A stretch of 43,166 bases of DNA from Planctomycetota bacterium (lineage in GTDB: Bacteria; Planctomycetota; Planctomycetia; Planctomycetales; Planctomycetaceae). A model generated the notes under the pieces. The model saw nothing but the letters and a program-made list of their open reading frames with translations, did no database searches and had not been told where the DNA came from. Each line of letters starts with the position of its first letter. Within the stretch, counting starts at the first letter, position 1. Made by a program: the position numbers and the translations under genes. Of the stretch, positions 1-43,166 are shown piece by piece. Location: contig QWPB01000005.1 in assembly GCA_003671275.1 (NCBI GenBank), forward strand, positions 1 through 43,166, in the 5' to 3' direction.

Positions 1-290
1 CGATGTATCTTGTTTGTAGGTAGAAACTTACGAGAGTCGCTGTTTTTGGGGTGTCTAAATAATCGGAACCGTAACCGGGACCATCGGAACGAGCGTCCCG
101 AACGAAGACCGGAGCCAGCGTTGATACCATACCAGTGTCGCGCAAACGACGCGTTACACCGCACGGCCGATCATCATAAGTTCCCGGCAATCTGATGATC
201 TACGAATGACGGTCACTGGAAACGATCCGAAGCGTCGGATTGGCAGCGGAGAGTGTTGAGTGCTGCGCTCGGCGAGCATTCGGAAGTTGA
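1..290. other. Left edge, no gene recognised
   Basis: No convincing gene is visible in these 290 bases. A 61-codon frame (10-195) begins with a rare start codon, is rich in Arg and Asn, and has no recognisable domain. The stretch TCGGAAC occurs near 62 and 83 and recurs in the repeat cluster at 9059-9110 on the other side of the island. This may be chance or may mark related mobile-element DNA. Confidence 0.3.
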
Positions 291-815
291 TCACCGGGGT
301 GTCATCATGGCGGACAGGGTCTGCGAACTCAGGAATAGTCGATAGGTACTACCGGGTAACTCGGCGAAGTCCCAGCGCTGGTAGAACGCCTTGGCTCTGT
401 CATCGACACAGTCCAGAATGACCGCGACGAAGGCGAACGTCAGCCCTGCTTCATGGCAGTCGCGCAACGCCTGAGCGAGCAGCAGATCCCCCAGCTTCTG
501 GCCTTGCTGGACTGTGCTCACACCGAGCCAAGCCAGAATCGCCACGGGCAGCGCTCGCCGAGGCAGTTTGCGAGCGAGTGCCGAAGGGAGGTCCCCGAAA
601 TCGACTTGGCCAGTGGCCAGGGTGTAGAAGCCCGCGATGTCGCCGTCGCGATCAAGCAGAACCTTGGTGGAGGAGAGCCGCTTCTCCTGATTCTGGAGTG
701 CCTTGGTTCGCAGCCAGTCATTGACATCGCTTTGGCCGCAATCGAACGCCGAACGCGGATGGCTTCGCTGAAGCGATTTGAGTGAGAAGCCTGTGGGAAA
801 CACCACCCCGCTCAC
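291..815 (-). CDS. GNAT-family acetyltransferase toxin of a DUF1778/GNAT toxin-antitoxin pair
   Basis: This 174-residue protein has the layout of a TacT/AtaT-like GNAT toxin. Toxins of this group acetylate the amino group of aminoacyl-tRNA and stop translation. The acetyl-CoA binding region lies at about residues 93-118, where a PVAILAWLGV strand is followed by a Q-x-x-K-L-G-D-L-L loop and helix. A C-terminal strand with the usual A-x-x-F-Y motif (AKAFYQRWDF) follows. The start is a GTG that overlaps the antitoxin stop codon by four bases (GTGA), so the two genes are translationally coupled. The upstream neighbour is a DUF1778 antitoxin, which fixes the assignment. The family is clear from sequence; which tRNA is modified cannot be seen. 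Confidence 0.88.
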   Translation of the reverse strand: MSGVVFPTGFSLKSLQRSHPRSAFDCGQSDVNDWLRTKALQNQEKRLSSTKVLLDRDGDIAGFYTLATGQVDFGDLPSALARKLPRRALPVAILAWLGVSTVQQGQKLGDLLLAQALRDCHEAGLTFAFVAVILDCVDDRAKAFYQRWDFAELPGSTYRLFLSSQTLSAMMTPR

Positions 816-1102
816 TTCGCGCCTCGCATGATGGCTCCCAACCGCTTTTGGGCAGGAGTAAGTTTCGAGGGGGCATTCAGCGCCTGCCAGAAAGCCAACT
901 GCTCGTCCGGACTGAGCAGAATCGTCTGATCGCGCGCGCTGGCCACTTCGCGGCGTGCTTGGGCCACGGTCACGGTTCGGACATAGTCGCTGACGCTGAT
1001 TCGCCGCAACTCGGCGGCGGCGGTGAGAGCCTGTTTGCTTTCCGCATCCAGCCGGACCATCAGCGGACTGACCGTCGCGGTTGATGTCGATCGCTTATTC
1101 AT
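812..1102 (-). CDS. DUF1778 (TacA-like) antitoxin
   Basis: This 96-residue protein is the antitoxin partner of the GNAT toxin. The N-terminal half (about residues 15-60) reads as a ribbon-helix-helix DNA-binding domain, with a short basic strand containing L-M-V-R-L-D followed by two helices ending in ISVSDYVR. The C-terminal half (ILLSPDEQLAFWQAL and beyond) is the part that in this family wraps around the toxin and blocks acetyl-CoA binding. A longer frame reaches 1177, but the ATG at 1102 has a strong AAGGAG ribosome site about eight bases upstream and gives the usual family length. A palindrome 24 bases upstream is the likely autoregulatory operator. Confidence 0.87.
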   Translation of the reverse strand: MNKRSTSTATVSPLMVRLDAESKQALTAAAELRRISVSDYVRTVTVAQARREVASARDQTILLSPDEQLAFWQALNAPSKLTPAQKRLGAIMRGAK

Positions 1103-1125
1103 TGTGTGTCTCCTTGGAACCAATT

Positions 1126-1144
1126 GTATTGCGATTTGCAATAC
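1126..1144. promoter_or_regulatory. Probable operator of the toxin-antitoxin pair
   Basis: A perfect inverted repeat with 7-bp arms, GTATTGC and GCAATAC, is separated by 5 bp just upstream of the antitoxin start at 1102. RHH antitoxins of the DUF1778 family bind such repeats and repress their own operon with the toxin as co-repressor. Binding here is inferred from position and symmetry. Confidence 0.65.
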
Positions 1145-1223
1145 GGTCAAGATGTCGATCGATTGACCGCACTGCAATGCCGCTGGCGGACTGAGGCTGC
1201 GACGTTCTTGAGGGGCCGCTCGG

Positions 1224-1808
1224 TCACAGCACGGCCTCCAGATAGGGCCGGATGATGCGCTTCACGCGACAGATGTCCGCATAGTGAAGTAGCGACTCGA
1301 CGTTGACGCGGCCCTGCTGACGGTATGCCTTGAGCGCTTCCAGAACGGTGTCGAGACCTATTCGATTCCGATGTTTGAAGCAGTCTGCCAGTGTCTTCTC
1401 ACGGCTGTAGATGCGAACGGGGACTCCGTCGACCGCGTGCGTTTCGATCCCTTCCGAATAGGCGGGGCCGCTGAACCAGAAATGCCTCACCGGCGGATAG
1501 GACAGCCGAGGCGGTTCCGCCCCTCGGGGAATGGCGACGCAGATTTCGTGGGGAATCTGGGTGGTGAGTTCGTGCCAGGCGAGCGCCGAGATCAGGCAGA
1601 GCACTCCGTTGGGAATCTTGAGAGCGACGGTGGGGAACGGTCCCAGCAGCGGACCATTGACGGGCGCGAGATCGGCGGTCCATTGGCCATCCGGCGTGGG
1701 TTCGACATGGGAACCGCGACGAATCGACAACCGGCCGAGTTGGCCCAGGTCGATCTCTTCGCCGAACACGCAACGGACCGTTCCCGTCGTTTCGATCAAC
1801 AGGTCCAT
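1224..1808 (-). CDS. Chimeric protein: mobile-element small protein fused to an AbiEi antitoxin C-terminal domain
   Basis: The 194-residue product has two unrelated parts. Residues 1-58 (ending GPLLGPF) resemble the start of a small protein that I recall from planctomycete mobile elements, with the pattern G-x-V-R-C, D-L-G-x-L-G and R-R-G-S-H-V-E-P. From about residue 59 the sequence matches the C-terminal domain of AbiEi-type antitoxins of type IV systems: PNGVLCLISALAWHELTTQ, a FSGPA-x-x-E-GIE segment, V-R-I-Y-S-x-E-K-T-L-A-D-C-F-K and a terminal RPYLEAVL. The AbiEi N-terminal winged helix is missing, and no AbiEii nucleotidyltransferase toxin is nearby. The start has an AGGAGG site that overlaps the stop codon of the upstream gene, so this is the second gene of an operon. 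It is probably a deletion product. Whether the fusion folds or acts is unknown. Confidence 0.75.
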   Translation of the reverse strand: MDLLIETTGTVRCVFGEEIDLGQLGRLSIRRGSHVEPTPDGQWTADLAPVNGPLLGPFPTVALKIPNGVLCLISALAWHELTTQIPHEICVAIPRGAEPPRLSYPPVRHFWFSGPAYSEGIETHAVDGVPVRIYSREKTLADCFKHRNRIGLDTVLEALKAYRQQGRVNVESLLHYADICRVKRIIRPYLEAVL

Positions 1809-1816
1809 GTTGCCTC

Positions 1817-2773
1817 CTATCGGGGCCGACGCAGGATGTTGCGACGGGGACGGTCGACCATCAGACCATCGAGCGATGACTGCACACCCGACAATTGCGT
1901 GGCGACCCGCTGCCGCAGCGCAGCGTTGTCGCGCAGATGTTGTGGCTCGACGCCGTTCATCAGCCGTTGAGCGCGTTGCACCAGATCATCGAGTTGGTCG
2001 TTCGAGTGAACGCTCAGTGCCCGGAACCGCTCGAAGAATTCGGTCAGATTCGTGACCGCCGTGTCACGGAAGACCTTCGGCTTCCCGTCCGTCTCGCCAT
2101 TCAGACGTTCGCCCAGGTGGTCCACGAGCTTGGCCAGTTCGTCAAGAAACGCTTTCTCGGCGAGCTGCACGGCTTCATCGAAACGAGCCTGCACGCGACG
2201 GCATTCCTGTTCGTAGAGGGCTGGGTTGAGTTGCCGCAGATAGTCCGGCGGTTCGACAGACGGGTATTCGTGCTCGATGCCAAACAGTCCGATTAACGAG
2301 ACCGGATAGTCGCTGGGATCGAACAGATCACCCAACCGCCGCCGAGCGGCCGAACGAAGGTCACCGTAGTGCCGGTCGAGTTCTTCCACGGCCTCGATCA
2401 ACTCGTCCCTGAACCCCGCGATCTGCCGATCGAAGTCGGTGATGGCTCGCTGCGGGATCAGGCGAATCCCCGGCTCGGGATACGGCAGCGAGATCGCTCG
2501 CCAGTAGCTCTGGCAGCGGCCCTTGATGGCGGTCACGGCCTTGAACGCGGGGTGGGACGTGTCCAGCAGCTTCTTACCCGCCGACAGAAACTTCCCTTCC
2601 GCGCCGAACGAGTCGGCGGCCTGATTCTTCTGCTCGACGGTCAGCGACTTGCGGGTGCCGAGCCACGTGAAGCTCAGCCGCACCGCGGCCATCGTTCCCC
2701 GCAGCCGTTCAGACGCAGCGGACGACTGCTGTGCCGAATCCGTGCGAGGTTCATCCAACAGAGATGCACTCAT
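1817..2773 (-). CDS. Conserved hypothetical protein of mobile-element type, helical
   Basis: This 318-residue protein has no recognised catalytic motif. It is rich in charged helical segments (about residues 115-165 and 195-300), and its middle contains a recognisable block, K-G-R-C-Q-S-Y-W-R followed by LPYPEPGIRLIPQ. I associate this block with uncharacterised proteins on planctomycete mobile elements, but cannot name a family with confidence. The C-terminus is very basic. It ends eight bases before the chimeric AbiEi-type gene, whose N-terminal part may be this protein's natural operon partner. A terminator-like hairpin (2815-2849) separates it from the next gene upstream. Confidence 0.6.
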   Translation of the reverse strand: MSASLLDEPRTDSAQQSSAASERLRGTMAAVRLSFTWLGTRKSLTVEQKNQAADSFGAEGKFLSAGKKLLDTSHPAFKAVTAIKGRCQSYWRAISLPYPEPGIRLIPQRAITDFDRQIAGFRDELIEAVEELDRHYGDLRSAARRRLGDLFDPSDYPVSLIGLFGIEHEYPSVEPPDYLRQLNPALYEQECRRVQARFDEAVQLAEKAFLDELAKLVDHLGERLNGETDGKPKVFRDTAVTNLTEFFERFRALSVHSNDQLDDLVQRAQRLMNGVEPQHLRDNAALRQRVATQLSGVQSSLDGLMVDRPRRNILRRPR

Positions 2774-2814
2774 GAGGTTGCCTTTCGTGAGGAATGTGGG
2801 GTGTCAAAACGAAA

Positions 2815-2849
2815 ACGCCGCTCGATCCGCGTGAGGGATAGAACGGCGT
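2815..2849 (-). terminator. Rho-independent terminator of the 2894-3937 gene
   Basis: Read on the minus strand, a hairpin with 14-bp arms (12 of 14 paired, outer sequence ACGCCG/CGGCGT) is followed by TTTTCGTTTT. It sits between the membrane-protein gene that ends at 2894 and the start codon at 2773, as expected for a terminator. Confidence 0.65.
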
Positions 2850-2893
2850 GGGGGGAAATTTGCGGGCGGTAACTACGGCGATGCTGCGATCGA

Positions 2894-3937
2894 CTACGGA
2901 TGGTTGATCGTGGGGAGCGGAAACGCCGTGCCTTTGTACCGCTCCTGCAAGGTGGCCTGCATGATCTCAATCTCGCGGTACTGCACCTGGCGTGTTTGCT
3001 CCAACTCCAGACCCTTCTCCACCAGGTCACGTTCGGGGCCAGCGGGCAGTGCCTCAACTGCTTCGGGATTGGTCGCCAGCAGATTCAGAATCACTTGGGT
3101 CAATTCCATCCGTTGATCGACCGAATCCTTGGGAGATGGAAGCCGCTCCTGCTGCATCAGTTTGTCCATCTTCACCTTCAGTTCGAGATACTGCTCATCG
3201 ACAGCGAGATGACGAGTTGCCATCTGAACTAACTCGGGATCGACATTCGTGGTTGGTGCTGATCGTGCGGTATTGGTCAATGATCGCAGTTGCTGAAACA
3301 TGCGTTCCTGGTATTTCTCGAAGGACTCCTTGCCGGAAGGAGTCTCGAAACGGATTGCTTGCAGGTTGGCCACAGCGGTTTGCCAGTACGTTGCAGTAGC
3401 CTGTCGCTTCTGGTTCCGTTGAATTGCGAAATCAACAGAGCCAGAGTCTGGAACTTGTCCTCTCAACTGGGGATAGACGGCAGAACCCCGTGGAGGCGGG
3501 ACAAACGGCCCGCTTTTCGGTTGCGTGCTCCGTTCCCAGATTGGGCGGATGAACGCGATCATGATTCCCATCGCGATGATCGTCTTCCAATTCAACTTCG
3601 ACCCCTGTGACTCCTTCCCCGTCGAACCAAGAAGCGGTTCGACAACGCGGTCGAACCGAGGTCGCCAGTAATTGTGGGTCACCACCAAGGCCAAACAGGT
3701 CAAGACCACCAGAAACCAGAGCGCCGCGTCGCTCAGCAGCAGAAGAAGCTGGTAACCCAGCGACCATGCCCCCCAACCGGCGAGAGCGAGGAGAACTACT
3801 AACGCAGGCTTGTTGGTCAATGCCCACTTCGGCGATGGACCGCTCGAAGGGGGCGACGAGTCTTTGCGATCATCACAGTCTGACTCACCAGACGGTGAAT
3901 CATGTCCGGAGTCCGTTTCTGATCTGGGTTGATCCAT
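2894..3937 (-). CDS. Hypothetical membrane protein with charged N-terminus
   Basis: This 347-residue protein is not recognised as any named family. Residues 1-40 are acidic, Ser/Pro-rich and probably disordered. Hydrophobic stretches at about 45-66 and 70-88 look like a membrane hairpin, and a third weaker one lies at 116-131. The rest (about 150-347) is soluble and largely helical, with long runs of Gln, Glu, Lys and Arg that suggest a coiled coil. The ATG at 3937 is followed downstream by a terminator at 2815-2849, so it is probably monocistronic. It stands between the mobile-element genes and the restriction remnants. A role cannot be assigned. Confidence 0.6.
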   Translation of the reverse strand: MDQPRSETDSGHDSPSGESDCDDRKDSSPPSSGPSPKWALTNKPALVVLLALAGWGAWSLGYQLLLLLSDAALWFLVVLTCLALVVTHNYWRPRFDRVVEPLLGSTGKESQGSKLNWKTIIAMGIMIAFIRPIWERSTQPKSGPFVPPPRGSAVYPQLRGQVPDSGSVDFAIQRNQKRQATATYWQTAVANLQAIRFETPSGKESFEKYQERMFQQLRSLTNTARSAPTTNVDPELVQMATRHLAVDEQYLELKVKMDKLMQQERLPSPKDSVDQRMELTQVILNLLATNPEAVEALPAGPERDLVEKGLELEQTRQVQYREIEIMQATLQERYKGTAFPLPTINHP

Positions 3938-4031
3938 GAAGCAGTCCTATGTGTTGTGAGTTGAAGGAGCTGGGTTGGTTAGCGGCACGAAGATTCCTGA
4001 TCAGGAGCCTTCGGCTGCTTTGTGCTGTCGA

Positions 4032-4047
4032 CTCCCGACGTCGGGAG
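4032..4047. repeat. Perfect 16-bp palindrome CTCCCGACGTCGGGAG
   Basis: A perfect gapless palindrome lies in the intergenic stretch between the divergent genes starting at 3937 and 4136. It could be a protein-binding site; nothing in the sequence shows which protein. It is 46 bp from the C-box pair and unrelated to it in sequence. Confidence 0.5.
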
Positions 4048-4093
4048 AGTGCTTCCCCTCACGGACCGATGCGCATCGTCATCATTTGCGGAT

Positions 4094-4132
4094 GATACTC
4101 ATAGTCCGTAGAGCGATACTCATTGTCAACAT
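4094..4132 (+). promoter_or_regulatory. Tandem C-box operator of a restriction-modification controller
   Basis: Two copies of GATACTCAT lie 21 bp apart (4094-4102 and 4115-4123). The first continues as the near-palindrome ACTCATAGTCCGT and the second as ACTCATTGTCAACAT. The arrangement ACTnnnAGTC-CGT ... ACTnnnTGTC-AACAT closely follows the paired C-box operators of the C.Esp1396I/C.AhdI group as I remember them. It ends only three bases before the start codon of the C-protein remnant, as expected for these leaderless, self-regulated genes. Recognition is from memory; no alignment was run. Confidence 0.7.
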
Positions 4133-4135
4133 CCA

Positions 4136-4324
4136 ATGGCTTGCATGGGAAAGCGAGCCGACATCCTGGAGCGATTTGGACAGCGCGTGCGCGAGCTGCG
4201 GAAGGAGCAAGGCTATTCCCAGGAGAGCTTCGCGGCGGCCTGCGAACTCGACCGCACCTACATCGGTGGAATCGAACGGGGTGAGCCGCATCATTTTTCC
4301 GGGAACACTGCTACTTACAAATAG
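4136..4324 (+). pseudogene. Truncated Xre-family restriction controller (C protein)
   Basis: Residues 1-50 are a clear HTH of the C-protein type: an [17 protein letters not shown] helix pair, a recognition helix containing L-D-R-T-Y-I-G-G, and the conserved I-E-R-G-E end. Full C proteins continue for about 30 more residues (R-N-x-S-L-x-N-I), but here the match stops at about 4285. The frame then runs through twelve unrelated codons that overlap the hsdS remnant in another frame. Starts at 4136 and 4145 are both possible. The intact C-box pair directly upstream supports the identification. The fragment lacks the C-terminal helices used for dimerisation, so it is unlikely to regulate normally. 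Confidence 0.8.
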
Positions 4325-4820
4325 CGGCGCGACGCTGGGCGTTCCAAAAATTACACACATTCAAGGCTGCATCAATGATGGTGTTGCAGCCTTCCTGCGA
4401 ATGCGCCCAGGGGTTATTCACGAATACCTCTATTACTACTGGTCAAGCCAAACAAAGCATCTTCACGCATGGGTGAATCTTGGCGCTCAACCCAACCTCA
4501 ACACGCAGATTATCGGCGGATGGCCCGTCCTCCTGCCGACCTGTGACGAACAGCAACAGATCGCCGATTTCCTAACGTCCGAACTAGCCCAGATCGCATT
4601 TTCATCGAGACGACTTAGTGACGAGATTTCATTGATGCAGGAGTATCGTACGCGCCTCATCGCCGACATCGTCACTGGCAAGCTCGATGTCCGCGAATCG
4701 GCTGCCGCACTCCCGGATGATCTGGAAGCTGTCGAATCCGACGCCGAAGAGCTGCTCGACAGCGACGAAACCACGGACGACGCTGAACTCGACGCCGAAC
4801 CCGAGGAGATCGAGGCATGA
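4284..4820 (+). pseudogene. hsdS: 3' half of type I restriction specificity gene hsdS
   Basis: From about 4287 the frame encodes the last part of an HsdS subunit. There is the end of the second target-recognition domain ([19 protein letters not shown], then INDGVAAFLRM and QPNLNTQIIGGWPVLLP). The conserved spacer helix follows (EQQQIADFL ... EYRTRLIADIVTGKLDVR), and the protein ends in a very acidic tail of about 40 residues. The first recognition domain and the start are missing; upstream sequence in this frame is not protein-like and overlaps the C-protein fragment. No hsdM or hsdR is in the window. The remnant therefore results from a deletion that joined two different restriction loci. 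It overlaps the next gene by ATGA. Confidence 0.85.
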
Positions 4821-5632
4821 AGAAGAAGGCTTCTCGCAAAAAGGACGATCTCGCTCCAGTCGAAGAGATGGTGAACTTCCGCAAACGCGAGTTTTACGGA
4901 AGTCGATTCCGCTGCCTGCTCGCAACGAGCCAACAACGTCCTGCTGTTGCCAAGTTCCTGACGAGCCTTGCCCCCGATGGAGTCTCTGTTACTGAGAAAC
5001 ACGTGTGGGCACCACAAGGTTTCAGGGAACCGGAAGAGGCCAGACTCGCAGAGACTCCGGAATTTCTCTCCTTGGCCCACGGAGGTACTCTGCGCGGTTG
5101 GTGGCTCGCGAAGCCGGGCCGTGCGAACACGCCGAACTGGGACATTGTCAGCGAGTGCGATCACAAAGGCACGAAAGGGCTGATTCTGATTGAAGCCAAG
5201 GCGCACGCTGACGAATTTGGCGACGACCGGTGCGGAGCGACAAATCGGGACAACTACAATCAGATTTGCGATGCACTCAAAAAAGCCAACATGGAATGGA
5301 ACAAGATCGTCCCAGGTTTCTCACTTTCAGCCGACTCAAAATATCAACTGAGCAACCGATTCGCCTTCGCATGGAAAGTCGCGTCACTGGGAACCCCTGT
5401 CGTACTGATCTATCTGGGGTTTCTCGACGCTCATGAAATGGGCCGCGGACGGAAGCTGTTTACAAGCCATGATGATTGGGAAAAGTGCATCAAGGACGGC
5501 GGGAAAAACCATGTTCCAGAGTCGATTTGGGGTAAGGAATACTTTGTCAACGGAACTCCCCTATCCAAGGGACAACTTGACGAGCCTCGTCCCTGCCGGA
5601 GCCGTCCTTCAAATGCGGACACTGTCGGCTGA
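4817..5632 (+). CDS. Putative PD-(D/E)xK nuclease-like protein
   Basis: This 271-residue protein overlaps the hsdS end by ATGA and so is translationally coupled to it. A likely PD-(D/E)xK core lies at about residues 105-130: NTPNWDIVSEC gives the acidic residue D109, followed by a strand with I-E-A-K (E126, K128). A later block, YQLSNRFAFAWKVASLGTP followed by VVLIYLGFLD, looks like a conserved strand-helix-strand. The match to a nuclease is by motif only. The last 25 residues are Pro/Arg-rich and unlike the rest; the sequence diverges after VNGTPL, and the adjacent frame carries another open product there, so a small frameshift near 5565 is possible. It lies directly upstream of a NERD-helicase, which suggests a shared role in defence. 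Confidence 0.62.
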   Translation: MKKKASRKKDDLAPVEEMVNFRKREFYGSRFRCLLATSQQRPAVAKFLTSLAPDGVSVTEKHVWAPQGFREPEEARLAETPEFLSLAHGGTLRGWWLAKPGRANTPNWDIVSECDHKGTKGLILIEAKAHADEFGDDRCGATNRDNYNQICDALKKANMEWNKIVPGFSLSADSKYQLSNRFAFAWKVASLGTPVVLIYLGFLDAHEMGRGRKLFTSHDDWEKCIKDGGKNHVPESIWGKEYFVNGTPLSKGQLDEPRPCRSRPSNADTVG

Positions 5633-5903
5633 GGCCCCTCTGCCAGACCGTGGGGATGTGGTGCTTATTCGTCACCCGTCAATAGCACACGCCGACGGAA
5701 TCGACGGGGTCGCAGTCGGCGAGTTCCGGTGGTCAGAGCGGGCTGACGAGAACGGTCGGACTGACCACGTGCTTGTCAGTCTCAAACCACGCACGGGAAG
5801 CCGAGGTGGTCGGACAATCACGATCCAAGTACCGATTGCTGAGTGGCCGACCTTCCGGCCGACAGCGGTCTTCGCCCCGACCGGAGGTACAATCGGTGGC
5901 TAA
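5613..5903 (+). CDS. Small protein between nuclease-like and NERD-helicase genes
   Basis: This 96-residue frame begins at ATG 5613 inside the end of the upstream gene; a TTG at 5577 is an alternative start. It overlaps the NERD-helicase gene by eight bases. Codon use and composition look coding: DRGDVVLIRHP, then alternating strands such as GVAVGEFRWSE, DHVLVSLKP and RTITIQVPIAEWP. The pattern suggests a small all-beta domain. I do not recognise a family. The tight overlap on both sides argues that the three genes are made together. A frameshifted C-terminal extension of the previous gene is the main alternative. Confidence 0.5.
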   Translation: MRTLSAEAPLPDRGDVVLIRHPSIAHADGIDGVAVGEFRWSERADENGRTDHVLVSLKPRTGSRGGRTITIQVPIAEWPTFRPTAVFAPTGGTIGG

Positions 5904-7590
5904 ACTGATCCCCCACGCCGATCCCGCAGCCATCGCACTCAAGCCCGAGCGGGATGTCGCCCAGGCGCTGGTTGACACTTTGCCAGACGACTGTCTCGTC
6001 TATCACAGCTTTCCGTGGCTTCGACCAGAACGGAATGATCGCGGCCAGAAACTTTTCCTCCGCCAGGGTGAAGCGGACTTCGTTGTACTTTCTTCACTCG
6101 GCCTTCTTGTCCTTGAGGTGAAGGGCGGTGAGATCCGCTACGAACCGAACACAGGGATGTGGTATCGGCTGCTTCCCAGCGGACTTCTCAAGGAGATCCG
6201 CGACCCGTACCGACAGGCCTCGGACAACATGCACGCGCTTGTGAAGACGATCCTCGAGCGAGAGTTTCCGATTGAAAACGTGCTCCCCTGCGGTTTCGGT
6301 TACGCCGTCGTATTCCCCGACTGCCGTTGGACGGGGACGCCACCTCTGGGGGCTGACCGGCCAGTCATCCTTGACAGTGCGGATCTGCCCGCACTTGGAA
6401 ATCGTGTTCAGTCGCTTGTCCGGAGGTGGGACCGAAATCCTAATCCTACGCCCCTTACCGGCGCAAATCGTCAGCGAGTCAAGTCTGGTCTCGCTGGAAC
6501 GTTTCGGCTTTTACCTGCATTGGACCGGGTCGTGGCCGACCAAGAAGCGACACTCCTTCAGCTGACCGAGTGGCAAGCGGTGGCTCTTTCTGGGCTCTAC
6601 ACGAATGACCGACTCGTGGTCTCGGGGCCAGCCGGTTCGGGGAAGACGATGCTCGCGGTGGCAACCGCAAAACATCTGGCAATCCGCGAAAAGAAGGTTC
6701 TGTTTCTGTGCTTCAACCGTTCGCTCGCAGACTGGCTGAGTGAAATCCTATCGCCATCTTCGTTTCCGACCGTAACCGTCAGCACCTTCAGCTCTCTCTG
6801 CGCTGAATGGTGCCGTCGCGCGGAAATTCCATTTCGCGTGCCGGTCGCTGCCCCGGAGCGGCAGGAATTCTTTCGATCAACCGCAGCAGAACTTCTGTGT
6901 CAAGCGACAGACCAGTTGTTGGAGCGATTCGATGCCGTCATCGTCGACGAGGCGCAGGACTTCGAACCGGAGTGGTGGCTTCCGATCGAGCTGCTGAACG
7001 TTGAAGCCGAGGACGGATCGCTATTCATCTTCTATGACCCAAAGCAGAATCTGTTTGTTAACAAAAATCTCGTCTTTCCTGCAATCGCCGCTCGGTTTGA
7101 ACTGCCTGTCAACTGCCGCAACACGCGCCGGATCGCTGATCTTTGCAGTCGGGTCCGAGGCGTTGACATCCCGTCGGCCGTGTTCGCACCCGTGGGGGTG
7201 GAGCCGCATGTTGATGTCATTCCGGATGGAGACCACCGCGCAACCGCGGTCGAGCAGCAACTCAAAGAGTGGGTAAAAGACGGTAAACTTATGACATCCC
7301 AGGTCGCGATCCTCTCGCCTTATCGGCCGGAGGGTTCGGGATGTTGTGTTGGAAACCGAACCCGACTTGCTGGGTTGCCTGTCACCACTGATCCTGCCGC
7401 GTGGCGGGCTGGGAGTGGAGTCCTCATCGCATCAATCCGGAGCTTCAAGGGGCTAGAAGCCGACGCCATCATTTTGACGGATGTGGGCAAGCCGGACGTT
7501 GGAACATTCTCAGTGGCCGACCTCTACGTTGCTTGTTCCCGAGCTAAGCACTTGTTAACGATCTACGCGACGGAGCCAATCGTCACATGA
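5896..7590 (+). CDS. NERD-domain UvrD-like helicase (probable nuclease-helicase)
   Basis: This 564-residue protein starts at GTG 5896, chosen because GGAGGT lies eight bases upstream and homologous sequence begins there; an open frame to 5773 only mirrors the upstream gene. The N-terminal NERD nuclease-like domain shows Q-G-E-A-D (residues 57-61) and V-L-E-V-K (72-76). A superfamily 1 helicase follows with Walker A GPAGSGKT (244-251), Walker B DEAQD (351-355), FIFYDPKQNLF (377-387), LPVNCRNTRRI (403-413), IRSFKGLEADAII (514-526) and VACSRAKHLL (545-554). The 2B region is short. Proteins with this architecture are often found in defence islands and may process foreign DNA. It is the last gene of the hsdS-linked set. 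Confidence 0.85.
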   Translation: MAKLIPHADPAAIALKPERDVAQALVDTLPDDCLVYHSFPWLRPERNDRGQKLFLRQGEADFVVLSSLGLLVLEVKGGEIRYEPNTGMWYRLLPSGLLKEIRDPYRQASDNMHALVKTILEREFPIENVLPCGFGYAVVFPDCRWTGTPPLGADRPVILDSADLPALGNRVQSLVRRWDRNPNPTPLTGANRQRVKSGLAGTFRLLPALDRVVADQEATLLQLTEWQAVALSGLYTNDRLVVSGPAGSGKTMLAVATAKHLAIREKKVLFLCFNRSLADWLSEILSPSSFPTVTVSTFSSLCAEWCRRAEIPFRVPVAAPERQEFFRSTAAELLCQATDQLLERFDAVIVDEAQDFEPEWWLPIELLNVEAEDGSLFIFYDPKQNLFVNKNLVFPAIAARFELPVNCRNTRRIADLCSRVRGVDIPSAVFAPVGVEPHVDVIPDGDHRATAVEQQLKEWVKDGKLMTSQVAILSPYRPEGSGCCVGNRTRLAGLPVTTDPAAWRAGSGVLIASIRSFKGLEADAIILTDVGKPDVGTFSVADLYVACSRAKHLLTIYATEPIVT

Positions 7591-7681
7591 TTGATCAGCG
7601 TTTCATAGCTAAGACCAGCGTGCACAGCCGAGAATCGATGACAGCATCGTGCGGGAAGTTTTACTGCTCGTCACTTCTGAT

Positions 7682-9047
7682 CTAGATGGCGGGGGGGAGG
7701 CTATCAATTTCCAGAAGGCATATAATAGTGCCGGATGTTTTATTCCTGATTGGCAGTCGAATTGTATGAAGTGGTCTTTTGAAAGGAGGCCATCGCATGA
7801 TGAATCCCCTTGAGTGGTGTGGTGGACAGGCAAGAACATGCACTGGAACGTCGATTACTTTCGCGAGCACGCGCTGCTCTGCGAACTCTGGTACTGCGAG
7901 ACCCGCCTCTGCGAAGACTGGTGCGAGGTAGGCTTCGACCGCGCGAATCGCCCGGAACACTTTGCCGAATGGTCGATTGGTGTAAGCGTCCGAGAGTGAA
8001 TCGGTCTTCACCGGCTCACCGTGGCAATCGAAAACGCCCGCGATCTCACCATCCGAGTGCCGCTTGATCAGATCGCTGGCGGTCTTCCTCAGCTTGCCGA
8101 AGGAGAGTTGGCGGATTTCCTGGCCGTCGTCGCGAATCCGTTGAATCAGCCGTGCGAAGTGATTCGGAATTGCCTGATTGGCATTGCTTCCCTTGGTCTG
8201 TTGATCGAGTGGAGCGCCTTTCTCATTGAGGATCAGCCGATCCGATGGGCCAAATTCTCCGAATTGCTTGCGGCGTTCCAGTGCCCATTCAACGGCCTGG
8301 ACCGTCAGCGGAAAGAGGATGTGTTCTCCATACACGCCGCTCTTGCGGCGAATCCGCTTAATGAAGCTGTCCTTGTCAGTGGTTGCGAATCCCAGCACTT
8401 CTTGCTCGCGTGGAGTGTGAGCTTTGCGAAACTGGACTTCCCCGACGAGCAGCGAGGCAATCTCGGCCCGTCCGAATCCGCAGTTCAATCCGAGGAGCAG
8501 CAGCAATCGGTCGAAAGGTTGACCGTAACGCATCAACAACCGAAGTTCGTCGAGAGAAAACGTCTCGACCTGCTCCAGGCTGCGTTTGGCGTGGTCGCTG
8601 GGGAGCCTGCGAATCCGGCGATCAAAATCTTTGAAGGCTTGCGGCTTTGTCCAGTCGAACTCACTGCTGGCATGGAGCCAGGTCAGGAACCGCATCAGAG
8701 TACCTGGCCTGCATTCGCTGAATGCGGGCGGCGTACTGATGCTGCATTTCGTGCGGGGCTCGGGGCACCGGGATGTCGGGTATCCCTTTGGCGATCCGCT
8801 GGGCGACCGCAAGGAGGGCGGGTGACCAGAGTGGGCGTGGTTCCTGGCAGCTCTTCTCGAACGTCTCCCACAGTTCACGCAGTTTCCGTTCGCGATTCTC
8901 GGCTTCTTTGCGGTCGGTGCCGAGCAGGAACTTGTGCTGTTGGAGCTTTCCGGACTTGCTGTGCTCCCAGCCGATCTGGCGGGCGTAGTACCCACGCGGA
9001 TCGGGAGCCCATTTTCGGCGAGTACGAGTGGCCATTGGCACCCTCAT
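7682..9047 (-). pseudogene. Frameshifted tyrosine-recombinase-like integrase
   Basis: Two frames together encode one protein. The N-terminal frame (9047, or ATG 9035, down to about 8700) begins TRTRRKWAPDPRGYYARQIG and continues as a basic helical domain. The rest lies in another frame from about 8697 to 7682, with no start of its own. It carries FSLDELRLLMRYGQP, a GLNCGFGRAEIASLL segment that resembles the catalytic-Arg region of tyrosine recombinases, and later SFGKLRKTASDLI and DAYTNRPFGKVFRAI. The shift falls near 8690-8700. Canonical H-x-x-R is not evident, so the enzyme is divergent. The gene lies about 170 bp from the 3' end of ssrA, a common integration site, and may be the relic that inserted the island. 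Confidence 0.65.
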
Positions 9048-9058
9048 TCTGACCCGCC

Positions 9059-9110
9059 TTATCGGAACATTGGTCCCGAAAACGAGCCCTTATCGGAACA
9101 TTTATCGGAA
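9059..9110. repeat. Three direct copies of TTATCGGAA(CAT)
   Basis: TTATCGGAACAT occurs at 9059-9070 and 9090-9101, and TTATCGGAA again at 9102-9110. The cluster lies just upstream of the integrase-like gene and about 100 bp from the ssrA 3' end, where recombinase arm-binding sites or an element end could be expected. Confidence 0.55.
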
Positions 9111-9172
9111 ACTGGGCAATTTCGAGGGGTTGCCGATCTCGGCTCAAACTCGAAAAAACCCATGACATCCAA

Positions 9173-9210
9173 TAAAAATAGCCACTTGCGAGGATTTCGC
9201 AAGTGGCTAT
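9173..9210 (-). terminator. tmRNA terminator
   Basis: A perfect 14-bp stem (9178-9191 with 9197-9210, 5-nt loop) lies directly after the tmRNA 3' end and on the minus strand is followed by TTTTTA. This is a classic intrinsic terminator for ssrA. Confidence 0.9.
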
Positions 9211-9214
9211 CCGA

Positions 9215-9584
9215 TGGAGGCGGCGGGAATCGAACCCGCGTCCTGAGAACCTTCAAGTGGGGCCTCTACGTGTGTAGCCGGTCGTTTGGGGTCACGGGGG
9301 TTGGCACGGCAGGCAGAGCCTCAACCCGTCAGGGGACGACAGAGTCTTATCCGGAGAGTAGTCCCCGCGATGGCAAGCCATCTTGGTTCCGGACCAGCCT
9401 GTATTTGTGACCGGTCTTTGGACTCCACAGGCGGGGATTCCTCAACCGGCGTTGCCTATCTCTAGGCGACGAGTGCAAACTGCTTGTTGGCAGTTAATTT
9501 TTGATCGGCTTTTTACGTGGCCAGCTGATCAACCACGACACGCCACCGTCACCATCGGAGAACCAGTCAATACCGATCGCCCCC
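9215..9584 (-). ncRNA. ssrA: Transfer-messenger RNA (tmRNA)
   Basis: The gene is about 370 nt. The 5' end GGGGGCG pairs with CGCCTCC at the 3' end (one G-U pair) to form the acceptor stem, followed by discriminator A; CCA is not encoded. The T-arm GGTTCGATTCC lies near the 3' end. The tag frame is at 9462-9491 on this strand and reads A-N-K-Q-F-A-L-V-A followed by TAG, so tagged proteins should end in ALVA rather than the more usual ALAA. The assignment of the resume codon is by eye. tmRNA with SmpB releases stalled ribosomes and marks the nascent chain for proteolysis. A sigma-70 type promoter and a strong terminator flank the gene. Mobile DNA lies beyond the 3' end. Confidence 0.95.
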
Positions 9585-9935
9585 GAGTTGCTGCATGGGG
9601 ACCACTCGCGAACGAGCCATCCCCTGCTGCAACCTCTATTCTACACCGGGACCGGGACGGGTCAATTGGGGACTTCCGAACATTCACCGAGAAGGCGGCA
9701 ATGGCCTGATGGGTTCTCCCATCCCGATTTGTTGAAAATCATTGAGACAGGGCACCACTCGATTTCACGCCGGGAGTTTTCGCCGTCGTCAGCTCCCCGC
9801 AGCAAGCATTACACCCTGCGAGAAGACGTGCCGGGACGAAGACAGGCGATCCCATTGAAACCCGTTGACTGATTCGAGACGATGCCGAAATGGGCCCCGC
9901 AGAGACGGGCCAGCACGCAAAGAGTGAGCACTGAA
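9585..9935. other. Divergent intergenic region between ssrA and the GDSL/DUF1080 gene
   Basis: These 351 bases hold the tmRNA promoter (9638-9665, minus strand) and presumably a promoter for the gene starting at 9936. Open frames crossing it are not protein-like. No other feature is visible. Confidence 0.5.
9638..9665 (-). promoter_or_regulatory. Sigma-70-type promoter of ssrA
   Basis: On the minus strand TTGACC (-35) and TAGAAT (-10) are 16 bp apart. The predicted start is about 45 nt upstream of the mature 5' end, which fits a precursor trimmed by RNase P. Confidence 0.75.
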
Positions 9936-11222
9936 ATGAAACAATTGGGACGTATCGCGTGGTTGTGGCTGGTTTGTTTGGGAATCAGCGGTGCAGCGTA
10001 TGGCGAAGAACTGCCCACCATTGGGATTGAACTTCCGAAGACTGATGAAGGGCTGCCTGGGGCAGGGCCGATTCGGCGGTATGACTGGTTCCAGAATCTG
10101 TGGAAGCAGCGGCGTGGCCAGTGGGCACAGCAGGTCGAGCAGGACCAGCAGGCGGTCGTCTTCCTGGGCGATTCGATCACCCAGGGATGGGGCGAGAACG
10201 CTGGTGGTCGATTTCCGGGACTGAAGTTCGCGAATCGCGGCATCAGCGGTGACACCACTCGCGGGATGCTGATTCGACTGAAGTCCGATGTGCTGGCCCT
10301 CCATCCGTCGGCTGTGGTGATCTTGATGGGGACCAACGATCTCGAGGAAGGAGCCGAACCAGAAACGATTGCCGCGAACTTTGCCCTGATCATCCAGGCA
10401 CTCAAAGAACACAATGCCAAAATGCCGATCGTGGTCTGCAAGATGTTCCCGAGTTCACAGACCAAGAAACGCCCTGCGGACAAGATCAAAAAGACGAACG
10501 AGCTGTTCTTTGCAGCGGTCAAGGGGGATCGTCAGGTGACTGTGGTTGACACCTGGACGTTATTCGCCGATCCGATGGGTGATGCGCAGCCCGCTCTATT
10601 TCCGGACCTGCTGCATTTGAATGATGCCGGGTACGCCGCGTGGGCTCGCAGCCTGACCCCTGTTCTGGCGACATTGGGATTTATGGAAACGGAAGATGAC
10701 AAGTTCGATCTAGAGCCAGGAGCCATTAGTCTATTCAATGGACGCGATCTGAGCGGGTGGGGGTTCCGGGATCAGAAGTCCCAGGACAAGCAGGAGAGCT
10801 TTGAGGGCCAGTCAGCAAGCTCGGATGGCCGTTATGTGGCGTTGCATGGTCGTCTGGTGGTGACCACACCGCCGGAAGGCAACCGTGTGCAACAGATGTG
10901 GACCACACGTGAGTTCCCCAAGAACTTCACCTTGAAGCTGGAGTTCCGGGCGACACCCAATGCCGACAGTGGCGTGTTCATTCGTCGCCCCCAGCTGCAG
11001 TGTCGTGACTACCCCCTGGCGGGACCGTACAAGGATTTGAAGAACTACAAGCCGCAGGACTGGAATGAACTGGTCGTGGTCGTGAAAGGCAGCGTGGCTC
11101 ATTGCACCTGTAATGGAGAGGTGCTGGAAGCTGAGTACAAACTGCCAGAGAGCGGTCCGATTGGCCTGGAAGGGGATCGTGGCCAGATGGAATATCGGCG
11201 GATCCGGGTCATCGAAGAGTAG
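9936..11222 (+). CDS. Secreted GDSL/SGNH hydrolase fused to a DUF1080 domain
   Basis: This 428-residue protein has a signal peptide (MKQLGRIAWLWLVCLGISG, then AAYG|EE). The start at 9936 is preferred over an upstream ATG because the signal peptide begins there. An SGNH hydrolase domain follows, with block I VVFLGDSITQGW, block II GISGDTT, block III MGTNDLEEG and a C-terminal D-x-x-H in FPDLLHLNDAGY. This domain resembles PAF-acetylhydrolase-like carbohydrate esterases. The second half is a DUF1080 (3-keto-disaccharide hydrolase-like) beta-sandwich, running from ISLFNGRDLSGWGF to MEYRRIRVIEE. Such combinations are typical of planctomycete polysaccharide breakdown in the periplasm or outside the cell; the substrate is unknown. 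It is followed by a terminator shared with the convergent TSUP gene. Confidence 0.9.
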   Translation: MKQLGRIAWLWLVCLGISGAAYGEELPTIGIELPKTDEGLPGAGPIRRYDWFQNLWKQRRGQWAQQVEQDQQAVVFLGDSITQGWGENAGGRFPGLKFANRGISGDTTRGMLIRLKSDVLALHPSAVVILMGTNDLEEGAEPETIAANFALIIQALKEHNAKMPIVVCKMFPSSQTKKRPADKIKKTNELFFAAVKGDRQVTVVDTWTLFADPMGDAQPALFPDLLHLNDAGYAAWARSLTPVLATLGFMETEDDKFDLEPGAISLFNGRDLSGWGFRDQKSQDKQESFEGQSASSDGRYVALHGRLVVTTPPEGNRVQQMWTTREFPKNFTLKLEFRATPNADSGVFIRRPQLQCRDYPLAGPYKDLKNYKPQDWNELVVVVKGSVAHCTCNGEVLEAEYKLPESGPIGLEGDRGQMEYRRIRVIEE

Positions 11223-11240
11223 AACCGGCCGCGGAAACGA

Positions 11241-11275
11241 ACTCCCCCGGAGTCTCGCAGAGATTCCGGGGGAGT
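11241..11275. terminator. Hairpin terminator between convergent genes
   Basis: Perfect 11-bp arms (ACTCCCCCGGA and TCCGGGGGAGT) lie between genes that end at 11222 (plus) and 11280 (minus). There is no clear T run, but position and strength suggest a bidirectional terminator. Confidence 0.65.
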
Positions 11276-11279
11276 CGAT

Positions 11280-12062
11280 TCAGGATTGGCCAAAGATGCG
11301 GTAGAAGTAAACCGTGCTGATCAGAAACCCGATTACGATGACACCGTAGCGGATGTAAGTCTTGTTGAGCCTGCGGGCGTAGCTGGCTCCCGCAAATCCT
11401 CCCGCGATTCCGGCGAGGATCATGGGAAAGGCCAGCTGCCAGTCGACCTTTTGCTGCCACACGAACAGGGCGACCGAGGTTCCATTAATCAAAGATGCCA
11501 GCAAGCTCTTGATGACATTCATGCGATGAATATCCTCGCTGCCCATCAGGGCCAGCGAACTGAGCATCAGGATACCAATCCCAGCCCCGAAGTAGCCGCC
11601 GTACAGCGCCACCAGGAATTGAAACAGGACGATCCCTACGCGGGTGGACAGCGAGGGGACCTTGTGCGGCAGGCCAATTCCCGTCCACTTGGTAATCAGT
11701 GGTTGCAGCATGAACAGCATCGTCGCCAGCAGGATCAGCCACGGCACCAGCCGCTCAAAGGTGGTGGAGGGATAACTGACCACGAGCCATGTTCCCAGGG
11801 CCCCGCCGATGAAAGATGGGATCAATAGCGGGATGATTTCGTTCTGGGTTCCCCGCAGTTCTTGTCGGTAGCCCCACACCGCCGCAAGTGAACCGGGAAA
11901 GAGAGCGATGGTACTGGTGGCATTGGCGATGATCGCGGCATCCCCCCCAGATCCGAGAACCAGGATCAGCGCAGGAAATGTGAGCAGTGTTCCCCCGCCC
12001 GCAACCGAGTTGATGATTCCCGCAACAAAGGCGGATGCGCACAGGATCAGTTGGTCTGTCAT
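11280..12062 (-). CDS. TSUP (TauE/SafE) family membrane permease
   Basis: This 260-residue protein has about eight hydrophobic segments in the layout of the TSUP family: two repeats, each with a G-rich helix (AGIINSVAGGGTLLTFPAL near the start, GGYFGAGIGILMLSSLAL in the second half). Family members export or import small sulfur-containing or organic anions such as sulfite or sulfoacetate through the inner membrane. The substrate cannot be read from the sequence. The gene is alone on this strand between two plus-strand genes and is probably monocistronic. Confidence 0.88.
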   Translation of the reverse strand: MTDQLILCASAFVAGIINSVAGGGTLLTFPALILVLGSGGDAAIIANATSTIALFPGSLAAVWGYRQELRGTQNEIIPLLIPSFIGGALGTWLVVSYPSTTFERLVPWLILLATMLFMLQPLITKWTGIGLPHKVPSLSTRVGIVLFQFLVALYGGYFGAGIGILMLSSLALMGSEDIHRMNVIKSLLASLINGTSVALFVWQQKVDWQLAFPMILAGIAGGFAGASYARRLNKTYIRYGVIVIGFLISTVYFYRIFGQS

Positions 12063-12183
12063 CGTACCGCGAGTCTAGTCGGGTCACACAGCGCTGCCAA
12101 CCAGCGGGCGGTGCCACGGTCCATGGACGACGTCGTCGAACCTTCGTACAGTGAATTGATCCAGGACTCAAGGGATCGCCACC

Positions 12184-13107
12184 ATGCTCAATCGTCGTCA
12201 GGCTTTGGGAGTAATCGGGATGTCCGCAGCGGCGCTGGCCGGTGGTATCGGGGAGGCGGCCAATCCAGCCAGCGGCTGGGTCGATGCCCACTCTCATATC
12301 TGGACCCGTGATCTCACCCGGTATCCGCTGGCCAACGGGCAAGGATTAGACGATCTCAAGCCTGCCAGCTTTACAGCCGAAGAGCTGATCCAGTTGGCAG
12401 GAGCACATGGCGTCACGCGGGTCGTGCTGATTCAGCATAAGCCGTATCACGGACTGGACAACCACTATATCACGGACAGCATCGCCCAGTTCCCCGGGGT
12501 GTTCTCCGGGGTTGCCTGCATCGAGGCCGACCACGCCCATCCGGAAAAGGAGATGGACCGGTTGCAGAAGCTGGGGATGCGGGGATTTCGGATTCGTCCC
12601 GGCGAGGGAGGAACGCCGCTGTGGCGAGACTCAGTCGGAATGAAAGCCATGTGGGCGCATGCCGCCCGACAAGGGACGGCGATCTGCCCCCTGATCGGAC
12701 CCGAAGACCTGCATGAGGTGGAGACTCTGTGCCGACTCTATCCAGAAACGCCGGTCGTGATCGATCATTTTGCCCGAATCGGAATGATGGGGGCGATCTC
12801 CGAAGAACAGGTGCAATCGCTCTGCAAATTGGCCCAGTTTCCCAAAGTCCATGTCAAGATCTCGGCGTACTACGCCCTGGGTAAGAAGCAGCCGCCACAC
12901 ACGGAGCTGATTCCAATGATGCAGTCATTGATCACCGCTTATGGCTGTCGCCGACTGATGTGGGGCAGCGATTGCCCCTACCAGTTGACCACACCGAACA
13001 CATACGGCGACTCGCTGAAACTGTTAACGACCCATAGTCCGTTTTTAAGTGATGCCGACAGGCAGGAACTGCTGAAGGGCACCGCGACACGCGTCTTCTT
13101 CGGCTGA
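12184..13107 (+). CDS. Amidohydrolase-family (amidohydrolase 2) protein with Tat-like signal
   Basis: This 307-residue protein begins with a twin-arginine-like signal (MLNRRQALGVIGMSAAAL, then cleavage near GIGEA). The mature part is a TIM-barrel metal hydrolase of the amidohydrolase-2 type: DAHSHIW gives the first metal-binding H-x-H, VVIDHFARIG a later histidine, and LMWGSDCPY the catalytic aspartate. Members hydrolyse or decarboxylate lactones and aromatic acids; planctomycete members are often annotated as putative TIM-barrel hydrolases. No operon partner is close. The substrate is not predictable from context. Confidence 0.85.
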   Translation: MLNRRQALGVIGMSAAALAGGIGEAANPASGWVDAHSHIWTRDLTRYPLANGQGLDDLKPASFTAEELIQLAGAHGVTRVVLIQHKPYHGLDNHYITDSIAQFPGVFSGVACIEADHAHPEKEMDRLQKLGMRGFRIRPGEGGTPLWRDSVGMKAMWAHAARQGTAICPLIGPEDLHEVETLCRLYPETPVVIDHFARIGMMGAISEEQVQSLCKLAQFPKVHVKISAYYALGKKQPPHTELIPMMQSLITAYGCRRLMWGSDCPYQLTTPNTYGDSLKLLTTHSPFLSDADRQELLKGTATRVFFG

Positions 13108-13304
13108 ACCAGCCAGTTGCTTACGATTCATACGATACCTATCGCTGGTTTTCTCGTTACGGACCGTTGGAATCGGTTCAACCGCTCCCTCTGACTTCGT
13201 CGATAAGTATGCGGGGCTGCGCGATGTCGCGAGTTCGAGCGTGCTCGATCGGTGGCATCGGCAGTATTGCAGACGGCTTGGTTCCGGATGCAAAAGGGGG
13301 GATC

Positions 13305-15140
13305 ATGATTCGCAAATCGAGCCGGTGGCTGAGCCTTTCAGCCGCGCTGTGTGTGGCTGCGTCGGGAATGACCGGCTGCAGCTCCAAGCCATTGCTGTCC
13401 AATATTCGCATTCCAGGCTCCAAGTCGGGAATGGAAGAGAAGGTGGCGGCCAGCAAACAGGCCGAGAAAAAGCAGGCCGAGAAGCCCACTTTGAGTCAGA
13501 AAGAGTCCTCTAAACTTCTCGCAGAGGCGCAGGCCTTCGAGAAACAGGGAGATTTCACCAGCGCGGCGAAGTCATACCGCAAGTACTTCGAACAGCAGGG
13601 AACTATCTCGCCCATCGAGCGGCAGAAAAACGCCTCCGCACTGAAGTCTGAAAAGACAGCTGTGGCCGAGAAGGCTCCGGAGAAATCGCCCGTGAGGGAC
13701 ACTTCCCAACCGACGATTCGTCCGGCCACCAAGTCCCAGGTACAGCCCAGTTCCACGTTGACTTCGGATGAGCCCCAAGATCCCTGGGCGGAGCTGGATT
13801 CGCGGCCCACGGTCACTCCCCAACGGTCAACCTCCGATCGACTCGATCCGACGAAGATCGTGCGACAATCACCTGTCCAGGATGCGGACGCGGTCGAGCG
13901 CCCCGCCTGGGCCGCTGAAAACTTGACCGCCTCCTCGAAGGCTCCCGAAACGGATCAGAAAAACCCAGACCCTCCCGTAGTCACTTCGGAGGATCTGGAC
14001 GACCTTCTGGATCTGGATGAAGGCAAACTCGACTGGGGCGATGACGACGTAGCTGTTACCGCAGCTGACACGGTCGATTCAGCCTCTTCCCTCGATCAGG
14101 ACTCGGCGGCAGCGAAGGCTTCTGAGGAAGCTTTGCCCCGACTCGATCTGTTTGGGTCCGGTGAGTCCAAGTCCCCTGTCGCCGCACCCGCGGAGGTGGA
14201 CTCCGTCGCTGCGGCCCCGGCGGAAGCGGATTTGCTTGAACCACTCCAGGCCGATTTGACTGCCTCCGAGACGCAATCCCCGGATGCGGCTGAATCCGAT
14301 GCCCCGGCGTTTGAACCCGGCCCTCCGGAAGCAGCCGTTGCGGTGTCCGTTGATTCGACCGAAGATCTCTCCCCGCCGATGATGGACGACGCGGTTGGAA
14401 CCGATTCGAATCCACCCCTGTCCGTGGCTGAGCTATGCAAGCAATGTGAGCCCTGGATCTACTCATGGGCGGTCAAGCTCGAATCCACCGACCCCGCAAT
14501 TCGCAAAGAAGCCCTGAACCAGCTGGCGAACTCGGGAAGCGCGGCCCGCTCTGCGGGTCTGGCGGTCCGGGCAAGTCTCGCGGATGTCGATCCGCTGGTG
14601 CAGTGCCATGCGGCATGGGCTCTGTGGGAGATCGAAAACGATTCCACGGCGAGCGTGGACATGCTCTCCACGCTCGTGAATAGCCCGAAATCCGAAGTGG
14701 CCCAACTGGCCTGTTACATGCTGGGTGATATCGGTTCGCCAGCCGATGCGGCGGTGGATGAACTGGTCACACTGCGGGACCATGCAGACGCGGAGACGCG
14801 AATCCATGCCGCTGAGGCGCTGGTCCGGATTCAGGGGTCCGATGATCGCTCGGTACAAATCCTGTGTGACGGACTGAAGTCCCACAGTGCCCAGGAACGA
14901 TGGCTGGCGACGGTGGCTCTGGGGCGTTGTCGCGGGGCGCACTCCGGATTGGCGGTTGAGGCTCTGACGAAATGCCTGTACGACGTTGATGTGGATGTTC
15001 GGTGTGCCGCGGCGTTGAGCCTGGGAGGGCTGGGGACGGAAGCCCGGTCCGCTGTTTCGGCTCTGGAAAAAGTATCGCATCGGGATGATCCCGTTGTCAG
15101 CGATGCCGCCAATGCTGCCCTGGCCTGTATTCAGCGATAG
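13305..15140 (+). CDS. Lipoprotein with disordered acidic linker and HEAT-like repeats
   Basis: This 611-residue protein starts at ATG 13305, which has a GGGGGG ribosome site and opens a lipoprotein signal (MIRKSSRWLSLSAALCVAAS, then lipobox GMTG|C). A Lys/Glu-rich helical segment (about residues 40-120) is followed by roughly 250 residues of low-complexity Ala/Asp/Pro/Ser sequence. The C-terminal part (about residues 400-611) contains at least five HEAT-like repeats, with recurring patterns such as VQCHAAWALWEI, VAQLACYMLGDIG, ETRIHAAEALVRI and VDVRCAAALSLGGLG. HEAT domains bind proteins. It stands 58 bp upstream of an MMPL transporter and may be a periplasmic partner of it. An ATG at 13167 is less likely. 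Confidence 0.8.
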   Translation: MIRKSSRWLSLSAALCVAASGMTGCSSKPLLSNIRIPGSKSGMEEKVAASKQAEKKQAEKPTLSQKESSKLLAEAQAFEKQGDFTSAAKSYRKYFEQQGTISPIERQKNASALKSEKTAVAEKAPEKSPVRDTSQPTIRPATKSQVQPSSTLTSDEPQDPWAELDSRPTVTPQRSTSDRLDPTKIVRQSPVQDADAVERPAWAAENLTASSKAPETDQKNPDPPVVTSEDLDDLLDLDEGKLDWGDDDVAVTAADTVDSASSLDQDSAAAKASEEALPRLDLFGSGESKSPVAAPAEVDSVAAAPAEADLLEPLQADLTASETQSPDAAESDAPAFEPGPPEAAVAVSVDSTEDLSPPMMDDAVGTDSNPPLSVAELCKQCEPWIYSWAVKLESTDPAIRKEALNQLANSGSAARSAGLAVRASLADVDPLVQCHAAWALWEIENDSTASVDMLSTLVNSPKSEVAQLACYMLGDIGSPADAAVDELVTLRDHADAETRIHAAEALVRIQGSDDRSVQILCDGLKSHSAQERWLATVALGRCRGAHSGLAVEALTKCLYDVDVDVRCAAALSLGGLGTEARSAVSALEKVSHRDDPVVSDAANAALACIQR

Positions 15141-15198
15141 CCCACCCTGCCGCCGACTGCCCTGAGTTCTACTGCCTGATTGCCAAGGCTCTGCACCC

Positions 15199-18150
15199 AT
15201 GAAGATGACGACCGAACAATCCACCGGGCACCGGACAACCACCGCGATCATCGTGACGGCGCTGCTGGTGTTTGCGGCTCCGCTGATGACCCTGGGATTG
15301 CGTTATCTGCGACTAGATAACAACGTCGAGTCATGGTTGCCCGCCAACGACTCCGAAGCAACGATCTTCAACTGGTATCGCAGCCACTTCGATGAAGAAG
15401 AACGCATCCTGGTGACCTGGCGCGGAAGCACGCTGGATGACCCTCGATTTGATGCACTGCGCACACGTCTTCTGGGCCAGGTGGATGCCGATGGAATGCG
15501 TCGCGGTGGGGTGCCTTACATCTCGACAGTCGTGACCGGACGAGAGATGCTGCAGCGGATGGTGGGCTATGGCGTTCCCCAGGACGAAGCCATCTCCCGG
15601 ATGACCGGAACGCTTATCGGGACCGGGCGTGTCAAGTTGCGGCTGACGGACGCAGGACGCGAGGAACGTGCATTCGCTCTGCAACAGTTGAAGGAGAAGG
15701 CCCACCATCAACTGGGAATCGATGTGGTCGCGATCGCCACATCATCCCAGACGTTGAATGCGCCACCAGCCGACACTTTGGATGAAACCTCGGATTCCGC
15801 CACGGTTGAAACGAGCCCAGCCGAAGTCGTTCTGGAACCGCTGGTGATTCCCGCCTTCGACCTGGAGTTAACCTGGAAGGGCTACTCGCCCGTTGATGCA
15901 AGAATCGAGGATCTGTGTACCATCGCCCGCAAGCTGACCGGAGTTGCGACCGCAGCTGACCAAAAGGGGCGTCCACTGGTCGATGATTGCTTTGTCATTC
16001 CGGGGTCACCCGTGGCCATGACCGTGACCCTGTCGGAAGCAGGACAAGCGGATGCCAGTGCCACGCTGGTCGCGCTGCGTCACGCGGCCCTACAGGTCGG
16101 AATCAAGGCGGATGACCTGATCCTCGGGGGCAGCTCCGTGGCAACCACCGAGCTGAATCGATCTGTTTTGCGAGCGGTCTGGGATCCCTCCGCTCCCTTG
16201 TGGCAGTTTCATCGCCGGTCTGTGATGCTGCTGTCAGGGCTGGTGGGAATGATTCTGGCCTTCTTGTCGCTGAAAAGTATTCGGCTGGGACTGCTGGTCC
16301 TGGGCGTGTCGTACTACGCCGCATTTGTATCAACGGCCCTGGTTCCCCTCACCGGCGGAGTCATGACGATGGTCATGATTGTGCTGCCGACCTTCGTGAT
16401 GGTGGTTGCTCTTTCCGGAGCGATTCACGTCGCGAACTATGTGGGACATGAAACACATCTTAATCCCGTCGGTGCCGTGAACCGGGCGGTCAAAGCCGCC
16501 AGGCTGCCATGTTTCAATTCCGTGTTTACCACGGTCCTGGGACTCCTGTCGTTGATGTCCAGTTCGTTGATTCCCGTTCGAGCGTTCGGACTTTATTCAT
16601 CGATTGGAGCGAGCCTGACGCTCGTCATGGTTCTGGTTGTGTTACCGGCGCTGCTCAAGCTGTTCCCGACACAAGGGCAGCAGCAGCAGGAGAACGACCA
16701 GCACCGTTGGACGGTCTTCACACAATTCATAATTCGCTGGCACCGACCCGTGTTGACCGTTTCCGTCATCCTGTGTCTGATCGCATGTGCAGGGTTGTAT
16801 CGTTTCCGGACAGAGACCCGTGTCATTCGCAATTTTGCGGATGATTCCCGGCTGATTCACGACTACAAGTACATCGAAGAACAGCTGACGGGAATCTCGT
16901 CCGTGGAAACCATAATCCGGTTTAATGCCGAGAGCCAGAAGTCACTGAAATTCCTGGAACGGATGGAGCTGGTCCGCGAGATTGCGGATGGAATCCGCGC
17001 CCACAAGGAAGTCAGCGGTGCCGTCTGCCTTCCGTACTTCCAGCCTTCGTTCAGCGAGCCCGGGCCCGACTCCTCCGGACGAGAACGTCTCGTCTACAAC
17101 CGCCGATCCAGCGAAACCGAGAAACGCGTCAAAGATCCGGCAACATCCGATGCTGGCTCGCTGGTCGCGGTGGCTTCGATTGCGGTCGACCTGCACCAGC
17201 CGGGCGATCAAGGGCTGAACTCGGCGGGTGATGAACTGTGGCGGATCACAGCTCAAGTTCCAGCTCTGGCCGATGTGGACTACAACGCATTGACTGCGGA
17301 ACTGGACGGGATTGTTCAACAGGTGACCGCGCTCCATCCCGGAACAAACCATTTTGTCACGGGAACTGTTCCGCTGTTCATGCGGACACAGGAGGCTCTG
17401 CTCTTCAGTCTGTTGTGGAGCTTCCTCTATGCGTTTCTGACGATTGGTGCGGTGATGATTCTCGCCCAGCGCAGTTTTGTGGCGGGTATCCTCAGCATGG
17501 TTCCCAACGTGCTTCCCATCGGAGCCGTCTTCGGTCTGGTTTCGTGGGGCCATGTGCGGATCGACATCGGGACCATGGTGACGGCATCGGTGGCATTGGG
17601 ATTAGCCGTCGATAGCAGCCTGCATCTGCTCACGTGGTTCCACCGGGGTATCGAGGACGGCATGAAACGCGACGATGCCATCGTCGGCAGTCTGGCACAT
17701 TGCGGACCGGCTATGCTGCAAACCAACTTGGGGATCGCCTTGGCGATGATTGTGCTTTATCCGTCCGATCTGGTGATGATCAGTCGGTTCGGCTGGCTGA
17801 TGTCCGCGTTAACGTTCGCAGCTTACTTTGGAAACGCCGTGATCCTGCCGGCGATGCTCAAGGGGCCCATGGGCAGTGCGATCGAGATGCGGGCACTGAA
17901 GAGTCGCGCACGGTTGTTAGCCGAGGCGGCCACCCAGACTCCGGCGGAAGCCAGTGAGGACGCAGCCAGCCATCCCGTGGTCGTGGAAGTGGCGACTTCG
18001 GATTCCGATGCGGCAACGGTGACACCGTTCGATTTGCCGACGATCGTCACGGCCAACACCGGTGAAGACGCCTCCGATACGGACGAGACCTCGATCCTCG
18101 AGTCCCTGCCGATCGAGCAGGCTCGCAAAGCCAAGCGGCATGCCGGGTAG
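15199..18150 (+). CDS. RND/MMPL-family transporter
   Basis: This 983-residue protein has the RND exporter plan: one N-terminal membrane helix (about residues 15-37), a large periplasmic loop, a group of five to six helices (about 345-500), a second helix (about 520-540), a second periplasmic loop, and a final group of five helices (about 735-880). Motifs such as GLAVDSSLHLL in the last group match the charged residue position of MMPL proteins. The first loop has a low-complexity Ala/Glu insertion near residues 190-215. The C-terminus is an acidic disordered tail. Planctomycetes carry many such proteins; related ones export hopanoids or lipids, but the substrate here is unknown. It follows the HEAT lipoprotein gene by 58 bp, so the two may form an operon. 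Confidence 0.88.
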   Translation: MKMTTEQSTGHRTTTAIIVTALLVFAAPLMTLGLRYLRLDNNVESWLPANDSEATIFNWYRSHFDEEERILVTWRGSTLDDPRFDALRTRLLGQVDADGMRRGGVPYISTVVTGREMLQRMVGYGVPQDEAISRMTGTLIGTGRVKLRLTDAGREERAFALQQLKEKAHHQLGIDVVAIATSSQTLNAPPADTLDETSDSATVETSPAEVVLEPLVIPAFDLELTWKGYSPVDARIEDLCTIARKLTGVATAADQKGRPLVDDCFVIPGSPVAMTVTLSEAGQADASATLVALRHAALQVGIKADDLILGGSSVATTELNRSVLRAVWDPSAPLWQFHRRSVMLLSGLVGMILAFLSLKSIRLGLLVLGVSYYAAFVSTALVPLTGGVMTMVMIVLPTFVMVVALSGAIHVANYVGHETHLNPVGAVNRAVKAARLPCFNSVFTTVLGLLSLMSSSLIPVRAFGLYSSIGASLTLVMVLVVLPALLKLFPTQGQQQQENDQHRWTVFTQFIIRWHRPVLTVSVILCLIACAGLYRFRTETRVIRNFADDSRLIHDYKYIEEQLTGISSVETIIRFNAESQKSLKFLERMELVREIADGIRAHKEVSGAVCLPYFQPSFSEPGPDSSGRERLVYNRRSSETEKRVKDPATSDAGSLVAVASIAVDLHQPGDQGLNSAGDELWRITAQVPALADVDYNALTAELDGIVQQVTALHPGTNHFVTGTVPLFMRTQEALLFSLLWSFLYAFLTIGAVMILAQRSFVAGILSMVPNVLPIGAVFGLVSWGHVRIDIGTMVTASVALGLAVDSSLHLLTWFHRGIEDGMKRDDAIVGSLAHCGPAMLQTNLGIALAMIVLYPSDLVMISRFGWLMSALTFAAYFGNAVILPAMLKGPMGSAIEMRALKSRARLLAEAATQTPAEASEDAASHPVVVEVATSDSDAATVTPFDLPTIVTANTGEDASDTDETSILESLPIEQARKAKRHAG

Positions 18151-18441
18151 CCACGCCGCGTGATCCCATGGCGATGTGAGCCACTGGAGATACCTGATCT
18201 CCGGACCGGGATCGACCCGCTGTCATTCCGAATCGGCCTCGCCGGATTCTCAGAGTGGGGACTCTTCGGTCGCCTGTGTCAGACCGTGGTCCGCAAGTCA
18301 CCAAGACTCTTCAAGGGGCCACTTCGAACAGTTCCCTCAGACCGCTGAGAAAACGGTCGATTGCACTTACTTAGGATTGTTTACTAAATGATTGGTGGAT
18401 ATGATCTCGATAGATGCGATGATCTTCGGGAGAGCCCCTGC

Positions 18442-19899
18442 ATGTCCACTCGTCCAAATTTCTGTGGTCGTACCCGTCGTGAGATGCTGTGGGATTCGGG
18501 TTGCGGCTTTCCGGCTGTGGCCCTGGCCTCACTGCTGGGGCAGGATCTGCTGAGTGGAACTGCGACAGCCGAAGGGCTGGGAGAGTACAAAAATCCGCTC
18601 GCGCCCAAACAGCCGCATCATGAGCCCGACGCGACCGCGTGCATCTTCCTCTATATGTACGGCGGTCCCAGTCAGGTCGACACCTTCGACTACAAACCGG
18701 AAATGTATGGCCGCGATAACCAGACCGTAACGGTCAAGACCTTTGGTCGCGGCGGGCACAAGAACGAAGGCCGCATCGTCGAGCCTCGCTGGAAGTTCAA
18801 ACAGTACGGCCAGTGCGGCAAGTACGTCAGTGACCTGTTCCCAAACCTTGCCCAAAAGGTCGATGACATCGCGTTCCTGCACTCGATGACCGCCGACAGC
18901 CCGATTCACGGATCGGCGATGCTGATGATGAATTCGGGCAAGATCCTCAGCGGCAGCCCATGTCTGGGCTCGTGGCTGAACTATGGGCTGGGAACGGTCA
19001 ACGAGAACCTGCCGGGGTTCTGCGTGATGCTTGACCCGCGCGGTGGACCGATCAGCGGACCCAAGAACTGGTCCAGCGGCTACATGCCCGCCACATACCA
19101 GGCCACGGTGATGCGGTCACAGGGGAACCCGATCCTTGACCTCGCCCCGCAACAGGGCCTGACCACGGCGGCCCAGCGGCGTCTCCTGGATACCCTGCGT
19201 GAGTCCAATGAAGAGCACGAAGCCCTCCGGCGGGACAACTCAAACCTCTCCGCCCGCATCGCCAGCTACGAACTTGCCTACAAGATGCAGGCCCACGCCC
19301 CCGAGGCCGTTGACCTCACCCAGGAAACCGAATCCACGCAGAAGCTGTATGGCCTCGATAACCCCAAGACAGCTGCGTTCGGACGGCAGTGCCTGTTGGC
19401 GCGGCGGCTGGTCGAGCGCGGGGTGCGGTTCGTGCAGATCTACTCGGGCGGGGCTCACAACGACGATAACTGGGACGCCCACAGCGATATGGAGTTCAAC
19501 CATAACCTGCACGCGGGCGAGACCGACCTGCCGATCGCCGGGCTGTTGGCCGACCTCAAACAGCGGGGGCTGCTCAGCAAAACGATTATTGTCTGGAGCG
19601 GTGAATTTGGTCGCCAGCCGACCGCCGAGTACGCCAAGGGCACGGGCCGCGACCACAACTGCTTCGGCTTCACCTCCTGGATGGCGGGCGGAGGGATCAA
19701 GGGAGGTCTAAGCTACGGCACCACGGATGAACTCGGCAGCAAGGCCGTCGAAAACCGCCTGCACGTCAAACAGTTGCACGCCACCATCATGCACCAGATG
19801 GGCCTGGACCCGAACGGCCTGAGCTACTTCTTCGGTGGACTGAACCAGAAGCTGGTGGGGGTAGAAGAGGTCGAGCCGATTGAAGAGATCATTGGGTGA
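18442..19899 (+). CDS. DUF1501 secreted protein
   Basis: This 485-residue protein belongs to the DUF1501 family, a sulfatase-like or phosphatase-like fold common in planctomycetes. It starts with a Tat-like signal (R-T-R-R-E-M-L-W-D followed by a hydrophobic stretch to GTATA). Family motifs are IFLYMYGGPSQVDTFDYKP near the N-terminus, DLFPNLAQKVDDIAFLHSM, GRQCLLARRLVERGVRFVQI, and the C-terminal GEFGRQP with GRDHN and SWMAGGG. DUF1501 genes usually pair with DUF1549/DUF1553 cytochrome-like genes; none is next to it here. The 290 bases upstream (18151-18441) hold no gene. The start at 18442 is chosen over 18388 because the signal begins there. A second member is at 38342-39769. Confidence 0.92.
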   Translation: MSTRPNFCGRTRREMLWDSGCGFPAVALASLLGQDLLSGTATAEGLGEYKNPLAPKQPHHEPDATACIFLYMYGGPSQVDTFDYKPEMYGRDNQTVTVKTFGRGGHKNEGRIVEPRWKFKQYGQCGKYVSDLFPNLAQKVDDIAFLHSMTADSPIHGSAMLMMNSGKILSGSPCLGSWLNYGLGTVNENLPGFCVMLDPRGGPISGPKNWSSGYMPATYQATVMRSQGNPILDLAPQQGLTTAAQRRLLDTLRESNEEHEALRRDNSNLSARIASYELAYKMQAHAPEAVDLTQETESTQKLYGLDNPKTAAFGRQCLLARRLVERGVRFVQIYSGGAHNDDNWDAHSDMEFNHNLHAGETDLPIAGLLADLKQRGLLSKTIIVWSGEFGRQPTAEYAKGTGRDHNCFGFTSWMAGGGIKGGLSYGTTDELGSKAVENRLHVKQLHATIMHQMGLDPNGLSYFFGGLNQKLVGVEEVEPIEEIIG

Positions 19900-20053
19900 T
19901 GGTGCGTCGCCGAATTCGTAAAAAATCGGGTTCATCCGACTATTGGGGGGGATCACGTATTCTGTGGTTTTAACCTTGTCACATGAACTTGGTGTGGCAC
20001 AGGGTAAGGATTCGTCGGTGGGGTGCTCGCAGTTCTGATAGCCGTACGCTCGT

Positions 20054-21424
20054 CTACTTGTCCGTCAGCTCGTGATGCATCTCTCTTCGCAGAGCGGTCA
20101 GCTTCTCGTTCATCAGCTTCACAATTTGGAACCGATCAAACACCAAGGCGGCTTCGGTCACCCGCTCCTTCGGCGGTTGCATTATCGCGAGGTGGGCTTC
20201 GGCGAATGCCTGACCCATCAGCGCGAACGTCTTCGCGCAGCCGAGGTAGTGATAGCCCGCATTGGAGGCCCCGCGCTTCCAGAGGGCGACTTCAGCGGGT
20301 GAGATCAGGTCGGCTTCAAACTTCTTGAGGAACTCTCGCTTCTCAGCGTCGGTCATCTGGCCATCGGCGTTGGCGTGATCCTTGTGCTTGGAGTCGAGGT
20401 AGTAGCCCATCTGCCGGACTTTGCCGTGCTTGTCGTCGATCGCTCCGAGTTCCTCGGACCAGAAAGGAGCGGTAGGCACCGCGACGACGTTGCCTTGGAA
20501 CTCCGGCAACGACGCCGGTGCAGCCATCGCCTCGCGGAACGACACGATGTCAGAACCGGCCTTCGCGCCTCCCACGCCCATGACGCCGATCACAACGGGC
20601 ATATTGGGAGCGGCCAGATCACGCCGTACATCGCGGATAAAGTGCGAGAGGCAGTCGCTGTAGCTCGCAAAACGCGGCGCGGCTTGGCCCTGTTTCGGAT
20701 GCGGATAAGCGTGGCTATCGACCATGTCGTTCCAACCTTGAAGCCACACAAAGCCCGCGATCTCGTAGCCAGCCGCCGGGTCATAAGCTGGGCACACTCG
20801 CTTCGGATCAGCCAGTACGCGCTTCACATGCTCGATCATGAGGCGGTAATAAACGCCGGTCTCTTGGATCTTGTCGGTCTTCCATTTCTCGAAGTCCTTT
20901 GGGATGCCGTGGCCTTCCTGCTTGGGATAGTTTTCCTTTTGCCAATCGCTTAGCACATACGGCCCGGCACTCGGCGGACGGAAGTCGGTATGCAATGACT
21001 TTCCGCCCCACGCGGTCTTGACGATGAGTACCGGTTCGCTGAACTGCCTGTCGAGCGTCAACCCAAAGGTGAACTCAGGCCCGATTTTTCCACCCGTTTC
21101 ACTCGGCTTTTGCCGTGAGCCGTAGCCCGCCGTGAGTTTCCCGAACCCCTCGCCATTCGAATCACCGACTCCGGTGAAATACGAAATCCAGACATGATCG
21201 CAGACCGTTGGCTGCCCATCCGTTCCGCGCATCTGCTTGAGCAACGGAAGCGTCGCCGGGTCATCACCGATGTAGTCGAATGTCTCGATTTTCGCATGCC
21301 CCTCCATGTTGGATTGGCCGGCGAGAATGAAGACCTTCAATGGCTTGGACTGAGCCATCGCCGCGCTGGACGCGAACAGCAGGATTGCGAGCAGAGTTCC
21401 CGACAAGTGCGAGGGCTGTCTCAT
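20054..21424 (-). CDS. Secreted sialate O-acetylesterase-like carbohydrate esterase
   Basis: This 456-residue protein begins at ATG 21424 with a signal peptide (MRQPSHLSGTLLAILLFASS, ending AMA|Q); the open frame extends to 21514 without adding homology. The SASA-type esterase domain shows FILAGQSNMEGH with the nucleophile Ser, WGGKSLHTDFRPPS, FVWLQGWNDM and a C-terminal part with DSKHKDHANADGQM. Such enzymes remove acetyl groups from sialic acid or xylan-type sugars outside the cell. The gene is convergent with the DUF1501 gene and stands alone. The substrate is inferred only from family. Confidence 0.87.
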   Translation of the reverse strand: MRQPSHLSGTLLAILLFASSAAMAQSKPLKVFILAGQSNMEGHAKIETFDYIGDDPATLPLLKQMRGTDGQPTVCDHVWISYFTGVGDSNGEGFGKLTAGYGSRQKPSETGGKIGPEFTFGLTLDRQFSEPVLIVKTAWGGKSLHTDFRPPSAGPYVLSDWQKENYPKQEGHGIPKDFEKWKTDKIQETGVYYRLMIEHVKRVLADPKRVCPAYDPAAGYEIAGFVWLQGWNDMVDSHAYPHPKQGQAAPRFASYSDCLSHFIRDVRRDLAAPNMPVVIGVMGVGGAKAGSDIVSFREAMAAPASLPEFQGNVVAVPTAPFWSEELGAIDDKHGKVRQMGYYLDSKHKDHANADGQMTDAEKREFLKKFEADLISPAEVALWKRGASNAGYHYLGCAKTFALMGQAFAEAHLAIMQPPKERVTEAALVFDRFQIVKLMNEKLTALRREMHHELTDK

Positions 21425-21762
21425 GGAACGTGGTTCCTTTGTCTCATGGCTGAGGGGGTCCACGGCGAACGCTCGTCGTGGATGGTCGAGGCGCGTACTC
21501 ATCTCGGCGACCACCTCTGACTGGGCATCGTACAGGTTTGTTGTCTCGCCGAAATCGATCGAATGGTTTTAGAGTGGGCTTGGAACACAATACGCCTCGC
21601 TACAGTGAATCACGAAGCTGCCCTCGCGGCCAAGTCTCTTCAATGAGTATTGAACGTATCGCCAGTGGTTCGTGTTTCAACTTATTCCAGCTGCCCTGCC
21701 TCGGTAGATCCCGAAGGTCAGCCGGAGTCGGCCCGTCGTTGACGCCCGGATGCGGTCGACCA
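21425..21762. other. Intergenic stretch, nothing recognised
   Basis: These 338 bases lie between the start of the esterase gene and the end of the ExbB/ExbD operon, both on the minus strand. The esterase promoter should be here. No gene, RNA or strong repeat is visible. Confidence 0.4.
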
Positions 21763-22734
21763 TCAGGGTGAGACGGTGTCGGCCGGAGTGGTGGCGGGAG
21801 CGGTTTGTAGCGAGGGGACAGGCTCGTCCAATAATCCTACGGACGTCGGGTCCGTGGGCGCAATCGGCACCCATTGGGAGTCGATCACCCCCGCGTTCGA
21901 GTGCGGTCGCACGGGGCGTTTTTTCTTCCGTTGTAAGAGGATGACTCCCCCGATCAGAACGGCACCCAGCATCCCGACAATCGCCAGTTCTCGCGAAGTG
22001 GCTGGAGGAGGGCCACCAGCCTTCTGGGGAGCGATCGAACGCAGACGCCCCATCAATAGCGGTGTACCTCGTGCTTTGTCATCAAACGTCTGATAGGTCA
22101 TGATCTTGAAGAAATATCCGACGAAAATCACCTCGGATTCGACCTTGGCACCCACCGGAAGTCCGGGGGGCAGCTCCGTAAAAACGACAGTGTAGGGGAT
22201 GGATTTCGATTCGTCGGTCCATCCCATCGCTTCGTAACAGACGGTGACCCCAAGCGGGTTCTCGGAGGGGGTATACTTCAGGACTCGCCGCACATTCAGA
22301 CGCAGACGCAATAATTTTCCCCGGTAATTCTCAGGCTCAGCCCAGAGCTGGGTCAGGGCAGGTTCCGACTGTGCGCGCTTTTCCAGGTCGGCCTGCGATT
22401 GAGTGCGGCTCCAGCCTACCAGCTGCCAGTAGGCAATCATCTCGCGTTGGCGCAGCTGAGTTCGGTCGGAGACCAGTTCGTCCAGAGACATAAACTTGGC
22501 GAACTCGGCTGGGTCCAGGTCATTGGGGCCCGCGACAATGGTTTCGGCGCTAGCGGCGGGCGGCGGAGCGGGTGCTGTCCCAGCTTCTTCCGCCTGGACT
22601 TCCAGCCAGCGCCACGAGGAGGCTTCGCGAGCCGTACTGTATAGCGCCCCGATGACGGCCATGCTGACCAGCAGCGACAAGGTCCGAGTGGCGGGGATCG
22701 ACGATCCGAACGGACGGGCAATTCGGCGGCGCAT
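21763..22734 (-). CDS. Membrane protein, last gene of the ExbB/ExbD operon
   Basis: This 323-residue protein has a hydrophobic segment near the N-terminus (about residues 15-37), a soluble periplasmic part of about 200 residues, and a second membrane helix (LAIVGMLGAVLIGGVILL) followed by a basic stop and a Pro/Thr-rich tail. The soluble part includes a strand-rich region (YRGKLLRLRLNVRRVLKY ... PYTVVFTELPPGLP ... SEVIFVGYFFKIMTY). No family is recognised. The ATG at 22734 has GGGGAG seven bases upstream and is favoured over an in-frame TTG at 22857. Being fourth in an ExbB-ExbD-ExbD operon, it may be the envelope protein that receives energy from that motor. Confidence 0.65.
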   Translation of the reverse strand: MRRRIARPFGSSIPATRTLSLLVSMAVIGALYSTAREASSWRWLEVQAEEAGTAPAPPPAASAETIVAGPNDLDPAEFAKFMSLDELVSDRTQLRQREMIAYWQLVGWSRTQSQADLEKRAQSEPALTQLWAEPENYRGKLLRLRLNVRRVLKYTPSENPLGVTVCYEAMGWTDESKSIPYTVVFTELPPGLPVGAKVESEVIFVGYFFKIMTYQTFDDKARGTPLLMGRLRSIAPQKAGGPPPATSRELAIVGMLGAVLIGGVILLQRKKKRPVRPHSNAGVIDSQWVPIAPTDPTSVGLLDEPVPSLQTAPATTPADTVSP

Positions 22735-22874
22735 GACTGGCTCCCCAAGGGCTGGCTGTCTCTCGGGATCGGAACCACCCCAACGGTTGACTGACTCGAC
22801 GATTCGAACCACGGTGGGATTGAGCCGGTTCCGTCTCCGAGCCGGATTCGATGCCAATTCTCAGCCGGAACCGA

Positions 22875-23399
22875 TCACTCGGTTCCCCCCATCTCCACGA
22901 AGCTGATCTGGCGCATCGGCTTGCCGTCAGGCATCTTCTGCTTCATGCAGATATCAACGATTTTCAGGAGTTCCTCGTAGTGCAACCGTTTGTCGGCATG
23001 GATCTGAATCCGATCAAAGGGGATCGCCTGGAGCCCGAATATCGACCTGAGATGCCGGTCCAACTGCTGGAGGGACGAGGGGGTCAACCGACCAAGTACC
23101 ACTGCCTGGCGTCCGACGGTGACGGATGTGGCCTGACCATTGTCATCCCCCGGCACCATGATGTCCAGAGTTTCCACAAATGCACTACCGCCGCCGCCGC
23201 CAGTGGACGAATCAGGCGACATCTCGACGTTGGTCATCGGGACCGCCAGTGGCAAGTGCATCTGAAAATGCCCCTCGATCGGGGTCGGGCGAAACGTCAG
23301 GATGAAGAATGCAAGCAGCTGAAATGCCATATCCAGCATGGCCGCCAGATTCAGCTGCACTTCTTCGGCAGGCTTTTTCTTATGTCGGCGACGGCTCAT
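22875..23399 (-). CDS. ExbD/TolR-family biopolymer transport protein (second copy)
   Basis: This 174-residue protein has the ExbD plan. A short cytoplasmic N-terminus (RRRHKKKPAEEVQLNLAAML) is followed by a membrane helix with the essential Asp (D-M-A-F-Q-L-L-A-F-F) and a periplasmic domain that ends in a helix-strand unit (IQIHADKRLHYEELLKIVDI). A Gly/Ser-rich loop (about residues 66-72) is an insertion. It overlaps the preceding exbD by ATGA, so the two are coupled. With ExbB it should form a proton-driven motor that energises an outer-membrane or envelope process. Confidence 0.87.
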   Translation of the reverse strand: MSRRRHKKKPAEEVQLNLAAMLDMAFQLLAFFILTFRPTPIEGHFQMHLPLAVPMTNVEMSPDSSTGGGGGSAFVETLDIMVPGDDNGQATSVTVGRQAVVLGRLTPSSLQQLDRHLRSIFGLQAIPFDRIQIHADKRLHYEELLKIVDICMKQKMPDGKPMRQISFVEMGGTE

Positions 23400-23860
23400 C
23401 GCTGCTTCTCCTCAATGCGGTTCATGGCACTCAGAGCAATCTGGCGGTACCCATGGGCCTGGCAGAGTCGAATGATGCGAATGATGTGTTCGAAGTTCGT
23501 CGTTTTGTCGGCACGAATAATGACCGGGATGGGGAGTTCATCCGCGTCGCCAAGGGGGGTTCCCAGGGCCTTCAGGTGCATCCGGACCAGGCGTGCCTCG
23601 TGAGGCACGAAAGTGTCCACCTCTACCGACTTGCCGTAGGACTTCACCTGGCCCTGAACATTGATATTCAACAGAAGCGGTTCCATTGAGCCCGCATATT
23701 CGAGCGGCCGGGCCGATCCAAGCACGGGCAGCTGCAAGGACAAATCGAGCGCCGCCCCCTTGAAGTTGATCACCAGCATGAAGAACGTGATCAGCTGAAA
23801 GACCATGTCGAGAATGGGAGTCAGATTGGGTTCGACTCCCTCGGTCGAATGTCCAGACAT
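23396..23860 (-). CDS. ExbD/TolR-family biopolymer transport protein (first copy)
   Basis: This 154-residue protein opens with EPNLTPILDMVFQLITFFML, the ExbD membrane helix with its proton-carrying Asp. A periplasmic domain follows with strands such as EPLLLNINVQGQVKSYGKSV and a C-terminal LPIPVIIRADKTTNFEHIIR. It overlaps the second exbD-like gene by four bases. Two different ExbD proteins next to one ExbB are common in planctomycetes and suggest a mixed dimer plug in the ExbB ring. A strong hairpin lies in the gap after the exbB gene. Confidence 0.88.
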   Translation of the reverse strand: MSGHSTEGVEPNLTPILDMVFQLITFFMLVINFKGAALDLSLQLPVLGSARPLEYAGSMEPLLLNINVQGQVKSYGKSVEVDTFVPHEARLVRMHLKALGTPLGDADELPIPVIIRADKTTNFEHIIRIIRLCQAHGYRQIALSAMNRIEEKQR

Positions 23861-23882
23861 GCCTCACTCCTCATTGCCAGCT

Positions 23883-23920
23883 GCCCCTGGGGCCCGCGAC
23901 AGTGCGCGGGCCCCAGGGGC
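23883..23920. promoter_or_regulatory. Very stable hairpin inside the ExbB/ExbD operon
   Basis: Perfect 16-bp arms (23883-23898 and 23905-23920), almost all G and C, flank a 6-nt loop between exbB and the first exbD. There is no T run on the minus strand. It may set the ratio of ExbB to ExbD by partial termination, RNA processing or 3'-end protection. Confidence 0.6.
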
Positions 23921-23960
23921 GAAACGGATCATGCGTGCGGGACGAACCGTCCCCTGCGAT

Positions 23961-24791
23961 TCAGGCCTGCGACGTCCCCGATGCTTGCGGCTTCGAACGG
24001 GCGGACCCGTGAGCCCGCATAATAAAGTCGTCTGCCAGGTTGATGGCCTGCAGGCTGAGCGAGGCAATCTTGTTCTTGAATACGGCAAACAGGAAGATCG
24101 CCGGGACTGAAATGGCGACCCCTTCAAATGTGATCAGAAGGGCTTCTGAGATACCGTGGGCCACTTGACTGGCCTTCATCTCGCCCCCCTTGGCGATGTC
24201 GCTGAAACTGGACATCATCCCCTTGAGGGTTCCCAGCAGCCCGATGAGCGGCCCCAGGGAGCCGATGACCGCCAGCATACTGTTCTTCTTTTCCATTTCG
24301 ACCACGACCGCTTCACCGGCCCGGTCGACCGATTCTCGGGCTTCGCTCAGACCGTTGGACAAAGCGGGAAGCCCGGCCGCAACCATCTGGCCCAACTCGC
24401 AATCGCTCTCTTTGGCGGTGCGCAGGATACCCGCATAGTCACGGGCGGCCAGCAACTTGTCCAAATCGTCGATGAGCCCTTGGGGAATCACGACTTCGGG
24501 GCGCAAGTCTTGAAACAACCGGACCACCTGGGCCACGAAGTACATGAACATCATCAGCAGAACGCCACCGATCCAGCCGGACGTGTGAATCAACCACACC
24601 AGCATCGACATTTCTTCGGGGGCCGCATCCGTGGCAGGAGTCGTTGCGGCGTTGGGATCAGCGGGAGCCGGGGCCGCAACCGGTGCGGCAGCGGGCGCGG
24701 CTTCCTGGGCAGCGAGTGGGGCAGCCATTTGTGATAACAATGCGGCCCAGCAGCATAGCACCGCCACCGACCATCGCGAAAAGACCGACAT
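23961..24791 (-). CDS. MotA/TolQ/ExbB-family proton channel protein
   Basis: This 276-residue protein carries an N-terminal signal-like segment (VFSRWSVAVLCCWAALLSQ) and an Ala/Pro-rich linker (about residues 28-55). A membrane helix (about 64-88) and the conserved MotA/TolQ core follow, with two helices at LAVIGSLGPLIGLLGTLKGM and ISEALLITFEGVAISVPAIF. The rest of the core is helical and cytoplasmic. The N-terminal extension is longer than in E. coli ExbB but usual for planctomycetes. It is the first gene of the operon; 293 bases upstream separate it from the divergent PQQ-like gene and must hold both promoters. Confidence 0.9.
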   Translation of the reverse strand: MSVFSRWSVAVLCCWAALLSQMAAPLAAQEAAPAAAPVAAPAPADPNAATTPATDAAPEEMSMLVWLIHTSGWIGGVLLMMFMYFVAQVVRLFQDLRPEVVIPQGLIDDLDKLLAARDYAGILRTAKESDCELGQMVAAGLPALSNGLSEARESVDRAGEAVVVEMEKKNSMLAVIGSLGPLIGLLGTLKGMMSSFSDIAKGGEMKASQVAHGISEALLITFEGVAISVPAIFLFAVFKNKIASLSLQAINLADDFIMRAHGSARSKPQASGTSQA

Positions 24792-25084
24792 CTCTCCACC
24801 CCCCGTGACAAAGATCCTTCGTGAACCCCTGAGCGAAAACCGCAGTCCGCGCGGAAACCGGGATCAGCGACTCAACGTGACATCGTATCTCATCACAAAC
24901 GCGTCAGAGACACAAGGCGCGCCACGTTCCGGGACGCAGCCGGGGATTTCGTCAGTGGGCGGTCTTGCTTCGTTTCACAACGAACCCTCGGGGGGGGTGG
25001 ACGACGCACCTTTCCTCCGTCCCAGCTCCACCAGTATCATGTCACCGCCGAAACAAAGGCCAGACCGACGGCAGGAGTGGGACG

Positions 25085-28000
25085 ATGGAAGCGATTCGCA
25101 GACCAACCAGGCGGACGTGGGAGATGGTCGGTCTGATCGCGACCCTGCTGGCGTTGTGGCCTGTTCCATTGCCTGCTCAGTTTCCTTTTAATCCGCCACA
25201 GGTTCCGGAGTACACGCCTGGAGAACGCCTCCGGCAGCGATTGCCCTTCGAAACCGCCCCCGAATCGGCCCTCCAGCGGGCGACGGTGTTGATCGAACAG
25301 CAGGATTACGAAACGGCGATCACCACCCTGCAATCGCTTCTGGAATCGGGTGAAGACTACTTTCGTTTTACAGGCAGCGACGAATACAGCAGTGCCCTGA
25401 AGCAGGTGGAAACGTTGTTGTTCTCGCTGCCTCCCGAAGCCCGGGAAGTCTATGAACGCCGTTATGGAGCGCAGGCCAAACAAGCTCTGGAAAGGGCCCA
25501 TGCGACCAGTGATATCGCCGCCGGACTCGAAGTCGCCCGGCTCTACCCGTTGACATCCACCGCCCGGCTGGCCCTGCGGCTGGCAGCCGAAACGGCGTTC
25601 GATCAGGGGCAACCCGCCCTGGCCGCCCGCCTCTGGGGACGATTATTGCCACATACGGAAGCGGGCCCCGAACGAACCACCTTGCTGCTGGAGATCACCC
25701 GGGCCTGGACTCAGGCCGGGTTTCCGTCTGCCACGAACAATGTACTGGCTGAGCTGCACGCATCCGCACAGAGCACTCCGCTGTCGTTCGAAGGCAAGCT
25801 GCTGGCCCCGCCCGATAAAGCCGACCGCGCCTGGCTCGAAAAGGTTTTTGGAACTGCCAGCCCTCGTACTGCTCGCCGGAATACGGAATGGTGGATGAAT
25901 GGCGGCCATGCCAGCCGCTGGAGCGATGGCCCCTTTGCGCATCCCATCCAGGCCGGACATTGGACCTATCCTCTCATTGACCGTTATGACTTTTACACCG
26001 AGGGCCGAATGGCCGCCGTGTTGAAGGATCTGAACGCGATGGAGGCCCGCTATATCAAGAATGTCCGTACGGACTCCACCAGCTCCACACCCATTCAGAT
26101 TGGCTCCCCGGTCGTGGTCGGGGACCAGGTTTTTGTCGCTGGCTATGGAACGGTCAAGGCCCTCGACCGCCGAACGGGAGAGCTGCGCTGGTCGGGAGTC
26201 GCGATCGATGAAACGTTTCGATATCTGACAGAGCAGAACTTTGCTCCCGATGATGCCAGCCACCCCCAGTACATGAGCCTGTTGCTAGGGCAGCGGGCGT
26301 GGGTCAATCGCACAGCGTCATCGCTGTCGAGTGATGGTCAGCGGGTCTTTTCCGTTCATGACACGGGTATCGTGGGAGTCTTCAATCGGGCCGCCTTTGG
26401 GATGATGGGCCGCAACCAGATTCCCCCCCGCCATGAGTTGATTCCGCCTTCTGAAAACCGGTTGTCAGCCTATGACGCCCAGACCGGCCTCCTGCTGTGG
26501 GTGGCGGGCGGGCCCATGACCATTGCTCCGACAGAGGGTCTCGAAGAAACCCCGCAGACCGTTCCCGGTTCGCTGCTGCCAGGGGCATTCTTCCTGGGGG
26601 CTCCGTTGATTATTGATGGCCAAGTGATCGTCCTGGCGGAAGATCACGGCCAGGTGCGAGTCTTCTCGCTCGACCCCCAGACCGGCCAGACCCGCTGGTC
26701 CCTGCCACTGGTCAATCCCATCGCGGGAATCGCATTCGACGAGGTCAAACGCTTCTATGGACTGACTCCCAGCTATGTGGACGGGCTGTTGATCTGTCCC
26801 ACCGGAGAAGGCCTGCTTGTCGCCGTGGACCCGGTGATGCAGCGAGTGGAGTGGGCGCACCAGTACTCCACTCGCTCGGCGGTGACTGTCGACCCTCGCT
26901 GGGGCCGGGCCGTTCGGACTCGCCCGAATGCGCCCCAGGAATTCCGCCTGGATTCACAAATCAAGGACCGGCAGTGGATCGATACCAATCCGATCCTCGC
27001 GGGTACCCGACTGCTTTACCCGGCTGCCGACACCGGCATGCTCTATAGCATCAACCCACTCGATGGCCAACCGCTGTGGCAGATCGAACGCGGCGATGGT
27101 CTGTTCATCGCCGGATGCACTGAGCGGCACGCAATTATCGTTGGCGAGCGGTCCGTTCGCGCCATCCGTCTGGATGATCCCCGCAAGATCGCCTGGTCTT
27201 TGGATATCCCATGCCCCGCCGGACGCGGTGTCCTATGCGGTGGAAACTATCTGTTGCCCGTACGAACCAATGAGATTCTCGCCATCAATTTGCATAGCGG
27301 ACGACTGCTGGCCCGCACACCGATCCACGAACAGGTCGGCGGGGGCAGTCTGATCGCGGCGGGCGATCAACTTCTACTGCAGACAACGACCCACTTGGTC
27401 GGTTTTCGGTCACTGGCCTCCGTCGAAACAGAAATCGCAGCCTCCCTCGAACAGGCCGACCGGCGAGGTGCAGCCCTCGCTCAACAAGGAGAACTCCTGC
27501 TCTGTCGAGGGCAGACGGATGAGGGAATCACCGCCATCCGCTCGGCACTGGATATCCAGGACTTTCCCAATGCCCGTCGGCTACTCGTGTGGACCCTGCT
27601 GGATCGATTGAAATCCAACTTTGCCGTCGCCCGCGATCAGATTCCCGAACTGAAACGTCTGGCAACCGACCCTGACCAGAAGCAGCTGCTGGGGCGCTGG
27701 ATCGCGGAAGGGCGTGAGAAGCAGGGCGAGCGGCTCGAAGCCTTTCAGGAGTACCTCGACTTCATCCCCAGTATCAAACCGGATTCCATGATCCCGATCG
27801 ATGAACGTGTCGTCGGGCGGGAAGACCGCTGGCTGCGCGGGCGGCTGGTTAATCTCTATCTGAATGCCACTCCGGAAGAGCAGACGCGATTGTTACGGAT
27901 GATCGACACGACGATCACCGCGCATCCCGATCCGGGGGTTCAACGGTCACTGGCCAACGTTCTGGGGATCGAGCTGTCGCCGCATTTGCATCTATCGCTG

Positions 28001-29722
28001 GCGATCAACAACCAGTTTGAAACCTGGAGCACGATGCGCATTCTGTGGACTCTCACGGAGTCGTCCGATCCCGTACTCCAGACCCGGGCTGCCGCGCGGC
28101 TAGTGGCGATCGAAGTCCCACTCAAACGTGGCCACCACGTGGCCCATCTCATCCGCGCGCTCCAGACCACTTGGGCCAATGTCGAGTTTGAACCCGGAAT
28201 CACGGGACGCACCTTTCTGGAGAAACTGCCGGAGCCGGTACAATTGGAGCTGACCCGCCTGTCCGCCATTCGCGAGCCCGTCCGCCCCTCGCTGGAGGAG
28301 AAGCCAGGCCGGGGAACACCCGCCATCAAGGAACTCTTGCCCGCGATGGGAGCCAGGCGGGGACCGTTCGTGGACTGGTTGTTTGGCTTTGAGTCGCCAG
28401 CCTCTTCCGTCGTCGCCGGTTACGACGGGACGGGTAAGAGCCGGGCCAATGCCAATTTCGGACCGATAGGAGATCAGCAGCAGCGAGCCATCCGTTACGT
28501 TCAGACCGATGCCAATCTGGTGCTGATCGGACTGCGAGATCAATTCAAGATCATCAGCCCCCTGGACGATGCCGCTCAGGAGCGGTTCTCGGCACCCCTC
28601 GCAATCGACGAGAATCCGTATATGGGGCGGTCCAATGCGCGTCCCAAGGCGACCAAAGCAGGATACCGACACCCCCTCTGGAGTTCGCCAAGCGGGACGA
28701 TCGGCAATGTGGGACCACTGACTTTTGATACGCTGGTTTACCTTCAGGGAAACACCCTGATGGCGGTCTCGCCACTGTCCGCGACCAGCCATCCTCGTGT
28801 CCACTGGCGACGTACCGAAATTGCACCGGGCAGTGAAATCTGCGCGGACGAGAACTATGTCGTGGTCCTGCCCCCCCTGACGGCAATGGCCCCTTACTCC
28901 CCCCAATGGCAGGTGCTGCGAGCTGCCGATGGCGTTCAGATCGCGGAACGCGACCCTCCTGCCGGGCTGGTGGATCGACGATACGCGGACTGGGGTCGGA
29001 TGTTTCTGGTGACCCGCCCTATGGCCAATGCGAATCGTTCGCGATCCCAATGGGCGATGTATGACCCGGTCAGTGGACGTGATTTGTGGTCGATCGAGAC
29101 AGCGAGCGATACTCGTTGGGCTCCTGTGAATGGATCTGATCTGGCGTTTCTGACGGCTACCGGTGAACTGACGCTCGTCGATTGGAAAACCGGTCAATCC
29201 CGCTGGACGACCCACGTGCCCCACGGTGACCAGAGCCCGCACTCCTTCTGCGTGACGGTCGACTCCCAGCGAATGTATCTGCATACCGAACTGCCCTCGA
29301 TCGCTGGCCAGGCGACCGTTCGCGATAACGCCCCCTCAGAATCGATTCGCGTCAACGGCATTGCCGCAGCGATCGATCCCCGCGACGGAAAGGTCTTGTG
29401 GTCATCCCCCATGGAACAACAGCTGTTTCGTCCGGGTATTCCGGCGGCTGCGGGGATTCTGACTTACTGCGCGACCCGGCGCAAAGACACCGAAGTCACC
29501 CCCCAGACCCAGCTGGTGATTCTGGATGCGGCTACCGGAGATCGTTTGCTCGACAAGCCGATCATTTCGCTGGGGACGGGAGAAGGTTGGGCTCATGTTT
29601 CCCAAGGACTGTTACTCCGCGTCTGTGGTTATGATCTGCACGTCGCGGTACCCTCGCTGGCCGAGGAGGAAAAACGTCTGGACGAACAGCGTGAACCCGA
29701 GGTTCCACTCAAGGCCCAATAA
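25085..29722 (+). CDS. Giant secreted PQQ-like beta-propeller protein with TPR-like N-terminus
   Basis: This 1545-residue protein starts at ATG 25085, with CAGGAG nine bases upstream and a signal peptide (WEMVGLIATLLALWPVPLPA). Residues 45-215 form paired helices (ATVLIEQQDYETAITTLQSL) like tetratricopeptide units. Two propeller-like regions follow, at about 330-790 and 1115-1520, with repeated PQQ-type blades such as VKALDRRTGELRWSG, VFSLDPQTGQTRWSLPL, YSINPLDGQPLWQIERG, LTLVDWKTGQSRWTTHVP and IDPRDGKVLWSSP. A helical region of about 300 residues lies between them. Such proteins usually act as scaffolds in the envelope; no catalytic site is visible. The protein is divergent from the ExbB/ExbD operon and may be functionally linked. 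Confidence 0.85.
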   Translation: MEAIRRPTRRTWEMVGLIATLLALWPVPLPAQFPFNPPQVPEYTPGERLRQRLPFETAPESALQRATVLIEQQDYETAITTLQSLLESGEDYFRFTGSDEYSSALKQVETLLFSLPPEAREVYERRYGAQAKQALERAHATSDIAAGLEVARLYPLTSTARLALRLAAETAFDQGQPALAARLWGRLLPHTEAGPERTTLLLEITRAWTQAGFPSATNNVLAELHASAQSTPLSFEGKLLAPPDKADRAWLEKVFGTASPRTARRNTEWWMNGGHASRWSDGPFAHPIQAGHWTYPLIDRYDFYTEGRMAAVLKDLNAMEARYIKNVRTDSTSSTPIQIGSPVVVGDQVFVAGYGTVKALDRRTGELRWSGVAIDETFRYLTEQNFAPDDASHPQYMSLLLGQRAWVNRTASSLSSDGQRVFSVHDTGIVGVFNRAAFGMMGRNQIPPRHELIPPSENRLSAYDAQTGLLLWVAGGPMTIAPTEGLEETPQTVPGSLLPGAFFLGAPLIIDGQVIVLAEDHGQVRVFSLDPQTGQTRWSLPLVNPIAGIAFDEVKRFYGLTPSYVDGLLICPTGEGLLVAVDPVMQRVEWAHQYSTRSAVTVDPRWGRAVRTRPNAPQEFRLDSQIKDRQWIDTNPILAGTRLLYPAADTGMLYSINPLDGQPLWQIERGDGLFIAGCTERHAIIVGERSVRAIRLDDPRKIAWSLDIPCPAGRGVLCGGNYLLPVRTNEILAINLHSGRLLARTPIHEQVGGGSLIAAGDQLLLQTTTHLVGFRSLASVETEIAASLEQADRRGAALAQQGELLLCRGQTDEGITAIRSALDIQDFPNARRLLVWTLLDRLKSNFAVARDQIPELKRLATDPDQKQLLGRWIAEGREKQGERLEAFQEYLDFIPSIKPDSMIPIDERVVGREDRWLRGRLVNLYLNATPEEQTRLLRMIDTTITAHPDPGVQRSLANVLGIELSPHLHLSLAINNQFETWSTMRILWTLTESSDPVLQTRAAARLVAIEVPLKRGHHVAHLIRALQTTWANVEFEPGITGRTFLEKLPEPVQLELTRLSAIREPVRPSLEEKPGRGTPAIKELLPAMGARRGPFVDWLFGFESPASSVVAGYDGTGKSRANANFGPIGDQQQRAIRYVQTDANLVLIGLRDQFKIISPLDDAAQERFSAPLAIDENPYMGRSNARPKATKAGYRHPLWSSPSGTIGNVGPLTFDTLVYLQGNTLMAVSPLSATSHPRVHWRRTEIAPGSEICADENYVVVLPPLTAMAPYSPQWQVLRAADGVQIAERDPPAGLVDRRYADWGRMFLVTRPMANANRSRSQWAMYDPVSGRDLWSIETASDTRWAPVNGSDLAFLTATGELTLVDWKTGQSRWTTHVPHGDQSPHSFCVTVDSQRMYLHTELPSIAGQATVRDNAPSESIRVNGIAAAIDPRDGKVLWSSPMEQQLFRPGIPAAAGILTYCATRRKDTEVTPQTQLVILDAATGDRLLDKPIISLGTGEGWAHVSQGLLLRVCGYDLHVAVPSLAEEEKRLDEQREPEVPLKAQ

Positions 29723-29788
29723 TCCAATCCCGAAGTTCCTTCCCCTCCCCGGTGATCCCGTCTCGATCCACTTCACGAGAAATACTCC

Positions 29789-30979
29789 ATGTTTGATCTT
29801 GCCGCTGTTCAGACTGCCTTGCGTCAGTATCACTTTGCTGGCTGGTTGCTGGCTGAGTTCCGTGGATCGAACGTCCTGGCTCGACGAATTCTGGGAATGG
29901 GGGAACAGCCACTGACCTCGCGGCGGTTCCTCTACTGGATTCCCGCCGAGGGGCCGCCGGTCAAGATCGTCCACCGGATTGAAGAATCCGTTCTCGACCA
30001 TCTGCCCGGTGACAAGGTCACCTACCTGAAATGGCAGGAATTCGAAGCCGCCATCCGCGGAGCGGTCGCCGGACGAGGCCCCATCGCCATGGAGTATTCG
30101 CCTGGGAACGGAAACCCCTACATTTCCAAGGTCGACGCCGGGACAATCGATCTGGTTCGTGGCTGCGGAGCTTCGGTCGTCTCTTCCGGCAATCTGATCC
30201 AGCTGTTCGAGTCCACCTGGGATGCGGAACAGGAGCGGATGCACTTTGAGGCTGCCCAGATCACCAATGCCGCCTATGAGGTTGCCTGGAAGTTCATCGC
30301 GTCCCAAGTCCGGCAGCATGGCCAGGTGCAAGAGGTCGCCGTACAGCAGGCGATCATGGATCATTTTCTCGCACACGGCGCGACGACGTATTCACCACCC
30401 ATCGTGGGGCGTGGCCCACACAGCGCCTTGCCGCATTACGAAACGGGCGACGGACCCGACACTCTGATTCGCGAAGGCGACTTCGTCCTGGTGGATCTAT
30501 GGGCCAAGCTCAATCAGCCACGCGCCGTGTACAGCGATCTGACCCGCACGGGTTTTGTGGGAACCACGGTTCCCGAACAATTCACCAAAGTCTTTCAAGT
30601 TGTGGCCGCTGCCCGCGACGCGGGAATTGCCTGTGTACAGGAAGCCTTTGCGGCGGGCCACGAGTTGTCTGGGGGCACGGTTGATGATGCGGTACGCACC
30701 GTGATCGAGAGAGCGGGATATGGCCCCTATTTCACCCACCGGACTGGCCACAACATCGGCCAGGAAGTCCACGGGAACGGGGCACACATTGATAATCTGG
30801 AGAGTCGTGAAGACCGCCTGCTGATGCGACGGACTTGCTTCTCGATTGAACCGGGGATCTATCTACCCGGCGAATTCGGAGTGCGAAGTGAAATCGACGT
30901 GTACATTGATGCGACCGGTCAGGTACACGTAACGGGCGGCGAACTGCAACGGTCCATTGTCGCCATCATGAACTATTAA
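29789..30979 (+). CDS. M24-family metallopeptidase (Xaa-Pro aminopeptidase-like)
   Basis: This 396-residue protein has a creatinase-like N-terminal domain (about 1-155) and a pita-bread M24 catalytic domain (about 160-396). Metal ligands are visible: Asp in VLVDLWAKL, Asp in YSDLTRTGF, His in HRTGHNIGQEVHGNG, Glu in CFSIEPGIYLPG and Glu in VRSEIDVYID. Family members remove N-terminal residues before proline or cleave related substrates, in the cytoplasm. There is no signal peptide. It follows the PQQ-like gene by 66 bp and may be cotranscribed, although no functional link is obvious. Confidence 0.9.
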   Translation: MFDLAAVQTALRQYHFAGWLLAEFRGSNVLARRILGMGEQPLTSRRFLYWIPAEGPPVKIVHRIEESVLDHLPGDKVTYLKWQEFEAAIRGAVAGRGPIAMEYSPGNGNPYISKVDAGTIDLVRGCGASVVSSGNLIQLFESTWDAEQERMHFEAAQITNAAYEVAWKFIASQVRQHGQVQEVAVQQAIMDHFLAHGATTYSPPIVGRGPHSALPHYETGDGPDTLIREGDFVLVDLWAKLNQPRAVYSDLTRTGFVGTTVPEQFTKVFQVVAAARDAGIACVQEAFAAGHELSGGTVDDAVRTVIERAGYGPYFTHRTGHNIGQEVHGNGAHIDNLESREDRLLMRRTCFSIEPGIYLPGEFGVRSEIDVYIDATGQVHVTGGELQRSIVAIMNY

Positions 30980-31484
30980 AGCACTTTCGGAATTCGTCTT
31001 CAGTCGCAAATAGGGGACACTAATCCCTGGGCCTCCGCATCCTATTGCTTGATCATTTGCAGGAGCAAAGCCTCCAGGTGGTCGTTGTTCCAGCCGGCTT
31101 GCTTCCGTTTGCCGGCCAGGCTGCCTTTTCACGCACACCACTTTCGGACTCGTGGGGAAGCATTTTGAACCGATTCAGAATCGGTCTTTGCAATGCACAG
31201 TCAGGAAGTCTATTTCCGAGACGGCTCGATTCGAGCGAGTCCAATCTACTCTTCCGTAAGCCCAGCAGGCCGAGGGCCCTGTGGCATACACGAATGCCAC
31301 TCACCTCCGTGGGATCGGTTTTGATTCCCTGTAAGTTTTCGGACCGCTTCACGTATTTCCTGTAGTCAACGGCCCCTGTTGGGGGCTCCAGATTTCCGGC
31401 GCAACATCGGCCGCTCACGTTAAAGGGAAACTTTGCGGGAGACCTCGGGATTGCAGCCAGCTCCGTCACTCCAGGAGAGGTACC
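30980..31484. other. Palindrome-rich intergenic region before the terminase cassette
   Basis: These 505 bases hold no convincing gene. Several short perfect inverted repeats are visible: ACCGATT/AATCGGT (31169-31185), GCTCGA/TCGAGC (31224-31236) and GTGGCAT/ATGCCAC (31281-31300). On the minus strand a stretch ending at the stop codon near 31040 reads KRKQAGWNNDHLEALLLQMI, which could be the tail of a lost gene such as a transposase. The region probably marks the left border of the phage-derived cassette. Confidence 0.45.
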
Positions 31485-31787
31485 ATGTCAGTCACACGTC
31501 ACAACGGAACCAAAATTGTACTGCCTCGCACAGGGGCGGATGAGTTCTGGCAACTGGTCCACGACCATTTCGCTAACGACGATGAACGCAAGTGGCGCTA
31601 CCTCGCCATGCTCGCTCTCCGCGAGAACGCCGGCTGGCCGCTCGACCGCATCGGCAATGTACTCGGCCATCCGAAAGGCCACGTAACCCGCTGCCTGGCT
31701 CGGATCAAGCAGGAGATGCGGATCACCTTCCAGGCCGAACCCGCGTTCCTCGACCTGCCGGATGATGAAGTGGAACTCGCCGCATGA
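31485..31787 (+). CDS. Small HTH protein, first gene of the terminase cassette
   Basis: This 100-residue protein has a good AGGAG ribosome site. Its middle (about residues 35-76) reads as a sigma-70 region-4 or resolvase-like helix-turn-helix: KWRYLAMLALRENAGWPLDR, then IGNVLGHPKGHVTRCLARI. The end is acidic. It could be a transcription regulator of the cassette or a DNA-binding packaging factor. A hairpin (31827-31850) follows it. Confidence 0.65.
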   Translation: MSVTRHNGTKIVLPRTGADEFWQLVHDHFANDDERKWRYLAMLALRENAGWPLDRIGNVLGHPKGHVTRCLARIKQEMRITFQAEPAFLDLPDDEVELAA

Positions 31788-31826
31788 GCGAAGTTGTCTG
31801 TCGTCAGTTTTCAGTCATCAGCCAAA

Positions 31827-31850
31827 GCCCAGGGAGCGCCACCCCTGGGC
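31827..31850 (+). terminator. Hairpin after the HTH gene
   Basis: Perfect 8-bp arms GCCCAGGG/CCCTGGGC with an 8-nt loop lie between the HTH and ParB-like genes. The following bases (ATTCCTCTGTT) are only weakly T-rich, so termination may be partial. Confidence 0.45.
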
Positions 31851-31869
31851 ATTCCTCTGTTGACTAACC

Positions 31870-31887
31870 ATCAACCATAAACCCTCT
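31870..31887 (+). repeat. 18-bp direct repeat, copy 1
   Basis: ATCAACCATAAACCCTCT lies nine bases before the ParB-like start codon. An exact second copy (32783-32800) lies five bases before the ATPase start codon. Neither resembles a ribosome-binding site. Confidence 0.65.
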
Positions 31888-31896
31888 TGCCCCTCC

Positions 31897-32469
31897 ATGC
31901 TGATCCAAACCATCCCCCTCGCATACCTCCAACCGGCCCCGTACAACCCGCGGCTGACGCTCCAGCCCGGTGACAAGCGCTGGAAGAAACTCGAACGCTC
32001 GCTGGCCGAGTTCGAACTGGTTCAGCCGATCATCTGGAATCGCCGCACCGGTAATATCGTCGGTGGCCACCAGCGTTGTGAGATCCTGAAGCACCAGGGG
32101 AAGACCGATGTCGAGTGTGTCGTCGTCGACCTTCCTCTCAGCCGCGAGAAGGCCCTCAACGTGGCCCTCAACAACTCGGAAGTCGGCGGCGACTGGGAGG
32201 CCACCAAACTGATGGCTCTGATCGAAGACCTGGCCGAGTCTCCCGACATCGACCCCACCCTCACCGGCTTCGACGAACACCAGCTCCACAGCTTCCAATT
32301 CGAGCCGGCTCTTCCCCCCGAGGACGCTGCCGACGAGACACCACCCTCGAACAAGGTCATCGCCACCCTGGAAATCCCCTACGCACGGTGGGCTGCGGTA
32401 CGAGAGTCCCTGGACGATCTCCTCGGCGAAGAGCCGACCGTCCGCCTGCACGTGAAGCTTCCGGAGTGA
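31897..32469 (+). CDS. ParB-like N-terminal domain protein of phage type
   Basis: This 190-residue protein carries a ParB/sulfiredoxin-like domain at residues 1-110: IPLAYLQPAPYNPR, ELVQPIIWNRRTGNIVGGHQ with R following (the G-G-H-Q-R box), then a strand-helix with LPLSREKALNVALNN. The rest is acidic and ends in a small domain (ATLEIPYARWAAVRESLDDLL) that is unlike chromosomal ParB; no central HTH is present. Such short proteins sit near DNA methylases or terminases in phages, where some are nucleases or CTP-dependent clamps. Its place before the ATPase and terminase genes fits a packaging or genome-handling role. Confidence 0.8.
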   Translation: MLIQTIPLAYLQPAPYNPRLTLQPGDKRWKKLERSLAEFELVQPIIWNRRTGNIVGGHQRCEILKHQGKTDVECVVVDLPLSREKALNVALNNSEVGGDWEATKLMALIEDLAESPDIDPTLTGFDEHQLHSFQFEPALPPEDAADETPPSNKVIATLEIPYARWAAVRESLDDLLGEEPTVRLHVKLPE

Positions 32470-32476
32470 GTCGTAG

Positions 32477-32496
32477 GACGGGCGCTTTTGCCCGTC
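32477..32496. repeat. GGACGGGC-type palindrome, copy 1
   Basis: GACGGGC and GCCCGTC arms flank GCTTTT, preceded by GTAG. It is one of at least six related copies between 32.4 and 35 kb. Confidence 0.7.
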
Positions 32497-32738
32497 ACCG
32501 TTCGACTCCCAATCACCAAACCGCGTGATATGAAACGGAAGCAGCTCACTGCCGGATGTCGTCGATCTTAGAACGACATATCCAGGCCGTCTCGAATCGG
32601 TGTCAATCCGTGAAATCTATGGACCTTCAACGCTTCTCCGTCGGATGAGAAGTTGTCCACTGATTACACGGGTTTTCACAGATGAGGAGGTTAACCTTGA
32701 TCGGGGGTGAGTGACTCACAGACGTTCTCTCCGCTCAG

Positions 32739-32760
32739 GGACGGGCAGGATTGCCCATCC
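32739..32760. repeat. GGACGGGC-type palindrome, copy 2
   Basis: GGACGGGCA pairs with TGCCCATCC with one mismatch, between the ParB-like and ATPase genes. Confidence 0.65.
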
Positions 32761-32782
32761 AACTTCGGTCTCCCCTCCTTCA

Positions 32783-32800
32783 ATCAACCATAAACCCTCT
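32783..32800 (+). repeat. 18-bp direct repeat, copy 2
   Basis: This is an exact copy of the repeat at 31870-31887, placed just before the ATPase start codon at 32806. Confidence 0.65.
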
Positions 32801-32805
32801 CTCCT

Positions 32806-33891
32806 ATGCTCCTCTCCGTCACCTACCCCGTCCTTCCGAAACGCAACTCCGTCCGAGCCTCGCTCGTGATGGACCACTTCGGAATCAGCCAGGACACCAG
32901 CGAGCACGTCCTCGCTCGCGACTTAGAAGTGCCTCTCCAACCCGGCGATGTGGTCCTCTTCACCGGAGCCAGCGGGTCGGGGAAGTCGTCGCTGCTGAGG
33001 GCTGTGCTGCGACAATTGGATGCGGACAGTCAATCGGTCGGGGGAAATTCACCACGGAGGCACGAAGGCACGGAGAAGAGTGGAGCAGAGGCCACAGGTG
33101 TCAGCCTTCCGACTCATGACTCAACGATCGGACTCCCACCGATTAAAGACTCCCCCTCCGTGTCTCTGTGCCTCCGTGGTGAATCTCATTTCACTGAGAC
33201 TAGTGTTTATTCTATCAATCGTCCCATTCTCATCGATCTCCCGTCTCTCCCCCTTGGCACGCAAACCCTCGTCGACGCCATCCCGCTGCCATTCGAGGAG
33301 GCTCTGCAATTGCTCGCCATGTGCGGTCTCGGCGAGGCCCCGCTGCTGCTCCGCACACCGCAAGAACTTTCCGAAGGCCAGCGCTACCGGTTCTCGCTCG
33401 CCCTTGCCGTGGCCCTCAAACCGAAGTGGATCGTCGCCGATGAATTCACCGCGGTCCTCGACCGCACGACCGCCCAGGTGATCGCCTATAACGTTCGGCG
33501 AATTGCAGACCGGTACGGCGTCGGGTTCCTGCTGGCCACTGCTCAGAATGACATCGCCGCCGACCTCTCGCCGGATCTGTGCGTGGCATGCGACCTCGAT
33601 GGCCGAGTGATCGTCACCCGCCAGGCAGCAGAGGCAGACAGGAATGTCTGCCCCACACCTTCCGGCTCCCCTCTTCCCCCAGGAGAGGGGCTGGAGGTGA
33701 GGGAAGTTGGGTCAGACAGCGTTCTTGTCCCTTCGACCGCCGATCCCGGACGGGCAGATGTGCCCGTCCTACAGCGTAAAAAAAAAGACCACCCATCAGT
33801 TTCCACCGCGACCTCTGGATCAGCATCGCCACCCGTGGCGACTGGCCGTATTTCGCTCGGTGGCATTATCGCAGTCACCACATCGGACTGA
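32806..33891 (+). CDS. ABC-type ATPase, repeat-interrupted, upstream half of an ATPase-GNAT pair
   Basis: The 361-residue frame encodes an ABC-type ATPase without membrane domains. Walker A is FTGASGSGKSSLLRAV (residues 52-67), the signature LSEGQRYRFSLALAV (188-202), and Walker B WIVADEF (208-214), followed by LLATAQNDIAADL. Between Walker A and the signature, residues of about 81-132 come from a palindromic repeat (33044-33187). From about 274 onward the sequence comes from further repeats. An A9 run (33778-33786) lies 35 codons before the stop. The arrangement recalls COG2401, ABC-type ATPases fused to an acetyltransferase domain. The stop TGA overlaps the ATG of the GNAT frame (TGATG). 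The ATPase core appears intact; the repeat-derived inserts are probably loops. Confidence 0.75.
   Translation: MLLSVTYPVLPKRNSVRASLVMDHFGISQDTSEHVLARDLEVPLQPGDVVLFTGASGSGKSSLLRAVLRQLDADSQSVGGNSPRRHEGTEKSGAEATGVSLPTHDSTIGLPPIKDSPSVSLCLRGESHFTETSVYSINRPILIDLPSLPLGTQTLVDAIPLPFEEALQLLAMCGLGEAPLLLRTPQELSEGQRYRFSLALAVALKPKWIVADEFTAVLDRTTAQVIAYNVRRIADRYGVGFLLATAQNDIAADLSPDLCVACDLDGRVIVTRQAAEADRNVCPTPSGSPLPPGEGLEVREVGSDSVLVPSTADPGRADVPVLQRKKKDHPSVSTATSGSASPPVATGRISLGGIIAVTTSD
33044..33187. repeat. Long-armed palindromic element inside the ATPase gene
   Basis: Arms of 32 bp (33044-33075 and 33156-33187; 28 of 32 positions match) contain TTCACCACGGAGGCAC, a sequence type I recall as dispersed in planctomycete genomes. 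The element adds about 50 codons in frame between Walker A and the signature motif. Confidence 0.75.
33633..33652. repeat. GGCAGACA palindrome in the ATPase gene
   Basis: GGCAGACA and TGTCTGCC form perfect 8-bp arms with a GGAA loop, at the point where recognisable ATPase sequence ends. A GC-rich imperfect inverted repeat (CTCCCCTCTTCCCCC / GGAGAGGGG) follows at about 33665-33690. Confidence 0.65.
33748..33769. repeat. GGACGGGC-type palindrome, copy 3
   Basis: GGACGGGCA and TGCCCGTCC are perfect 9-bp arms with a GATG loop, inside the 3' end of the ATPase frame and nine bases before the A9 run. Confidence 0.75.
33778..33786 (+). other. A9 run, possible frameshift site joining ATPase and GNAT frames
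   Basis: Nine consecutive A form AAA AAA AAA in the ATPase frame. A -1 slip (or one extra A in the mRNA) moves reading into the GNAT frame, where 34 codons (33787-33888) continue as protein-like sequence with no start codon available. A stop TAA at 33777 blocks that frame upstream. Confidence 0.6.
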
Positions 33892-34412
33892 TGAAGTTCG
33901 GTGTCCTGTTATGGCACAAGGACCAGCCGGTCGGCATCTGCATCTTTGTCGCACCGCCGAGGTCGCTCAAGCCGCGCAACCAGTTCTTTGGACATCGAGG
34001 CGGGTGGAATCGCGCGACGATGCTCGCCCTCAACAAGCAGCTCGTCACATTGCAGCGGGTGGTGATCCACCCGAGCTATCGGGGGGCGGGCTTGGCCTCA
34101 GCCTTTGTAAGAAAGGCCTGCGAGCTGTGCCCGTCCCCCTGGATTGAAACGATGAGCCAGATGGGCCGAATCAACCCGTTCTTTGAGTCCGCCGGTTTTC
34201 AGCGAGTCGGAGTGATCACGGTGGAGTCGGAGTCGCGTGCCACCCATTCGAGAATCTTTGGAGGTCGTCGTCATGGAGCCCAAGCCCTCGTCACGGAAGA
34301 AACCTTCCTCAAAAGCCGCTACGCCTCGCCGGTCTACTACATCCTCGACAACCGCCGAACCGGTGAAGCCGCGAAAGAGAGCGGCACGGCGTCAGCCTGC
34401 CGAGGCGAATGA
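33891..34412 (+). CDS. GNAT-like acetyltransferase domain, downstream half of the ATPase-GNAT pair
   Basis: The 173-residue frame from ATG 33891 holds a GNAT-like domain: FGVLLWHKDQPVGICIFVAP, then TLQRVVIHPSYRGAGLASAF, the acetyl-CoA-binding R-G-A-G-L-A loop, and FFESAGFQRVG. The domain appears to start earlier: the 30 codons before the ATG read FHRDLWISIATRGDWPYFAR and continue WHYRSHHIGL, and contain no ATG, GTG or TTG. This stretch would be made only by a slip from the ATPase frame at 33778-33786. Alternatively translation restarts at ATG 33891, which overlaps the ATPase stop (TGATG). The end overlaps the small-terminase gene by 140 bases. The role of such ATPase-GNAT proteins is unknown. 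Confidence 0.7.
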   Translation: MKFGVLLWHKDQPVGICIFVAPPRSLKPRNQFFGHRGGWNRATMLALNKQLVTLQRVVIHPSYRGAGLASAFVRKACELCPSPWIETMSQMGRINPFFESAGFQRVGVITVESESRATHSRIFGGRRHGAQALVTEETFLKSRYASPVYYILDNRRTGEAAKESGTASACRGE

Positions 34413-34884
34413 GTCTCTCAGCACCGGACGAGCCAAAGGGCCCGTCCTACCTGACGCCCCCTGCCTGCTCCCGACCACCGATGAAGTCATCACCCTCACC
34501 CGCCAGCAGCAGGACGAGTACCTGACCCTCCTCACCAAGGGAGCCTCCGCAGCTGCCGCTTGCCAGAAGCTCGGCATCTCGATCACCGCCTTGCTGGTCA
34601 CGATGGAACAGTCGCCGAAGTTCCGCACCCGCGCGACTGCCGTCTCCGATGTCCTCAGCCAAAACGTCGCCGCCCAGCTCTACCAGACCGCAATGAAAGG
34701 GAGCGTCACCGCCCAAACGTTCTACCTCCGCAATCAACCGCCACCGGAATGGCCGAGCGAAGAAGACGAGTTGCCTCCGCCTCCGGATCTCGCTCCGCTC
34801 TCCACCGCCGAACTCGAATCTGTCGACGCCGCCGAGGAGGAGGAACTCCAGGCGATCAAGGGAAGGCGAAAGCCCCACAAGTAG
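34273..34884 (+). CDS. Small terminase-like HTH protein
   Basis: This 203-residue protein begins at ATG 34273 inside the GNAT gene; an earlier start at 34237 is possible. The first 70 residues are Lys/Arg/Ser/Pro-rich and disordered. The middle (about 78-120) has an HTH of small-terminase type: LTRQQQDEYLTLLTKGASAA, then AACQKLGISITALLVTMEQ. A helical region follows (SDVLSQNVAAQLYQTAMKGS, then AQTFYLRNQPPPEW), and the end is acidic then basic. A GGACGGGC-type palindrome (34426-34447) lies within the coding region. Position directly before the large terminase supports the role: it would bind packaging sites. Confidence 0.75.
   Translation: MEPKPSSRKKPSSKAATPRRSTTSSTTAEPVKPRKRAARRQPAEANESLSTGRAKGPVLPDAPCLLPTTDEVITLTRQQQDEYLTLLTKGASAAAACQKLGISITALLVTMEQSPKFRTRATAVSDVLSQNVAAQLYQTAMKGSVTAQTFYLRNQPPPEWPSEEDELPPPPDLAPLSTAELESVDAAEEEELQAIKGRRKPHK
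34426..34447. repeat. GGACGGGC-type palindrome, copy 4
   Basis: GGACGAGCC pairs with GGCCCGTCC with one mismatch. It lies in frame within the small-terminase gene. Confidence 0.6.
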
Positions 34885-34905
34885 GATAGGCAATCCTGCC
34901 CGTCC
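34884..34905. repeat. GGACGGGC-type palindrome, copy 5
   Basis: GGATAGGCA pairs with TGCCCGTCC with two mismatches, overlapping the stop region of the small-terminase gene. Confidence 0.6.
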
Positions 34906-34913
34906 CCACCGTA

Positions 34914-34936
34914 GGACGAGCCCATTTGGCCCGTCC
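34914..34936. repeat. GGACGGGC-type palindrome, copy 6
   Basis: GGACGAGCC pairs with GGCCCGTCC with one mismatch, preceded by GTA, between the two terminase genes. Confidence 0.65.
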
Positions 34937-34966
34937 AGCCAGTCCCTACTTGCAGCCGAATACCCT

Positions 34967-36529
34967 ATGCCGCGCCGCTCACGTCGATATCGACCGACTC
35001 CCGACGATGACCAGCGACGGGCGCTCATGGCCCGAATCGAACGGCGGCGCCTCATCTCGAATCTGTTTGCACTTCAATCCCCCTCACGGTTTCGTGATCG
35101 GCTCCTACTCTCCTCTTCACCGTCGCGATTGCTCCGCGATGAAATCCAACCGTGGCAATCCGCCGACTTCGAGGCCCTCGATCCGGCATGGTGTCGGTTG
35201 GCGGGTATGCCCTGCGATGATGAGATTCCCCACCGCCGGGCCTATATTGAACGCCCGCGCGGGCACTCCAAAACCTCCGATATGGCCGCCCAGATCGCTT
35301 GGATCTTGCTCGCCGCCCGCACGGCCATCGTGGGTGTCGCCGCAGCAGCCGACCGCGAACAGGCAGCGTTGTTACTCGCTGCCATCAAACGTCTCGCCTC
35401 ACTCAACCCGACGCTCTGCCACGACCTCACGTTCGTCGAGGGAGCAGTCCGTAACCGCCGCACGGGCAGCCGTCTCGACCTCATCTCGTCCGATGTCGGG
35501 TCGTCGTACGGCATCTTGCCCGACTTCGTAATCTGCGACGAACTCAGCCACTGGCCCGGACCCGAGTTGTGGTACTCACTCCTCTCCTCAGCCGCCAAGA
35601 AGCCCGACTGCGTCCTCGCGGTTCTCACCAATGCGGGCGTCGGGCGCGGCTGGCAGTGGGAGGTCCGCGAACAGGCCAGCCAGTCGCCCCACTGGTATTT
35701 CTCGTCGCTCGATGGCCCCCATGCTCCGTGGATCACAGAGCAGAGTCTCGACGAGCAGCAGGCCCTGCTCCCGCCCGCTGTGTATGAGCGGTTGTGGCTC
35801 AACCGCTGGCAGCACTCGGACGGCGAGTTCGTCTCGCTGGCCGAAGCGGAGGTCTGCCTCGACCCGACCCTCACCCGGAAAGACCACGGCTCCCCGCAGC
35901 ACCAGTACATCGCCGCGATCGACTACGCCGAGAAGCACGACTACACCGTCGGCGTCATCGTCCACCGCGAGGGAGACCGCACGATCGTCGACCGCATGGA
36001 TGTCGTGCGGCCTTCGCCGCAACATCCCACACCGATCGCCTGGGTCGAAGCATGGATCGAACACACTGCGATGGCTTTTCCCGAGATCACTTTCGTACTG
36101 GATGAATACCAGCTCGTGGCGACGCTGCAGAAATACGAGACACGGTACGTGATGCGGAGGTTTCCGTTTCTGGGTGGATTGGGAAACCATCGGTTGGCGC
36201 TGCATCTGCGGCAGTCGATCCTGCAACGGAATCTGGCCTGGTACCCCGGTTGTGGAACGTACCCTGCCACTGCCACCTCCCTCTGGCAGGAAACGCCTCC
36301 CACCACGGGCGAGACCCTCCGTGATGATCTGGTCACTGAACTTTCGAGTTTGCTCCTACGCCAGAACAGCAGTGGCCGCGTGCGGATCGATCATCGAGCC
36401 GACGCCCATGACGACCGCAGCTTCGCCCTGGGGGCCGCCTGCCTGCAACTAGTCGGTCAGCCGCCTGCCGAAACCCAGTTTCTGGACATCACTCCCCCCG
36501 CTGATCGTGGCGGTTTTGACTGGTATTGA
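34967..36529 (+). CDS. Phage-type large terminase subunit
   Basis: This 520-residue protein has the two terminase domains. The ATPase part shows a modified Walker A, ERPRGHSKT (residues 95-103), a Walker B PDFVICDE (185-192) followed by a coupling-like SHW, and a motif near TNAG (221-224). The RNase H-like nuclease part begins at AAIDYAEKHDYTVGV (Asp319) and continues with FVLDEY (Asp379) and HDDRSFALG (Asp482/483), so all three acidic positions seem present. The length is usual for TerL. No portal, capsid, protease or tail gene follows, which is unusual for a prophage. It is the last gene of the cassette that starts at 31485. It looks intact. Confidence 0.82.
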   Translation: MPRRSRRYRPTPDDDQRRALMARIERRRLISNLFALQSPSRFRDRLLLSSSPSRLLRDEIQPWQSADFEALDPAWCRLAGMPCDDEIPHRRAYIERPRGHSKTSDMAAQIAWILLAARTAIVGVAAAADREQAALLLAAIKRLASLNPTLCHDLTFVEGAVRNRRTGSRLDLISSDVGSSYGILPDFVICDELSHWPGPELWYSLLSSAAKKPDCVLAVLTNAGVGRGWQWEVREQASQSPHWYFSSLDGPHAPWITEQSLDEQQALLPPAVYERLWLNRWQHSDGEFVSLAEAEVCLDPTLTRKDHGSPQHQYIAAIDYAEKHDYTVGVIVHREGDRTIVDRMDVVRPSPQHPTPIAWVEAWIEHTAMAFPEITFVLDEYQLVATLQKYETRYVMRRFPFLGGLGNHRLALHLRQSILQRNLAWYPGCGTYPATATSLWQETPPTTGETLRDDLVTELSSLLLRQNSSGRVRIDHRADAHDDRSFALGAACLQLVGQPPAETQFLDITPPADRGGFDWY

Positions 36530-36612
36530 GCTGCTGTCTTTTTAACGACAGATCATCAATGATCGATCAGTCTGAATTTCAAACTGACAACCGGATCGCA
36601 AGGCGTTAGAAT

Positions 36613-36639
36613 CCAAAAGGTTCTCTCCCTGCCTTTTGG
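36613..36639 (+). promoter_or_regulatory. Hairpin overlapping the ribosome site of the MBL gene
   Basis: CCAAAAGG (36613-36620) and CCTTTTGG (36632-36639) can pair. The right arm includes the first two bases of GGAG (36638-36641), the ribosome site for TTG 36650, so folding would partly hide it. Confidence 0.4.
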
Positions 36640-36649
36640 AGTTCTGCGC

Positions 36650-37441
36650 TTGTTGCCCCGGCATGAAGTTTTTCCAGGTGTCATTGAGATGAATCTTCAG
36701 GCGCGGCGGCGGCTGGGGTGTTGCGTTTATATGGTACATCATGCGGATGAGTGGATGCTCATCGACATCGGCTATGAAGACACCCTGGACGATATGATCG
36801 ATCTGATCCGGCAGATGGACTTTCCATTGGCGCAGTGCAAGTATCTCGTCGCGACACATGCCGACGTGGACCATATCCAAGGACTGAAACGGGCCAAGGA
36901 GATTATGCCTCAGGCCCAGATCGTCGGCCACCCGCAAGCGGCGGATCTACTGGCTCAGGGCGAACGGATCATGACCTATGCCGAGATCGCCGCGCAGGGG
37001 ATTTCAATCGATCTCCCCAAGGTCACCTTTGACCGCCTGATCAACGAAGGGGATCGCCTGTCCCTGGGCGATTGGGACTTCGAGGTCTGGCACACACCCG
37101 GCCATGCCCCCGCCCAACTGGCGTTTCGCCGGGGCAATCTGCTGTTCTCCGGAGACAATATCTACCGTGATGGGTGCGTGGGCAACATCGATGCGCATCA
37201 TGGCTCCGATATTCCGGCCTTCATTCGGTCACTGACGCGAATCCGGAATAGCGATGTGGAGTGGCTCCTTCCGAGTCACGGTCCGATCTTCCGTAAAGAC
37301 CCGCAGCGACTTGATGAGACGATTGCTCGGCTGACGCAGTATCAACACATGGCGGATTTTGGCACCTGTGCTGTCGATTGGCCGCTGCTTGATCAGTGGG
37401 ATGATGAACTGGCTCGAGGAGTGGGCCCCGAACTCAGGTGA
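36650..37441 (+). CDS. MBL-fold metallo-hydrolase
   Basis: This 263-residue protein has the metallo-beta-lactamase fold signature T-H-A-D-V-D-H (residues 69-75). Further ligands lie in [23 protein letters not shown] and LPSHGPIFR. Such enzymes hydrolyse thioesters, lactones or phosphodiesters with two zinc or iron ions; this one is in the glyoxalase-II-like group by general form. TTG 36650 is chosen because GGAG lies eight bases upstream and the sequence after it looks conserved; ATG 36689 is the alternative. It is followed after 33 bases by a membrane-anchored protein gene, probably in the same operon. Confidence 0.85.
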
Positions 37442-37474
37442 TTTTCCGAGTCACTTTCCAAAGAGAGGTCGTTG

Positions 37475-38317
37475 ATGTCGTCACGTCCGGCCTCCGGGAT
37501 TCATGCCGCATGGAGCTGGTTGCTGCAACCTCAGAGTACGGGGTTGGCTGTCTCGCTGGTGGTGCATCTGCTGGCCCTCGTAGCCTGTGGGTTGTATGTT
37601 CTAACTCAACCCGATCACGAGTCTGATCGCGTCACCACGATTATCGAAAATGACGAAACCGCCGATGCACTGGGCGCGTTTCTGGAAGAACCACTCCTAG
37701 CTTCGAAGGCATTCACGACCGATCTGTTCGCGACCCCGATGCCGACCCCCGATGCCGCTCTAATGCCGGTCCCGCTGGCGGCGGAGATGGCCAACTTGCC
37801 CTCGCACCCCTCCGACAGCGAGGGAGAAAGCAGCAGTGATCTCGCGGGTGCGATCGGTGGCTTTCTCTTTCAAGAGCCCGAGAATACGGTCAAAGCCGGA
37901 CGGTTCGCCGCCTTCTCGCGTCCCATCCTTCGTGACGTGGTGGGCAACCTCCCCGCACAGTACGGAGAACCCGGCGAGGCCCCGCGACCGGGGTTGGACT
38001 ATTTCATCGTCCTGCAAATTCGCGTGGACCCCAAACGAAAGACCTACCCGATTCGCGATCTGATCGGTTCCGTCGTCGGGACTGATGGTTATTCCCAGCA
38101 GCTGCCCGAAGGACTCTATATTGCGACCGAATCTGGAATTCCCGTAGAGATCAATTTGCGGCGGCAACCAACCGTCAAAGTCACCGACGGGACCGTACAA
38201 CTGATGCTGCGTGTGCCCGGCGCAGCGGATCAGGTCCGCGATCATATCTACCTGAAATCCAAGATGCTCCGCGAAGAGCAGACACTCCAGCTGGTGTTTG
38301 GAGGTTCGGACGATTGA
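37475..38317 (+). CDS. Hypothetical membrane-anchored protein, TonB-like N-terminus
   Basis: This 280-residue protein has one membrane helix near the N-terminus (GLAVSLVVHLLALVACGLYV, about residues 23-43) preceded by a short cytoplasmic stretch, an arrangement like TonB or planctomycete sensor anchors. A Pro/Ala/Ser-rich linker leads to a soluble domain (about 165-280) with strands such as YFIVLQIRVDPKRKTYPIRD, VEINLRRQPTVKV and VQLMLRVPG. No family is recognised. ATG 37475 has AGAGAGG upstream. It follows the MBL gene closely and is convergent with a DUF1501 gene 24 bases further on. Confidence 0.65.
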   Translation: MSSRPASGIHAAWSWLLQPQSTGLAVSLVVHLLALVACGLYVLTQPDHESDRVTTIIENDETADALGAFLEEPLLASKAFTTDLFATPMPTPDAALMPVPLAAEMANLPSHPSDSEGESSSDLAGAIGGFLFQEPENTVKAGRFAAFSRPILRDVVGNLPAQYGEPGEAPRPGLDYFIVLQIRVDPKRKTYPIRDLIGSVVGTDGYSQQLPEGLYIATESGIPVEINLRRQPTVKVTDGTVQLMLRVPGAADQVRDHIYLKSKMLREEQTLQLVFGGSDD

Positions 38318-38341
38318 GTACGCTGCGGATGACCTATCTCA

Positions 38342-39769
38342 TCAGGCAATGATGTCGTGAATCACGTTTCCGAACACATCCGTCAACCGCATGTCGCGCC
38401 CCCCAAACCGAAACGTCAATTGGGTATGCTCAATCCCCAACAAGTGCAGGAGGGTGGCGTGCAAGTCGTGCATTTCCAGCTTGTTTTCGATGGCGTGATA
38501 TCCATATTCGTCGGTCGAGCCGTAGGTCACCCCCCCCTTGACGCCGCCGCCCGCCATCCAGACGGTGTAACCGAATGGGTTATGGTCACGTCCATTCGAG
38601 CCTTGAGCAAACGGTGTCCGCCCGAATTCGCCCGCCCATAATACGAGTGTCTCATCCAGCAGCCCCCGCTCTTTCAGATCGGTCAGCAATGCGGCAATCG
38701 GTTGGTCCACCGAATGAGAGTTCTTTTCGTGACCATCCTTCAGATCGTTGTGCTGGTCCCAGCGGTCACCATTTCCCGCCGGTGAAGTGACTTGCACAAA
38801 TCGCACCCCGCGCTCGACCAGCCGCCGCGCCAGCAGACAGCTTTGCCCGAACGCCTTCGTCCCCGGCCAGCTGTCGTTCAGGCCATACCGCTCCTGGGTC
38901 TCCTGGGTCTCCTGACTCAGGTCGGCCAGTTCTGGGGCCGCCGTCTGCATGCGAAAAGCCAGCTCGTAGTTGGCGATCGCGGACTCCAGGGCATCCTGTT
39001 TCCCAGTCCGCTCCAGCAGCGAGCGGTCCAGCCGCTCGATCAGTTGCAGCTTGCGCCGCTGGGCGGCGTCGGTCGGGTCGGCCCGGTCAACATTGGCCAC
39101 GGGAGTCCCCTCGCGACGGAACACCGACCCCTGATAAGTCGCGGGCAGGAAACCATTCGAGAAACAGTCGAGCCCTCCCGGAGGGATCAGCCCGGCATTG
39201 ACCACCACGAATCCCGGCAGGTTCTCGTTCTCGCTGCCCAGTCCATAAGTTGCCCACGCTCCCATACTCGGGCGGCCCTGCAACCCATGCCCCGTATGCA
39301 GGAAGTAGTTGGCGTTTGTGTGCTCTGAAAAGTCGGAGGTCATTGATCGGATGACGCACAAATCATCCGCGCGCGATCGCAACCGGGGAAACAGATCGCT
39401 GATCGGCAATCCGCTTTGACCGCTATTCTCGAATTTCCAGGGCGACCCGAGCGAAGCGCCGATGTTATCGAACTGCGTCGGCTGAATCTTCATCTTGAAG
39501 GGGTTGCCGTTCTCCCGGGTCAGCAGTGGTTTGGGATCGAACGTATCTACCTGCGACGGACCGCCATCCATATAGAGGAAAATGACGCTCTTGGCCCGCG
39601 GCGTGAAGTGTGGCTTTTGCGTCGCCGCCAGAGCCTGCCCACGGCCGGTCATCAATCCGGCCAGTGCGACTGCTCCAAATCCATTCGCCGACTGGGCCAG
39701 CCAACCCCGCCGTGATATGGGAGCCGGTTGAAACGCCCGGCATGCGGAACGACGAGGCTGTTCGGACAT
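38342..39769 (-). CDS. DUF1501 secreted protein with Tat signal
   Basis: This 475-residue protein is the second DUF1501 member in the window. A twin-arginine signal (SRRGWLAQSANGFGAVALAG) starts about 20 residues after ATG 39769. Motifs match the first copy: IFLYMDGGPSQVDTFDPKPL, DLFPRLRSRADDLCVIRSM, SCLLARRLVERGVRFVQVTS, LWAGEFGRTP, NGRDHNPFGYTVWMAGGG and a final RFGGRDMRLTDVFGNVI. The fold is related to alkaline-phosphatase-like sulfatases; the reaction is not known. No DUF1549/DUF1553 partner is adjacent. The longer frame to 39790 lacks support. Confidence 0.92.
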   Translation of the reverse strand: MSEQPRRSACRAFQPAPISRRGWLAQSANGFGAVALAGLMTGRGQALAATQKPHFTPRAKSVIFLYMDGGPSQVDTFDPKPLLTRENGNPFKMKIQPTQFDNIGASLGSPWKFENSGQSGLPISDLFPRLRSRADDLCVIRSMTSDFSEHTNANYFLHTGHGLQGRPSMGAWATYGLGSENENLPGFVVVNAGLIPPGGLDCFSNGFLPATYQGSVFRREGTPVANVDRADPTDAAQRRKLQLIERLDRSLLERTGKQDALESAIANYELAFRMQTAAPELADLSQETQETQERYGLNDSWPGTKAFGQSCLLARRLVERGVRFVQVTSPAGNGDRWDQHNDLKDGHEKNSHSVDQPIAALLTDLKERGLLDETLVLWAGEFGRTPFAQGSNGRDHNPFGYTVWMAGGGVKGGVTYGSTDEYGYHAIENKLEMHDLHATLLHLLGIEHTQLTFRFGGRDMRLTDVFGNVIHDIIA

Positions 39770-40090
39770 CGTTTTCACTCCTGATGACACGGTCTCACCA
39801 AGACACCTTAGATCGCCGGACGGCCTGACTCAAGGTTAAAGCCCGTCTCGCAGGAGGGATGCACTCTGAAACCGTCCAGCGAATGTCGGTGTCGAGAATG
39901 ATTTCTCCCGCACCCGACGATCGCCCCCTCCGTCGAGGCCATGCCATTCGCAGGAGACGGGGCGGAAGCGGACAGCTGCGGGCTTTCGTGATGCACCCCT
40001 TGTTCAGGCGTTCGACGGCCTTCCATCGTCGTCGTGCGGTTTGCGATCTATGATAGAGAGATGGCCCGAGGGCTCCGACAGGATGTGACC
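39770..40090. other. Divergent intergenic region
   Basis: These 321 bases separate the DUF1501 gene (minus) and the glutaredoxin-like gene (plus) and must hold both promoters. Open frames on both strands here lack protein character. No repeat or RNA is visible. Confidence 0.45.
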
Positions 40091-40627
40091 ATGAACCGAC
40101 TGGATGATCGCCCCCCCATTCGTCGCACCACGCTGCGTTCTCTTTGGCGAGGGCGACTGGCCTCGGCCATGGTGTCACTGGGTACGGTCGCTGTTGTCAT
40201 TCTGGCGACCCCCAAGCTGCGCGATGCGGTGCCGTTCAGCTGGTTTCAGAACGCCATCCCGCTCTGGATGATGACCGCCCTGACGCTGACGGGAACAGGG
40301 TTCTGGCTCTTGCGACAGATTGCCGCCGAGGAGCGAAGTCAACCGCCAGCCGGTCCCCGCCGCTTCCGCTCGGGCGTGTTCTACACCCGGCAGGACTGCC
40401 CACTGTGCGACGAGGCTTATGCCCTGCTGCTCGAATACGAAGAAGAACTGCCCCCACTGCAAATGGTCGATATCGATACACATCCCGAGTTGGTCGTGAA
40501 GTACGGAACCTGGGTACCGGTGCTGGAGATCGATGGCCGGGCCCGTTTTCGCGGACGGATCTCGGAAGTCTTGCTCCGCAGACTGGTACGGGGCACCGAA
40601 CCACTGGAAGAGCCCATTGACGACTAG
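40091..40627 (+). CDS. Membrane protein with C-terminal glutaredoxin-like (DUF836) domain
   Basis: This 178-residue protein has two hydrophobic segments (about residues 25-42 and 53-75) and then a thioredoxin-fold domain. The latter begins GVFYTRQDCPLCDEAYALL, with a C-P-L-C motif, and continues with PLQMVDIDTHPELVVKYGTW, the cis-proline segment VPVLEIDG, and a terminal GRISEVLLRRLV helix. The domain resembles glutaredoxin-like DUF836 proteins, which reduce disulfides or act in electron transfer. The ATG at 40091 is preferred; the frame is open to 40034. The fusion of two membrane helices to this domain is uncommon. It is monocistronic as far as can be seen. Confidence 0.75.
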   Translation: MNRLDDRPPIRRTTLRSLWRGRLASAMVSLGTVAVVILATPKLRDAVPFSWFQNAIPLWMMTALTLTGTGFWLLRQIAAEERSQPPAGPRRFRSGVFYTRQDCPLCDEAYALLLEYEEELPPLQMVDIDTHPELVVKYGTWVPVLEIDGRARFRGRISEVLLRRLVRGTEPLEEPIDD

Positions 40628-40690
40628 CAGTCGGTTGTAAACGTGGGATACCGGAGAGTCGCTCGCCTTTCATACTCTCTTGTTCCTGCG

Positions 40691-40724
40691 TCACCCAGAC
40701 ATCCCAAGCGATGTCCGGGTCACC
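40691..40724. repeat. Palindromic element at the 5' border of the Rhs fragment
   Basis: GTCACCCAGACATC and GATGTCCGGGTCAC pair over 12 of 14 positions around CCAAGC. The first ATG of the Rhs frame (40711) lies inside the right arm. The element type appears repetitive in planctomycetes (from memory). Confidence 0.65.
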
Positions 40725-42147
40725 CCGTCAGAATTGGGCCTTGTCGGCGGTGGGGGATTGGAATACGTTTACCGATGCGGGGGTCGCGCAGACTCGCACG
40801 CACGGTCCCGCACATGAGATCCTGACCATGGGCATGGCAACGGTCACGCACGATTCGCGCGGGAACATGACCGTCGATGAGCAGGCGAAGGCGTTCACGT
40901 GGGACACCTCGAACATGCTGCAGCAAGCGGTCGTCCCGGCGGGTAGTATGACGGGGACGGCGGGTACGCACTTGTATAAGTACGATGCCCTGGGGCGGCG
41001 GATCGCCAAGACCACCGACTCGACGGGGACGCCGTTTACCACCGTTTATGTCCACGTGGGGCAGCAGGTCTATGCCGAGTACCAATCGTCCCAGCCGTAC
41101 AGTAATCCGCTGCGGAAGTACGCCTATGGGTCGTATGTCGACGAGCCGGTGCTGCTAGTCGACCGCACCCCTTCGGGGTCTGTTGGAGCAGGTGTCGACG
41201 AGCGTTTTTACTATCACCGCAACCAGCAATACAGCGTTACGGCGTTGACGGATCAAAGCGGGTCCGTCGTCGAGCGTTACGCTTACACGGCGTATGGCGA
41301 GCCGACGATCCTGGACGGAGCGGGGACGACGACGCGGACGAGTTCAGCGTATGGGAATCCGTACCTGTACACCGCCCGGGCGTACGACTCCGAGAGCGGG
41401 CTATACTACTTCCGGGCGCGGATGTACGAAGGGCGCAAGGGACGGTTCTTGAGTCATGATCCGATTATGTATCCGGATGGGGCGAATACGTACGCGGGGT
41501 GGTTTGCGATGTCAAGAGTTGATTCAAACGGTAAGCAATCAACTGCACCAGAACTCCTGAATAAACCCATGGACTATGAAGTATACGCTGAGCATACTGT
41601 CAAGTCAGCATCACAATGCCCATCATCGTGTTGCGTCCCTAGCGGTAAGTGTAGTTTTGAAATCAAGTTAATGAGGGTCTGTGATAGCACATCAAAAACG
41701 TTCGAGCAAGACCGGTATGTACTTCGATTGTCATCCACGCCGACCGACCCAGGCCAGACAGCCCAGATTGACAAACCGTTCTGCTATGGTGGCTGGGATC
41801 GATTGCAGGGACAAGGAGGCGTTGACTTCACTTTAACGAATGGACGTAAGTGTCGCTTGGATGCAAGTCACTTCCCGGATCAGAGCAGCCCGATGCCGAG
41901 CGAAAGTTTCATGAACTCAGAGTGTGGTAGTCAAGTTCAAATGCGAATTGGAACAGGATTCGGAGAATATCTCTTTGGTCCTCACGTCACTGCGATTAAA
42001 GTTAATTTCTCAATTGTCACCGAGTGCATATGCGCCGCAAGGAGACTTCCAGGTAATGCTTCGGCCAGAGACATCACGGCGGGGTTACTCTCAATTGATA
42101 AAGCCATGAACGACAATGAAATATTTCCATCACTTCGAAAGGACTAG
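40711..42147 (+). CDS. Orphan Rhs tip with a cysteine-rich variable C-terminus, N-terminally truncated
   Basis: The 478-residue frame is only the last part of an Rhs protein. Residues 1-150 carry YD-type repeats (THDSRGNMT, YKYDALGRRIAKTTD), and 215-265 the Rhs core end (YLYTARAYDSESGLYYFRAR, then GRFLSHDPIMYPDGANTY). After about residue 275 the sequence changes to an AT-richer, cysteine-rich module of about 200 residues with ten Cys (for example CPSSCC, C-I-C). In polymorphic toxin systems this variable part is the toxin; its activity is not recognisable here. Full Rhs proteins exceed 1000 residues and carry a signal or export domain, both missing, so the frame may be silent. The start overlaps a palindromic element. 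A likely immunity gene begins one base after the stop. Confidence 0.75.
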   Translation: MSGSPRQNWALSAVGDWNTFTDAGVAQTRTHGPAHEILTMGMATVTHDSRGNMTVDEQAKAFTWDTSNMLQQAVVPAGSMTGTAGTHLYKYDALGRRIAKTTDSTGTPFTTVYVHVGQQVYAEYQSSQPYSNPLRKYAYGSYVDEPVLLVDRTPSGSVGAGVDERFYYHRNQQYSVTALTDQSGSVVERYAYTAYGEPTILDGAGTTTRTSSAYGNPYLYTARAYDSESGLYYFRARMYEGRKGRFLSHDPIMYPDGANTYAGWFAMSRVDSNGKQSTAPELLNKPMDYEVYAEHTVKSASQCPSSCCVPSGKCSFEIKLMRVCDSTSKTFEQDRYVLRLSSTPTDPGQTAQIDKPFCYGGWDRLQGQGGVDFTLTNGRKCRLDASHFPDQSSPMPSESFMNSECGSQVQMRIGTGFGEYLFGPHVTAIKVNFSIVTECICAARRLPGNASARDITAGLLSIDKAMNDNEIFPSLRKD

Positions 42148-42148
42148 A

Positions 42149-42922
42149 ATGAAATATACCAGAAAACACGTTGTGGTTGTCTTCTGCTTCCTCATGATTG
42201 GCTGGGCAGCAGTGTTGTCTATTCTGCGACTGTGTTGTCGTGTAGAGATGCTCGTTTTACTAGAGAATCAAGGTGCTGCTTTCGTGTACCAAAGCGATCT
42301 GACAGGAGATGACCCAGATGACGATGAACTCTGTATTCCAGTTGACGCGGCTGGTGTCTTTCACCCAAAAAGACGCGAACTATCATTCACTCAATGGCTA
42401 TGGCTGGGATCAAGGGGGGACGCAATTACTCCTGTCTCGTGCTCCGTTCCCTCTACAGAGACGTTGAATATGATTCTCGACAACCCAGGGGAGATGGAAT
42501 CTATAAGGAGGATTAGCATCTATGCTGAAGATGTGTCAAATGTGGACTGGGATAAAATTAGAAGACTCGAGAACCTTGAGGTATTGTTCGTTCACTCGTA
42601 TCTCGGTGTTTCTGATGATTTCCTATCCAACTGCTCAATGTTGCCACGTTTGACAACAATAATGTCACCTCACTGTGATTACAGTGACAGCGGAGTGTAT
42701 TCTGTCTCAAACAGTGACTCGTTGGAACTACTATCCGTGAATGGAGAGGGCGTTACGTATTCCGGGATTCGTTCTTTGGCACACCATCGACACCATTTGG
42801 AGGTCTTGCTTGGAGATGAATGCCTTGTCACTCAGGCGGAAATTGCCGAAATTGAGCATGGAAGTACGAATCGTGTCTCCATTCATCGAATGGGTTGGCG
42901 GGGTGGCCCGGTTGAACACTAG
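42149..42922 (+). CDS. Membrane-anchored LRR-like protein, candidate immunity to the Rhs C-terminus
   Basis: This 257-residue protein starts one base after the Rhs stop, with AAAGGA upstream. A membrane helix lies at residues 7-25 (HVVVVFCFLMIGWAAVLSIL). An extracytoplasmic part follows with leucine-rich repeat character: MESIRRISIYAEDVSN, RLENLEVLFVHSYLGVS, LPRLTTIMSPH, DSLELLSVNGEGVT and HHLEVLLGDECLV. Base composition matches the Rhs C-terminal module and not the flanks, so the two moved together. The last ten codons (RMGWRGGPVEH) lie in repeat sequence, so the natural C-terminus may be lost. Immunity function is inferred from position only; a stand-alone LRR envelope protein is the alternative. 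Confidence 0.6.
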   Translation: MKYTRKHVVVVFCFLMIGWAAVLSILRLCCRVEMLVLLENQGAAFVYQSDLTGDDPDDDELCIPVDAAGVFHPKRRELSFTQWLWLGSRGDAITPVSCSVPSTETLNMILDNPGEMESIRRISIYAEDVSNVDWDKIRRLENLEVLFVHSYLGVSDDFLSNCSMLPRLTTIMSPHCDYSDSGVYSVSNSDSLELLSVNGEGVTYSGIRSLAHHRHHLEVLLGDECLVTQAEIAEIEHGSTNRVSIHRMGWRGGPVEH

Positions 42923-42984
42923 CCCGGGGTGCCCCAGACGTTCTTTGATTTGGGTGGCCCGGACGCTGCTTTGAGCGTCTGGGT
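42899..42984. repeat. Repeat cluster at the 3' border of the Rhs cassette
   Basis: GGGTGGCCCGG occurs at 42900 and 42952, with a related GGGGTGCCCCAGACG between. GCCCGGACGCT (42957-42967) pairs with AGCGTCTGGGT (42974-42984) over 9 of 11 positions. The start of the cluster overlaps the end of the LRR-like gene. Confidence 0.6.
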
Positions 42985-43166
42985 TGCAGAGCAACAAGAG
43001 GGCGGGGCACAATTCGGCTGCCACAGCGAGAACCTCGATCATGTCCAAACCTCGTCGTGTCGATGATGCCCTGGCCTGCTCCCCGTTTTCTGATCCATGT
43101 GGTATGAGAGTCTAACCCCTGATGCCCCGCGAAGCGGGTCTTGGAAAGGCTCTGAACATGACGACG
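42985..43166. other. Right edge, with a possible gene start at 43158
   Basis: A small hairpin CCCGC-GAA-GCGGG (43126-43138) is followed by GGAAAGG (43143-43149) and an ATG at 43158 that is open to the end of the window (three codons). A gene probably begins here but cannot be identified. Confidence 0.35.

Follow-up and report, generated by a model that had tools for sequence, protein, structure and literature searches.

Here, we describe a run of nine adenines (A9) in a planctomycete gene that very probably is a conserved and selected site of frameshifting at the time of expression, whether RNA polymerase or the ribosome is the one to slip. The run lies in a stretch of 43,166 nucleotides, which as a whole we call the window. 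Reading straight through the run would give an ABC ATPase with a tail of 34 codons, and slippage at the run would join the same ATPase to a complete GNAT acyltransferase. Most likely it would be RNA polymerase that slips, adding one A in part of the mRNAs and thereby bringing GNAT into frame; some or all of the shift might instead come from -1 slippage of the ribosome on A_AAA_AAA. We infer the slippage itself, its direction and amount, and the importance of both products from sequence comparison.

The A9 is the only one on either strand of the window, where 0.05 are expected from shuffled sequences. The ATPase ORF passes it in the phase AAA AAA AAA. The original prediction had let the ATPase frame end in the run; the frame in fact goes 34 codons further (33787-33888), to a TGA at 33889-33891. 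It was right in placing the GNAT frame one base back: GNAT is encoded in the -1 frame relative to the ATPase and opens behind the TAA at 33777-33779, where it reads KKRPPISFHRDLWISIATRGDWPYFARWHYRSHHIGL and holds no ATG, GTG or TTG until 33891. The absence of start codons had thus been recognized correctly, only the coordinates given for the stretch, 33787-33888, are those of the ATPase-frame tail. The start-less GNAT stretch is 33780-33890, 37 codons, of which 34 lie from 33789 on. The two ORFs overlap in TGATG (TGA 33889-33891, ATG 33891-33893). The gene has one match in its own genome, which is a draft assembly of 198 contigs. ABC ATPase motifs and the GNAT fold are both present (PF00005, GNAT Pfam matches, predicted fold), a combination that presumably goes by the family name COG2401.

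Table 1. Features of the window around the ATPase-GNAT junction (positions are those of the window).
Feature	Position	Strand	Basis and remarks
Small protein at the head of the cassette	31485..31787	+	Weak similarity to sigma-70 region 4, E 0.04
ParB-N-like protein, resembling the N-terminal part of DNA methyltransferase models	31897..32469	+	Profile matches
ABC-type ATPase ORF	32806..33891	+	Frame crosses A9 and stops at TGA 33889-33891; PF00005 E 6e-13
In-frame insert in the ATPase, a palindromic interspersed repeat with 32-nt arms, 88% complementary	33044..33187	+	25 matches in own genome, 3 at this place
End of the ATPase and linker, largely other interspersed repeat pieces	33620..33777	+	21 matches in own genome, 1 of them this place
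TAA closing the GNAT frame upstream	33777..33779	+	Sequence
Putative A9 slippage run	33778..33786	+	Holds A_AAA_AAA (33780-33786) in the ATPase frame
Initial 37 codons of the GNAT frame, lacking a start codon	33780..33890	+	Sequence, alignment, predicted structure
Core of the conserved nucleotide stretch, TTCGCTCGGTGGCATTA	33852..33868	+	Conserved in relatives beyond protein needs; once in own genome (<=2 mismatches)
Remainder of the GNAT domain, beginning with the ATG of TGATG	33891..34412	+	ATG-started ORF; GNAT Pfam matches
Terminase-small-subunit-like protein	34237..34884	+	phrog_309 E 0.003, weak; similar place in relatives
Terminase large subunit	34967..36529	+	PF03354 E 8e-9; phrog_9 E 3e-19

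The start-less stretch is part of the GNAT fold. When 45 GNAT parts are aligned and numbered with residue 1 counted from 33786, six of the 20 invariant residues (D19, W20, F23, W26, Y28 and R29) fall into residues 1-35 (33786-33890). The predicted structure of the window's GNAT part has a mean pLDDT of 91.5, and 90-98 in the blocks within residues 1-30, with beta1 at residues 10-14 and alpha1 at 17-24. ATG 33891 corresponds to residue 36, the first of the next strand (36-44), and a start there would thus lose the first strand and helix of the fold. A fused model of the in-frame relative L010 reaches a mean pLDDT of 85.6. That the stretch looked conserved and GNAT-like from the window alone is confirmed by beta1-alpha1 and by the relatives; its absence from all GNAT homologues, which the original prediction had named as a refutation, was not observed, and the DW motif is present in all 85 distinct homologous loci.

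These loci were collected in several rounds. The GNAT part was found in 25 of 59 relatives, in 48 of 170 genomes of the family, in 78 of 397 genomes of the class and in 39 loci of genome_contigs. Five of the 138 loci have no detectable ATPase half (L004, L025, L065, L102 and L111) and 48 are duplicates, which leaves 85 distinct loci with both halves. Four phage loci were counted apart, two weak matches in the class (G411, G426) and some fragments were left out, and the viral contigs L143 and L144 stand outside the 85. In L102 (the same gene as L004; genome G017) the ATPase half is replaced by a recombinase-like reading, judged from its translation alone, and in L111 (G309) unrelated sequence stands in its place; L102/L004 and L111 are broken copies.

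GNAT lies at -1 in 51 of the 85 loci, in frame in 31 and at +1 in 3. The junctions at -1 carry A9 in 39 loci, A8 in 4, A10 in 1, A7 in 1, T6 in 3, T7 in 1 and no run in 2; those in frame carry no run in 27, A10 in 2, A9 in 1 and T6 in 1; all three at +1 carry A8. Thus a run marks the junction in 52 of 54 out-of-frame loci vs 4 of 31 in-frame loci (Fisher 1e-15, kinship ignored). Nine or more A's in a row stand at 43 of the 85 junctions and nowhere in the remaining 430,522 bases of these loci, where nine or more T's occur once. Since the A9 at -1 is found also in complete genomes, five in a single contig (G006, G020, G034, G061, G177) and one, G124, in two, assembly error fails to account for the pattern. 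The fusion by slippage at A9, proposed from the window alone, is the reading best supported by this comparison, with a run at the junction in 49 of the 51 loci at -1. The expectation that the two halves form one chain is likewise supported by the 31 homologues that have both in one frame.

The exceptions are informative. Only L073 and L024 are at -1 without a run, and in both GNAT has its own start behind a Shine-Dalgarno (SD) motif, AGGAGG...ATG in L073 and GGAG...GTG in L024, upstream of the whole GNAT domain. In 28 of the 54 out-of-frame loci, the window included, the open GNAT frame contains no ATG, GTG or TTG between 40 codons upstream and 12 codons downstream of the junction; the other 26 have some start near the junction, with an SD-like motif in three, namely L073, L024 and L129, the last of which has A9. 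Four loci (L045, L053, L104 and L114) have no A run and carry a T7 or T6 about 20 bases further on, which forms T_TTT_TTT or T_TTT_TTC in the ATPase frame in all of them except L114. The genomes of three of these loci belong to group f8, and the fourth, L053, is identical to L112 from G331, also f8. In L008 and L086, two of the 51 loci at -1, the ATPase frame does not remain open through the run but closes upstream of it or within it, and these copies may be broken. The in-frame genes with A9 or A10 are L006, L009 and L023. Thirty of the 31 in-frame loci translate whole without a stop, and L009 begins at a contig end. The contig L143 (IMG/VR, 14,277 bases, classed as viral) carries ATPase-A8-GNAT at -1 followed by matches to the small and large terminase subunits (TerS and TerL), and L144 has ATPase and GNAT in frame. 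Both were found by an alignment-based search of viral contigs, in which a scan with a single protein as query recovered no relative.

Frame and run follow kinship on a quick tree of both halves built without the junction. Frame state needs at least 11 changes on this tree, and its starred branches force 5 changes for the -1 group and 3 for the in-frame group. The starred branches yield only 3 independent pairs, in which the run goes the same way in 1.6 and the other way in 0 on average, and a formal kinship-aware test of run against frame is therefore impossible. Run-bearing genes at -1 occur in three family groups (f1, f3 and f8) of the window's class, with A9 at -1 in both f1 and f3. The neighbor of the window in the tree is L009, which has A10 and is in frame.

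Given a functional shift, the polymerase seems likelier than the ribosome as its agent. The accounts of dnaX in PMC5009743 and PMC3711429 describe efficient slippage at nine A's or T's, which is used in Thermus dnaX. That the ribosome alone does the work, by -1 slippage of two tRNAs on A_AAA_AAA, A_AAA_AAG, A_AAA_AAC or T_TTT_TTC, is possible, if doubtful. It would fit the X_XXY_YYZ heptamer present in the ATPase frame of 48 of the 49 run-bearing loci at -1, but this count gives no support at the A9 loci, since an A9 contains such a heptamer whatever its phase. It would also fit a shift of -1 in 51 loci and of +1 in only 3, a preference that one added A gives equally well. The full A9 is kept, although seven letters would suffice for the ribosome, and it is kept in all three codon phases (26 loci in phase 0, 1 in phase 1 and 12 in phase 2 among the 39 at -1), which favors the polymerase. 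The same is argued by run length and frame shifting together in some relatives (A8 at +1 in 3, A10 in frame in 2); with the ribosome alone the +1 loci with A8 would stay unread. An SD-like motif occurs within the 20 bases upstream of the run in 8 of 49 loci, and its absence from the other 41, together with downstream folds that disagree, again favors the polymerase over the ribosome. So does G034, whose site is A_AAA_AAG and whose genome has tRNA-Lys with both anticodons, UUU and CUU, a condition that is discussed for polymerase slippage in Thermus in the relevant passages of PMC5009743. Against the polymerase alone, and for the ribosome, speak the short runs of the T loci: the T6/T7 of L045, L053, L104 and L114 look too short for polymerase slippage, and those of the first three count in the ribosome's favor. 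Folding of the 90 nucleotides downstream is also slightly stronger in the -1 loci (mean z against synonymous shuffles -0.56, n=51) than in the in-frame loci (0.11, n=31). This difference is too weak, and the SD-like motifs are too few, for a stimulator like that of dnaX, which we rejected; single-sequence folds at the junctions disagree and yield no common downstream stem. Selection on the position of the ATPase-frame stop was rejected as well, as in-frame genes have a stop at similar places and its position is hence no sign of selection for the short product. As a caution for the preferred reading of a selected frameshift site, the A9 or A10 of the in-frame L006, L009 and L023 would also be expected if run length merely drifts. 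As a separate observation on the tRNA genes of G034, 16 of them lie within 2.7 kb in L175 (G034:C1:1556200-1558900), with clusters of 6 and 5 elsewhere in the genome (L176, L177).

The remaining explanations do without a shift during expression. The true run might be A10, giving one chain, or the gene might be a recent pseudogene. A draft genome of 198 contigs, the A10 of the in-frame neighbor L009, and the H-loop Gln and repeat insert of the window's ATPase would be in keeping with such an error or mutation. It is nevertheless improbable: a one-off event, which the original prediction had listed, cannot account for the recurrence of A9 at -1 in 38 other distinct loci, among them the five single-contig genomes and G124, and the window's GNAT frame is open to its end with the invariant residues kept. 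Reinitiation or separate initiation, also named at the outset, would make GNAT a second protein started from the ATG in TGATG (33891) and coupled to the ATPase stop, with the A9 incidental. The TGATG overlap suggests it, an ATG or GTG stands at about the same place in some relatives, the phages encode GNAT separately, and L073 and L024 give it its own SD-led start. Yet a start at 33891 drops beta1-alpha1 and six of the 20 invariant residues, and where an SD-led start exists and the run is gone, as in L073 and L024, the start precedes the whole domain. Reinitiation also leaves unexplained why A9 stands at the junction in 39 of 51 loci at -1 and is absent elsewhere, and we regard it as very improbable. 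Hardly to be expected at all, and the least probable of these readings, is phase variation, in which replication slippage would alter the run length and switch GNAT on and off between cells. Run and frame do vary among relatives (A8 at +1 in 3, A10 in frame in 2, A9 at -1 in 39), but the assemblies with an A run divide into 45 at -1, 3 at +1 and 3 in frame, whereas an unbiased switch would leave about one third in frame.

Besides the run, the coding sequence carries a second conserved nucleotide signal: across GNAT residues 21-35 the loci agree in their codons more than expected from codon usage, most strongly at GCT CGG TGG CAT. With expectations calculated from codon usage and kinship ignored, the out-of-frame loci have GCT in 44 of 51 cases (6.1 expected), CGG in 49 of 51 (14.5) and CAT in 50 of 53 (25.2); the in-frame loci have GCT in 9 of 29 (2.1), CGG in 22 of 27 (8.6) and CAT in 25 of 31 (11.6). 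A lone further codon, Ser179 AGC, also stands out (z 8.8 and 6.8); a possible reason is that the two codon boxes of Ser are not interchangeable. T is the third base of the conserved Ala codon in 45 of 51 loci with an A run vs 12 of 34 without (Fisher 8e-7), a comparison with 3 independent pairs on starred branches only, which go the same way in 1.0 and the other way in 0.3 on average. The conserved stretch, with its core at 33852-33868 in the window, may serve recoding, the overlapping tail of the ATPase frame, or something unrelated. A hairpin over the conserved nucleotides, GCUCGGU-GGCAUU-ACCG-n-AGC, was considered and rejected: folds of single sequences do not agree with one another, and GCT is retained even where the codon supposed to pair with it has changed.

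The gene is part of a cassette (31485-36529) of small protein, ParB-like protein, ATPase/GNAT, TerS-like protein and TerL, which is flanked by an M24-type peptidase gene on one side and a gene for a metallo-beta-lactamase-fold protein on the other, the latter next to the terminase genes. TerS-like and TerL matches lie at similar distances in 25 of 25 rows (24 from the window's family or from identical loci, and L065); of the same rows, 18 have a match to the ParB-like protein and 16 one to the small protein; some of them do not reach far enough upstream. In 43 rows of other groups, duplicates included, no TerS or TerL matching the window's proteins was found, a search that distant terminases could escape. 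At two Gemmataceae-type loci three of nine neighboring ORFs match Pfam at 1e-5 (aldo/keto reductase, glyoxalase-like and PQQ-repeat protein), and an ORF comparison of 23 loci mostly recovered the ATPase/GNAT gene itself. An intact prophage was considered but found no support: tblastn with partial portal proteins of two phages gave no portal in the window, where distant portals could escape, and PF04860 had no match in the two viral contigs. Four phages (SSU5, nickie, RHph_N1_15 and BUCTxx99) share with the window the order of ParB-like genes, ABC ATPase and then GNAT, and in the three with a fetched stretch long enough to include it the large terminase gene comes two genes later. Unlike in the window, ATPase and GNAT are separate genes in these phages, and the fetched stretches contain no A or T run of at least 8.

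The first PDB match of the GNAT model in Foldseek is phage Mu Mom (8bv8, E 8e-7), and VIA-align places the model on Mom 8bv8 with Z 13.1, an rmsd of 4.4 and 9% identity over 164 aligned residues; other GNATs come close behind, with Z of 12.4 or less. Among viral proteins the fused model is best matched by one of Leptospira phage LE4 that is annotated as GNAT (366 residues, TM 0.70 and 0.78). The ATPase matches several models of defense-system ATPases (best mad3, E 1e-17), and six of the 45 GNAT parts show weak similarity to Druantia DruA (best E 0.003). PMC7824862, with reference to an earlier survey, presents an ABC-ATPase-coupled GNAT whose predicted role is acyl modification of a DNA base. 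As described there the family combines an ABC ATPase with a GNAT, as here, where the two share one frame in 31 of 85 loci; unlike there, most loci here would be joined across a frameshift and lie in bacterial genomes, and the likeness is one of description and not member by member. By this analogy, acyl modification of DNA bases is a lead to the function of the fused enzyme.

The site is conserved in the family, as judged from the aligned loci, and this holds apart from the question of whether the window's own gene is fully active. The ABC signature is LS[ED]GQ-like in 82 of 85 loci. The H-loop of the window reads ATAQND, with Gln in place of the His that is kept in 82 of 85 loci (56 by pattern, 26 by eye), and the window's branch in the quick tree is long (0.64 vs a median of 0.22). 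Together with the in-frame repeat insert and the largely repeat-derived linker these features make the window's own ATPase look partly degraded, and this copy may be decaying. The palindromic repeat at 33044-33187 sits between Walker A and the signature motif, and parts of it occur elsewhere in the genome. A short palindromic element like GGACGGGCA..TGCCCGTCC, about 22 nt each, occurs at 32476, 32739, 33748, 34426 and 34884, around and inside the cassette genes and once just upstream of the A9.

The comparison with known recoding systems begins with dnaX. In the passages of PMC5009743 and PMC3711429 that treat it, Thermus thermophilus uses polymerase slippage at nine A's, E. coli uses A_AAA_AAG, and two-ORF dnaX genes have 7-10 A's. 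As in dnaX, one gene with a slippery A run would here give two products, one shorter and one longer, with the ATPase part in common, and as in the two-ORF dnaX genes the longer product would need the shift. In contrast, the long product of Thermus and E. coli dnaX, as described there, is a single ORF and slippage yields the short one; moreover, E. coli dnaX has an SD-like motif and a hairpin as stimulator, of which none was found here, and the second part is here an acyltransferase. Conserved overlaps at 9A come mostly from insertion sequence (IS) elements and mapW in the text of Baranov et al. 2005 (PMC1088944), where an arrangement kept in non-identical homologues serves as the criterion for likely functional slippage. 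Like those genes, ours has two overlapping ORFs joined at 9A and kept in non-identical homologues; unlike them it shows no sign of an insertion sequence, has one match in its own genome and occurs in three family groups (f1, f3, f8). By the account that PMC4066793 gives of PMC3711429, 3317 of 4730 candidate recoding genes came from IS elements, and the other clusters are mostly without functional analysis. In the literature on programmed frameshifting and slippage, planctomycete recoding, and Mom, ParB and ABC ATPases, mostly open papers and their main texts without supplements, we found no report of an ATPase-A9-GNAT site. The main text of the paper on slippage and programmed frameshifting that names Planctomycetes does not mention an acetyltransferase.

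A fuller picture can be drawn only tentatively. The gene might encode a phage-derived ATPase of DNA modification or packaging, whose mix of ATPase and ATPase-acyltransferase would be set by polymerase slippage at A9. Several planctomycete families would have retained this arrangement, one of them with T_TTT_TTC as a replacement slippery site, and a separate nucleotide element about 65-80 bases downstream would act in recoding or in the short product.

If the frameshift reading is true, the A9 is a recoding site in an ordinary bacterial gene. The family then offers a natural graded series, from separate genes in phages and a start behind an SD motif (L073, L024) through A9 at -1, T6/T7 at -1, A8 at +1 and A10 in frame to a plain fusion, and thus the question of how and why fusion is rationed becomes directly testable. 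It is also a warning that such a GNAT half can pass for a truncated or frameshifted gene. Beyond the single site, the finding suggests that many planctomycetes carry a phage-derived cassette whose enzyme is predicted to modify DNA.
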